Origin: Actinernus sp. WN-2022
Taxonomy: Eukaryota > Cnidaria > Anthozoa > Actiniaria > Actinernidae
Length of the DNA: 64,000 bases
Reading direction: 5' to 3'
NCBI GenBank assembly: GCA_030867875.1
Contig: JAOWCC010001634.1
Location: forward strand, 36,289,867 to 36,353,866
Shown: piece by piece, positions 1-64,000 of the stretch
Layout: each line of letters starts with the position of its first letter
Numbering within the stretch: the first letter of the stretch is position 1
Translations under genes and position numbers: made by a program
Notes under the pieces: model-generated
The model's input: the letters and a program-made list of their open reading frames with translations, nothing else
What the model was told of the DNA's origin: nothing
Database searches by the model: none

Positions 1-1690
1 GACGTTCAATAGAGCAAGAAGTTATTCCTCACTTGGTAGACAGTATAGTAACCGTTCAGGTTGCTGATGCAATCTGGCAAATCTAAAGTTGACGAGAGAT
101 AAGTTTGGTGTTAGTTTAGCACAATTAATCTATAGTGTTTTACCAGGGGATGCAAACACCGACACGAGGCCGTTTTATTGTTTCGAGATGTTTGGACCCC
201 TGGTGCCACGAAGATCGATTTTTCGATATTACTTCTCCGACACGAAAACAATACCTGTATTCATCAATCATTAGGAAGTATTGTGTGCCTGGTATTTTGT
301 AACATACAATTATAGACCAGAAAGGTTGTTATTGTTATTTTTCCAAGGTGGTTTCAACAAACGACCTGATAGTGTAATGGACAAGAAAGACCGGGACTAG
401 GAGTCGGGAGCAGCCATTAGGACGATGGCTGGAGCCACACTAACGACAACGATTTTATTTCCATCCTTTTCCTCAGTTCTCTTCATGTAAAGTCACACTT
501 TATATGATGTAGCTTAATTAGGTCACATGCATGATTCTTGATGAGTGACTGAGATCACTAGTGATTTGGATCACATTTCCAAGCCACTAGTGATGTTCCT
601 CTGGAGTTTCATTGGGTATCGCTGGACACTGATGCACCTGGACAAAATGGGATGACCCGATTGGCAGCTGAACTCATTAATTATTAATGAGTTTGGGATA
701 AAAAAAAGTAAAAATGTAAAACAATGTCGGTACACATGTCTGTTTGATCAGTTTCTATGGTTGTTTAATGTCCCGGTAAAAAGTCAGTTTTTACAGTACG
801 AGCATTTCACGCCGACATCATTTTACAGTCGTTCTGATAAAATGTACATCAAAAGTAGTAGTAAATTTAAAGAATTTTATAAAGTCTATATACAATTTTA
901 CAAAAAAATATCTAAAAACGTATTTTATACTTTAAGCATGTTTGTATATATGTGTCTGTAAATTTGTACAATTTACAGAATGTTCACATAGTTCTACACA
1001 GTCTGTAAATGTTTGGATTTTTCCAGTGAATTACGACCAGGTGCTGAATACCTTGCTCAAGAAGCCCCTATCAACGTCAACTTCTGTTTGCGCTAACACT
1101 GTTATTCGATTTAATAAACTGGGACGTACCGAAAACCTGACATTATGGGATGCTCTTTATTTCATTGTTAGTTGTGCATAGGTATTGTCCTGGGCTCGGC
1201 CTAGACACAAATATCCGGATATTTTTTAGATACATAGAAGGTTGTAGGATATTTAGAAAAATTCTAGATATTGAAGATAAAAGATATTTTGGGAGATATT
1301 TAGAATTTTCTTATAGGTTTTATGCTTATTTTCTCTGTTTTATAACATTTGAAACTGTTTCACTCAATTTAGTGCCAACAATGAGACAGTAATCCGATCA
1401 GCGGTTTCCCTTTGAATAACGTTTTCCATAATTATGTCTTATGGTAGCCATCGCAGTACTGAACAAGATGGCGGATGCCGAGGAGTCTGAAATTGAAGCT
1501 GCCGAGTTTTTTAACAATCGTTAGCTATGAAACTTTTGTTCTTATTGGGTCCAAATTACTCAAAATTGTGATATTTATAAGAAATATAACAACACATATA
1601 GAAATGTTTTCGAGATTTGTGGAAATTTTTTCCGAGATATTTAGAAAACATATTTAGGCGATTTTACGTGATATTTGTGTGTAGGCCTAT
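1..1690. other. Unrecognised non-coding DNA
   Basis: Short open frames here (for example around 89-274, 761-961 and 1150-1392) have no recognisable domain and look like chance frames in AT-rich DNA. The only structure I see is a small hairpin at about 671-693 with 11-bp arms around one base. I see no gene. Confidence 0.5.
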
Positions 1691-1947
1691 CCTGGGCCCG
1701 GTTATTCGAAGCCCGATTAAGCTAATCCAGGATTAAGGGCAATCTTTAGTTTGATTTGTTAACTTGTGAACCACAGTATTTGAGGTTGAAAACTTATTCA
1801 TAGAGGAGAAACAACAAGTACTTTTCTACTAGTCTTGCTAGATTTGGAAACAAATACATTCTACAGCTGAGCCGGAACCAAAACCATGGGTTCAGTAAGA
1901 CTTAATCCAGGATTAGCGCTAATCGGACTTCCAACAACTGGCCCTGA
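1691..1947. mobile_element. MITE with about 45-bp imperfect terminal inverted repeats
   Basis: The left end (CTGGGCCCGGTTATTCGAAG, then a GATTAAGCTAATCC motif) is matched in inverted orientation by the right end (ACTTCCAACAACTGGCCCTG). The subterminal motif AATCCAGGATTA occurs in both halves. The interior is non-coding. The terminal style resembles the element at 27,559-28,241. I could not fix a target duplication, so superfamily is open. Confidence 0.65.
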
Positions 1948-4006
1948 ATTTCGGTTTGCTACTTTTTTAGTGTCAATAGGTCAATCAGTGTTAGAAATAT
2001 CCAAATTAGTAAAAAATATTCCCACAACATTTTAGGAGATTTTACCGCTAAAATCAGTATTGGAGGCCGTTCTATATTCAGCGGAAGTGATGTCATACGC
2101 ACAACACGAGAACCAGCGTGGCTACGTTTTTATGCACACTATCTCACGCGAACCTCGCAAGGATAAATATAACTTTCTTCTTGTTGATGAGAAGACGTTT
2201 TTAGTAGAAATATGCCTCCAATGCGTTTTGTTGTGCAGTAGAGCGTTGCGCGTATGGCATCAATCCCGCTGAATAAAGGAACGCGGGCCTCAATAATGGA
2301 AGACGTTTAGATTCAATACTGGCGGAGTTAAATAAATAAGACTTCCAGTGTCGTCGTATCGAAATACGGTTTGGACTCTGGTGATACTAATAATAGCAAC
2401 TCTACTTTCTGAATATGCCAAAAATTGATATGTTAAAATTGGCGTTGTGGTACTTTAAGCCTCGTGTTCTCGTTGCCACACGAGAGCATTTTCACATAAA
2501 TGTTTCTGTCATGACTATTCAAATACAATCTTGCATGCTTAGTATTTAAGCAAAATAGTAATCTACTATCGCAGCATTTTTATACCACCTGGTCAAGACG
2601 ACCATATAGTTACCAACCTTAGGGACAAAGAAAGGCTTGTACTGCAGGCCAAAAATCTAACATGCATTGTGGAATGCTATGTCTTTTTCTGAGAAGTCTG
2701 TCTACATGTATATATAAGTTATATATTTGATATAATTTGATATAATATTATATTAGTAATAGTAGTAATATATCAGCTTTGGCCGGGTTCAACTTATCGT
2801 GCCTAAATGATTTTGATTTGATTTGATTTGATTTGATTTGTTAAAGATACGCAAACAATGGTTAATCAAATTGGATGCCAGTTAGACTGTGTAATGAGTC
2901 TGTTTTTAGTTCTCTCGAATTAGTTTCTCACAAAAACATGTCCCACATCGAAGAGACAGTGTGTATGCAATAAGAGAGCAGAGCGTAGCGTGCAGAAAAA
3001 TAGGTCCCACATGGAAGAGATGATATGTACATAATACGAGAACAGATGTACTTCGACATTTTAACCGGCCCGGGATAGGGTAAGTGAGTGATCTTTCGTG
3101 AGACCTCCTCATACTAACGCCAGCATGTTAGTATCCTGTATCATTCCGTACAGGATTCTAGTTGGCTTAAAGTTAGTACTCTGTATCATTTGACAGAATA
3201 CTAGCATTTTGTATGGGGTTTACAGTGTATCCACGTGACCCGAATGTTGTTTCTGGATTGGCTAGTACCCTTATGAATTATTAATGAATACTATAAGTGG
3301 AAATGAATGTATTATTTGAAAATGTTTGAATATTAATATTGGGCCACGTATCATACTAACACGAATACATTTTCAAAAGTTATGAAATTATTGCATTCAC
3401 ACGATCGTTTTTAAGTCGGTTTACCCGTTCACACGAGAACGATACAAACGACTAACATGATTTCGACCTTACACTGCACATGTCTGGAAAGCTATCACAT
3501 GACCAATCGTTTTCAAAAGTTTGCGTTTTCAATTAATTCTACCGTCCACATGTACGAAAACGATACTTTTGTGTTTTCAAATATTTCCAGTTTTCGTGTG
3601 GACCGAAGATGAAAACGTAACAAACTGTTTGCATTTTCTAATGAAGATATATCTTTCTGGACAGGATCTTAGTTCTGTTGATCATTTTTTCCTCCGGTGA
3701 ACTTTCAGATACCGTATAATTAATTAAATCAGTCGCTAAAACTTTGACACAGAGAACGTTAATCTGAGGGAATTGACCCTTCTAACGTTGCCGTTCAAGT
3801 CACTTGGGATCGATTCTTTCTGCTTCAAATGTCTAGAGTGATTTCAAGTCTGTTGAGGAATTCAGTTTTTAATGCTTCAGCGGTCTCTTCAGAGAAAGTA
3901 CAATGGGTGACTAGTTCCTGTAAAACCTAGTGTTGAGTCTGCGACGGCGCCGTAAACGCAAAGAACAGAACTTTATTTTCAAATTACGCACTTTGCACCT
4001 AACGGC
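1948..4006. other. Unrecognised non-coding DNA
   Basis: No gene is visible. An ATT/TA-rich stretch occurs at about 2,700-2,780. A region around 3,380-3,620 carries repeated AAAACGAT / GTTTTCGTGTGGAC-type motifs in both orientations, which may be a decayed foldback element. None is clear enough to delimit. Confidence 0.4.
2811..2840. repeat. (TTTGA)n pentanucleotide microsatellite
   Basis: Six or so consecutive TTTGA/GATTT units are read directly in the sequence. Confidence 0.9.
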
Positions 4007-4012
4007 ATTAAT

Positions 4013-4245
4013 GAGGGTCTGAATGGGGTTAACTGTCTACTGACAAACGGCCTTAAAAACAACTGACAAAATGACGATATTTTTACTGACAACCGAAAAA
4101 TAACTGACAACAAATTTGGTTTTTCTGGGTCGAACATTGTAAATGTTCTCTAGTAATGATTAACTAGGGCTAACTGACAACTGACAAATGGCCAAAATTT
4201 TAACTGAGAATTGACATGTAGACCCACCCCCCCATTCAGACCCTA
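4013..4245. mobile_element. MITE with GAGGGTCTGAATGGGG termini and 6-bp TSD, copy 1
   Basis: The termini GAGGGTCTGAATGGGG and CCCCATTCAGACCCT(A) are inverted repeats. The flanking direct repeat ATTAAT lies at 4,007-4,012 and 4,246-4,251. The interior contains many ACTGACAAA-type short repeats and no coding potential. A second copy is at 12,642-12,844, inside a LINE. Confidence 0.8.
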
Positions 4246-4499
4246 ATTAATGAATGCTTTTCGTTGACTTCATTTATTTTCATAATTCGCGTATTCATTC
4301 ATAGTTAGATAAGCATATTTCATTACTTTATTCATCGAACTCTCTATTGGATTGCGGCTATTAGCATTTCTATTATTGGCGCAATTTTCTTTGATCCGAG
4401 TAACATGTGATTGTACACTTTGATCCGAGTACATGTTTCCTCAGCGGTAATCATGCACTTAACACTATAATCCGTTTCCCCACCCACAATTCCCTCTTT

Positions 4500-4615
4500 T
4501 GCTAGCTCTGACGTTGGGCTAGCGCTCGAAACGTCAGCTGCTACTCGCTCCCCACGGCGGTTAGCATACCTTAATCGACTTTTAGTTGATCATACCAGTG
4601 TCGAGAGAAGGTAAA
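4500..4615. mobile_element. Possible Penelope-like element terminal fragment
   Basis: The stretch around 4,505-4,545 reads GCTAGCTCTGACGTTGGGCT, then AGCGCTCGAAACGTCAGC. This layout (CTGACG, short stem, CGAAAC, GTCAGC) resembles a motif I recall from the terminal repeats of cnidarian Penelope-like elements. There the motif is a degenerate hammerhead-type fold. No reverse transcriptase is attached. Identification is from memory of the motif and is tentative. Confidence 0.35.
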
Positions 4616-5464
4616 CGAAGCGGGAATCAAGTTAAACTCAAACAACAGCAGGGGCATTCCCTGGCATTTTTGAGCTTTAAGCCCGAAAGTGAAACAAAGT
4701 AAATTTGCTCCAGGCGTACTGAAAAACGTACTGAAATTTAAGAAAATATTTTAAGCCCGTTAAGCTCGAGTTTATAAATAACAACTGGTAATCAGTTGAT
4801 GCTATTTTGGAAACAGAAACATAAGCAGTTAGTCCTCCGCTTGTTAATACGAAAGCATACCCGCACCATATTGTAATCTACACTACTGAACAGAATGTGG
4901 TATTGCAGGTAATTTGAGCATTCATCAAAACTCACCGGAAACGCAAAACTAATAATGCTGGAGTTAAAATGACCAAGTCAACTGTGCAAGGTCAAAGCAG
5001 ATATTTTAGAAACCGACAAAGCCGTTTATTAGACAAGCTAACAGAGTTCGAACATATACAGGCGTTTGTCCACCATCACAAACGTCTCGAAATTGTCGAA
5101 CTTTGTTAGCTCCTAACTTTGTAAGGAACATATATAGCCTCCCCTTGTTTATTTTGGTGAGCTCTTTCAAGCTATTTTATATTTTTTTTGCATTTGTCTA
5201 GATTTCAAATGCCTGCAAAATTCCCATTGTACCGTGAATCCCAAAACAGTTGTGTTGAAAAAGAAAAGAAAAAAAAGAGGACATGTGTTTACATGATAGT
5301 CATGTTTTCTAAGCGTGGTCTAAAACACTGCTAGAAGAGGAATATTTTAGCAGGGTTACTTTCTATTCAGTTGTCTGTCTGATTCGTCTATTGGATAATG
5401 CGGTGTCAACTACTTGAGCACAGTCAGGATCGTCAAATAATCGGAAGATATCAGTACAAAGCTT
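4616..5464. other. Unrecognised non-coding DNA
   Basis: No convincing coding, RNA or repeat structure was found here. Confidence 0.4.
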
Positions 5465-5623
5465 AAGGCAATACACGGATCATAATTAGCTATTGTACAA
5501 AGGCAATACACGGATCATAATCAGATATTGTACAAAGGCAATACACGGATCATAATCAGATATTGTACAAAGGCAATACACGGATCATAATCAGATATTG
5601 TACAAAGGCAATACACGGATCAT
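5465..5623. repeat. 35-bp minisatellite, about 4.6 copies
   Basis: The unit starting AAAGGCAATACACGGATCAT and ending AGATATTGTAC is repeated at 5,465, 5,499, 5,534, 5,569 and 5,604 (last copy partial). The first copy is one base shorter and has a few substitutions; the others are identical. Confidence 0.95.
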
Positions 5624-6185
5624 CCAGTTCGACTTCTTAGGTAACACAGTTGCGCGCATCAACTTTCTTGTCCCTAGGGCATGACATTTAAACTTGATAT
5701 AACTTATCAGAATTCCAATGTCTAGTCAGTGGTCGTGTATGCTAACGCCGCGCACTATTTCCGAGCAGATGCACTCAGCACCGCGCCTAGCAATTACTGG
5801 TACCGTACCATCCAGAAAGCCTATATTTGAAGGTGATGCTGCCAATCGCTATCTTTTTGTGTATGCGGGTCTTGACACATGGTTAAATTGTGTTAACAGT
5901 GAATCAATTAATAAGCTTACTAATCGGTGTCATTTGAGTTTTAATTTAATAGTAGGGACTCTTAAACAACCACGAAGGCGACAGGAATCGGAAAAGTGTT
6001 TTATTTCTGCCGAAATTTGGCCGGTGCATGGTTTAAGATATACTAGTTCCTTTACTCGCCTTCAATTACTTTTCACATCGAGATCTTCGAAAAATATATA
6101 TGAAAACTATGAGAGCATAGGGTACCTTCTTACCGTTCGCGTTCTCTTGTAGACGTAATGCTACAGTCAAATCCAGCGGTGTCCA

Positions 6186-6330
6186 TCCTCCCCCCCCCCC
6201 CCCCCCCCCCGGGCCAACTCCCGGGCATTAGACATTCTTGAAAAAATATATTTATACACCCCATGATGAGGCCAAAGAAATAGGCAAATGCCCCACCCCC
6301 GGGCACATCCATAATCTTCCCCGAGTACGA
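6186..6330. mobile_element. Fragment of the TCAAATGCCCC-type transposon family
   Basis: A long C-run, then CCCGGGCATTAG, and later GGCAAATGCCCCACCCCCGG. These match the G/C-run plus (A)AATGCCCCA subterminal style of the element at 46,393-47,325. Complete termini are not visible here. Confidence 0.45.
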
Positions 6331-6669
6331 GTATTTTGAATCAGAGTGAAATAAATACGAAATAAATAGGTAGGGATATATAAGGGTATGATAGAGGTAC
6401 TTCAATACATTTAAAGGAACATAGTATCTTAGTTTACAGATAAGCCTATATTATTTGCCATCTTATTATTAACATGTTGAATTTGAGCATCCATTGTGAA
6501 TATTCATCTATATACACACCTATAGATATTTAATATATTTATATGGGTGATAGACATTTTGGATATTAAAACCTCCTTAACTCAGCGGCACAGCATTCAA
6601 AGCAAGACATATTGTACCATTCTACTATTCACTTGATGTAGAATTTATATCTAAATAATAAAATATTGT

Positions 6670-7480
6670 TCATAGGCACTTTAATTTATAGGAGACTTTA
6701 TATTCTTTAAATAGGTCAGAAATATAGGAAGGGCCATTAATGTTCTTACATTTATACAATAATAACAGAGATTGGACTCTTCTTCTGTGGTCAAGTGATT
6801 GTAGAGAACAGGACTTAAGAGCCTGGACGTAGTCCACACTATTACCTAAACTTAAAAGTGTCTTATTTAGGGTGCGTTCGATTGACCGTATTCCGGAATA
6901 AGAATACCAAGAATGATTACTACAAATCACGTTTACTGGGATTTTTTAGCCACTGGAATAATAAATGTATCGTGAATATCATATATCAGCAAGCGTTTGT
7001 AGCTTACAGTGAAAAATATGCCCGAACCAGTGATTTCCAGATACTATTCCATCTATTCCTATTCCAGAATACGGTCAATCGAACGCACCCTTAGTCCTAA
7101 TAAGAGCGGGCTGCAATCATGATTCTAAGTGAGGCACGATGTAAGCCTTGTATACTGTTAGGTTAAATGCTAGTACCTGATTAGGAATGAGATTCTTTAT
7201 GCGCCCTAGCACCACTAGCTTAGCATAAACTTTTGCGATTGTTTTCTTAACATGAAATTTGAAAGATAACTGCTTATCGAGCGTGATACTTAGAATTTTA
7301 ATTGAATCCTCCTCAATAGTGATATCTTCATGTCCAACATTGAGGTTAAGGTTATGATTTGAGTCCCCTACAATCATCGCTTGGGTTTTATCACTATTAA
7401 TTTTCAACAAATTGCTGTTAAACCAGTAATACAATACTCCTAAATCTTTGTTAAGGGTATATTCAAGTATCACATCCTAC
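6670..7480 (-). pseudogene. L2/CR1-like LINE, reverse transcriptase C-terminus (broken)
   Basis: The minus-strand frame 7,473-7,117 reads through a post-catalytic RT region with the LINE-typical block KINSDKTQAMIVG followed by LSITLDKQLSFKFHVKKT and YKAYIVPHLES. A second minus frame, 6,930-6,670, gives a LINE C-terminal block (RRRVQSLLLLYKC, GPSYISDLF). The gap between them is a MITE at 6,870-7,090. The catalytic half and endonuclease are missing, so this is a 5'-truncated dead copy. Confidence 0.8.
6870..7090. mobile_element. Harbinger-like MITE inserted in a LINE (TTA TSD)
   Basis: A perfect start GGGTGCGTTCGATTGACCGT is matched by its inverse ACGGTCAATCGAACGCACCC at the right end. The trinucleotide TTA flanks both sides (6,867-6,869 and 7,091-7,093). 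Length is 221 bp with no coding capacity. A 3-bp TWA duplication and a GGG start fit PIF/Harbinger; that assignment is inference. Confidence 0.8.
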
Positions 7481-9335
7481 ACAGTGGGATTAATACCATT
7501 AGTATCGATTTTGATTGCCAGGTGGGGCCTATATTTATAAAAAAATGATAAATTGTTCAGCAATATCAGACGTTTTGACATAAGTTATATTTCCTTGTGT
7601 AGTACTGGAAGGGTAATGACTGCCCGTTAGTTTTCCTTTAAATGTAAATGCCTGTTTTAAATTGATTCCGTCACCCATACAATCCGCTTTAGCAGACGAA
7701 GTTGGAGAAACAAATGCAATCGCTGATTACTTCTCAAATTAATGTTTTTGCTCATTTTATCTTCAAAAATTACTGCTTACAGAGGCCGTGTGTTTTATTA
7801 TCATTACTTCGGCGATATTTCATTTTGTGGCATTATATTTCTTACTAGGTCTAGGTCTAGGGTAAACTTCATGTAAGAAAAACTGCATGTAGAAGTTTCA
7901 GGACGACTGGAAATAATGTAAAGCCACTTGTACAAAAGATCCGATAAAGGGCCGCAAATCGTGGCCAGAATATAAAATTGAACATCGGTCTTGGGAATTA
8001 GCTCTAGCACTCTTAAAATTAAAGCGATACTTATCACACCATCATTTTTTACAACTTCATTAAGCGCTGGCTTCTGCAAAAAAAAACTCAATAGTAACCT
8101 CTTCAAAAACGGCACCGACAACACAAACCTTTTGGAATTACGCTGTAAAACGGTCATTGCAAAATGATATGATATCTTGGATACATTTCACTGCCAAAAC
8201 GCAACAAAAAGCATATTTTTGAATCATTAAAAAAGTTTCATTTAAGTCTAGACAATCAACGGCAATGCTTTCTTGAAAGTAAAACATCATATATAAACGA
8301 GTATTAATAGCGTTTTGCCACCTTACCTCACGCTCACTATGCCTCAGGGAACTCAATCAGAATCCAACTGAAACGTCAAGCACAAGATAAACGAGCACCT
8401 CTCACTGAATTGATACGTTGTTCGCCAAATTGTTTATCAGATCATTGATTTATAAGGAGACTCGTGTTCGCCTTTATCACTGTTTTGCAACAAGACACCC
8501 AGATAACAACTTGCGCAGGGCCGTGGAGAGTTAACCTACTTCACCAAATAAATCAAATAAATAAATCACGAGATAACGATCATGGCGAATGTTCTTTATC
8601 AGTCACACCGAACGGCTGAGATGGCTTGTAGCCAAGTTGCAATTGGGTAAGTATAATGGCCAGGGGTTCCTGCCCTTTATACCCGAGGGATGATACTTAT
8701 AAAGCTATACACATAACTGATTGTCACGGATTTTAAAGGGGCTCTGTCAACCTCCAAACGATAGACTTTCTCATGATAAAAGACGAAATAGCAGAGTATG
8801 CTTTGCAGGTACACTGGAGACATTTTTTATGAAGGATGGCAAAGATTAGACTGGTTGAAAAATACTGCTTTTAAGAGAAATTTAGAACAACTTCAAATCG
8901 GTCACCTGTAACCGAAATCAAGTTTCTAAAATAAGCTTTTGTAATCAGTTTACTGTAATCTCGCCTACACATTTACACAACTACTCACTTATTCATCCAG
9001 TTATTAGCCAATTAGCTAGTTAGTCATTCAACTAGTTAGTCAGTTAGTACCATTTCAATATCTCATAATGCAATAATAGTCTCTTTTTCTTTCAATATCT
9101 AGTAATTTACATAATAAATAAGGTTAGCTAGATTTCATTATCGTTCCTTTTGTATTATCACGGCCACCTCAGCTCTGAATGCTGCAGTATCGCCAATACC
9201 GTGGTTAAATAAATTATGTTATTATTATTATTAATATTACATAGTATTTTATTTTCTATCTCGGGGTGTTACTGATGTTTGTAGTTTTAAATTAAAAACA
9301 GAAAGAAACTTCAGTTGGATACGTGCCCCCTTTAA
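7481..9335. other. Unrecognised DNA with two unassigned minus-strand frames
   Basis: Open frames at 8,157-7,804 and 8,356-8,138 (minus) have no domain I recognise and no clear splice partners. An ATT microsatellite lies at about 9,222-9,236. Nothing else is supported. Confidence 0.35.
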
Positions 9336-10716
9336 GGGACAGACCATAATTTTTGTTTGAAGGAGCTGTATAAACACTAAATAAATTGTTTGCAAGCATG
9401 AAAAATACAAAATAAAATGCTTTTAGAATCTGTACAGATATATGTCCATATCCCATTGGGTGGGGATTTGTTATACCCCTCCCCCTTGAAATTTCTGTCG
9501 CCACCAGTGGTGGGTATGGATATTTTCTGGAAATCCACAATAGACATAGTACCATTGTGCATATTATAGCAATACTGATATTTTTTTAATCAAAGTGAAG
9601 TATTCACTATGTATTTTATACCATGTGGGACCGAATACATTATAACAGGAACAATAATATATCCAAACCAGATAACAGTTGGTTTACAGTCAACTGAAAA
9701 CTACCAGTTTTTCAATAACTTCATGGAATGTCTGTAAACTATGAACTCTGTAAAATAACCAAGTGATTTGAACAAACTGATTAACCAAGCGATTTAGAGA
9801 GATCCCAACTCGTTTTATAATTTAAAATATATTTTAGTTAACTGCACAGTACTTAATATAATGAATTTCATTTTGTCCAAAGAGACAGATCTCTCTGAAT
9901 CACCTACTTATTAATCAGCTTGATATTAAAGGTGTTCCGTTTTTGTTCAAATGTTTTTCACAAGGCTGGATTTTTGCACGCATGCCTCAACATCTCAACA
10001 TACTGTTTTTAACACAAGTTTCAGTAGGATAAATTTCTTAAACGCATGCCTGACAATGCTGAATCATTGAAAACGTTTCTTGACCTTTCTTGAAAACTGA
10101 GCTTAAACATATTCCAATATACGTGTCAGATTCAGAGTAAAATCTCTCTGAATCAATACTTTCTTAGCCAGACTGATCAAAGATGATCCAGTATTCTTCA
10201 AATGTTTCACTAGGCTGAGTTAAGAAATGCTTGTGTTATGCTTCATTTATTTTCTTTGCTCCTTTCGTTTGTTTACTTTCCGTTTCATCTCCCCAGTAAC
10301 CGTTGCAAACTTCTCAGTATCATACTTTATAATACTAGCAACAGTTGCTTTGAGGGTTGAAATCCTGCCCTGGTCTGCGTTTAGTTATTGTTGCAATTCA
10401 ACCACTTTTGAAATGATACCACCATACCACTTGTACGTACGCTTCTTTGCATGATTCTTGACCCTTGATTTCGACTTGTCTTGAGTTTCAGACAACCCAT
10501 CTTTTGCTATGTGCATTGCATTGTTTAGTTTCTCTATTAATTCTTTGATCCCTTTATCATATAGCAGTATGGTTTCTAAAATATTTCTAAAATAAATTGT
10601 TTGCAAGTAGACGTTAACCAAAAAAATTGTTTGCAGCAGCACCAACACAGAAAAAAAAGTTTGGCTTGACAAATTTTCCATCCCCCACCCCGGTCAGAAA
10701 AATAATGGTCCGTCCC
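9336..10716. mobile_element. 1.38-kb non-autonomous DNA transposon, TAA TSD
   Basis: The left terminus GGGACAGACCATAATTTTT and the right terminus AAAAATAATGGTCCGTCCC are inverted repeats of about 19 bp. TAA flanks both sides (9,333-9,335 and 10,717-10,719). Inside is a diverged internal duplication (AATCTCTCTGAATCA near 9,890 and 10,140). A minus-strand 98-codon frame (10,681-10,385) resembles no transposase I know. TSD length suggests the Harbinger group. Confidence 0.65.
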
Positions 10717-10719
10717 TAA

Positions 10720-11355
10720 GAATCCTACTTACAAATATATTCGGAAAAGGAGTGAACAAAATATATATATCGCAGCTAGGTGATACCTTACGGCTATTAT
10801 AATATACTGAAATTCTATAAAACCTAAGGCATAAAACCTCTGGAGTAGTACGCATCTACATTTGTAAGTAGCACTGAATCATCGGTATTGGATCAGTTAT
10901 TTAGTACTCAGCTGCTTACTGCAACTGCAATACGCTGAGGTAATTCATATCTAACAATGTCCATCAGGGTCATTTCAGTTAATTCAGTTACTGATTCAGG
11001 TGACCTGAATTGGGACAACAAATGTACAAGCTAAATCGGTGTATTGTGGAGCCAGCCTTGGTCATCTGAATGCTATATATATACACACCACATGGCTACA
11101 CTATATTAATGTGCACTATATATGTTAAATTTGTTAAAACTTTCCTTAAAATCCACATTGATTCCCATTCATTTGATTACCTATTTACCTGAACAGGTCC
11201 ATCCCTTGAATAACTTATTAGTCAAGACATTCAAAACTGTTCACATTTATTTAAAGACAGACATTTTTGATCAGGATTTTAATTGTTGTGTTATCCTTTC
11301 GTATTGTGTTATCCTTTCAGTACGCTTTTTAACTATATGCTTGACTGCTCGATTA
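10720..11355. other. Unrecognised non-coding DNA
   Basis: AT-rich with short TA runs near 10,765 and 11,075. No supported feature. Confidence 0.4.
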
Positions 11356-11359
11356 TACC

Positions 11360-13165
11360 ACAACAATGGAAGCTAGGCAAAGTCGCCCCAGGCTTCAAGA
11401 AAGATTATAGTCTTGATAAAGCAAACTGACAGGCCATTGACAATTTTACCATCATTGTCTAAAGTGTTCGAAAGACTCGCTCACGTAAGAATAAGCCCTC
11501 ACTTCATCGAAATTTATTACGAGTACGTATTCGCCTACAGAAAATTCCACAGTTGTGATACAGCCCTACTCAGCCTCACCGAACAGTGGAAAAAAGAACT
11601 AGATAACCACAAAGTCATTGGACTGGTCTCCATGGATCTTTCTAAGGCATTTGACACACTGCCACATAATCTTATTATACTAAAACTATATACGTTAATA
11701 CGGAGCTGATAACAAAACAACTGACTTGAGTTGATAAAAAAACTGTTTGTCCGACCGTAAACAAAGAGTCAAACTTGGGGACAAGTATTCAACCTGGCAG
11801 TCAATATCAAGAGGAATCCTACAGGGTTCAATCCTGGGCCCGCTGTTGTTCAATATATTTATGAACGATCTATCTTACATCATAAAACACTCGACCCTGT
11901 CCACATACGCCGATGACACTCAGATCTTCTGCGCCAACAATGACCCCGCTAAGGTAGAGAGGCTACAAACATAGACCTGGCAAGCTGATCGATAAATGGT
12001 ACGAGGAAAATGGCATGCATATGAGGAGAAATCATGAAAAATATCAGGTTATGGGTAAGAAGCCAGTAAAACCAACCTTCTGCTGTGAGAACACTATCAT
12101 TCCCACAAGAAAAGAAAGAGAATTACTCGGAGTAACAGTGGATGATAAACTGAAATTTGAAACTCATATATCCAAAGTATTCAGAAAAGTGAGTCAGCAG
12201 ATTGCCGTTCTAAAGAGAATGAAGAAGATGCTCCCGTTTGAAACCCGGAAAAATCTCTACCAGGCATTTATAGTACCACATTTTAATTATTGTGCTGAAA
12301 CTTGGCATTCTTGTAGTAAACATTTCACTTTTAAATTAGAAAAACTGAATGAACGAGCGTTGTGAAACAAACTCCATATGAAATATTAGTAAGAGAAATC
12401 ACGACATACCACATTAGTAAACCAGAGACTTATGTACAGTATTTAGGTCACTGAAAATTGAACATGCGCCAGTGTCCATATCGGAATTACTCAAGTTAAG
12501 GATAAGTAGCTATAATTTAAGGGGCAGCGCCATTCTTAGTATACCTAAGGTTAAATCTACCACATATGGCCTGAAATCATGGAGATATACCGCTGCGAAG
12601 CTGTGGAACTCTATACCAGACAACCTAAGAAAGCTAGATAAGAGGGTCTGAATGGGGTTAACTGGCTACTGACAAATGGCCTTAAAAATAACTGACAAAT
12701 GACGATATTTTTACTGACAAATTTGGTTTTTGTGGGTCAAACATTGTAAATTTTCTCTAGTAATGATTAACTAGGGCTAACTGACAAATGGCCAAAATTT
12801 TAACTGACAACTGACATGTAGATCGACCCCCCATTCAGACCCTCAGATAACTACAATAGTTTTAGAAAACATCTATTTTACTGGATTGGATTACATTTAT
12901 AGAATGTCATGTGTGCACTCAACCACTGTCTCGATATTAGTTTTAATATTGTTCACCTTAGAAATTGTTATCTCATATCTTTAATAATATGTAGACTTAT
13001 TTTAGAGTTGTAATTGAAATATTTCTGAACTATCTTATTTTTATATAACATATTTTATCTAATTTTCTTTTTGTTGTGTCAAACCTGTAAAATAGCTGGG
13101 TTGCTCCCATGGGGGTATCCCTTATATAGCAAAGTGTTTTTGGCCACGTTAATAAAATTATTGTA
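11360..13165 (+). pseudogene. L2/CR1-like LINE, reverse transcriptase to 3' end (broken)
   Basis: Three successive frames rebuild an RT order. The first has a fingers block (PLTILPSLSKVFERL) and the first catalytic motif (SMDLSKAFDTLPHNLI) at about 11,440-11,700. The second, 11,747-11,974, has GILQGSILGPLLFNIF and the YADDTQIF catalytic box. The third, 12,015-12,365, has the thumb block LLGVTVDDKLKFETHI. A degraded C-terminus (SWRYTAAKLWNSIPDNLRKL) follows to about 12,635 and is split by a MITE. The 3' UTR runs to about 13,165. Stops and frameshifts between blocks make it non-functional, and no endonuclease is present. Confidence 0.85.
12642..12844. mobile_element. MITE with GAGGGTCTGAATGGGG termini and 6-bp TSD, copy 2
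   Basis: The termini match copy 1 at 4,013. The direct repeat AGATAA is at 12,636-12,641 and 12,845-12,850. Removing the element and one AGATAA restores a continuous LINE C-terminal reading frame, which independently supports the boundaries. Confidence 0.85.
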
Positions 13166-13329
13166 CCTCGAGCGTTAACCATCCTACTTTTAGCCTATCA
13201 ATAAGATCTGAGTAGTGATTGTTGCCGCGCGGTTTTTAAGTTTTTGAAAACTATCACGAGAGACCTTGCCGAAGTGTTCCACACAGGGGAACAATAATCA
13301 AAGTGTGACTGAACGATTGATTGGTATAT

Positions 13330-14195
13330 CTGAGTCTGAGTCAGAGTATCCCTGGGTACTAATGCACCCAGGCCTTTCGAAACCTTTTCTTAATGACATT
13401 AATATGCGACTTCCAACTTTCGTCGATGATAACACTGACCTAATGACTTAGTTTCTTTTATGCTTTGAGCTGCCGCGTATTACCTATATTAACAGTGGGA
13501 TCTGTAATTAAATTACTCAATCGATTTCGTTATTCCACAACTACATATTCGCTTTTCACTGCATTAAGGCTGAGTCGATTTGATTTGAGCCAATCGTGTA
13601 AACGATCTAAATCGGCATTTAATTTATCCTCGATTATGGTCAAATCTCTATTACTATAGGTTAAGGATGTGTCACCTGCGTAAAGATTAGGAATGGAGTC
13701 CAACAGGCAGCTCGGGAGGTCATTGATATAAAGAAGTAAAAGTAAGGGTCCCAAATCGGAGCCCTGTTGTGGTACTCCGCACTTCACCTCTACTATCTGA
13801 TAGCACTCCATTCACGAAACAGTGTTGATTACACTTTGTCAAATATGACTTAAACCAAATATTCCCATATTTCTAATGCCTAGACGATTTAGATTTTGTA
13901 AAAGAATGTTATGGTCTACCGTGTCGAAAGCTTTTTTAAAATCTAAAAACACAGCAATGTTAAAATCGCCCTCGTCCACATTTTAATTTTGTACCAAACC
14001 ATTGTTGCCTTTAACAAGGCAGTCAATGTTATATGGCGTGGGTGAAAACCTGACTGGTGCTCAGAAAGACGGTTATAGAGGTAATCGGCTAACTCTGTTG
14101 TCACCCAATTCAGATCATGTGCCTCTAAATAACAATTCAGCTCTAAATACCGCTCTCGTCCAATTTTTAGTACATTAACAGTAGGAAATTGATGT
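13330..14195 (-). pseudogene. L2/CR1-like LINE reverse transcriptase fragment (broken)
   Basis: Reading the minus strand from about 14,130 downward gives an RT fingers/palm order. The blocks are LSEHQSGFHPR, then FLDFKKAFDTVDHNIL, then GVPQQGSDLGPLLLLLYIND. The catalytic box has become YAGDTSLTY, so the first aspartate of YADD is lost. A thumb scrap (IIDESWKSHINVIKK) lies near 13,400. Several stops interrupt it. Confidence 0.8.
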
Positions 14196-14971
14196 GTACA
14201 GCCATCGGCTGCCGCAAGGAATATAGGAGTAGTTTTTGATAGTTGTCTGTCAATGGAAATGCAAGTTAAATCAGTTTGTAAGTCTGCACTATACCATCTT
14301 AGGAAAATCAGTAAGATTCGAAATTATCTGTCAGAGGAATCAACAGAGAAGCTTGTCCACGCCTTCATTACATGTAGGCTTGACAACTGCAATTCTGTAC
14401 TTTATGGGTTGCCTAAAAGCCTAATCCAAAGGCTTCAGCGCGTTTAGAACTGCGCGGCTCGGCTTGTTACTCGCAATTCTAAATTTAGCCATATAACGCC
14501 AGTCCTTAAAGATCTACACTGGCTGCCAGTAGAGAAACGAATAATTTTTAAACTTCTTCTCATTACCTATAAGGCTCTCAATGGCTTAGCGCCATCATAT
14601 ATTAATGATATGCTTCATACTTATGTGCCCAATCGCAACTTAAGGTCTGCTAGAAAGTACCTATTAATTGTTCCACCCTCAAATCTGAGGACATACGGGG
14701 ACAGATCTTTTTCCGTTGCTGCCCCAAAACTTTGGAATGGTCTTCCACTGGACCTTAGATGTAGTTCTACTGTAAATATTTTTAAATCTCATCTAAAGAC
14801 TCATATTTTTAGGGAAACGTATTTGTAAATATTTTTTCTTTTGTTTTTAATGTATTTTAACGATCTTTGTATTTAGGTTTTAATTTTTCAACATTGTAAA
14901 GCGCCATAGAGCATTTAATGGATATGGCGCTATATAAGTACACTATTATTATTATTATTATTATTATTATG
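14195..14971 (+). pseudogene. L2-like LINE C-terminus and 3' end with (ATT)n tail
   Basis: Starting near 14,220 the plus strand encodes the L2-type C-terminal region: IGVVFDSCLSMEMQV, then LRKISKIRNYL, LDNCNSVLYGLP, LKDLHWLPVEKRIIFKLL, YKALNGLAPSYI and APKLWNGLPLDLR. It ends at a stop at 14,826. One in-frame stop near 14,447 breaks it. The 3' UTR ends in GGCGCTATATAAGTACAC followed by (ATT)n at 14,944-14,970, the classic L2-like 3' terminus. The SINE at 27,774-28,149 ends the same way. Confidence 0.85.
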
Positions 14972-15104
14972 TGATGTATAAACACACATTACTCTGGAGA
15001 ATTGACTCTTTGAAAATTAATTTTATTCAGATAGGCATGACTGCATTATGATTAAAATGAAAGAGAAATAATTCCCCAGAGTAGCACTGTTTACATCACA
15101 TGAT
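14972..15104. mobile_element. Short palindromic MITE
   Basis: GTGATGTATAAACACACATT then ACTCTGGAG at the left is inverted as CCCCAGAGTAGCACTG then TTTACATCAC at the right, with a 70-bp AT-rich centre. It lies directly between the LINE tail at 14,971 and the next LINE. A target duplication is not clear. Confidence 0.6.
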
Positions 15105-15129
15105 CTGAATTGGGTGGCAACAGCGTTAG

Positions 15130-15894
15130 CCGATTACTTTTATTTTCCGATAAATATTCATAAAGCTGTACGAATATCAATTTTTCGAATACTTTTGAGA
15201 CAACCGACAGAATTTAAATTGGTCTATAATTACTTCGATCTGACCGATCGTCGGCTTTAAAAACTGGAATTACTTTGGCTATTTTCCATTGGTCTGGAAA
15301 AATACCAAGTAAAAGGGATTTGCTAAACATATTAGTCAAAGATAGTGATATAACAGATGCCGCTAACTTATAAGCCCTGGCTGGAATTTGACCAAGGCCT
15401 GTTGCCTTGTTCGTTTTTAATCCAGAGATCAGTTTCAAGACATCATCAACATCTATGTTTCTAAATCGAAAACCAGATTTTGTCTCATCTATAAGATCTT
15501 CGGGGTTAAGTGAGATTTCGGGTATTTGGTTTGCTAAAGTGGGACCTACTTTCACAAAATATCATTAAAACATTCTGCAATAGAATTAGGGTTTGTGAGA
15601 GTTTCCCCATTTTTCCCCACTGTTTTTTGACCTTTTACTTAACAAATTATTGATTACTTTCCATGTTGTTTTGACATTGCCCTTGCTATCTTTTATATGA
15701 GGCATAAAGTAATCACGTTTTGCATCACGCATTGTTCGGCTTGCTTTGTTTCTAGCTGTTTGATAGGCTTCCCATAAATGTGCCGATTTGCCCTTAATGG
15801 CTCGTTTTTTGAGTGCATCCCTCTGAAACATAAGCCTCTTTATATCATGTGATAACCATGGCGCTGCCGCATTTCTAACTCGCTTTTTCCTCAA
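15130..15894 (-). pseudogene. LINE endonuclease-RT linker and RT fingers (broken)
   Basis: Frame 15,894-15,586 gives APWLSHDIKRLMFQRDALKK and YQTARNKASRTMRDAKRDYF, the usual linker region. Frame 15,555-15,214 gives LKLISGLKTNKATGLGQIPA, DQWKIAKVIPVFKADD and SNYRPI, the RT fingers. After an in-frame stop it continues ILSVVSKVFEKLIF and QLYEYLSENK to about 15,130. The palm with the catalytic aspartates is not in this segment. Confidence 0.85.
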
Positions 15895-16002
15895 AGGGGA
15901 CTAATGGTTAGCCAGCACCTCTAAGAACAGTATTTTCCAAATATCGACCATATCACTCGGATCGTACTTAGGTCAATTAAATACCAAGGTTGGTTTCTCA
16001 AA

Positions 16003-17002
16003 TCAGTCAGTGAATAATTCATTATCATAATCCTTATAACAACGCTTTTCGATAATGCGTGGATTCTGACGTGGTATATTAAGGCGACGAACGTCACAAA
16101 TAAGGCTACGGTCGCAAACCCCTAAATGAGAAACACCTGATTTGACAATACGACAAGGCATATTTGTAATAAAGTGACCAATAAGAGTAGTCACCCAAGT
16201 AATGCGAGTGGGTTATCAACTGTGTATACTGAAATTCATTGAAGATACCTTCTAAAATGCAAGTATTTGAATCCCAAGTATCAGCCAATAAGTTGCAGTT
16301 GAGATCCCCCAAGACAATAGATTCCTGGTCGATTTTTACAAAAGATTGTAGAGCATCCATCTTGGCACCTGGCGGTCGATAACAACTTGTTGCCAAAAAC
16401 GGTTTAATGAAAGAACCACTAATTTCAATTGTTATTGATTCGAGATTTTCGATAAGCAAATCATGGCGAAGTACAAATGGAATGCGATCTTTGACATAAA
16501 TAGCCCCTACCCCGCCATGACTGTTTCTATCTTTGTGAACAATATTATAACCTGGAATAGAAACGAGCTCGTCGGGGATCGACTCGTCTAATCTAGATTC
16601 GTTAATTGCGAATAGATCTATTCCCGAATTCAAAATGACAGCTCTCAATTCGTCTATATGCTTAATCAAGCTGGTTATATTTAGGAAAGCAATGGCTTCG
16701 AGACAGGGGAATATTTTTATATGCTGCGTTTTATAGTGGAGTAAGCGTCTGGATTCAATCGCATGGAAATGCCTGTATAGCGACATGTTCTCCTGTGTCA
16801 TGATTGAATCCCCCCTAAAATGATAGTGGATTTTTGTGTTTCGCGAGATTGGCGAGGTTTCTTTGGGCGAGTCTGAGATTGTGCTTTTTCCTGCCGGTTT
16901 CTGGTTGCATTTGTACATGTTGTACCAATTATTCAGATTTGATCGCCGAGTGGAATCACTTGCACTCGTAGGAGTCTCTTTTTCTTTTGTTTTGACGAAC
17001 AA
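16003..17002 (-). pseudogene. LINE AP-endonuclease domain (broken)
   Basis: The frame 17,002-16,106 carries the ordered endonuclease motifs NITSLIKHIDELR, DLFAINESRLDESI (catalytic Glu), GGVGAIYVKD, a CYRPPGA block and VLGDLNCNLL (catalytic GDxN). The terminal SDH block has become CDRSLICDVRRL in a second frame (16,194-16,003), so a frameshift and loss of the catalytic His have occurred. In an active LINE it nicks target DNA for target-primed reverse transcription. Confidence 0.85.
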
Positions 17003-17557
17003 CCGCGTGTTCCATGATTGGCTGCTGCGATGTTGGCACCTCGGTTTGATCTTTAGCTAGAATGGGAATAACTTTATTCAGCAAGGCCTTTTCGTCTTGC
17101 AAATGCAAATTTTGATTTTCAATTTCTTTTAGCTTAGTTCGCAAATTAAAAATTTCGGATTATAAGTCTTAATTTTTTTTTGCAGCTTTTGAACTCTATT
17201 CTTGAAGAAAGTGTTTTCAGAAGGAGAAGCGGGCAAGTCATTCCAAATTTTCTGCAGTTCTTTCCGTAATAAATATTTAGTTACTAACGAATCGCTCACA
17301 TTGCGACATCCTTCATCATCGTGGTTTTCTGGGGCGCTTTCGGGATCGATTTCAGCGTCGCTTGTGTCGCTGTCTTATTTTTCGGAGGCTGAATCCAAAT
17401 TCACTTGACTAGCATCGCCATGGTCAGTAGAATTACGCCGAGTTTTCTCTGCGTCTTGATTAATATGCTCCACCGATTCTCTCAAATTGGCCTGACATTG
17501 AATCTTGACCTTGTTTTCTGTTGATGGCTTCTGGACCTTGACTCTCTTTGTCCCCAT
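16960..17557 (-). pseudogene. LINE ORF1-like fragment
   Basis: Two minus frames (17,557-17,375 and 17,144-16,956) are rich in Lys, Glu and Gln, with a heptad-like stretch KLKEIENQNLHLQDEKALL. This fits the coiled-coil, RNA-binding ORF1 protein of CR1/L2 elements. No zinc finger is visible. Stops separate the pieces. Confidence 0.5.
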
Positions 17558-17849
17558 TATTTTTACTCTTCTCCGTTTTCTCTCCTATATACTTTATCCC
17601 TCCCTTCCGGCTATAACATTCTCTACAGTCATCCCACGTTGTACCTATTCCGGCGTTGTGTCACCAAACCCAATATCCTTTTGCTTTAGCGGTTTTACGC
17701 ATGACTTATATAGTAAAAGTATTTCCTTCTTAATCCTAACAGCGTTATTAAAATGTAATGGCTTTGCTATGAAACTCGCCTTTTGGATCAGTAAGTCTTG
17801 TGAACAGTAATTTTATTCTTGGACTCACTATCTGCCTCCTCGTGACGGA

Positions 17850-18510
17850 TCATCGGAAGCCTCTCAAAGATCTAAACTCATTTATAACGTTCCAGAGTAT
17901 ACTCTTAGAGTCGCAGATAGTATATCTCGTGAAGCGCTCTCGATAAAATACGACAACAGACTGCAGCGACTAAAGTTTACAGCGGAAACGAAACGACATG
18001 AAGTTAAAATTTCGCCGATATGGAGATACATGTACTTGCAAGAAAGAGTGCCATACTACCGAAATTCTTCTGAAACATTTAATATTGAGCAGGAGAAGTT
18101 AAATCAAACCCAGGTGGTGATATCAAGAACTCATGCTCTGTGTGCGGCAAACCAGTGACAAAGACTCACAGCGGATCAGGAATACCTGCAGCATTCCGTG
18201 AAACCTCAGCAAGGCTTAACTATTATTGGGAATTCCTCCCGTGTTTAACGAGGGCTGCATTACCATTCACTGAAATCGAGGACGCAGAGTTCCTGGAAAT
18301 AATCCAAGGCAGTGAACAAAGCGACAATCATTCAAATCATGATCACCAAGATGGCTATACTAGTACAGGATATCGTACACAAACAAGCCACAAGTGCCAA
18401 ACATCTTAAAATAGCACACCTACTAAATATCTGCGGGCTAAGAAACAAGATTGACGAATTGGGTATCCTACTAAAGTTCTGCTGCTCCGATGTATTATTA
18501 TTATTAATAA
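17850..18510 (+). pseudogene. LINE ORF1/endonuclease N-terminus fragment
   Basis: Plus-strand frames include a zinc-finger-like start (KNSCSVCGKPVTKTHSG near 18,125) and, at about 18,395-18,480, AHLLNICGLRNKIDELGILL, the conserved entry of a LINE endonuclease domain. A frameshift separates the parts, and the sequence runs into AT-rich DNA at about 18,490. It is a 3'-truncated scrap. Confidence 0.65.
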
Positions 18511-18577
18511 TAATTCCTAACGATAATCATAGAAATAATACAATCATTAAATCATTAATTAATTAATTAATTAATGT

Positions 18578-19350
18578 TTGGTATGTAGCAAATAGCTAAA
18601 GGAATAAAAAACAGCCTATCTGATGTAATTTCGCCCAACTAGATTACATTTTTGCGTAATTACTCGCGCAAATGAAGTTCAGGGGGGGTTAAGCCGATTT
18701 GAAATTTTGTTTTGGCTCTCATTTCTTCTCCTTAACGTAGATTTCAACCAAACTAAGAGGACCATCTGTAGTTTTCTATGGGTAACAGTTTGGTGAAAAC
18801 CCCATATCACTACGACATTCCATTCTATCCGTAAAAATCCATCGCCCTTTTTCTTGGCCGAGCGGGGCCTGGGTAACTATTTAACGTTAATTTTGTAGCT
18901 CTTTTCAGAACTTGAAATCTTGGTAACTGATCAGTTTTGTCATGAATGATATTCCGAACACGTTTGCTATCACAAATGAAGTATACCATTTCCAGGGGGG
19001 TCGGGTAGGGAATATTTGTAATTCATAGATTGGTGGTTTAATGATTGGTATATAACCAATAGACAACGGAATCAAAACCAGTCTATCTTATGTAATTTAG
19101 TCCAACTAGATTATTTTTTGGGGCTGATATTCGCGCAAATCAAGTTCAGGGGGGGTTAAGTAGTTTTGAACTTTTCTTTTGGCTGTCATTTTCCCCCCTG
19201 AATTTTAATGTCAACTAAATTAAGAAGACCCCCTGCAGTTTTCTATTGGTATCATTTTGGTGTAAACCCCATGTCTCTACGATGTTTCTTTGTACCCGTA
19301 AAAATCCATCGCCCTTTCCGTTTTGGCCGCAAAGCATGCTGGGACAGTTT
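18578..19350. repeat. Diverged direct duplication (about 460-bp period)
   Basis: The blocks starting TGGTATGTAGCAAATAGCTA (about 18,579) and TGGTATATAACCAATAGACA (about 19,047) align along their length. Both include the AAGTTCAGGGGGGGTTAAG block (18,674 and 19,142), a later TTTTCTATGGGTA/TTTTCTATTGGTA block and AAAAATCCATCGCCCTTT. The function is unknown. Confidence 0.8.
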
Positions 19351-19386
19351 CATTTGCTATTTTCGAGTCCAGAACTGGATTAAATA

Positions 19387-19850
19387 AAGTTGCAGCGTTA
19401 AAATCATAGTTTTGGTAGTAAACACGACGAACACAACATATTGGTTGCAAATTTGGGGTAAGAAATGCGAACCTTCCAAAACTGAGGGGGGAGGGGTGGA
19501 AAATGATATGTATTTCCTGTTAATAACGGTGCCCTCCCCATTAAAAGTGTCTTGAATGAAGTTGCAGCTTTAAAATTTTAGTTTCAGTACTAAACACGAT
19601 CAACGCAGCGTATTGTTTGCAAATTTTGGGTAAGATCTGCGAAAATTGCAAAACTGAGGGGGGAGGGGTTGAAAATGATACGCATTTCCTTTTAATAACG
19701 GTACCCTCCCCATTAAAAGGGTCTTGAATGAAGTTGCAGCTTAAAAATCATAGTTTTGGTACTAAACACGACGAACACAACATATTGGTTGCAAATTTTG
19801 GGTAAGATCTGCTAATTTTACAAAAATAAGGGGAGGGATGAAAACCATTT
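19387..19850. repeat. 172-bp tandem repeat, about 2.7 copies
   Basis: AAGTTGCAGC starts copies at 19,387, 19,559 and 19,731. Each continues with CATAGTTTTGGTA-like, AAACACGACGAACACAAC-like and AACTGAGGGGGGAGGGG-like blocks. The third copy is incomplete. Confidence 0.85.
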
Positions 19851-19867
19851 TATGATTGTCGTTAGCG

Positions 19868-20057
19868 GTACCCACTTGTAATAATAATAATAATAATAAT
19901 GTCTTTATTTACTTGATAAAATACATATCAAATATTACATTAAATACATCCTTGGAAGATTTAAGAAAATTACAATTGAATACATTACATACTAAAACTC
20001 AAACCACTAACTTATATTTTAAAATCAATCTATTGACATAACTATTCATAAAACGAT
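19868..20057 (-). mobile_element. LINE/SINE 3'-tail fragment, minus strand
   Basis: On the minus strand this AT-rich stretch ends in AAATAAAGACATTATTATT followed by more ATT units. The same AATAAAGACATTATTATT tail occurs at 38,716-38,740. It looks like the 3' end of a retroelement without a coding part. Confidence 0.5.
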
Positions 20058-20268
20058 AATAATATTAATAGAAAACTAATAAGCAAATACCGTGGACAAA
20101 AATCCTGTTAAAATACGTTGGATCCGAAGTGAGGACCTATGCAGCCAAAAATATAAACAATAACGAATGAAAAGTCCGAAGACTACAGCAAAGCTGATAT
20201 ACAACGTAAAAATCTAACACAAAGCACTACGGTTAGCTAGGCCTGACACGAAAAGCGCTCGGACCAGA

Positions 20269-20325
20269 TTGCAGCCATAGACAGCTGTTTCGTTCTTATT
20301 AGAACTCGTCAGTATGGCATAGCAA
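20269..20325 (-). ncRNA. Type I hammerhead ribozyme, copy 1
   Basis: The reverse complement has all core parts. CTGACGA is at 20,312-20,306. Stem II is GTTCT/AGAAC with an AATA loop. GAAA is at 20,291-20,288. Stem III is ACAG/CTGT with no loop bases. The cleavage triplet GTC is followed by stem I GCCATA/TATGGC, extended by TTGC/GCAA. Predicted cleavage is 3' of the C complementary to G20,280. Confidence 0.9.
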
Positions 20326-20883
20326 ACAGCACGCAGGCTTCGGTACCACTGCACCATCGACCCGGACTGAGCTAAAAAGCATCTAGTTTCGAGCAACAGA
20401 AATGCTTGGTTATCGGCTCACACGATAACTCACACGAGCGCTTTTCGTGTCAGGCCTAGCTAACCGTAGTGCTTTGTGTTAGATTTTTACGTTGTATATC
20501 AGCTTTGCTGTAGTCTTCGGACTTTTCATTCGTTATTGTTTATATTTTTGGCTGCATAGGTCCTCACTTCGGATCCAACGTATTTTAACAGGATTTTTGT
20601 CCACGGTATTTGCTTATTAGTTTTCTATTATGGATTTTTGTACCGTAGGTCTTATATAGATCCGATCATTCCTGTTGTCATCATTTATAAAGCTGGTCTG
20701 GCCAGCATAACTATATCTTTCGCAAGGCACTGACACGTTTAGTTCAGATTTCCTTGGTTTTTGGCTTTTCGCCACACGTAATGACGTGTGAGCCGATAAC
20801 CAAGCATTTCTGTTGCTCGAAACTAGATGCTTTTTAGCTCAGTCCGGGTCGATGGTGCAGTGGTACCGAAGCCTGCGTGCTGT

Positions 20884-20940
20884 TTGCTATGCCATACTGA
20901 CGAGTTCTAATAAGAACGAAACAGCTGTCTATGGCTGCAA
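20884..20940 (+). ncRNA. Type I hammerhead ribozyme, copy 2
   Basis: Stem I is GCCATA (20,891-20,896) with TATGGC (20,930-20,935), extended by TTGC (20,884) with GCAA (20,937). The core is CTGACGA at 20,897-20,903. Stem II is GTTCT/AGAAC closed by AATA. GAAA is at 20,918-20,921. Stem III is ACAG/CTGT with no loop. The cleavage triplet is GTC, cut after C20,929. Such short stem III hammerheads usually work as dimers in tandem transcripts. Confidence 0.92.
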
Positions 20941-21396
20941 TCTGGTCCGAGCGCTTTTCGTGTCAGGCCTAGCTAACCGTAGTGCTTTGTGTTAGATTTT
21001 TACGTTGTATATCAGCTTTGCTGTAGTCTTCGGACTTTTCATTCGTTATTGTTTATATTTTTGGCTGCATAGGTCCTCACTTCGGATCCAACGTATTTTA
21101 ACAGGATTTTTGTCCACGGTATTTGCTTATTAGTTTTCTATTATGGATTTTTGTACCGTAGGTCTTATATAGATCCGATCATTCCTGTTGTCATCATTTA
21201 TAAAGCTGGTCTGGCCAGCATAACTATATCTTTCGCAAGGCACTGACACGTTTAGTTCAGATTTCCTTGGTTTTTGGCTTTTCGCCACACGTAATGACGT
21301 GTGAGCCGATAACCAAGCATTTCTGTTGCTCGAAACTAGATGCTTTTTAGCTCAGTCCGGGTCGATGGTGCAGTGGTACCGAAGCCTGCGTGCTGT

Positions 21397-21453
21397 TTGC
21401 TATGCCATACTGACGAGTTCTAATAAGAACGAAACAGCTGTCTATGGCTGCAA
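21397..21453 (+). ncRNA. Type I hammerhead ribozyme, copy 3
   Basis: This is identical in sequence to copy 2 and lies exactly 513 bp downstream, with the predicted cut after C21,442. The RNA between the two plus-strand cuts (20,930-21,442) would be a 513-nt monomer. Confidence 0.92.
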
Positions 21454-21527
21454 TCTGGTCCGAGCGCTTTTCGTGTCAGGCCTAGCTAACCGTAGTGCTT
21501 TGTGTTAGATTTTTACAATAATATTAA

Positions 21528-21784
21528 CACTTATATAGCGCTTATCCAAACTGTTCTAAGCGCTTTACAATAATTAAAATAGTAACAATCTGAAGTTTAA
21601 AAAAGTTATAAAAACCTAATTAATCTCATAAAACCACATAAAATATACTATAGAAAATGAAATAGAAAATAGAAAACTCTTTGCTATACTAATGACTGAT
21701 ACACATTTCTAACTTATCTAAAAAATAAACATAAAAATAAACGTTATGATAAAAATATTCAAGTTACAGGCCCTGCATGAGTTA
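21528..21784 (-). pseudogene. 3' UTR of an L2-like LINE split by insertions
   Basis: On the minus strand this ends in GTAAAGCGCTTAGAACAG, then GGATAAGCGCTATATAAGTG and an AATATTATT tail. This is the standard L2-like 3' terminus. I infer it belongs to the LINE whose coding end is at 32,478-32,296 and 31,023-30,903. The 9.1-kb inverted-arm element lies between the coding end and this 3' UTR. Confidence 0.65.
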
Positions 21785-22524
21785 ATTTAAGAGTCATTGT
21801 CTGAGAAAACCGGGCAGAACCGAAAGATGGGGGTCGGCCGATTCCCTTATTTTTTTCAGCACTTAGTAGGTACCTGATACGATTACGAACGGTGGTATTT
21901 AAAGTTCCACTCGCGATTGACCACCCCCTCCATTTTTGGCCTAGACAGGCCGAAATAACAGTAAAATATGGGCTAACTTTGAAAGGCTGTCAAAGTCACT
22001 ACGCACAACTCACGACTTTGTTACATTTAGTGTGCATTATCTACCATTTAAATAGCATGTTCACGTTAGAAAAACTGGAGTCGGTGAAAATCGTGTTTTA
22101 ATATATCACGAAAATCATTAGAATGGAGTCATTTTTAAGGTGCTGTTTCTCAAAAGTGCGGTAGTTTATTTCAACATTAAAATCATTTTTCAGTGGTCTA
22201 CACAATTGCCGTCAAAAATCTGCAAAGTATTGATTGGCACTACTCAATCATTTAGCGTGAGCTGTGTGAGAAATAGCTGAACATGTGGATATATTAACTT
22301 TTTTCCCGCCAAATTTTCAGTCATAACTGATCAATCCAGCGTGTAGATTTGTCAAAGTATTATAGCATAACCTAATGAAAATGGTTCAGAAGACTATTAC
22401 TTTACCTCGAAAAGTTTTAGGAAGAGGTAAACGTGTAAATATTTGATGTTTACACAAGTAAAACTTGCTGACCTTCGAAAGCCCCAGGTAAATTTCCCGC
22501 GAAATTAAGTTAGTGCTGTCTGCC

Positions 22525-22832
22525 CCCGGGGGGGGGACTCCCTTATGTGAGGGGTACATGGATGCTCGTCGTACCTTTTAGGGGTCAAAATCAGGAGTTT
22601 GGTACCACTTAGGGTATCCACCATCAAACACAGACATTTCTTTGTAAAGCGGTACCTTTTAGGGGTCGGGTGTCAATTGAACAAAAAAGCTGTTATCAAT
22701 TTACATTTTTATTATCTTTTAGGGGTCAAAATAAGCTTGAGCCACGCCCATTTTAGTACCTCTTAGGAGTCAAATCGAAAATGTCCGACGAGCATCCCTA
22801 CCCCTTTTATATGGGAGTCCCCCCCCCCCGGG
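22525..22832. mobile_element. hAT-like MITE with CCCGGGGG ends, 8-bp TSD
   Basis: The terminal inverted repeat is CCCGGGGGGGGGACTCCC at the left and GGGAGTCC then a C-run and CCCGGG at the right. The direct repeat TGTCTGCC is at 22,517-22,524 and 22,833-22,840. Five internal copies of a TACCTTTTAGGGGTCA-like motif are seen. The uninterrupted partner arm near 30,120 confirms the insertion. Confidence 0.88.
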
Positions 22833-23045
22833 TGTCTGCCTGTCTCGCTAGGGCAGTTGTGCTTGCCGTATCGTTTAACAGTGAAATAAGGAATCTACGA
22901 TTAGCAGATCTATTGAGTTTGATGATAGCGGGCTATGATTATACATCCTTATTACCAGTAAAGATACATGTAACATTGGATCATTCTCAGAGAGGGTAAC
23001 GTGACGTGTCACGCAAGACTGGCTGAACAAATTAATATATGATAT

Positions 23046-24845
23046 CAGAAGTCCATAACCAGAAGTGTCCATCTCCCACTATACGGTTTGGCCCATCAGT
23101 TTACAGAGTAGTCTATTTATAGAAAGCTTTTCCCGCCATCTCGCAGCCAATCATATTCTTCGAAGTTTTATCAGCAGCACTTGATTGGCTAAGACAGCGA
23201 TTCCTTTGTTTGTAATATTATAAGCGACAAAATTTTGGCGGACAAGACAGTGAAGAAACTTCTGATGATCAGCTATTTCTCATTTATAACTTGCAAGAAC
23301 TAGTGAACACCACATGTCCAGGAAAAGTCATTAGTATGCATAAGTCCATGTAATTCCTTTGTAACCTTTTATTTTCCCATTTCATCTGTATAACACTTCG
23401 TCTTTAAAGCAGCGTGCGATGTATACAGAACGAAGCTAAGTTTTGCCTTTTGGTTCATAATCGCAGATTTTTGTAGTGATATTTGGCATAAATACAGCAA
23501 GTGATAAATATCACGTAGAAATCATGCTATTATTTGATTATAATATGACCTAAGTAATTTACTGAAAAAGACAATCAGATGTTCTCTCAAGAGTTAAGTG
23601 CACCGAGTTTGTTTACTTCTTTGAGTTTCAGCTCAAGTGAAAATTTGAAAATCCTGTAAGTATAAATTTGCGATTAACAGCCCGGCAAATCTCCAAACAA
23701 GGCTAATAATAATCGACTGGAGCTGAGAGAAAATAGTTATAACCTGTGAAAAAAGTCAATTTCTGGTACACTGAACACTAGCAAAAAGCGAACTTTGATT
23801 TCAGGCAGTTCCTGTGGTTCATCAAACACAATCAAACAATGAAACAGTTGTCACTTTGCTGTTTTATTAGAAAGACACTGTTATACATCTTCAAGAATAA
23901 ACTTTACAATCGAAAACTGAACCGCAACTTTCGCAGCTGGAAATGAAATTCAAGTTCTTCAAATTAGTACAAGCAAGGGTTTTTTTCTTCAGGCAATTTG
24001 AACAGGATTTGAATCAACTGCCTCACGCGGCAACGGGTCACATGCGACCGAGTTTCCAAGGATTTCAATGGATTAAAAACATAACAATTAAATACAAAAT
24101 TAAAAGTAAACTAGGCTTACTTGGATGTAATTTTGTCCTTGTATAATGTCAGTTGCTCCTGGCCAGTTTTTTCAGCGAGATGAATGTGAATTTTCGGTTC
24201 CGTTTTCATTCATTGTCATTGATTCAAACTTTTATACTTGTCGCTAGTCAACTGGTCACTTGAAGACTTGAAAATCAAATCACCCCAAGATTCCATTTGA
24301 AGAGGCACAGATGATCAGTCTATACATTTCTTTTCATTTCAATTCCAAAATCTTCAATTTTATCCGTCAAAAGCCCGACATTTGCCACCGTAGCTTTGTA
24401 GACCTGTATGTACCGAGCTTCAAACCGGAGGAGGGGGGGGGGGGGGGGGGGGGGGACCGCTTGCATAATAAAGGTATGTGAGGTGTCATCTTCAGAGCCC
24501 GACCCAGCTTGCAAAATATAATGTAGTGAATGTGTTTTTTTATTAACCAGAATTTCCATGAACTTTATTAAAATCAACCCGAATTGATAGTGATTTGCTC
24601 CAAAACAAGACTCGGTTTGCCAAATTGGGCTCAAATTGCAAACCTGTACCCCGTACCGCCGCACATCTCATTTACGTCGTATACATTAGTGCCCCCCCGG
24701 AGTCCTAACTCTCGCATCTGAGCCAATGTCCGCCATTGTTTTCCCCCGCGAAATTTGAGATTAGCATTTCTAAAAATAGACTACTCTGTAAACTGATGGG
24801 CCGCTACCCCAATACCAGATGGACACTTCTGGTTATGGACTTCTG
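23046..24845. mobile_element. 1.8-kb non-autonomous DNA transposon, 7-bp TSD
   Basis: The termini are about 85-bp inverted repeats beginning CAGAAGTCCATAACCAGAAG. They include CCCATCAGTTTACAGAGTAG in both arms. The direct repeat ATGATAT is at 23,039-23,045 and 24,846-24,852. The partner arm near 29,910 lacks the insert. No transposase is visible; a G-run lies at about 24,430-24,456. A 7-bp TSD would fit P-like elements, but this is not established. Confidence 0.8.
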
Positions 24846-24898
24846 ATGATATGCATTGCAGATGTTTTTCCTCAGAGACATGTCTTCATTTACATGTA

Positions 24899-25106
24899 AC
24901 TTGAGGGAGGAGGAAGAGAAATAATGCAGGGAATTGGTGGGATGTCCGAGTTAATACACCAGACAAATGCTATTACAACTGAAAAACCTCGTAGAATTTA
25001 ATCACAAAATGCAGGAGCCCATATAAACCAGAAGCGGCCATATCTCCTATATAGCTGTCACGCGTTTTCACAGTTTGGGTTATTTTTAGATCGTTTTTCG
25101 CGCCAA
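24899..25106. other. Short unrecognised spacer
   Basis: Nothing identifiable lies between the inverted arm and the next MITE. Confidence 0.4.
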
Positions 25107-25109
25107 TTA

Positions 25110-25659
25110 TGCGAGTATCAGCGGCCATCACGAGGGGGCGGCCCCCGGGCAACCCACGGGCAACCCAGGGGCTTAGCAGGGGATTTGCAGCAGAAACATG
25201 TCCCACACGCGGGGCATTAGAGCGCTTTTGCGTTTTCGTCAAAACTGACCCCGGGGACATACCCACGGGGTTTGCACGTAATCTGCTGTCTCCCCGTTCA
25301 GCGGTTTTCGCCACAGGACTCGCTCGATCGATCGACGTTCTTCGATTTCTTTGTCCTTGAGGTAAGTCATATCATTATCATTCAAATTAAGAGATTAAAT
25401 TAAGGCATCCACTGTCGGAAGACAGAACAAAGAAATAAAGGATAATATTTGTATAAAACTATTAAGATTTTTGACACTTCTAAAACGTTTAGCTTCTAAT
25501 ACTTATAATATGTTGCCCAGGTTGCCCCAGGGGTGGGGGTTTTTGTCACAATTTTCTGCCCCACCCGAGGGGTTTTAGCATGTAATTGTCATGGCTACTG
25601 TGACAAATGCCCCTGGGTGCCCGGGGGCCACCCCCTCGGGATGGCCGCTGATACCCGCA
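25110..25659. mobile_element. 550-bp DNA transposon, TTA TSD
   Basis: The left TGCGAGTATCAGCGGCCATC and right GATGGCCGCTGATACCCGCA are inverted repeats. They extend through a GAGGGGG...GGCCCCCGGGCA block to about 45 bp. TTA flanks both sides (25,107-25,109 and 25,660-25,662). It has no transposase. TSD and style suggest a Harbinger-derived MITE. Confidence 0.75.
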
Positions 25660-25662
25660 TTA

Positions 25663-26773
25663 GTGAATTGACCAGTGGCGAAACAAAATGTGCCTCATTT
25701 ATAACTACTTTTGCGTTTCCAACATAACGTAAATGCACTGCAATGGCGAGTTTAATAGTTGACAGATTTCCAGGGAGAGAATATTCGTTCTTTGTAGAGG
25801 AGTGGCTTGATAAATTCTTTTGGTGATTTCCCGATGACATACCGCATTTTACAAATGTATCAGTGACAGCTTCCTAATGAAGTTCCGGTCGCTATAGAGC
25901 GGAACCGAAGCCATAAGGTCAAACCAAGGCTGTGTTAGGCTCCATGTACACTGAGTATATACACAGTTTGAAGTGAGCGCTTCGCCTCACCTCTGTGGCC
26001 CAGTCTCGATTCCCGGACGCGGCGCCATATGTGAGTTGAGTTTGTTTGTATCTCGCCCTTGTTCCGAGTGTTTTTCTCTGGGTTCTCTGGTTTTCCTCCC
26101 TCCGAAAAAACAACACGCTAAATTCCAATCAGCCAGGACCTGGGTTTGATCAGCCCCCATGGTTGTTTCAGGTATCGTTAGAAATTCAGAGTTTTATTTT
26201 CAGAGTACATGTGCGCGAGATTGTACGGCCCGGACTGCGAATGTAAAGGCCTCTCACCGTGACACAGCCCCTTTAATATATCACAAGTACGTGTTTTGTT
26301 TACTGTATAACTAGTTTTCAGCGCTCAGTAAAAATAACCGATGGAGGGATGAGAAACATAGCCATGAGAAACATAGCCATGCGAACGATTTTTCAAGGAC
26401 TGCTTCCATTGTGCAAACAATTGTGTTTCCGTCTCTGCAAGCAATTTATTTAAACGAGTTATTCCTTGCAAATAATTTATAATTAATGTTTCTAGATATA
26501 TCCTTTTCCTTAAATGTCTTTATAGTAAGCGCCCACACTTAGCATCCCTTTCGCAGTATCCGCATCAGTTTACTACGAACATCGGAAGAGTGCATGTCTC
26601 TTTTCAGTGGAAAGGGTTTAGTTCGATTTGCAAAGCCGAGTTAGACTTAATACCTGTAGCTGCATTCAGTGCCGTATGGAGGGGAAGAGGGAGGCAAGGG
26701 GGGTGTAGCAGTTGTTCCCCCCTCCCCCTCCCTCTGCACAGTCCCAGAAGAGAGATTGACAGAAGTCATCAAT
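25663..26773. other. Unrecognised non-coding DNA
   Basis: No supported gene. GAAACATAGCCATG is duplicated in tandem near 26,352-26,380. A G/C-rich run lies near 26,680-26,735. Confidence 0.4.
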
Positions 26774-26930
26774 AAAAATGTCGCAGAATTCATCAGTTTG
26801 TCCCCTCCTAGGATGGAAATGTCCAGAAGTCATCATGTTGTCCCCCCAGAATGGAAATGTCCAGAATTCATTATTTTGTTCCCCCCTAGAATAAAAATGT
26901 CCAGAATTCATCATTTTGCCCCCTCCCAAT
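26774..26930. repeat. About 40-bp minisatellite, 4 copies
   Basis: Four imperfect units follow the pattern AAATGTCCAGAATTCATCAT, TTTGT, a C-run, then (A)GAATGG. Unit lengths vary by a few bases (roughly 38-42). Confidence 0.8.
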
Positions 26931-26935
26931 TTTCA

Positions 26936-27558
26936 GGGCCTTATACTACGCCCCTGGCTGCATTAAAAGTTCATAACCTATTGAACATTTGGGAATGTTA
27001 ATTGTCGTTTAGTGTGATTGTAGAATGATTATCAGTTAAAGCAATGAATTGACTGATATTGTCAAAAGTCATTGATGACGTATTTCTGAAATTTTTCGAT
27101 CACGTCCCCTAAACTGCGGCATTTAACCAACCGGTGAGAAAAAATGGTGCCCAACAATTCATATGCCTGGGTGTTGCCTGGGGGAGGAGGCATGCACGGG
27201 TTTGGAATTGATTGTAACATTATTGATAATATGAAGAAATTGTAATTCAAAACCTGCTACAACTCAAATATTTAGCAATCCTTGTTTTTTTTTTCTATTT
27301 CAAAAACGATCACTGAGTTCGCAGTATTCTCTGGCATTCAAGGGTAAATGCTCGAAAGAGTGGAAATGTCAAAATGCTAGACGCTAAAAAACTGCCGATC
27401 GTTAATTTGTTTCTTAGTGGTCGTTTATGTTTTGGTTGACATTCTATTCAGCTATCACAACAAAATTCGCCTTATCCCGGTTAGACTCAGTTCAACAGTT
27501 TTCCAAACAGAATGCTCACTTTTTGGTCTGATGACATGACTTCATGTATATCTTATTG
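26936..27558. other. Non-coding DNA with a solitary transposon end
   Basis: GGCATGCACGGGTTTGGAAT at about 27,189-27,208 is the same terminal sequence as the right end of the element at 46,393-47,325. I do not see a matching left end, so it is a solitary terminus. The rest is unrecognised. Confidence 0.5.
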
Positions 27559-28241
27559 TCCTGGGTTCGGGTGTTCGAAGCAAGGGTAACAGTTTATCCC
27601 AAGGATAGCGCTAAATCTGTAATTGTATTCTGTACATTTCACCCTCGGGTTAGTGATTTAATCCCGGGGTAATGCTTACCCTTGGCCCTGGACACGGTTG
27701 TTCGAAGCGAGTGTAACTTTATCCCTAGCTAGGATAGCGCTAAATCTGTAATTGTATTCTGTACATTTGCATTTAATAATAATAATAATGGCCACATTTA
27801 TATAGCGCCATATCAACCACAGTTTCATGGCGCTTTACATATGACTGACATATCCCGTCAGTGAATTGTTTCGGACTGCTTCACGGCGCTAATAGCTGCC
27901 ACGCAGTTTACAATGTTGAGTGTGTGGTTAGTGCAATTGCCAGGCTGCTGTACCGGGTGACAATCCCCTGCTCTTTTTCGAGTAGTACAACAGGTTCTTT
28001 CACGTCCCCTTCAAATACTGATTAGAAGTAGAAGGAGACAAGGCCAACGGCTTATAAACGTCCCTGCACAAGGACGCGGCTGGGATTCGAACCCCCGACC
28101 TCCCGCACTCTAGACCGTGCTCTACCAACTGAGCTAACCAGTGAGGCGGTTAGTGATTTACCCCGGGGTAGTGATTACCCTCGGGTTAGTGATTTAACCC
28201 CGGGGTAGTGATTACCCTTGCTTCAAACAACCGGGTCCTGG
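27559..28241. mobile_element. MITE pair with CCTGG...GTTCGAAGC ends, split by a SINE
   Basis: CCTGGGTTCGGGTGTTCGAA (27,559) and CCTGGACACGGTTGTTCGAA (27,688) are two left-type ends, each followed by GGATAGCGCTAAATCTGTAA. The right end TTGCTTCAAACAACCGGGTC then CTGG (to 28,241) is the inverse. Short GTTAGTGATTTA-CCCCGGGGTA repeats lie inside the right half. A SINE at 27,774-28,149 interrupts the second copy. Confidence 0.7.
27774..28149 (-). mobile_element. tRNA-derived SINE with L2-like 3' tail
   Basis: On the minus strand the 5' head is tRNA-like. The A box TAGCTCAGTTGG is at 28,136-28,125 and the B box GGTTCGAATCC at 28,093-28,083. Spacing and stem positions are those of a tRNA, so it would be transcribed by RNA polymerase III. 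A body of about 250 bp follows, and the 3' end ATGGCGCTATATAAATGTGG is followed by (ATT)n. The tail matches the L2-like LINE end at 14,904-14,971, so it probably uses L2 machinery. It is not a functional tRNA gene. Confidence 0.88.
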
Positions 28242-28645
28242 TGTATAAGTAGTACTAGGATGGTGGGACGAAGGACGATAAAGACAAAAGTGCAACAAGG
28301 AACGTGAAACGTACATGTATGAAGTATTTGCTTACAGCTATAAATCAAATCAGTGAAGGTATCAGGATATACTTTTTGCAATTAATAAAGGCCTGTAGCT
28401 ATAACCGATGCTAAAATACTGAAAGATTAAAATACTACTGAAATATATGCTAAGATAGTGGAAGACTGTGGACCTTTGCCGCGCGACCATGGTTGCGAAT
28501 TTATCGATTGGGAAGTATCATTGCTTGTGACTTCTAAAATTGTAATTCACGTCTCAAAGATGGACAATAAAGGTATCTTGCTGTTAAATAAACCCGCTAG
28601 TTGTATAGCCTATACATTATCCAATAATAACCTGAATGAATAGTA
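28242..28645. other. Unrecognised non-coding DNA
   Basis: No supported feature. Confidence 0.4.
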
Positions 28646-28649
28646 TCAG

Positions 28650-28960
28650 TATACCAAACAACCTTTTTTGGTGGGAGTGTGCCGCCCGGTTCTCAATACC
28701 CTGGCCCTATTTCCGACCAAAATATAAGATGTTCCATACCATTTTTCAGACCTATACTCTATTTTACAACAAGTGAAATATTTGAAAATGTTCAGTCTCA
28801 TACTTCCCTGTGAAGATCATACCCTATTTCAAACTAAAAATGCGAAATTTATTACCCTATTTTACACTAAGACAGCTCGAAACCATACCCTTTAGGGTGG
28901 CGCATACTCTTACAGCGTATGTGTGGGAGTACACCCCCCCCCTCCCTGGGGGACATAGTC
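28650..28960. repeat. Interspersed repeat with ATACCCTATTT motifs
   Basis: The motif ATACCCTATTT/TACCCTATTTTA recurs several times between a GGTGGGAGTGTGCCGCCC block and a GTGGGAGTACACCCCCC block. The style is that of the G/C-run hAT-like MITEs in this window, but the two ends read in the same direction, so I cannot define a clean element. Confidence 0.4.
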
Positions 28961-29873
28961 CACCCGAATTTTGCTCCAAATGTTTTTGTTGGGATCTGTC
29001 GATTGCCTATATTACAATGTAGTTACAGTAATGTAATTACAGTAATGTAAGAACGGAGAACAAATTTGAAATATCAGCAAAGAAAAAGGCGATTTAATTT
29101 ACTGGTAGACCAATCCTTTCTCCATTTGTATCGATGCGTCAAGTTCTTTGTTTGATAAACTTCTCATACCGGTACCCTACCTGTACGTTACGAAAATACT
29201 AACTACTAGCCCTAAACACTTATGAAAGCGTTTGAAATATATTCTTTAACATCCTTTCTTTTGAAAGAAACTAACAATATTGATGCCGAAGCTACTTATT
29301 CACTTGGCAAACTACACCACCCTCGTAAGTAATATTTTGACCTTGCCATCCTGGCGCTGAGTAACATCAGTAACCTGAACTCTCCAGTTGTACATATATT
29401 TTGCATAAAATTCAAATACATGTAGGTTAAAAAATAAACATTTTATTCTTGACCGCGATGGATTTTTTAATCCTAAGGCAGAGCAAGTAGAAGAAGCCAG
29501 TTTTGTTTGCCCAAAACGTAACATGGAAATTATTATAATTGATTGGCCATCAAGGCCATAGAAGAAGTTTATGGTGAGCCAGAGCCCAGAGGTTAACGTA
29601 AACGATTAAAACTGCCACAATGTTCGTAGTTATCCCATTATTGGTTCTAGTTTTATTTTTGACTTTTCTTTTCCTCTTTTTCTACGTAAGTAAGCAATTA
29701 GAGGGAGAGTTAGACATTTTTTTAAACAATCACAGTTAAAATGCAAACAGTTAAAATGCAAACCCCTTTTCAGCGAAATATTTAATACATACATCACAAA
29801 TACTTTTATGCGCTAAATAGAAAAACAAAATAAATAAAATATCATTACAGGAACTAGATACATTTTATACCCT
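28961..29873. other. Unrecognised non-coding DNA
   Basis: No supported gene. A short ATTGGCCATCAAGGCCAT hairpin lies near 29,544. It forms the inner part of the 9.1-kb inverted-arm structure. Confidence 0.4.
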
Positions 29874-30902
29874 ACATGTAAATGAAGACATGTCTCTGAG
29901 GAAAAACATTTGCATTGCATAATACTTCAGATTTATAGTTTATTGGCCTTGAAGAATTTGCTCAGCTGGTCTTGCGTGACATTGTACCCTCTGAGAATGT
30001 CCAATACTTTATGTATTATAACTGGTTATAAGGATGTACAATCATCAAACTCAATAGATCTTCTAATCTTATATTTTTATTTCACTGTTAAGGGTACGGC
30101 AAGCACAACTGCCCTAGCGAGACAACAATAACTTAATTTCGCGGGAAATTGACCTGGGGCTTTCGAAGGTCAGCAAGTTTTACTTGTGTAAACATCAAAT
30201 ATTTACACTTTTACCTCTTCCTAAAACTTTTCGAGGTAAAGTAATAGTCTTCTGAGCCATTTTCATTAGGTTATGCTATAATACTTTGACAAATCTACAC
30301 ACCGGATTGATATTATGACTGAAAATTTGGCGAAAAAAAAAGTTAATATATGCACATGTTCAGCTATTTCTCACACGGCTCACGCTAAATGATTGAGTAG
30401 TGCCAATCAATACTTTGTAGATTTTTGACGGCAATTGTAGAGACTACTGAAAAATGATTTTAATGTTGAAATAAACTACCGCACTTTTGAGAAACAGCAC
30501 CTTAAAAATGACTCCATTCTGATGATTTTCGTGATAAGCTAAAATACCGAATTTTATCCGGATATATTAAAACACGATTTTCACCGACTCGAGTTTTTCT
30601 AACGTGAACATGCTATTTAAATGGTAGATAATGCACACTAAATGTAACAAAGTCGTGAGTTGTGCGTAGTGACTTTGACAGCCTTTCAAAGTTAGCCCAG
30701 ATTTTACTGTTTTTTTCGGCCTGTCTAGGCCAAAAATGGAGGGGGTGGTCAATCTCAGAAACGAAAAGGCGAGTGGAACTTTAAATACCACCGTTCGTAA
30801 TCTTATCAGGTACCTACTAAGTGCTGAAAAAAATTAAGGGAATCGGCCGACCCCCATCTTTCGGTTCTGCCCGGTTTTCTCAGACAATGACTCCTAAGTT
30901 AT
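29874..30902. mobile_element. Right inverted arm of the 9.1-kb element
   Basis: This is the reverse complement of the left arm, with moderate divergence and no nested insertion. The outer end is GTTTTCTCAGACAATGACTC at about 30,877-30,896. It abuts LINE-derived sequence on its right, as the left arm does on its left. Confidence 0.8.
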
Positions 30903-31023
30903 AAGAAAGTTTAAATAATTATATAAGTTTTTAACTGAGATTTGAATTTCGAGAGACACGAACACTTTCTTATGTTTATGGGCAGTTCGTTCCATAAGTG
31001 ATTAATCATTTCCATTATATAAT
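30903..31023 (-). pseudogene. L2-like LINE C-terminal end, piece 2
   Basis: The minus strand encodes INHLWNELPINIRKCSCLSK, then FKSQLKTYI and a stop. This is the typical L2 C-terminus (WNxLPxxIR...F...LK). It continues the frame of the piece at 32,478-32,296 once the 31,026-32,293 element is removed. Confidence 0.8.
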
Positions 31024-31025
31024 TA

Positions 31026-32293
31026 CCTTATTATAGGAAATAGAGGCTTTCCAACGTAACAAAGTGAGTTGGAAAGCGTCTTCATTACGGCACGTAGCTA
31101 TTTGTTTATCACTCAAGTGATAGTTCATTAGTTCTTTTCTTGTACATATGTTTAATATTCATATTTGAGGTATATAAAGACCAATCAGTTTAGAATTCTT
31201 TCTCTCGCTTGCTGGACAGCCACAAGTCAGCCAAACTTTAGTTTCAAATGTTTTAAATTATTATTCATCAAGATATAACCATTTTGGCTTTAGCCCTCGG
31301 AGCCTTGTACGATTGCATTCGGTCGAGGAGTACGTTTCCAGAAGTTTTTCCACGTAGCAAGACGTGGTTTTTTACGATGGTTTTTCGTACCGGGCAACGT
31401 ACATTATTTTCTTTAGATATCGATTTTTCGGTATTATTTGATTTAAGCATGTGAAAAGCTATTTATTATCATGTGATTACGTCATTTGATTGTGCAACCA
31501 TCCGTTTAGGATGATGTGTGGTTATGGAATGTTTTCTCTATTCCTTCATGTCCTGTTAAATCATGTCCTGTTAAATATTATGATTTTGTAATATTAGTAC
31601 TATGTAATGATTTGTAATACCGTAGTTTATTAAAGAAACCGTTTGCTGCTGTCCACCAGGCATCCGGCACTGTCACACTCCACTAGTTGTAGTGTTATTA
31701 TGATTTTGTACGCGTTGGGCGTGTTGCGTAGTATAGGAATGAATTAACAATGCACGTTGACAACGCGAAGAAAATTTACGTTACACTAAATTAACGCGAA
31801 TTTTTCAAAAGTTAGGTTTACATGCATTAAATTAACGCGAATTTTTCGATAAGCATCTTGCTTTATTTACTGCGATTTTCATAATTCTGCAAACTCGCAC
31901 TTTACAAACGGTCTCCACTGGTTCAAGGCGGCTTAGAAATACCAGTAGAAGTAACCGTGCATTGGGAGGACGAACGGGCATTGGAAATTTTAAAGAGGAA
32001 AACAGAAGAAGTGAGCTATCCTCTCGGGGAGACAGAGGAGTATCAAGATCAATCAAAAGACATTTTGAACTCGATTTTAAACGAAGACGTCCTGTCAGAT
32101 AGTGACTCTGAAGAGCCAATAGAGGAGTCATGAACTAATAAGGTTTTGTAATGAAATAAAGGTGCTTTAAAATAACGATGTTGTAAAATAGCGTGCATTA
32201 AATTTACATCGACATTAATTAAGATACATTAAATTAACGCGAATTTTGTAAAATCGCGTTAATAAAGTGCATTATTAATTTCCTATAATAAGG
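31026..32293. mobile_element. 1.27-kb DNA transposon inserted in an L2 LINE (TA TSD)
   Basis: The termini CCTTATTATAGGAAAT and ATTTCCTATAATAAGG are perfect inverted repeats, and TA flanks both sides. Removing the element joins two pieces of one LINE C-terminus. The interior has three TAAATTAACGCGAATTTT motifs (about 31,790, 31,829 and 32,232). A plus-strand frame at about 31,925-32,132 ends in an acidic tail (NEDVLSDSDSEEPIEES), which could be the C-terminus of an element-encoded protein that I do not recognise. Confidence 0.8.
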
Positions 32294-32295
32294 TA

Positions 32296-32478
32296 GGTGC
32301 AAGTCCATTTAGTGCCTTGAAGGTTAAAAGTAGAATCTTGAAGATAATTCGTTGTTCTATTGGTAGCCAGTGCAGTTGAATAAGGACAGTGGTGACATGA
32401 TCATATTTACGTCTACAGGATATAAGACGTGCAGCCGCATTAAGTACATATTGCAATTTCTGTGTTTGATTCTTTGAT
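32296..32478 (-). pseudogene. L2-like LINE C-terminal region, piece 1
   Basis: The minus strand reads KLQYVLNAAARLISCRRKYD, then LQLHWLPIEQ-like and IFKILLLTFKALNGLAP. This is the L2 block LHWLPxxxRIxFKxxLLxxKALNGLAP. The upstream RT is absent. Confidence 0.85.
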
Positions 32479-32539
32479 CTGTATTAATCTTAGGTCTATA
32501 ACGATTTCTACTTCTTAATCAAATGAATGCCGGCTTGGC

Positions 32540-33037
32540 TACAGGTAAGACCTCTTCCAAAGGATGCCCTTTGATACCCTTAATTTTATTAAAAATAATA
32601 ACATTGTAGAGTTGTAAGTTCAGGCTTAGCTTCTGCCAAGACTGAAATAGCATAACTTATTTTAGGTATAACAAGCCGGGATCTATACTTCTTCCTGGCC
32701 CCCCGTGTAGCCTTCTTTTCGTAATCCTCTTATTACAAACAAGCACTTGGCCGCACTAGTTAACATCTCTTTTTCATATATGTTCACAAAATCTGTTATC
32801 CGATTGCAATGTTACACCTAATATCCTAAGTTTACTACAATGAGGAATATTAAAAATTGGTTTAAAATCTTCGTTACATCCTTTTTTCCAACAAAATATC
32901 TCCTTACACTTAAAAGCATTACTACACATACATGTATTCTTATGGAAATCTCTACTCACCTCCTTCCTGGATGGGTACTTAATTTGTGCATCATATTGCA
33001 TTGTAGTGCACCATATTGCATTGTTCCGTAGTCTCAA
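32540..33037 (-). pseudogene. Second LINE remnant (RTE/CR1-type thumb region)
   Basis: The minus strand gives IPHCSKLRILGVTLQSDNRF, then CEHI. After frameshifts it continues SAAKCLFVIRGLRKEGY, which fits the post-catalytic block of a LINE RT. It differs from the neighbouring L2 piece, so it is a separate element. It is heavily decayed. Confidence 0.65.
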
Positions 33038-33163
33038 ATAAATAAATAAATAATTAAATGAAAGAGCTTAGCATTGGCATATATATATATCTCCTGGACA
33101 CCAATGCATTAACAGTCCTATGGGGATTTGCCTTTGATCATGAGCTTTGAGAATTATCATTAA

Positions 33164-35496
33164 AGTGCCCCTACGATCAAATTTTGACATATCATTTTTT
33201 TCTCATATTCGTAAAGTATAGTGGCTATATTATTACCAGTTCAAACCGTTTTTCGATACGACGACGGGAAGTCTTATTTTTTGGACTCCGAATCTTGAAT
33301 TTTACGACCGCCATTACGCGAACCCGTGCCTGTGGGCGAGGAACGCCTGGTCACTTTTTTAGCGTACGTGACGTCATACACTTAAGGTTATCGTATACCT
33401 TCAGGGTACTGTTCCGGATAAAATTAAGTAGCGTCTCGAATATTCGTCGTATTTAGATAAATTATACCTCATTTTAAAGCTTATAAAATTGGCTACAACA
33501 ATATACCTAAGGTTTGTAATTTTGATAAAAGTGCGATTTTAAATAAACCTCTTTTCCGAACAAGCGAGTTGGTTTCCAAGAGCTCCAACTCCACGGCAAT
33601 TTAATGAATTTAAGATCTGTTTGCTTTTCTGGACTCCCACAGACCTTGTTTACGAAACTGTGTCGGCGATTGTGGAAATTCGGAGCCGTTTTGAAGATAT
33701 TTCGGTCTTCGTGAAACTGCTAACGCGCAATCCAAGTATAGATGCGGGAATCGCTCTCAGCGCCTCTCTTTTAAAAATAAAAAAAATCGCCGACACATTT
33801 TTTAGCTGATATAATTGCGAACAAACTGTGAAAATTTGAAGTAATTCGCACAAATTCGCGTCGAGTTGGAGCTTTTTTCAAACTATGTTTAGAACGAAAA
33901 TAGAAAGTCAAGAAAACGGTCTGAAAAGTTTTAGACGTTCTGGCGCCCGCCTCTTTCACAGCAATCAAACACCAGTGACTGGGAAATCTTCCCACAACAA
34001 CACGTGTGGCTACTTTTCCCATACAAACCTTCACGCGAACTAACATATGTAGCAAGAAAGTGTACCATTTTCCCGCTTTGAAAAGCAAACAAAACGTTTT
34101 GAATTATAGAAATAATCCTTCAAGTTTGTGCATTGTACAAGACTGTAGCAATTTAGGGAACCACAAAGCTGGCATTTCGCTACATTCAAGCCTTCTAGTT
34201 GAATACCAAGAATACGGTTTGTAATTGTCTTCAAGCCTCATGCAAGGATGGTTTACAGTGTACGTTTTGAGGACAGAAGCTTCTCCATAATAGTTTGTAT
34301 CACATGGAATAGCCGGTAATACCGTACCAGAGTCCAGTATAACAGTTCAGAAGAAGGCCAAAACAGCCGAACCAACTGACAGAATGTACTACTCAGACTA
34401 CTACTAGTATAGATTGACCGAAAAATAAGCGGCTACGTTTGCTGAGAACATAGTTTGTCATAAATAACTCATATTGCTGTTTCCTATAAACAGATAAACC
34501 TATCGATGTAGTATGCCTTTTAATTTACTGCTAATTTTATTTTGAAGACAATAAACCACAGAAGAAACCACCAATAATATTTCACGAAGTACCTTAAGCT
34601 TGTTTCAGTTGTTTGTGTGTTAAACAGAAACGGGCGCATGCGAAGTTTGGTTCTGTGATAGCCACGATCAGTCAGTTTCAATATATTTTTTTAGTCTCTA
34701 GTAAATTCTTATCATTCACGATTTCATGTTAGACAAGAGAGCGATTTAATTTTATAGCAATTACATTGTAATTCGCCGGAAAATCTATTGCCGGGACACA
34801 GATAGCAATCCGGGTTTCACTATGAACAATGAACAAACTTAGGACTTATAAACTGATCATTAAAATGACCTTAGTGATTTCTCCGCTGAATTCTCCCTGT
34901 AGCCCGGATCCAGTAACAGCACAAACCTGAAAGCCGAATCAGGGAAAATACCCTGGGGAAAAATTACCCGAAAAGATAAGAAACCTCTGCTATCTAGCAC
35001 TACTTACTAGCAGGCCACTTTCCAAGCGATTTTAGCGACTATTCATTCGTCCAGCTTTCAACTCGGTCGCCAGCGGCTCTATTTCCCCCTAAATCATCTA
35101 CATCCGGCAATAAATTTAAACAGAAAGACACATTACTACGTTCTGAAGAATCTGATGCAGATTTTAGGTCGTTATTTACTAAACCACAGCAAAATTCGCA
35201 GTGTGAGTTTGTAGCCAATATAAGAAGAAATGTATGGGTTCGAAGCAACTTGAGAACGATGCGTTAAGTGTATGACGTCACATACGCACAAAAATGACTA
35301 GGCATTCCTCGCCCACGGGAACGGATTCGCGTAATGGCGGACATGATTTTGACGGTAAACTCTCTCTAAAATGTTGTGGTCTAATTGGCCCCTTTGCAAA
35401 CTTTTTTCACTGATTTGGATATTTCTGCCACTGTTTGTTCTTATGGAATACAAAAAAGTGGCAAAAGAAATGGTCAAATTTCGTCGTAGTGGCACT
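33164..35496. mobile_element. Kolobok-like DNA transposon remnant (TTAA TSD)
   Basis: TTAA flanks both ends (33,160-33,163 and 35,497-35,500). The ends AGTGCCCCTACGATCAAATT and AATTTCGTCGTAGTGGCACT are inverted. Similarity continues inward for about 230 bp and includes CCGCCATTACGCGAA and GTGACGTCATACACTTAA in both arms. TTAA targets with AGTGCC-type ends fit Kolobok (piggyBac also uses TTAA). A THAP-like fragment inside supports Kolobok. No transposase catalytic domain is recognisable. Confidence 0.75.
34102..34224 (+). pseudogene. THAP-like zinc-finger N-terminal fragment
   Basis: The plus frame reads SSLCIVQDCSNLGNHKAGIS, then LHSS. The spacing C-x4-C-S-N-x(n)-G-I-S-L-H is that of the start of a THAP (C2CH) DNA-binding domain. 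Kolobok and P transposases carry such domains. The second half of the finger, including the later Cys-His pair, is not visible in this frame, so it is truncated or continues across an intron. Confidence 0.5.
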
Positions 35497-35500
35497 TTAA

Positions 35501-35938
35501 GTATTGCGAGGACCGAAGGCCCAAGCCTAAATATTTCAGATTTTACTACTCTCTAAAACACTGGTTTCAATATGCTGGGGATTAAACATTGGCTTGGCAT
35601 TACAACAACAATTTCATTACATTTTATATGACAGGTACGCCAAAACTTTGATGACTCCCCCAAGGAGTAGCTAAAATCTTTGATGACCCCTCTACCTGAA
35701 AGCACTTAAAACTTTTGTTGCCCCCCCCCCCATGATTTAACCGACCCCCCCCCCCCCCCCCCCACAAGCCATAAATAATGAACACTCCATTATAACGGAA
35801 TTATGTCCTAAGTATTTGCAGTAACGGTTCAAACACTTAAAAAGTGAGATTGCTGACGGTGAAATTGCAATTGAAAATTACGAATTCATTAGAAAAGACA
35901 TGGTACTGATCATGAAACATGGCGGTGGCTGCATAATA
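35501..35938. other. Non-coding DNA with C-runs
   Basis: Three diverged repeats of AAAACTTTGATGACTCCCC-type lie at about 35,640-35,735. They are followed by C-runs at about 35,717-35,730 and 35,743-35,763. It may be a decayed G/C-run MITE. Confidence 0.45.
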
Positions 35939-35939
35939 T

Positions 35940-38715
35940 ATTGACGCAAGTCCTTGAAAGTCATCCATCGACCAGACCTAGAGGTTGGAAAAGTCGAAAC
36001 GATATGTTTACAAGTAAAGATTGACTCAACAGACATCCTAATTGCAACAGTTTATCGGCTACCAAAGTCGAATAATGAATTCTTCGCGGAGTTACCGAGG
36101 CTGAGAGAGTATGAATGAAGAGTATCAAACATCATACTATAGTTGGAGATTTTAATAGCAATTTATTAAAGGAGAGCCATGGTGATTTATTATACGAAGG
36201 AAGCAAGTTAATCAGATCAGAATATTTGAAAAGTATAACATGAGTAATCTGTCATCGAAGGAGCAACAATGATTACTGATCATTCTAGAACTTTGATCGA
36301 CCTTATTGTTACGACAAGAAAAGACCTAGTTAAACTGAGAGGCATATGTCACATGGGCATATCTGATCACGATATGATGTATGCAACCATATCCGAACGT
36401 TTGCCAAGAGATCCACCAAAAATAATCAACACCAGGAACTACAACAAGGAGTTGACGAAGAGTAATTCCATCGCGACATTGCCCGGGCGCCTTCCCACGT
36501 GTGTAATGTCTTTGATGACCCAAGCGATCTTTATTCGCTCTTTATATACGTAATGAGCACGCGCCCTTTAAAGAGACAAAGGTTCTCAGTAGCACCCTGC
36601 CTTGGATAACAAAGGAGATTAGGAAAACAATGAATCAACGACCGGCTCTGTGGGAAGAGTACAGGCGACTAAGAAACAATTGAAAGTGTCAACAATGATA
36701 AAAGAGTCCAAGGCTGTGTATTTTTCGGGCTTGTTTGTTGAGGTTAAAACCGCCCCTGCATACCGGAGACGACTCTTAAAAAAGGCGTCAGATACAAAAC
36801 AAACAGACAAGTTCGGCAACTAATGAGAACTGACGGAACACTAACAAGTAAACAGCAGCGAACAAGCCAATTTGCTTAACGACTGCTTCAGCACAGTTGC
36901 CCGGCGAGAAATTAATTGGCCCCGCAGCTGATACCACGGCGGAGCAAAATTACGGTGTAAACACAGATGTTCCCACTAGCTCTTACTGAAATAACGATCA
37001 ACCCGAAGGAAATCGAGAGAGAGATAAGTAGGTTACATGCAAGAAAAGCCGCTACGGTTCCCAGACGGAGTGTCTTAACACGGTGCAAGAGCCTCCAAGC
37101 TCCCAGATCAGTGGAATAAAGTGGCAAGAGCCAGTGCTGCATTTAAAATGGACAGTGAAGAAGATAGAACTTGCTACAGGCTCTCATCCATGCTAAGTAT
37201 TCCGGGTCTTTGTATAAGGCATTGTATCAACGTCCCGGGGGGGGGGACTCTCCATAACAGTAGACGGGGGTGATCGTCGGCAAAATCAATTTTAACCGTA
37301 AGGGATAGCACATTGGGTGTGGTCAACAGCAAATTTACCCCTAAGAGATAGCACATTGGGTGTGGTCGAAGAAATTTTTAACCCTAAGAGATAGCAATAA
37401 AACAAACACATTTTCAGTTTTCCTGAATTTTATTACGGTCCTTAAGACACCGCCATCGAGCGCATCTCTTTTCTGGTGACTGTTGAGAGTGCTGTCATCC
37501 AGTCTTCAAGTTCCGGGCCACCATTAGCGTGAGACCCCCTAAGGGATAGCAGACTCTTTGAACACCCCTAAGGGATAGCAGATGGTAGAATTTTATACCC
37601 TAAGGGATAGGACGATCACCCCCGTCTACTGTTATGGAGAGTCCTCCCCCCGGGATCAACGTCCTGAAATTCAGGACAATGAACAACTCTATTGTGGGGT
37701 TAAGGTACTTTGTATTTCAGGGTTCTGTTTTGCTGTAGTTCATCGTATTCTGAGGTTAGGGTTCTTTGTATTTCAGGGTATTGTTTTGCTGTAGTTAATT
37801 ATCGTTGATACACCTAGAGAGCCAGTATTCCTAGAAGGTTTATGGAATCCTGTGTAGTGGGAAATATTAACGAGGACGCGGCCACTGAGAACTGACTTAC
37901 TCGAAAATAGACAGTGGGAATATAAAAAGGGAAAGTCTGCCGAGCTGCTACTGATACACATAATAAAAAAGGCAGAAAAATGGAGGTTATCAATAGAAAA
38001 AAATCCTTGTCCGTATCCGGCTATCACGTGAACTTTACCAAGGCTTTTGATACTGTCTCTCTCGGTATTGGGACCAGCGGAAATATCTGCCAATGGATAA
38101 AATATTATCTCTCAGGCCGCAGGCAGTTCGTTAGAATTAACGGATACCACATGGCGTACCGTAACTCGATACTTGGTCCCACTATATTTTCACTTTTCAC
38201 GAACGATCTCCCGTCTGCAGTACACTCTGGAGAAACATATGCAGATCACACTACAATTTCGTTTGTACTGCGGATACTATCGATGCACTAACTATATTAG
38301 GATAAATTGCGCGCCTTAGCAAAGGTTAAGCAATGGTGTGAAAACAATTTGGTAGTACCGCACCCAGATAAATGTAAGGCAATGATAATGACTAGGAAAC
38401 CATTGCACCTATCCAAATTCTGAAGCTCGGCGATAATAGCATCAATTGGTCAAAATCAGAACGACTCTTGGGCGTACAGGTTGATAATAAGCTGACCTGG
38501 TCCGACCACGCTGCCAATGTAGCAACGTCCGTCTCCTCAAAGTTAAGTCTCCTTCGACGCATGCAGTTTCTTCCTCAAAAGCAGTCACGTAACCAGCAAT
38601 ACGAGACAAAATGGCGTCCGCGCATGCTCATTAAAGACAACTACTTGTCCAAAATGGCGGCCGCACTTTACAGTGGTTGTATGAGAACTAATAAAAAACA
38701 TTATTACATAATTAC
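35940..38715 (+). pseudogene. CR1/L2-like LINE, endonuclease to RT, heavily decayed
   Basis: The plus strand shows an ordered but broken LINE. There is an endonuclease block (ILIATVYRLPKSNNEFFAEL, then LVGDFNSNLL) at about 36,030-36,170 and the SDHD block (GISDHDMMYATISER) at about 36,350. RT motifs NFTKAFDTVS and WIKYYLSGRRQFVRINGY lie in 37,980-38,290. The catalytic box has decayed from YADD to YADHT. The thumb block GVQVDNKLTWSDHAANV is at 38,470. It is interrupted by a MITE at 37,234-37,654. Confidence 0.8.
37234..37654. mobile_element. hAT-like MITE with CCCGGGGG ends, 8-bp TSD, in a LINE
   Basis: The left end CCCGGGGGGGGGACTCTCC and right end GGAGAGTCCTCCCCCCGGG are inverted. Homology continues through CATAACAGTAGACGGGGG. 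The direct repeat ATCAACGT is at 37,226-37,233 and 37,655-37,662. Six internal CCTAAGGGATAGCA-type motifs point inward from both sides, like subterminal transposase-binding repeats of hAT elements. Confidence 0.88.
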
Positions 38716-39373
38716 ATAATAATAATAATGTCTTTATTATAGTGGTAAAAATGCATATATTTAGAAGAAGAAGAATTACGTATATGCTATTCTATTTATA
38801 AATTATATGATAGAAATACACAAATTACAGTTTACAGAGCTAAATGATACTTAAAATACAATCGATTAATAAAACTGGCTTTGAAACACTCGGTGCTTAA
38901 TACATATTATTCCCAAAGTGTGTTTGTACAAAGTGATAAAAAAACACGAGTGGAAATCTAGCCTGAATTTCAGCCGTCGCTTCTGGTTCGTAGTAGAAAT
39001 CACGTTTCGTTATAAATTTCAGCCTTCTTCAAGATGTAGAAAATCAACACTAGCCCTAAGTATTGAAAAGTTACCACTCTACTCGAAAATAAAACTGCAT
39101 GTAGATCTAGATAGATGACTTTGTTTCACATTTAGAAAAACACACCCTAAATATTCACAAGGGATATTTAATTTTAAATAAGCTATTAGCTAAAGGAAAA
39201 GTTACATCTACATGGCACCTGTACATGTACTTGGACAGTGAAGTTAGAAATAATATCAGTCCATGAATCCTACTGAAAAGCATTGATTTATATCGGCAGG
39301 AGCCCATGCTATCAATTTATTTATCTATATATCTATCTATCTATCGATCTATATATATATATATATATATATA
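38716..39373. other. LINE/SINE tail fragment and AT-rich DNA
   Basis: The minus-strand tail AATAAAGACATTATTATT is at 38,740-38,716, as at 19,868. The following AT-rich sequence may be its 3' UTR. A (TCTA/TA)n microsatellite is at about 39,318-39,373. No gene. Confidence 0.45.
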
Positions 39374-39567
39374 TCAAGAATTTACTATAGAGTACAACTG
39401 GCAACTTTTCACAGTTCCATATATTAAAAAAACGTTTCGGCTTTCAGCCTTCATCAGTTAAAAGTATTTTATTTTTTACTTTTTAACTGATGAAGGCTGA
39501 AAGCCGAAACGTTTTTTAATATATGAAACTGTGAGAAGTTGCCAGTTGTACTCTAGTAAATTCTTTA
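39374..39567. mobile_element. About 190-bp near-perfect palindrome with hammerhead-like core
   Basis: The left arm (AGAATTTACTATAGAGTACA, AACTGGCAACTTTTCACAG, AACGTTTCGGCTTTCAGCC) is the inverse of the right arm, with a centre near 39,472. CTGATGA, a GGCT/AGCC stem and GAAAC occur on both strands. That is a hammerhead-like arrangement, but one extra A separates CTGATGA from the stem, so it is not canonical. (TA)n flanks both sides. It may be a Penelope-like terminal repeat or a foldback MITE. Confidence 0.55.
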
Positions 39568-39643
39568 TACAATATACAACTACAACTAGCTGTGAATCCA
39601 GAGGGATCCTTCTACAGGAAGTTCATCGTTAGTTTTATATTCA

Positions 39644-39680
<37 letters not shown>

Positions 39681-39686
<6 letters not shown>

Positions 39687-41466
39687 CATCCACATCTGTC
39701 CAATTCGCTAGGTTGAACAAACATGGAATCATGATACAATGCGCCATCTCGGCTATCACCATAATGGCTTTATGGCAACTCTGCACTTTGGACACAGGAT
39801 GTACGGATACACATTGTAGGATTGCATTGTGAAATCACCAGAGTGCTCAAACTGCGAGCAGCGAGCATAGCACAGTGCTAATAGTGAACGTCTCAGCGAG
39901 ACTCTCCACCCAATCCGTAAGAGTGCTCAAACTGCATGAACAGTGAGCGTAATATATATATACAATCATCCACATCTGTCCAATTCGCTAGGTTGAACAA
40001 ACATGGAATCATGATACAATGCGCCATCTCGGCTATCACCATAATGGCTTTATGGCAACTCTGCACTTTGGACACAGGATGTACGGATACACATTGTAGG
40101 ATTGCATTGTGAAGTCACCAGAGTGCTCAAACTGCGAGCAGCGAGCATAGCACAGTGCTAATAGTGAACGTCTCAGCGAGACTCTCCACCCAATCCGTAA
40201 GAGTGCTCAAACTGCATGAACAGTGAGCGTAATATATATATACAATCATCCACATCTGTCCAATTCGCTAGGTTGAACAAACATGGAATCATGATACAAT
40301 GCGCCATCTCGGCTATCACCATAATGGCTTTATGGCAACTCTGCACTTTGGACACAGGATGTACGGATACACATTGTAGGATTGCATTGTGAAGTCACCA
40401 GAGTGCTCAAACTGCGAGCAGCGAGCATAGCACAGTGCTAATAGTGAACGTCTCAGCGAGACTCTCCACCCAATCCGTAAGAGTGCTCAAACTGCATGAA
40501 CAGTGAGCGTAATATATATATACAATCATCCACATCTGTCCAATTCGCTAGGTTGAACAAACATGGAATCATGATACAATGCGCCATCTCGGCTATCACC
40601 ATAATGGCTTTATGGCAACTCTGCACTTTGGACACAGGATGTACGGATACACATTGTAGGATTGCATTGTGAAGTCACCAGAGTGCTCAAACTGCGAGCA
40701 GCGAGCATAGCACAGTGCTAATAGTGAACGTCTCAGCGAGACTCTCCACCCAATCCGTAAGAGTGCTCAAACTGCATGAACAGTGAGCGTAATATATATA
40801 TACAATCATCCACATCTGTCCAATTCGCTAGGTTGAACAAACATGGAATCATGATACAATGCGCCATCTCGGCTATCACCATAATGGCTTTATGGCAACT
40901 CTGCACTTTGGACACAGGATGTACGGATACACATTGTAGGATTGCATTGTGAAGTCACCAGAGTGCTCAAACTGCGAGCAGCGAGCATAGCACAGTGCTA
41001 ATAGTGAACGTCTCAGCGAGACTCTCCACCCAATCCGTAAGAGTGCTCAAACTGCATGAACAGTGAGCGTAATATATATATACAATCATCCACATCTGTC
41101 CAATTCGCTAGGTTGAACAAACATGGAATCATGATACAATGCGCCATCTCGGCTATCACCATAATGGCTTTATGGCAACTCTGCACTTTGGACACAGGAT
41201 GTACGGATACACATTGTAGGATTGCATTGTGAAGTCACCAGAGTGCTCAAACTGCGAGCAGCGAGCATAGCACAGTGCTAATAGTGAACGTCTCAGCGAG
41301 ACTCTCCACCCAATCCGTAAGAGTGCTCAAACTGCATGAACAGTGAGCGTAATATATATATACAATCATCCACATCTGTCCAATTCGCTAGGTTGAACAA
41401 ACATGGAATCATGATACAATGCGCCATCTCGGCTATCACCATAATGGCTTTATGGCAACTCTGCAC
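39681..41466. repeat. 280-bp satellite array, 6.4 copies
   Basis: Units start at 39,681, 39,961, 40,241, 40,521, 40,801, 41,081 and 41,361 (partial, ending 41,466). Each starts TACAATCATCCACATCTGTC and ends AGTGAGCGTAATATATATA. They are almost identical; I noticed GAAATCACC in the first unit versus GAAGTCACC later. GAGTGCTCAAACTGC occurs twice per unit. A 60-codon minus frame recurs in each unit only because the unit does. No ribozyme core is visible. Confidence 0.95.
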
Positions 41467-41470
41467 ATAT

Positions 41471-42190
41471 TCAAGACGCGAGTAGCTCTTCTTTGTACTC
41501 GTTCATATATACTATATATATATATATGAAACGTAATGAAAAGTAATATACACAAATAATGAAAGGATGAACGAAAACGTATATAACGATAAGGGCTAAA
41601 GAAGCTATAATACAATCTATTAATTCTATTAGAGCGTAAAACCTAGAACAGCTATATATAACTTCCAGTGATAAAAGAAAAAAACGCAAGGACTTATCAA
41701 AGCATAAGAGCAGCAGCTTAACATTAACAGTCGGATGATAAGTTCGGACGATGACAAAGCTGACATATAATGCGCCAGGTTCGAATGTTGTCGACGTCAA
41801 AAGTGGGAAGAAGTCTGTTGGAGAGTAAAGTTTTAAGACGAGTCTTAAAGGCAGCAGTACATTCTGAAGCACGGGCAGTTAGAGGTAGGGAATTCCAAAG
41901 AGGATAGATACACACAAAAAAAGAGTCACGGAACATAGAAGTACGGGCTGGATGGAGAGATAGATCCAAGCCAGACGAGCCTCTACGAGTCCAAGAGCTA
42001 GAGAAGTGCAGCAACTCGGAGGTGTCAAGCAAAATATTGCCTTTAGTACAACGGAAGAGAAATAAGAGATCAAGATATTCAAGAAAGAAGTAGAGAGGGA
42101 GGAGATTAAGACGAATGAGCCTCGATTTATAATCTAATTCAAGACGCGAGTAGCTCTTCTTTGTAGTCGTTCCAAATTACACAGGAGCTA
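41471..42190 (-). pseudogene. LINE C-terminus (broken)
   Basis: The minus strand encodes LERLQRRATRVLN (about 42,180-42,140), RLIRLNLLPLYFFLEYLDLL, FRCTKGN, then FFVCIYPLWNSLPLTARASE and AAFKTRLKTLL, a LINE C-terminal region. A 36-bp piece with ATTCAAGACGCGAGTAGCTC occurs both at 41,470 and 42,139, so the 3' end adjoining the satellite carries a short duplicate of the start. Truncated and without RT core. Confidence 0.75.
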
Positions 42191-43004
42191 GGTAGATGGA
42201 TCCAAAAGAACATGGCGACCAGACTTTGCTGGAATAGATAAGGTGAGAGCGTACAAGTGAAATGTAAGGAGTTTTCTGAATATCATGCGAAACACTATAA
42301 CAGTAATTTCTACGAATTTAATTTTCCCATAGTTTTCCCGTGATTTTTCCATACTTTTAATTTTTCGAAAGTATTGAATTGTTATGAAAACACCTTGAAA
42401 AAGGCTTTTTAACACCTTCAAAACGCTTTTTAACGCCCTCAAAATCTGGATAAGTATTAACTTGACAAACTTATTTTATTCACTCGCAAACATAAAATGC
42501 ACTTTGATAATTAACGCTCCTCGGTTCGCATCTATAGAGAACATGCTGCGCTATTATTATCAAGACTGTTACCAAATAAGCGCATGAGAGGCTCGAACTA
42601 ATATTACCCCTGTACGCTCTGGCCAAAATCACTTACCCTTAGTAGCATAATCTTTCTCAACATAGAGATTTATCCAGTGGTTAGCAAGCGATCTACTTTC
42701 ATTGAACAGCCTGAGATGAGTGATCACGGTGTTCGTTTAAAATGTTAACGCATGGTAAAATGTTTTACAAAGTACAATTGATAAATAATTACCTTCGCGA
42801 TAATCATACCTCCGATCCTTTTATAAAAATTGAGGTCAACAAGCATTCCTAATCCAGGGTACTGAGCGTATTCTGCAAAAAACGTAAAGAAGTTTTTAAT
42901 GTCACAAGCAATGTAAACGTGGAGATTAGTATGGGCAAGCCTTTTAAAATCACGTATTTAATATATTGTACATAATAGGTTCTTAATTACTCGAGAATGA
43001 ATAT
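42191..43004. other. Unrecognised non-coding DNA
   Basis: No gene or repeat that I can support. Confidence 0.4.
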
Positions 43005-43283
43005 AATAGAGTTGTTCCGCACAAGAGCGTTAGTTAGAGATGCAAGTATGCACCGATTAGACCTTAGACATGCAAATTACAGCGAAAACCGCACGCGCAC
43101 TCTTCGTTAAGTCGCTTGATGCAGCAATTAACCTTTAATCGGTGGAATTGCAAAGAAATGAAAAATACATAAAGGGCAATCATTTGAGTTCTAGCAAACC
43201 ATGCGAGTTATTGGGAGGCTTAAACAGCGGAGCATGCAAATGATAACACATAATTTTATCAAGAAATTTATTCCGATATGATA

Positions 43284-43905
43284 TTACATATCATCAATGT
43301 TCCTGTCTAGTTTATTCAGAATTCTTTTCATAAGCGTTATGCCAGCTGTCGCCTTTTTACACATTTCCGTGTGAGCGTTCTGCGCCTCTAGCGCTGCTTC
43401 TCGCATTGTTGTTCTCGACTTTTTGGAGGGCATTACGTCGTCCTCGTCCTCTGAACTTTCAGCAAACTCCGACATTTTAGCCTGTCGTCTTTCTTCAGGC
43501 GTTCTTTTCTTGGCATAGCGCAGCTGATTTTGGATAATTTGCTGGCAGCGGAAGAAGTATACTTCTTCCGCTGCCAGCAAATTATCCAAAATAGTAGTAG
43601 AGGTAGAAGCAGTGGTGCTTGTCAACGAGGCCGCTTGGTCTTTAAATAAGCTGCTCCGGCACAATTCGTTGGATTTTTTTGACAGACGTAGCCTCCACAG
43701 TCTCCAAGTAATAATCGACCAATCTTGAATTTAACGGCTCTTGCTCGATATCCTCCTGTACCTTTTTCAGCACCGCATTCCATCCCTGGTTGCTCGAGTG
43801 TAGATAGGCATTCATCACAATCTTTCTTTCATTATCGCCGATCTTTATGTTCAGTCTGTGACGAGCTTCGCTAGGTTCATCGATTGGTCTCCAAATATTT
43901 GCCAT
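43284..43905 (-). pseudogene. Harbinger accessory protein gene (broken)
   Basis: Two overlapping minus frames, 43,905-43,642 (MANIWRPIDEPSEARHRLN...) and 43,664-43,284 (ending in a Lys/Arg- and Asp/Glu-rich tail with EERRQAKMSEFAESSEDEDD), probably formed one protein of about 200 residues. Its place opposite the transposase is that of the MYB/SANT-like ORF of Harbinger elements, which brings the transposase to the nucleus and DNA. I do not see a clear MYB repeat. A 66-bp perfect palindrome lies within it. Confidence 0.6.
43527..43592. repeat. 66-bp perfect palindrome in a transposon gene
   Basis: The left arm 43,527-43,559 begins ATTTTGGATAATTTGCTGGC and ends AGCGGAAGAAGTA. The right arm 43,560-43,592 is its exact reverse complement, with no spacer. 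The open minus frame reads through both arms. Confidence 0.95.
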
Positions 43906-44169
43906 GTTCGAACCGCTACGAGTTTCGAGGAGGGAGAGAACTTGATTTCGACAATGAACACAGGCTTAAATTATAATACTATCCCGAAATACCTTACACC
44001 TTTCGAGTCACACAGCACACGTAGCACGCCCTTCTGCCTATTTTTCATCGATGGTATTATCACCTTCAATACAAAATTTGCAGCTAAACAGAGGGAAGAA
44101 ACAAGAGAAATAATTGCAGCCTCTGTAAGAAATTGAGCTTTTGAATTGTTATTTCTCTAGTTCACGAAG

Positions 44170-45180
44170 ATGGATCGAGAGGACGAGATGCGTTTATTAA
44201 TCGTGTATGTTAACCTGTTAGTTCAAACACTTGGCACATTAACTCAGATACCACCGCCATTACCCTACGTGGAGACAGAATAATTACCACACTCTTGGTT
44301 AGCGTACTGGGACAATTATTATGTACGTTTATTCACCCTCATTGCTCCTCCACTCCAACTTCAACTATCACTTAGAGACCGATTATTTTATGACTTTCAT
44401 GGTCAAGTGTTCCATGGACGAGATGTGTTTTCTCTCATCTGCCGACAGCGGTACCTGTTTTGGCTGAATACAGGGGAAACGCCGGAGTCGTTTCTAGAAA
44501 TTGCAAGACATACTGCTCCACGCTTTTTTATGCTGACAAGACGTGCATGGCAACCCTAGGCAGCGAGCGTGGAGGTTTAAGCTGAGCATAGTGAACAGGA
44601 TACTGCTTGTGTTTATTTGGCTTCGAAAGTATCCGCATGTACACACCCTTTCACTATTGTTTGATGTCAGTCCACAAACCGTATGCGCTTTACTCTACCA
44701 AGGAATAAGTGTTCTGTGACGCCATTTCAGTTTGGCAGTGACCTGGCCTAGCAACAGAGAATGGAATGGAATGCGTAATACTTGGCAACATTTTCCTAAC
44801 GCTGTTGGGTGTATAGATGCTACGCCGCATGAAATACTTATCCCGTCGATCGAGCCACAATCTAGCCACAACATTTTCATCTTTTGAACACTCAAATGAT
44901 CTGTGACAATAGCGGCCACATTCGATTTCTACAAGCCGGTTTCTTAGGGAGTACCCATGATTCGCAGAGTTATCGCCTAATGGAGCCAATAGGGCCTGGG
45001 CCTGGGCGCATTATGTCTAGCATTCCTCCAGGTGTAGTATTCCTGGCTTTTAAGGGATATCCGAATAACCTACCACTGCTAACACCATTTAGACAGTCAC
45101 AAATAAGAATAATGAACAACAGAGATAGACGAATAGCTAGGTGATTCAATCGACGAGTGCGCGGGTGGTTTACGCTGTAA
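44170..45180 (+). pseudogene. Harbinger (DDE_4-type) transposase, broken
   Basis: The plus strand starts MDREDEMRLLIVYVNLL. It then has YWDNYYVRLFTLIAPPLQLQ and RDVFSLICRQRYLFWLNTGE, FDVSPQTVCALLYQGI, and the catalytic-domain blocks FPNAVGCIDATPHEI (first Asp) and FLQAGFLGSTHDSQSYR (second Asp). It continues PPGVVFLAFKGYPNNLPLLT and MNNRDRR. The usual DKGY is FKGY here. Stops and frameshifts occur at about 44,280, 44,560, 44,718 and 44,885. The C-terminus with the catalytic Glu is deleted before the right terminus, so it cannot be active. Confidence 0.88.
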
Positions 45181-45247
45181 TTTGCATGTCTAAGGTCTAA
45201 TAGTATATATTTGCATCTCTAACGCTCTTGTGCGGAACAACTCTAAT

Positions 45248-46392
45248 AATACAGCACTATTTCCTTACCTTTTTCCTGCCTGCTCAAATGGAATTTGTAC
45301 GATTGTAATCACTGACGCTATTCTGTCTCAGGACGAAATGCTGCCCTAATAACGCCTTGAAATCATCTTGGTTGATCTCTTTCGTCCGCGCTATTTTATG
45401 TCTAGCACGTAAGTACAGATTGGCGTATGACTCAATCAAATTCACTTATAAAACGGGACGTCGCATCCGAACTGAACCCCTATGTTTAATTAGCGGAGAA
45501 ACCGCACTACTAATCTTTGAAAGGGCCTTCGTTAACACAAAACAGGCAAAAATCTAAAACATTCAACCAAATCTTGAATTAATAATGCTTCACCTCAACT
45601 TTACTTCAGTGCAAGAAAAAACAATAAACCAAATTTCACACTTCAAAGTTGAAATTACACAGATGCTAATCATGCTCTACAAGCCATGGAATTAGTTTTT
45701 GCCTCGAGTTTTATTTATCCCTCTGAAAAACCCTCATATGTTCAGTTTCTTCAGTTATCTCGGTACTGAGAGAGATGTTTTATATTTGTTTGACGTGTAC
45801 CTCGCCGCCATCTTGACCACCAACAGGGCACTGAGCCACGCATGGCATGCACAATTCGATACAGAGGCCACAATAACAATTTGATTTCGTTACGCCAAAT
45901 ACCTGAAATACCTTGTCCAAACCGCAAATTTCCCCCAAAAAAATCACCATGTACTACTGACGTGACTCGGTTAGGAGGGTTAGCCTAGTCATGTAAACCC
46001 GGGCTATCTTTGACCCGGGAGCTATAGGATATCCTTAGCGCCTTGCATGTAAACAGGCCCTTAGAAAATACAGTCCTAGAAAACAGACCATGAACGGACC
46101 ACCAAGAACAAACAAATCATGAACAGACTGAATGTATCATTTCATATCACGTCAGGGTCAAAGGTATTACTTGATTATTGAGAGAGAAGTTTGCCACCTT
46201 GCTCTCTTATCAGTCATACTACATTAAAATTGCTTAGATTACATAAAGTGGCAAAAATAAAATACTCGCTCAGTCATATGTTCGACAAAGTGCCGTATGA
46301 GGAGTTTTCAGAGGGGTGAATAAAAACTCGAGGCCAAAACTAATTCCATGGCATGAAAGAGCATATTAGCATCTGTGTAATATTTTAGGGAG
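45248..46392. other. Unrecognised non-coding DNA
   Basis: No supported gene. A small inverted motif, ATGTAAACCCGGGC with TGACCCGGGAGC and GCATGTAAACAGG, lies at about 45,990-46,060. Confidence 0.4.
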
Positions 46393-47325
46393 ATAGATAA
46401 TGTATCAGTCAATTCCAAACCCGTGCATCCCCCACCCCCTCGGTCCACCCCCGGGCATTTGATCAGAGGCTTGCTCCCGAGGGTGGGGAATTTGACGAGT
46501 GTGACCTCAGGGGCGGGCATTTGACAAACAGTGGGGGTGGGGCATTTGATCAGTGTTTAAAAATATATTGTCTGTCTGTCTACAAGCGTCGAAATGGCGA
46601 ACGCACGTGGCGAACGTACGTGGCGAACGTACGTGTCTTCGAGGACTTCCAGGATAAGGATTGCGCATTTGTAGAGGCTTGAAAGAGTGAACCTGCCAAA
46701 TTTGAAGGCCACTTTCAGAGGTAAATTGTTTATGTTTAAACCTATAAACTATGCACTATGTTGTTTTGCTTTGCTTCGTGAACTTTGACCGACTGCGTGA
46801 TATTAGGTGCGTGACAAAAGTTGTGATAAGTTGAATTTGTTGCGACCCTCGACAGCGCGTGAGTTAAAAACATAATTATTATATCGGTAAAAGACGAGCC
46901 GATTGGTGCCTGTTACATACATGTACTTTATATACCAACAACATAAGCTAACATATTCAATTTCAAACCATTACGTTTATTATAAAGTATATACAATCGA
47001 GTCGGTAGAAATTATTGTTCTCATCCCTGACCGGTTGAAGGTGGAGTTTCACCGTCGGTGTTTCCTGTGAATTGCTTGAGTCAGAGATTGTCAATAAAAC
47101 CATGATTTCATTTATTTGTCAATAGTCTTTGCCTCGAGCCGGTCCCTGATGGTGGGGCATTTGAACAGCCTGCATGGATGAAAATCTGGTGGGGCATTTG
47201 AACAGTTTTTCTGCCTTGGTAGTGGGGCATTTGATCGATTTTTTTCAAAATGTTGAAATGCCCGGGGGTGGACGGGGGGGGGGGGGGGGGCATGCACGGG
47301 TTTGGAATTGACCGATACATAACCT
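46393..47325. mobile_element. Non-autonomous DNA transposon with TCAAATGCCCCA subterminal repeats (complete copy)
   Basis: The left end (TAATGTATCAGTCAATTCCA, then AACCCGTGCAT) is inverted at the right end (ATGCACGGGT, then TTGGAATTGACCGATACAT). Four GGGCATTTGA-like motifs follow the left end and four precede the right end, like binding sites. The 600-bp core is non-coding. A second copy is split across 50,693-51,119 and 63,633-64,000+. A clear target duplication was not found. Confidence 0.8.
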
Positions 47326-49090
47326 TGCAAAATTCGAAAATTTAAGCAGAAACCTATACTGGTAGGCAAGGCTTTGCATAAATTTTCAAACTTTACGCCT
47401 ATAACTTTTTCGATATGCAAGAAGGTAAAACTTTGCATATTTGCCCACACGCAATGCCAATGTCAATATGCATCTGTTTGCCAACAAACTATAACAAGAG
47501 CCCATCTGGGCTTTTACTCGGGCCACATAAGATTGAAGATGAAATACACTTTCATTTGAAATCCTTTTAGTAATAACCGAAGGGAAGAATTATTAGCTGA
47601 ATTTAGCAGTCTTTAGGAGTGTCCGGTAGCGCGGTGACATTCATTCTCTGCTCCCCTAGTATATATATGTAATTTAATATTTTTGTTTTTCTCGTGTATG
47701 TAAATTAAAGAAGTTAACCTCTACTTATTCATGTACCGCACGCTTACAATTTAGTCTGCTGTTCTCCAGGTTCAGAGTACTAATAGATGAGTGTCTCAAA
47801 TGTATGTTTATATTTGTCCCATATTATAAGTTGTATCCTGTCCACCTATGATGGAGCTATCACTATATTTCTCTACTGTTCATTCTACCCTGCGGCTCTT
47901 TATCGCAGCTCGCGTCCATGTTGGTATTTATTAACTGAAATGCCCTCCTTCCCAAAACTGCAGTCTGCTCATTATATTACAGACCTATAAAGGGAACTGT
48001 TGGAAGCCTTTAATTTCTCGAACCAAAACCTCGGCCGTGAGAGGATTCTTGTTTAAGTTTACCTTGAGAGTTGAATATTGCTTCGCTCATCATAAATTAT
48101 TCTGTGCTGAGTGTTTATTTCTCCGGGGTATTTCTGGCTTCGTTTTGGCGAGCGACGCCTACAGATCACGGTGTTTGTGCTGGTATGTATTATGACCGAG
48201 AGTAAAATGAAATGTGGCATAAAACCTACGAAACGTACCTCAAACAAGAATACCGTCCGATGGCAAAATCTATCAGCGCCACGAGGTCAACAAATCGACA
48301 AAGAAATGCACATATAAACACGCAATGATTTCAACCTCACCGTACCTTAATTCAGAATATCCTGAGCCTGTTGGAAGGCTTTCGCACGAGTGAAGTTAAA
48401 TAAAACATTAAACTGCTTACATTTGAGAGATCGGACTCCAAATTTGAGAGAAATTTGCTCGCGGGTCCACTATTTTGATTTACTGTATTAAATTATGTAC
48501 ATAAATTTACCTGGCGAGTGTTACGTGACCAGCACAGTGCGATCTGATTGGTGCTGAACTTGAAATTTAATACATGGGTCAAAAGTCACATTTTGTTGCA
48601 CCCAAAAAAAAAAAAAAAAACTTGCATTTTAAGACTCGGTGCTGCCACAGGCAGCCCGAGTAATAAAGCCTGGTTTCCATATCACTGTTGCGATCATATC
48701 AAACTTCCGTTCAACAAAAGGTCACTAGACGTGAGTCACGCTCACGCCCCCTCCGGGAGTTCACTCAACTGTTCACCAAAACCGCAATTTTCTTGCAATT
48801 TGTTAATTTTATGCCTCGTAAATAAAAATAAATTTAAAAAAACCTACGAACGGAATACAAAACAATAATGTCTTTTCTCTGTACTTTTAATACTTTAAAC
48901 TCCATAGTCGCTTATTTTCTGCGGTCAATTTCCAATTGTTTTCGACCGGTTAAGTCAAAATATACAAGCCGTTCCTCTATTTCTGGGCATATGCCAGGGA
49001 AGTCTGGGCTATAAAAGGCTAGGAAAAGAACCAATCAAAAACCTACAACCGAATTCAATTAGTCTTTTGAATTTCCCACGTTTTGATATA
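47326..49090. other. Unrecognised non-coding DNA
   Basis: No gene could be supported; the open frames are short and unlike known domains. An A-run lies at about 48,604-48,620. Confidence 0.4.
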
Positions 49091-49092
49091 TA

Positions 49093-49882
49093 CAGTAGAA
49101 CCCCGGTAACTCGAACTCGGATAACTCGAACTCCCCGCTAACTCGAATTCCCCGATAACTCGAACTCTGTTCTTATGACTTCTCAATATATCAAGAAAAT
49201 AGGCTGCTTGTTATCTGATTGTTACTTAATTTGATTTTAATTATTGTAACTTCGGACTGATCACGTATTAACATTCATTTCACGATCTTATCTGAGTCAC
49301 TACTGGATGCGGTGTCTTTTGTATTGACACAAAGCCTAAAATCCAACAGTGCGTATGTAGTAGAAAACCTTTAGTCATCTCTGATCTCATTCACTACTCT
49401 TCTGGGGAGTTAAATGTACACTACTTCAGTGGCTGACTATGTAAAAATCGATGTTACTTGCTTACAGCTCAAGGCGTTCCAATTCTTTCTGTAAGATGTT
49501 AACAGAGTTCTCTTGTCCAGAAAGCCTCAGCCTACATTGGACTTGCATTACTTCGCCATCCCCCAAGTTAACGGCCTTGTCTGCTTTTATTATCACACTG
49601 CATGAACTGCTTTTGTCTGCTCGCAAAAAGTAGGGGATTGTTTTTGCAAAGCGTCCACTTTTCCCCCTCTTCACGTGCTGTGCTGAATTTCTTGATACAA
49701 TACACAAATACACAAATTTCACAGAGGTAGATAATAAAACTATGTTCACGCTATATATCGTCACTATTATTAATAATAAACAAAAATAAAGATTTTTTTC
49801 ACCGACCCCGATAACTCGAACCCCCGGTAACTCGAACTGATTTTCGTTTCCCTTCAGAGTTCGAGTTACCGGGGTTCTACTG
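49093..49882. mobile_element. pogo/Tigger-like non-autonomous element (TA TSD)
   Basis: CAGTAGAACCCCGGTAACTC starts the element and GAGTTACCGGGGTTCTACTG ends it, with TA on both sides (49,091-49,092 and 49,883-49,884). Several ATAACTCGAACTCC repeats follow each end. These are hallmarks of pogo-type Tc1/mariner elements. A minus-strand coding scrap at about 49,690-49,462 (SVIIKADKAVNLGDGE and QENSVNILQKELERLEL) may be the C-terminus of its former protein. Confidence 0.85.
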
Positions 49883-49937
49883 TAGTTTGCCCACATTCGT
49901 AACGAATAACCGCGGTCAAAATGGAGATTGTCTAATC

Positions 49938-50006
49938 GGCGCGGGTCGCGGGTAAAATGTCGCGGGTAAAATGTCGCGGGTCGCGGGTAAATTGTCGCGG
50001 GTGCAA
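49938..50006. repeat. Short GTCGCGGGTAAAAT tandem repeat
   Basis: Four to five imperfect copies of (A)TGTCGCGGGTAAA are seen, with interspersed TCGCGGG. Confidence 0.75.
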
Positions 50007-50059
50007 AAAACATATCCCGTTTTGGTAAGCGGTACGGGAATTTTAAAATGCAGTGTTTG

Positions 50060-50122
50060 ACTGAGTAAATGGTGTTTTGGTGTCCGCTTATGGTAGGTGT
50101 TCGTTTGCGAAGGTTCCACTGT
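50060..50122. mobile_element. Solitary Tc1/mariner-type end
   Basis: GGTAGGTGTTCGTTTGCGAA then GGTTCCACTG and TA is a typical right terminus (inverse CAGTGGAACC). I did not find the matching left end. Confidence 0.45.
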
Positions 50123-50692
50123 ATATTGTTTTATAACCTCTACATATTATTTTATAAATAAAATGTTTAGGCAATGCTTTGTTCAGCACTGACCATTGAT
50201 TAGTAGGTTCGCCCCTTACTACGTTAGTGTAATCCGTCCAATGCAAAGTACCGAAATACAAACTAATATCAACGTTGTTGCGGGAAGAGGCTGAGACAGG
50301 GAGGGGCGGTTATTCGAAGGGGGTGCGCTTATTCGAGGGCACGCTTATTAAAAATCTACACTTCTGTACTCATTATTTTTGTTTTAAAAAACAGCAAGGA
50401 CTAGGACTCCTGGCGGGCCAACTCATGAATGGCGACGGCTGTAGAGCGATTTCTTCTAAAAAAACAACGGACAGGGCTGGTTTTCCTCTCGGTCGGATTG
50501 CCTGTGTCTCCTATTTTGCGCCTTTTTGCACGCGTGTTGAAAGATTATTTCCAGTCTTTATTTTCCGGCGTTCTTCCTCTCTGCTACGACCTCGTGTGGA
50601 GTTCAGTGGAGTTGACCAGAGCTGTTTGGAAATAGTTCTTTCTTGAGCGTTCTACAGGGCCTGTACTTTGACTGTAGCTACAGATAATTCAA
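50123..50692. other. Unrecognised DNA with a GCGCTTATTCGAGG scrap
   Basis: GGGCGGTTATTCGAAGGGGG and GCGCTTATTCGAGGGCACGC at 50,304-50,345 look like the end repeats of another DNA transposon, but no partner end was found. The 123-codon frame at 50,275-50,646 has no domain I know. Confidence 0.35.
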
Positions 50693-51119
50693 AGGTAATG
50701 TATCAGTCAATTCCAAACCCGTGCATGCCCCCTTCGGGCCACCCCCGGGCATTTGAAGATTTTGAAAAAAATTTGATCAAATGCCCCACTACCAAGGCAG
50801 AAAAACTGTTCAAATGCCCCACCAGTTTTTCATCCAGGCTGTTCAAATGCCCCACCATCGGGGACCGGATCAGAAAATATTACAAGGCAAAGACTATTGA
50901 CAAATAAATGAAATCATTGTTTTATTCAGAATCTCTGACTCAAGCAATTCACAGGAAACACCGACGGTGAAAACCACCTTCAACCGGTCAGGGATGAGAA
51001 CAATCATTTCTACCGACTCGATCGTTCTTGGTTTCAGTTATATACTTTATAATAAACGTATTAATGGTTTGAAATTGAATATGTTAGCTTATGTTCTTGG
51101 TATATAAAGTATGCAACAG
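50693..51119. mobile_element. Left half of a TCAAATGCCCCA transposon split by a 12.5-kb insertion
   Basis: It starts TAATGTATCAGTCAATTCCA and is the inverse of 47,325-46,930. It ends in ATGCAACAG at the insertion point. The other half resumes at 63,633 with ATGCAACAGGCACCAATCGG and continues to the window end. Together they match the uninterrupted copy. Confidence 0.88.
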
Positions 51120-51491
51120 GGGTGTTTGTAAAACGCGGTCACGGATGGCGGATGACGGATGGCGGATGGCGGATGGCGGATGGCGGATGGCGGATGGCGG
51201 ATGGCGGATGGCGGATGACGGATGGCGGATGGCGGATGGCGGATGGCGGATGGCGGATGGCGGATGGCGGATGGCGGATGGCGGATGGCGGATGGCGGAT
51301 GGCGGATGGCGGATGGCGGATGGCGGATGGCGGATGGCGGATGGCGGATATGTTAAAATATATGAAGAAAAAAAATTGGGTTGAGCAGCTCTGGTTTTGA
51401 TTCTACGCGTTTTGTGTGCTTCACTCGGGATGTATACATAAAAAATATCAGCTAGCGTACCGAATTATGTTATTACGTGTTGATATTTTCT
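51120..51491. repeat. Left terminal inverted repeat of the 12.5-kb insertion
   Basis: It contains the long heptamer array (51,142-51,349). The conserved inner segment AGCAGCTCTGGTTTTGATTC to ATTACGTGTTGATATTTT follows, and its inverse is at 63,419-63,530. Confidence 0.9.
51142..51349. repeat. GGATGGC 7-bp minisatellite (about 30 copies)
   Basis: Consecutive GGATGGC units are seen, with two GGATGAC variants near the start. Three units make 21 bp, so any frame yields a seven-residue peptide repeat; this is not evidence of a protein. The right TIR has only about ten copies. Confidence 0.95.
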
Positions 51492-51539
51492 CCATTTTCT
51501 CCTCCGATTAGTCTTTCTTGCTTTCGGCACAGCAGTGCA

Positions 51540-52107
51540 AACCCTGCTAGCAGAGGTTATTTTCTCTTACCCTCTCTCCAGTTCCACTAACGAGGGAGAA
51601 AGTAACCTCTGGCACTATCCGAACGGTTTTCTGTTGAGCATGCGCCACGGTATCTGGATTTCCATTGGCCGAGAAAAACGAGACAGTAAACATTGTAGAT
51701 TTCCTATTGTTAACGGCAAGAGAAGGCGTGTGGGAAAAATAAAATAAATTTCCTTCGTCGAGAGTGATGTTGCTTTCCTTGAGGTTTGACACAGCTACTT
51801 TTAACGCTACTTCGAACTCGCTCACGCTCATGTTCACTCCAAAAACAGATGACATCTTGAAACTGCAGATTCTAGACTGGGCAGTGTTTAATAGTATCAG
51901 CAGGTCATGTGCGTGTGACGTCGATCTCGAGAAACCGGTTTTTAAACCGGTTAGTCATGTGACTTACCTCCAAAAACTTGGAGCCGGCGAGATCTAAAGA
52001 ACCGTTCGGATCGTGGTACCCTGGTTCCAGAGGTGCTCAGGTACGGATATACTGTAATGTGCCGCGATCGAAGGAGTTTTGATTCCCGAACCTCTGCTAG
52101 CAGGGTT
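51540..52107. mobile_element. 568-bp MITE with 9-bp TSD
   Basis: AACCCTGCTAGCAGAGGTT and its exact inverse AACCTCTGCTAGCAGGGTT are the ends. The direct repeat AGCAGTGCA is at 51,531-51,539 and 52,108-52,116. A segment at 51,639-51,727 is the inverse of segments in the three large modules (56,382-56,498; 60,838-60,951; 62,033-62,146). A 9-bp TSD suggests a Mutator-like origin. Confidence 0.88.
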
Positions 52108-52116
52108 AGCAGTGCA

Positions 52117-53890
52117 GTATTCCGCTCCCGGCCGCTCCCGGCTGGGGAGCTCTCATTTGTACTACCTGTACCGTAACAAGGTCATAAAACTATGCAAACA
52201 TGCACGCAGTCGTTTCTACCACGACACCGTGAGCCAAATGCAGGATACCAACCCAAAGAAGTGGTGGAGTAACATCAAACTAATGTCTGGCCTATCAAAA
52301 CCTGCACCACTTTCAAGTATCACTGTTAATGGGACAATCTTGAAAGACACAGACCTTGTTGAAGCAATTAATGACTCCTTCAGTAATGTTGCTAGTGATA
52401 TCCCTCCTCTCGAATTCACCCCTATCCCTGTACACTACACCCCCGATGAATACATTATTAGCCCGGAAGCTGTTGAACGTTCACTACTGGCCATCAAAGA
52501 GCGCAAGTCACGTGGACCGGATGAAATTCCTAACTGGGTTCTGAAGAACTTCGCACCAATGTTATGCCGCCCAGTGTGTTCTATATTCAATTCCTCTATT
52601 AGCCAAGGCCACGTCCCTTCTCTGTGGAAGTGTGCTAATGTCCTGCCCCTAGGTAAAGTTCCTCAGCCGCGCTCCATTGATAGTGACCTCAGGCCGATTT
52701 CTCTAACTGCTGTTCTTAGCAAGGTACTTGAAGGCTTTGTTTTCGATTGGCTTGCAGCTGTCGTGATGCCATTCATCGACCCTTTTCAGTTCGGTAGTGT
52801 GAAAAAGACCTCCACGACGCATGCTCTGGTCCATCTCATCCATCAATGGCTGGCTGCTACTGAGTCTCCTAAAACTGTGGTGCGTTCTTGTTTAATTGAC
52901 TTTTCTAAGGCTTTTGACAGAATTGACCATAATATCTTGTTACACAAGCTCCAATTACTTAATGTTCCTCCCATTCTACTGAACTGGTGTGCACACTTTT
53001 TACAAGATCGTCAGCTTCGGGTGAAACTGGGTAACTCTACTTCTACTTGGAAACCTATTCATGCTGGGGTACCACAAGGAACAAAACTTGGGCCCTTATT
53101 TTTCCTAGTTATGGTGAATGATTTATCTGCTACACTCCCTTTGTACAAGTACGTAGATGACGTTACGGTGTTTGAGGTCATATCCTTATCGTCGATCGAG
53201 CCATCTGTCTTACAGCGAGAACTTGACAAGATCTGTGAATGGACATCGTCTAATAATATGAAGCTGAATGTCACAAAAACTAAAGAGTTTACCATCTCCT
53301 ACGTTAAGGACCCAAAGTCGCTGGAACCACTTACAGTTAACAGCCTGCCCCTCGAGTCAGTCAAGACCACTAAACTTCTTGGGGTTCACTTGTCGTCTGA
53401 CCTCAAGTGGTCGACTCATGTGGATACTGTGTGCGCTAAAGCAAGTAAGCGTCTGTTTGCTTTACGATCCCTGAAACGAAGTGGCGTTCCATCAGGAGAC
53501 CTAAGATCGGTCTACTCCTATTTCATCCGCCCAGTTTTGGAGTATGCTTGCCCAGTTTGGCACACTTCACTGTCGCGCAAACTAAGTGATCAACTTGAAC
53601 AAATCCAACGTCGTGCTCTTCGTGTCATCTTTCCACATCTGTCCTACACTAATGGACTAACTGCACTAGATCTAACCACTCTTGAGGAGCGAAGAGAATT
53701 TCTATGTAAATCATTTTACAAGAACAATTTAAACACTACTAGTAAACTCCGCAGCCTGTTACCTGACCCTGTTGACCATTATTATAATTTTAGAAATCCT
53801 AGGAAGCTGCCCTTGTATAAATGCAGAAGTACTCGTTTCAGTAACAGTTTTTTACCATATTGTGTCCGTAAATGGGATGCTAACCCATAG
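52117..53890 (+). pseudogene. LINE reverse transcriptase (CR1/L2/RTE-type), 5'-truncated but largely open frame
   Basis: This is the longest open frame of the window, about 590 codons. It begins in the endonuclease-RT linker (YRNKVIKLCKHARSRFYHD and NPKKWWSNIKLMSGLSK). It continues through RT fingers (IKERKSRGPDEIPNWVLK, WKCANVLPLGKVPQ, LRPISLTAVLSKVLE), FQFGSVKKTSTTHAL, palm motif A (CLIDFSKAFDRIDHNIL), motif B (HAGVPQGTKLGP), motif C (YKYVDDVTVFE, both catalytic Asp present), thumb (TKLLGVHLSSDLKWSTHV) and the C-terminal YACPVWHTSL and RRALRVIFP blocks. The endonuclease is missing and no genuine start codon lies upstream, because the frame runs back into the MITE. A 3' UTR follows to about 54,047. 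The intact palm suggests a fairly recent copy. Confidence 0.9.
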
Positions 53891-54968
53891 CCTTACATGT
53901 TTAAACACATTACCTTAATTGCCTTTTATACAATATTACTATATACCATAAATGTATTATCTGAAAACTTGAGTTTTTCAATTTCAATTTTTATTATTGT
54001 AAATTGCCAATCAAGTGTTTTAATAAACATTATTTTATTTTTTTAAACTCGAATGGCATTCAGTGAACGGAGATGAGCTTTGATATATTTTTAAAATGGT
54101 ATTAATTTACTGAACTCACATTACACTTCGTCGTCAAGAATATATACAGTTTCTGTGATTCTTAAAGATAACGTCGGATTCATCGAACGGCAGATCAGAA
54201 AGATCAAGATACCGGCGACAAGCTATTTCGTTCAATTATAAACTAAAACCGACACAGCAAGTCTTTATCAGACCGAGTGAAACAATCAAAATAAAATACA
54301 ATGTTCTTACCCGCTCTTCTGTAATTATTTTCAATCAAGGTTTTTATGATTGAGCTACCTGTACCTTCTTTTTCTTCTCGCCCCATTTTGACCGCGCGTC
54401 ACAGGTAGCCCAATCCAAAAAAACTTGATTGAGAGCCGGCAAGCAGACTAAACTGTTTGGCAGTTAAAAACAGCAAATGCCAGTTAAGAAAACCTTACGA
54501 TTTTTTCTAGAAACGTCGGCGAGCCAGCCTTCAGTTTTGCATATCAGTGTTAGTTTAGAAATAAACGCCTTTTATTTCTACGACACATGCTTCGTCGTCC
54601 GGCCGTCGAGATATAACTCAGTGTTACAATAGAGGTCTATTGCATTGGAAGTAAAACGCAACGTGAATAAATAATAAGTTAACAAAAGTGCCCAGTACAG
54701 CACGCTTTTTTTCCAAAGTCGAAATCATTAGGACCTTACCATACTATTAAACTTCTATGACGCCGGCCGGCATTTTGACAAGTTTTTATCGTGATAATCT
54801 GCACGTGATGTTTCAAATTCCTCCCCGATAAGTCATCATGTTGATAATGATTTCGATGACATATAGATTCGAAAATATTGTAAACGTCACCTGGGACCAT
54901 CCAGTTTATTTAATACGGCCGGTTGCTGGTTTGTTCCATTACCGAACAGCGTATTAGTAAATGTCTTT
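53891..54968. other. LINE 3' UTR and unrecognised DNA with a stem-loop
   Basis: AATAAACATTATTTTATTTTT at about 54,022-54,045 looks like the LINE 3' end. A foldback at about 54,333-54,433 pairs CAATCAAGGTTTTTATGATT...GAGCTACCTGT with ACAGGTAGCCCAATCC...AACTTGATTG. The rest is unrecognised. Confidence 0.5.
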
Positions 54969-55124
54969 TTACTCGGGCCGGGCCTTTGGCCGGCACGAGT
55001 CAGAAAATGCAAGCCGTTTATTACTCGGGCCAGGCCTTCGGCCGGCACGAGTCAGAAAATGCAAGCCGTTTATTACTCGGGCCAGGCCTTTGGCCGGCAC
55101 GAGTCAGAAAATGCAAGCCGTTTA
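54969..55124. repeat. 52-bp tandem repeat, 3 copies
   Basis: Units starting TTACTCGGGCC begin at 54,969, 55,021 and 55,073. Each holds the self-complementary GGCCTTTGGCC or GGCCTTCGGCC and ends TGCAAGCCGTTTA. The array runs directly into (TTA)n, where the first large module starts. Confidence 0.93.
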
Positions 55125-56830
55125 TTATTATTATTATTTGTTGTGTCGCTGAAATGCGCCAGCAACCAATCAGATTACACAGGAGCCCATTGTTCGATTC
55201 CCAACACGTGATAGGATCAACCAATCAGATTCGACACCCGCCCGATCTTGGTTACCAAGTCAGCAACGGAGCGAAGATTCGTGGCCATTCTGCTGAAACC
55301 AAAGGTTTCTTCGAATGAAATACCAAGATGTTCAGTTATTCTAGGGCTGACAGGACTTTTAAGGGCTTTCAATGGAAAATTCTTACATTTACGAAAGGGA
55401 TGTGGCGATCCAAGATTATCGTACACGGTACAGACTACAGTCCGCTACATGCAGTCTGGCCGGCCGGAGGAGGAGTGATGGTTTGGTTTCGATGGTTTTG
55501 GTCCAATAATCCACGGAAACGGAAAGAAAATGCCTGAACTGCTGCATCTAAATGCCATAGGATTGCAGTGTTTATATTGTTGAAATGCTCTTCATTACCA
55601 TCACATACTGTGAGGAAGTCAAATGAGGGATTTTGATTGTTTGCAATGTTGGCTGTTTACCGCGCGCCAAGTACTCTCCTGAAATACTCTTGAGATTATA
55701 CAACTGGGAACTCTTGACTAAACCAGTCAATCAATGCCGAGCTTTACTAAGACTTCAACTCAAGAGTCGCAAAACCTGGAAGTGAACAGTGATTGACCCT
55801 TGTCTTTGAACGCGAACGGAAATTAGAACTGATGAGGTTGAAATATTTGTGTTAATATACGCACACAAATCTTACTTGTCCCTTGATTGTAATTCGAACT
55901 GGAAATGAAATCGTCCGTAAATTGAACTGAATGTGACTTTATATACAGACCAAGAAGAAAAAGTTAAAATCGTCAAAAGAATAACAGAACGACAGACGAT
56001 AGAATTGACCACGAATTATACCCATAAACAGAACTGGATATGACTACCGTATTAAAATCGAATTGGACCGGTGAAAAGAATAGCAGGATTTGTCCCCGGG
56101 ATTTGTCGAACTGTCATGAAACTAGAACTGGAGAGTATAAATTAGGGCTCTGCCCACAGTATTCTTCGCAGCCGTTTATATTTATGTCGCCTGACGCAGT
56201 TTTTTGTTCGCCGACGATTGATCTGAACGGGCTTCAAACTCTGGTTTTGTTTTCTTATTTTGCTGCCGAACTGCACAGAAGACCTTGAAATTACCATTCA
56301 ATAAATCTACCTTAATTTATCCTAAAGAAAGCTTTGATTTATACTCTCGAAGATGGAAATGTATTATATTTTCTCTACTTCGCCTTCTCTTGCCGTTAAC
56401 AATAGGAAATGGACAATCTGAAATCTACAACTGGGAAGCTACAATGTTTACCGTCTCGTTTTTCTCGGCTAATGGCAATCGAGATACCGTGGCGCATGTA
56501 ATCGTTTCGTGGGCAGAGGTTTCTCTCGGCGGCAGGAAAGGGGTTGGGTGGAACTTCTCGAAACAAGCTATAGTATTGGCATACGCAACAATAGAAAACA
56601 ACCTAATAACCATTAGAAAGTGCAGTACAAAAACCATAGAAGTATAGTATTATGGGTGCAATCAGAATACAGGTCTCGAGAGGTTCCATCACTACTCGGA
56701 GTAGTGAATCAATTACTGTACATGGTTTGTGCTAGCGGAGCAGGATGTATGACACAAAAATATGCTAGACCTCCATGTATTAATTAACCTATTTCTAGGT
56801 GGCCCGAGTTAAGGCCACTCAGGGCCTCTT
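55125..56830. repeat. Large module, copy 1
   Basis: It begins with (ATT)n, then GTGTCGCTGAAATGCGCCAG, ACCAATCAGATTACACAGGA and a second CCAATCAGATTCGACACCCG. It then carries the minus-strand coding-like block GSPHPFRKCKNFPLKALKSP (about 55,410-55,290), several hundred bp of shared non-coding DNA and the MFTVSFFSANGNRDTVAHV block at about 56,441-56,497 (plus). It ends at GGCCTCTTGTT(ATT)n. Other copies start at 56,830 and 59,155. Direct orientation. Confidence 0.8.
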
Positions 56831-57924
56831 GTTATTATTATTATTATTATTATTATTTTTTGTGTCGCTGTTTGGCGTCAGTAACCAATCATATTACACA
56901 GGAGCCCATTGTTCGATCCCAACACGTGACAGAATCAACCAATCAGATCCGACACCCGCCAGATCTTGGTTGTGGAAAGCTAGCTCGGCAAAGCCAGCAA
57001 CGCGACGTAGCGAAGGTTTGGGTTCATTCTGAACCATTATTTTGCTGAAACCAAAGGTTTCTTCGAATGAAATATCAAGATATTCAGTTATTCTAGGGCT
57101 GACAGGACTTTTAGGGGCTTTCGATGGAAAATTCTCACATTTACGAAAGGGATGTGGCGATCCAAATATTGCACAGTAAGCTAGTCTTGCCGGCCGGAGG
57201 AGTGATGGTTTTGCCTTTTGGTCCAATAATCCACGGAAACTGAAAGAAAATGCCTGTACTGCTGCATCTAAGTGCCATACGATTGCAGTGTTGCCTTGAT
57301 ATTGTTGAAATGCTCTTCATTACCATCACACACTGTGAGGAGGTCAAATCAGTGAGGGATTGATTGTTTGCAATGTTGGCTGTAATTGTTTACTGCGAAG
57401 TCCTCTCTTGAAAATGAAATACTCTTGAGATTACACAACTGGGAAGTCTTGACTAAACCAGTCAAACAATGCCGAACTTTGCTAAGACTTCAATTCAAGA
57501 GTCGGAAAAGCTGGAAGTGAACAGTGATCGACCCTTGGCTTTGAACGCGAACGGAAATCAGAACTGGTGAGGTTGAAATTATGTGTTTATATATATGCAA
57601 ATCTTACTTGTTCCCCACTTTTAAATTAAGTGTAATGGTGACTGTAATTCGAACTGGAAATGAAATTGTCCGTAAGTTGAACTGTATGTGACTTTATAGA
57701 GACCAAGAAGGAAAAAAGTTAAAATCGATCGTCAAAACAATAACAGAACTCGGAAGATACAGAGGCATTCGAATTTACTACGAATTATAAACAGAACTGG
57801 ATATGACTTACAAACCGAGAATACCGAATTAAAATTGAATTGAATGTGAAACTGTCAAAAGAAGAGCAGAATTCGTTGTGTAAAGCCATACTGGAGAGTA
57901 CAATTATATAAGTTATGGCGGGAA

Positions 57925-58205
57925 GAGGGGCAGGTTTGGAATTGATAGACCCCCCCCCCCCCCGGATATTTGTAGAGCATCAAATGCCCCACTGTGGAGT
58001 CAAGTGCTCCATGGTGGGGCTTTGGTACGGGTGCAAATCTCTTATCAAATTCACTATTTTGACTCTTTCTACAAATGAATTCCTCACCCTGCCAACTTTT
58101 GTTTGCTCCAAAATGTCTCAACCCTGGGACAAAAACTCAGTCAAATGCCCCACTTATGCCCCCCACCCTTGGGGAAGGGCAGGTTTGGAATTGGTAGAGC
58201 TATAC
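57925..58205. mobile_element. TCAAATGCCCCA-family element inside module 2
   Basis: CAGGTTTGGAATTGATAGAC and a C-run start it, and GGGCAGGTTTGGAATTGGTA ends it. TCAAATGCCCCAC occurs near both sides. The right end fits the family terminus, but the left GGTTTGGAATTGA points the same way, so the left end is rearranged. Confidence 0.6.
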
Positions 58206-58495
58206 ACAGATACTGGAACTGATTAGAACAATCATAAATAGAATTGGGTGTGGAGATTTATTTACCAAGCGAACACTGTTGCCCTGAAAAATATGTTGAA
58301 AAGTCAACTTGAAATACTGAAGAAAGAAGACAAAGAAGTATTTATGTTTTCAGATAACCAATTGAACTGATATATAATTTATATGCTTTCACTTGTATAC
58401 TGATATTATTATTACACTCATGAACAGACAATATTTAGCTTCATTAGTGACATATTTTAATTGATATTAATCTAAATCATGTTCCACGCATTTCT

Positions 58496-58562
58496 TAGCC
58501 TCCCCCGCAGTCGTTTTTAGGGGCTCATAACTAGCCCCTAAAAACGACTGTGGTGGAGGCTA
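58496..58562. mobile_element. 67-bp hairpin with 9-bp TSD
   Basis: TAGCCTCCCCCGCAGTCGTT then TTTAGGGGCT pairs with AGCCCCTAAAAACGACTG then TGGTGGAGGCTA. There are 7 loop bases and almost no mismatch. The direct repeat CGCATTTCT is at 58,487-58,495 and 58,563-58,571. It is the smallest complete transposon-like insertion in the window. Confidence 0.88.
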
Positions 58563-58647
58563 CGCATTTCTATGTGTGTACTAGTTGGTGTTACCCTCAT
58601 TAAATAAAGTTAATTTTCAATGCACACAATATTTTATTAAACATTAG

Positions 58648-58877
58648 GGACTGGTCAAAAATTAGCAGGGGAGGTGCAAAGGGGGTGGGGTGGAGATAAA
58701 AAAGTCTAAAAATGTATAGTATGTATTAGTATGAAATTTGTTGACCCTTTCTCCCCTATAACCAATCCTTTTTCAGTTGCCCAATATTTATGACCATCCA
58801 GTTTTGGGGATTCAAAACAATATGATCCTCCCCCTTTCACAACCCCTTCCCCTGCTAATTTCTGACCAGTCCCTTCA
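58648..58877. mobile_element. MITE with GGGACTGGTCA ends
   Basis: GGGACTGGTCAAAAATTAGC then AGGGG is inverted as CCCCTGCTAATTTCTGACC then AGTCCC. The same element occurs at about 61,283-61,526 and 62,479-62,722 with long G-runs. It is part of the module in copies 2 and 3. Confidence 0.75.
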
Positions 58878-59154
58878 GCGACCACCCTTATGCAACCTGG
58901 TTTTAATTCTTAGTAAAACTTTGCAATTAGAAGCTCCTGTAAGTGACCGTGACCACCTTTGGAGGTTGAGAATTGTAAGAAGGTGGAAAATAGCATTTAC
59001 AAACAGGTTTTGCTAATAACACTACCAATCTCGTACAAGTGCCTTTAATTTTTAATGATTTTCACGAAGTCGTCCTTTTTTGGCAGAATTTATTTTAGAA
59101 ACAGTTGGCCTCGTACCTAAAAGTGACAGCCCGAGTAAACGCCCAGCGGGCGTC

Positions 59155-61995
59155 TTGTTATTATTATTATTATTATTATTTTTTGTGTCGCTGAAATGCG
59201 CCAGCAACCAATCAGATTACACAGGAGCCCATTGTTCGATCCCAACACGTGACAGGATCAACCAATCAGATTCGACACCCGCCCGATCTTGGTTGTGGTC
59301 TGTCTTGGGTTTATACTTATAGTGTGCCAAGTCAGCAACGGAGCGAAGATTCGTGGCCATTCTTAACCATTATTTTGCTGAAACCAAAGGTTTCTTCGAA
59401 TGAAATACCAAGATGTTCAGTTATTCTAGGGCTGACAGGACTTTTAGGGGCTTTCGATGGAAAATTCTTACATTTACGAAAGGGATGTGGCGATCCAATC
59501 GTACACGGTACAGTCAGCTACATGCAGTCTGGCCGGCCGGAGGAGTGATGGTTTGGTTTCGATGGTTTTGGTCCAATAATCCACGGACACGGAAAGAAAA
59601 TGCCTGAACTGCTGCATCTAAATGCCATAGGATTGCGGTGTTGATATTGTTGAAATGCTCTTCATAATACGATCACACACTGTGAGGAGGTCAATGAGGG
59701 ATTTTGATTGTTTGCAATGTTGGCTGTGTGTTTACCCCGCCAATTACTCTCCTGAAATACTCTTGAGATTATACAACTGGGAAGTCTTGACTAAACCAGT
59801 CAACCAATGCCGAGCTTTACAAAGACTTCAACTCAAGAGTCACAAAACCTGGAAGTGAATACAGAATAGTGATTGACCCTTTGTCTGGTGAGGTTGAAAT
59901 ATTTGTGTTTATAATTATATACGCACACAAATCTTACTTGTTCCCTACTTTTAGAATTATATTGAGTGTAATGGTGACAGTAATTCGAACTGGAAATGAA
60001 ATCGTCCATAAGTTGAACTGTATGTGACGTTATAGAAACCAAAAAAAAAAAGTTAAAATCGTCAAAAGAATAACAGAACTCAGAAGATAGAATTGACCAC
60101 GAATTATACCCATAAACAGAACTGGATCCGAGAATACCGTATTAAAATTGAATTGGATCTGTCGAAAGATTAGCAGGATTTGTCGTGGAAAGCCGTAACT
60201 AGAAACCGAACTGTCATAAAACAAGAACTGGAGAGTATAGCGATACTTACTGTTTGTAAACACTGACGTCATTTATATATTTGCATATATAATGTGGTTG
60301 GCAAAAAAACCCATGTGTTTGTATGACTTGTATGGGAACTAGCGATTTAGGCCTCACAAAATACATCTAAAGTCTCAATTCTGATTCCAAATCTTAATTC
60401 CTTTATAAGACTTATAAGTTAAGAGCATATAAGCTTCGATGAAAGGGCTTGCTTGCATTTTGGAAGAACAAGAAAGTAATTTGGCGATGAATAAGCACCG
60501 ACCGGTGATATTTTATAAGCATCTGACTGGGTTCGCGCTTCGTTTCTGCCAACCACAGAAAGCAACAAATGTGGCGTGACTGGCCTGTGTGACGTCACAT
60601 TAAGTATCGCTATAAATTATGGCTCTGCCCACAGTATTATACTATGTCGTCACGCAGTTTTTTGTTTGCCGACGATTGATACGAACGGGCTTCAAACTCC
60701 GGCTTTGTTTTCTCATTTTGCTGCTGCACAGAAGACCTTGAAATATAAACCGTTCAATAAATCTACCTTAATGTATCCTAAAGAAAGCTTTGATTTATAC
60801 CCTCGAAGAAGGAAATGCATTTGATTTTCTCCACTTCGCCTTCCCTTGCCGTTAACAATAGGAAATGGATAATCTGAAATCTACATTGAATCTGTAATGT
60901 TTACCGTCTCGTTTTTCTCGGCCAATGGAAATCGAGATACCGTGGCGCATGTAATCGTTTCCTCTTGGCGGCAGGAAAGGGGCCAGGTGGAACTTCTCGA
61001 AACAAGCGATAGTATTGGCCTACGCAGCAATAGAAAACACCCTAACCCATTAGAAAGTGCAGTACAAAAACCATAGAAGTATAGTATTATGGGTGCAATC
61101 AGCATACAGGTCTTGAGAGGTTCCATGCTACTTGGAGGAAAGGCAAAGAGATGAGAAACCTGCTCGCAGGGTAGGAGGGCCACACACTTCTCTGTGTATA
61201 CTAGTTAGTGTTACTCTAATGTTATTTCCCAAGTGGTGTACATGCATGAAATCAATGCACACAATATTTTATTAAACATTAGGGACTAGTCAAAAATTTG
61301 CAGGGGAAATGCAAGGGGGGGGGGGGGGGGGGGGGTTGAGAATGCAATCAAAAAGTCTAAACAATATATACGGTAACCCTCCCTGGACAATGAGTATGAA
61401 ATCGTTTGACCCTTTCTCCCCTATTATCACCCCTTTTTTCAGTTCCCATGATTTATGACCCTCCATTTTTGGGGATTCAAAAAAATCTCAACCTCCTCCC
61501 CATGCTAATTTCTGACCAGTCCCTTCAGTGACAACCCTCATGAAGCCTCAATTTAATTATCAGTAAAACTTTGTAATTAGAAGCTCCCATATGTGATTGC
61601 AATGTAAATTATCACAAGCATGAGTAGTGAATCAATTATCCTGCTCCCCTAGCACAAACCATGTATGACACAAAAATATGCTAGAACTCCATGTATTAAT
61701 TAAAAGTGGCCCAAGTTAAGGTTGTATTTATTCGTTATGCTCTTTTGACATTAAGAATAATTCTTCAAATGGCACCATTTTTTTATTTCTACTACATGTT
61801 TAATAACACAATTCTCTGCTGTACAAAAATTATTAGAACATTGTATTGACGATTTCCTGTCTTAAAGTTTGGAAACGTAACACATGCATTTAATGTCAAC
61901 TGCCATTTTTAATGTTTTCACAAAGTCATCAATTCTTTACATGAATTGTTTTAGAAAATTTTGCCTTCTCCCTAACTGAAAGCCCGAGTATAATG
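59155..61995. repeat. Large module, copy 3
   Basis: It starts (ATT)n TTTTTTGTGTCGCTGAAATG with the two CCAATCAGATT sites and the minus-strand GSPHPFRKC block (about 59,500-59,380). It carries MFTVSFFSANGNRDTVAHVI at about 60,897-60,957 and the G-run MITE. It ends AAAGCCCGAGTATAATG. Its last 1,195 bp are duplicated directly after it. Confidence 0.8.
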
Positions 61996-63191
61996 CCTCG
62001 AAGAAGGAAATGCATTTGATTTTCTCCACTTCGCCTTCCCTTGCCGTTAACAATAGGAAATGGATAATCTGAAATCTACATTGAATCTGTAATGTTTACC
62101 GTCTCGTTTTTCTCGGCCAATGGAAATCGAGATACCGTGGCGCATGTAATCGTTTCCTCTTGGCGGCAGGAAAGGGGCCAGGTGGAACTTCTCGAAACAA
62201 GCGATAGTATTGGCCTACGCAGCAATAGAAAACACCCTAACCCATTAGAAAGTGCAGTACAAAAACCATAGAAGTATAGTATTATGGGTGCAATCAGCAT
62301 ACAGGTCTTGAGAGGTTCCATGCTACTTGGAGGAAAGGCAAAGAGATGAGAAACCTGCTCGCAGGGTAGGAGGGCCACACACTTCTCTGTGTATACTAGT
62401 TAGTGTTACTCTAATGTTATTTCCCAAGTGGTGTACATGCATGAAATCAATGCACACAATATTTTATTAAACATTAGGGACTAGTCAAAAATTTGCAGGG
62501 GAAATGCAAGGGGGGGGGGGGGGGGGGGGGGTTGAGAATGCAATCAAAAAGTCTAAACAATATATACGGTAACCCTCCCTGGACAATGAGTATGAAATCG
62601 TTTGACCCTTTCTCCCCTATTATCACCCCTTTTTTCAGTTCCCATGATTTATGACCCTCCATTTTTGGGGATTCAAAAAAATCTCAACCTCCTCCCCATG
62701 CTAATTTCTGACCAGTCCCTTCAGTGACAACCCTCATGAAGCCTCAATTTAATTATCAGTAAAACTTTGTAATTAGAAGCTCCCATATGTGATTGCAATG
62801 TAAATTATCACAAGCATGAGTAGTGAATCAATTATCCTGCTCCCCTAGCACAAACCATGTATGACACAAAAATATGCTAGAACTCCATGTATTAATTAAA
62901 AGTGGCCCAAGTTAAGGTTGTATTTATTCGTTATGCTCTTTTGACATTAAGAATAATTCTTCAAATGGCACCATTTTTTTATTTCTACTACATGTTTAAT
63001 AACACAATTCTCTGCTGTACAAAAATTATTAGAACATTGTATTGACGATTTCCTGTCTTAAAGTTTGGAAACGTAACACATGCATTTAATGTCAACTGCC
63101 ATTTTTAATGTTTTCACAAAGTCATCAATTCTTTACATGAATTGTTTTAGAAAATTTTGCCTTCTCCCTAACTGAAAGCCCGAGTATAATG
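60801..63191. repeat. Near-perfect 1,195-bp tandem duplication
   Basis: 60,801-61,995 and 61,996-63,191 are the same sequence in direct orientation. The only difference I noticed is the G-run length (21 versus 22). The 100-codon minus frames at 61,183-60,881 and 62,378-62,076 are identical for this reason. The second copy ends ATAATGCCCAACGGGCATCT, the normal module end. Confidence 0.93.
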
Positions 63192-63418
63192 CCCAACGGG
63201 CATCTTGTTTATATACGAGGCCTATATGTCGGTTGGGATTGTTGCCGGTTCCCTCTGGTATACCTCTGGTATACCTCAAGAGTATACCTACAAGACAGAA
63301 CCTGTGTCACCTTGTGTACAAACGGTATAATCATTTACTTTTCCGAACCAATTGCTTTTAACATTAATCATTTTATTTAAATATATTTTTATTAGCGGCA
63401 ACCAGATATATAGCCCAA
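63192..63418. other. Short unrecognised stretch before the right TIR
   Basis: CTCTGGTATACCTC is partly repeated near 63,255-63,280. No gene. Confidence 0.4.
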
Positions 63419-63632
63419 AAATATCAACACGTAATAACATAATTCGGTACGCTAGCTGATATTTTTTATGTATACATCCCGAGTGAAGCACACAAAACGC
63501 GTAGAATCAAAACCAGAGCTGCTCAACCAAATTTGTTTTTCCATAAATTTTAACATATCCGCCATCCGCCATCCGCCATCCGCCATCCGCCATCCGTCAT
63601 CCGCCATCCGTATCCTCCTTTTACAAACACCC
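63419..63632. repeat. Right terminal inverted repeat of the 12.5-kb insertion
   Basis: It is the inverse of 51,491-51,120, with about ten GCCATCC heptamers at 63,555-63,610 instead of about thirty. It ends TTACAAACACCC, then the target duplication. Confidence 0.9.
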
Positions 63633-64000
63633 ATGCAACAGGCACCAATCGGCCCGTCTTTTACCGATATAATAATTAAGTTTTTAACTCGCGCGCTGTC
63701 GAGGGTCGCAGCAAATTCAACTTATCACAAATCTTGTCACGCACTTAATATCACGCAGTCGGTCAAAGTTCATGAAGCAAAACGTTTATAGGTTTAAACA
63801 TAAGCAATTTACCTCTGAAAGTGGCCTTCAAAGTTGGCAGGTTTACTCTATCAAGCCTCTACAAATGCGCAATCATTATCCTGGAATTCCTCGAAGACAC
63901 GTACGTTCGCCATTTCGACGCGAGCGATACGAATTTGTAGACAGAAAGAATGCATTTTTTTGAACACCGATCAAATGCCCCACCCCTACCCCCACTGTTT
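63633..64000. mobile_element. Right half of the split TCAAATGCCCCA transposon (runs off the window)
   Basis: It is the inverse of about 46,915-46,530, resuming with ATGCAACAGGCACCAATCGG. It reaches the first subterminal GATCAAATGCCCCACCCC block at the window end, so only a short piece of its right terminus should be missing. Confidence 0.85.

Follow-up and report, generated by a model that had tools for sequence, protein, structure and literature searches.

A non-coding 513-nt hammerhead retrozyme family of Actinernus sp. with two internal 3' end zones and head-to-head insertions

The closest described counterparts of the locus considered here are the non-LTR retrozymes of metazoans. According to the sections of Cervera and de la Pena 2020 (PMC7229834) used here, these elements consist of tandem units with one type I hammerhead ribozyme per unit, they have no open reading frame, a GC content below 50% and stable self-pairing, their copies are dispersed with target duplications that exceed 4 bp when present, and GIY-YIG matches (possible Penelope-like elements, PLEs) are found in the same genome. 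The family described below shares these traits, with a GC content of 42% and target duplications of at least 8 bp in 11 of 37 distinct loci. It differs in the length of its unit, 513 nt against the approximately 170-400 nt reported (PMC7229834), a span that does include a 370-nt sister unit from the same genome; we take this span as the range reported so far and not as a defining criterion. It differs further in its two start zones and head-to-head copies, whereas the main text of PMC7229834 does not contain the word 'inverted'. Tandem units of 463-505 bp with a hammerhead also make up the pDo500 satellite of Dolichopoda cave crickets, whose ribozyme has been proposed to cut both singly and in a double, paired-copy form; pDo500 is described as satellite DNA, and the portions of the two reports considered here (PMC2808323, PMC2837043) mention neither head-to-head copies nor target duplications. 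Plant LTR retrozymes are likewise non-coding, with a hammerhead and a circular RNA model, but have a type III hammerhead, LTRs, a primer site and 4-bp duplications (PMC4918200, PMC7229834, both in part), whereas the hammerhead here is of type I and the duplication in the locus under study has 11 bp. A 2020 review (PMC7761336, relevant sections) notes that no motif conserved among metazoan retrozymes points to the retrotransposon that helps them. Retrozymes as such are thus already known; the footprint of two sites and two strands appears to be new, as in the portions of the retrozyme, hammerhead and PLE literature covered we recognised neither head-to-head retrozymes nor a pair of start zones.

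The window, that is, the whole stretch of 64 kb analysed here (positions 36289867-36353866 of its contig, within a searched genome of 1.39 Gb and 1772 contigs), harbors one such insertion (Table 1). Positions within the unit are given as u1 to u513, with u1 at the ribozyme cut. The period of 513 nt is exact across the direct array, and the head-to-head arm is the exact reverse complement of 20785-21143; its outer end lies inside the zone u204-223 that is common to many loci. The limits of the insertion given in the initial annotation are exact, since AATAATATTAA is found directly outside both ends. A flank match of this kind arises in 15 of 200000 random pairs and in 24 of 200000 AT-rich pairs. 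The left and right flanks differ from each other, yet share the target duplication, and the left border shows a microhomology of 3 nt (TAA). A relative of the target repeat elsewhere in the window spans the insertion point without the insert, which, given the AAT-rich sequence of this region, lends partial support only. The unit has no coding capacity; when it is treated as circular, the longest open stretch in any of the six frames is 73 codons.

Table 1. Coordinates of the insertion, its parts and its partial empty-site relative (positions within the window).
Feature	Position	Strand	Remark
Non-coding retrozyme insertion	20069-21516		Between the two copies of the duplication
Left copy of target-site duplication, 11 bp	20058-20068		AATAATATTAA; 20066-20068 also match the element end
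Head-to-head arm, 359 nt	20066-20424	-	u369 via u513 to u214
Hammerhead copy 3	20269-20325	-	Limits transferred from copy 1 (20884-20940) via the inverted repeat; predicted cut between 20280 and 20279
Filler at head-to-head junction, 10 nt	20425-20434		TCACACGA flanks TAAC on either side
Direct array, 2.11 units	20435-21516	+	u19 to u74; units 100% identical
Hammerhead copy 1	20884-20940	+	Predicted cut after C20929
Complete 513-nt monomer	20930-21442	+	Between the two + cut sites
Hammerhead copy 2	21397-21453	+	Predicted cut after C21442
Right copy of target-site duplication	21517-21527		AATAATATTAA
Target-repeat relative without insert	14893-14972	-	Spans the insertion point; partial empty-site paralogue

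The insertion contains three identical type I hammerheads, two on the + strand and one on the - strand. The motifs named in the initial annotation stand at their places, and the two + strand copies are exactly 513 bp apart (CTGACGA at 20897-20903 and 21410-21416). Hammerhead copy 1 has a stem I (GCCATA/TATGGC) with a TAT/T internal loop and a TTGC/GCAA extension, a stem II (GTTCT/AGAAC) and a stem III (ACAG/CTGT), together with CTGACGA and GAAA. The statement that three hammerheads lie in a 513-nt unit applies to the whole insertion; each unit carries a single one. Since only two of the hammerheads are on the + strand, a + transcript is predicted to release one complete monomer. The covariance search that had been proposed for the window finds all three copies with RF00163 (Rfam) at 33.2 bits each (20891-20935 and 21404-21448 on the + strand, 20274-20318 on the - strand), slightly below the gathering score of 34; a scan of the window at that threshold gives 0 matches. 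The RF00163 model, too, has a stem III that lacks a loop. A strict descriptor with requirements for stems, core and cut site detects just these three hammerheads in the window, and matches in 3 of 200 dinucleotide shuffles (mean 0.015 per shuffle).

Comparison of four distinct hammerheads of the genome (those of the window, L032, L033 and L076) indicates that stem I is paired in every cell and that 5 of its 6 pairs have both-sided changes, that stem II is 85% paired with a both-sided change in 1 of 5 pairs, that stem III is invariant, and that the outer TTGC/GCAA extension is 75% paired. The covariation score of 0.316 compares with 0.028-0.130 for slid structures and is reached by 2 of 500 shuffles. 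The 13 core positions are hit by only 2 of the 96 distinct substitutions in other loci. The helices look to be under constraint, though four sequences are few.

The 513-nt circle has a predicted fold more stable than those of 60 shuffles (z -4.2 for the + strand); against our reading, the minus strand is likewise more stable than its shuffles (z -3.3). Within the folded circle, stems I and II have probabilities of at least 0.88. The extension that the initial annotation added to stem I is present as sequence, and its pairs reach at most 0.14. Folded by itself, the 64-nt motif favors an inactive structure in which the core CUG is paired with the CAG of stem III (p 0.82), and the active single-copy ribozyme does not form in the folding models, which also counts against our reading. 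Two copies folded together adopt the stem III of a double hammerhead with p 0.75-0.97. Because stem III is the self-complementary ACAGCUGU, cutting may work best between two copies; we treat such paired-copy cutting as a lead only, as its probability inside the 1082-nt array is at most 0.002 and the Rfam consensus, which served as control in the comparison of monomer and dimer fold energies, likewise forms no stem III when folded alone. Transcription of the + strand by Pol III would seem unlikely: runs of at least four T number 11 on this strand, against none on the - strand, and the B-box patterns applied gave no match, although there is an A-box-like TGGTGCAGTGG.

The exact core pattern, which also fits the 370-nt sister unit, occurs 549 + 532 = 1081 times on the two strands of the genome, compared to 0 + 0 occurrences of the reversed-pattern control, and the first 100 listed of the 1081 cores fall into 84 clusters. 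A DNA search gave 1943 candidates, of which the best-scored 40 were fetched, including the window's own (L050); footprint counts consequently concern near-full copies, with old or short copies unrepresented. Three of these 40 were left out of the counts, namely a duplicate (L066, of L065), the other contig of L044 (L070) and a near-copy of L073 (L074), as was a side fragment in L053. The remaining 37 distinct loci hold 1.23 to 8.8 units (median 2.4), many of them in tandem. The retrozyme-like character put forward in the initial annotation is thereby supported, and the search it had suggested for further tandem copies yielded them, several within target duplications. That annotation had noticed neither the anatomy of the insertion nor the sister family nor the two zones of priming.

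Of 178510 candidates for RF00163 in the genome, 74 were scored; they yield 68 matches, 66 of which exceed the cut-off, and 14 control genomes give none. Neighbor pairs among 33 of these matches comprise six tandem pairs at 370-380 nt and one head-to-head pair. The sister unit of 370 nt is homologous to the 513-nt unit, with 270 of 347 aligned columns identical and an alignment score of 202, compared to a maximum of 57 in 50 shuffles, and its hammerhead helices show compensatory changes. Its locus L076, read without the left flank, is head-to-head too. Exact patterns gave no relative of the unit among IMG/VR and GTDB contigs. One IMG/VR contig (L001, 7516-7541, - strand) has a hammerhead-like motif whose stem II resembles that of the window, and is otherwise dissimilar to the unit.

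Among 43 outer 3' ends of the 37 distinct loci, 40 lie in two internal zones that together cover 42 of the 513 positions, 17 at u110-131 and 23 at u204-223; the zones were picked after inspection of the data. The three ends outside them, at u74 (the window's own), u90 and u496, count against the reading of two start zones. The 5' ends are scattered, with 3 of 31 inside the two 3' zones. Two of the 31 (L002 and L059) are located exactly at u1 (p 0.0017 in a test picked after data inspection) and are possibly a genomic trace of ribozyme cutting. Units within a locus are nearly uniform: at nine sites, haplotypes agree in 1192 of 1197 comparisons within loci vs 32275 of 42568 between loci, which is matched by none of 2000 label shuffles. 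The exceptions are L062, with one alignment-dependent site, and L042, with mixed haplotypes. In L056 (1501-4126), indels at u138-142 and u301 alternate in part from unit to unit, as though the template had comprised two units. The mixed haplotypes of L042 and the alternating indels of L056 mean that templates are not always one simple monomer circle.

Head-to-head arrangements are found in 6 of the 37 loci (L044, L045, L046, L050, L054 and L056), and tail-to-tail arms in none. Each of the six has one of its outer ends at u213-219 and its other at u74-131; the second arm is short in L056 (42 nt) and L054 (175 nt), and L045 has an internal gap. In L044, A309G and a G inserted at u320 are present on both arms, and among the fetched loci these changes are found elsewhere only in its second contig; G204A and G38A are confined to one arm each. 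Both arms of L045 carry T121C and A171T, which other loci have as well. The variants shared by the arms of L044 and L045 make a single type of RNA the probable template of both arms. Five of the six head-to-head loci are flanked by a duplication of 10-11 bp, a length that 0 of 40 control draws reached for any of them, and L056 has none. The search tolerated a displacement of each border by at most 8 nt, which L044 requires. Duplications of at least 8 bp occur in only 6 of the 31 non-inverted loci (L004, L047, L060, L061, L064 and L071), and for L060 2 of 40 control draws are as long; like the lack of a duplication in L056 and the displacement in L044, this counts against our reading. The flanks of L060 (reverse complement), L065 and L069 match, seemingly the same site in copies of one dispersed repeat and possibly a target hot spot.

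A similar geometry is known from PLEs. According to the sections of PMC3846280 considered, their direct copies are accompanied by a shorter inverted copy next to them, and duplications of 8-10 bp are seen in several cases and are absent in others; the retrozyme resembles them in having direct and head-to-head copies and short duplications at part of its loci. One PLE has been described to cut and extend both strands of an AT-rich target and to start inside its RNA (PMC11167929, in part), to which the internal starts and the extension of both target strands that we infer here would correspond. Differences are the lack of an open reading frame for reverse transcriptase and GIY-YIG endonuclease in the retrozyme, and its hammerhead, which has a stem III and a stem I internal loop, unlike the minimal PLE variants in the pertinent sections of PMC7761336. 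In the same genome, 2691 candidates yielded 150 scored GIY-YIG matches, which mark putative PLEs. They include 19 neighbor pairs closer than 6 kb, 14 of them head-to-head, at least two of which look like second haplotype contigs, 5 tandem and none tail-to-tail. The first 100 listed hammerhead cores give 16 pairs within 3 kb, comprising 11 tandem, 5 head-to-head and no tail-to-tail pairs. Three tandem GIY-YIG matches exactly 3462 bp apart (G000:C734:36153706-36160899), two of them with open frames of 1075 aa, form a candidate PLE array. Judged by geometry and not by shared sequence, the helper is likely a PLE with GIY-YIG endonuclease.

Membership in the retrozymes is well supported by the anatomy of the locus. 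We consider it probable, with good if incomplete confidence, that the family is a non-autonomous, non-LTR retrozyme of the metazoan type with a 513-nt unit, copied by a PLE-like reverse transcriptase able to prime on both strands of a break. In such a cycle a genomic array would be transcribed, and the hammerheads would cut the RNA once per unit, as suggested by their sequence, by the covariation and by the two 5' ends at the cut. The ends would then be ligated into a circle, or partly cut multimers would persist. A reverse transcriptase supplied in trans would start in the vicinity of u121 or u213 on a broken target, where the ends of the fetched loci cluster, and would copy more than one unit from circle or multimer. 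Some insertions would extend both strands of a staggered break, one per zone, and the cDNAs would join at their unfinished ends; the product would be a head-to-head insert flanked by 10-11 bp of duplicated target, the anatomy seen in the window. The internal starts, the priming on both strands and the head-to-head join are conclusions drawn from anatomy that fit the window and most of the fetched loci. The narrower proposal, that one retrozyme RNA primes both strands of a single PLE-type staggered break (u213 and u74-131 of the same circle) with head-to-head joining of the cDNAs, is tentative, at somewhat less than an even chance. If true, the retrozyme would carry, in the form of its two start sites, a recognition signal of PLEs that reveals which autonomous element mobilises it.

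Mobilisation by a LINE through ordinary target-primed reverse transcription, with head-to-head copies as occasional twin priming, is unlikely in our view. It would fit the TAA microhomology at the left border and an open LINE reverse-transcriptase frame in the window (52058-53890; 610 aa without stops, with 51% identity to its best match among named proteins, which comes from Acropora digitifera), where LINE-like reverse-transcriptase fragments are present as well. In Nematostella, the 15-bp duplications of putative retrozymes have been compared to LINE duplications (PMC4918200, in part). Unlike LINE-mobilised SINEs, however, the 3' junctions of 40 loci share no A-rich or repeated tail (L048 runs into a T run); the starts fall into two internal zones, the head-to-head loci all have the same pair of outer end zones, and the GIY-YIG neighbors show the same geometry. 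A satellite spread by unequal exchange or DNA circles, with the ribozyme as a passenger, would account for tandem, homogeneous arrays and has a precedent in the cave-cricket hammerhead satellite (PMC2808323, in part), but is disfavored as very improbable: the outer 3' ends are confined to two zones while the 5' ends vary, and the end zones, the target duplications and the dispersal of loci fit reverse transcription from RNA better than exchange.

That templates are linear, partly cut multimers, with no need for a circle, is possible but rather doubtful. L002 and L059 begin at the ribozyme cut yet continue across another, uncut ribozyme, which favors cut linear multimers at least at times, and L042 and L056 point in the same direction. 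By contrast, L049 extends through 8.8 units, and uniformity within a locus is natural for a circle, though uniform copies would equally arise from a multimer transcribed from a uniform genomic array, so that the circle remains a proposal. Inverted joins are a common artefact of assembly and amplification. Such an origin of the arrangement seen here is barely credible, since the two flanks differ and share a duplication, and since the same geometry recurs in five other distinct loci with other flanks, one of which (L044) is represented by two contigs.

We note that the family shows a readable footprint, consisting of two start zones, signs of priming on two strands, head-to-head joins and an alike geometry of GIY-YIG matches in the host. 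The question of which enzyme moves retrozymes, and from what RNA, can thus be put to a direct in vitro test.

Several further features of the window were recorded. A loose hammerhead pattern by itself gives chance matches (6 observed vs 3.65 expected). Two hammerhead look-alikes (39435-39457 and 39487-39509) were rejected, as they fail the descriptor scans and, by eye, their stem II would begin with an A-C mismatch. They lie inside a near-perfect MITE-like hairpin (39376-39565), both strands of whose arms carry the hammerhead-core look-alike CTGATGA-AGGCTGAAAGCC-GAAACGT. A tandem array of a 280-bp unit (39672-41466; 6.4 copies, 99% alike) has no Rfam match listed at E up to 3. The heptamer CGGATGG forms an array of about 30 copies at 51142-51349.
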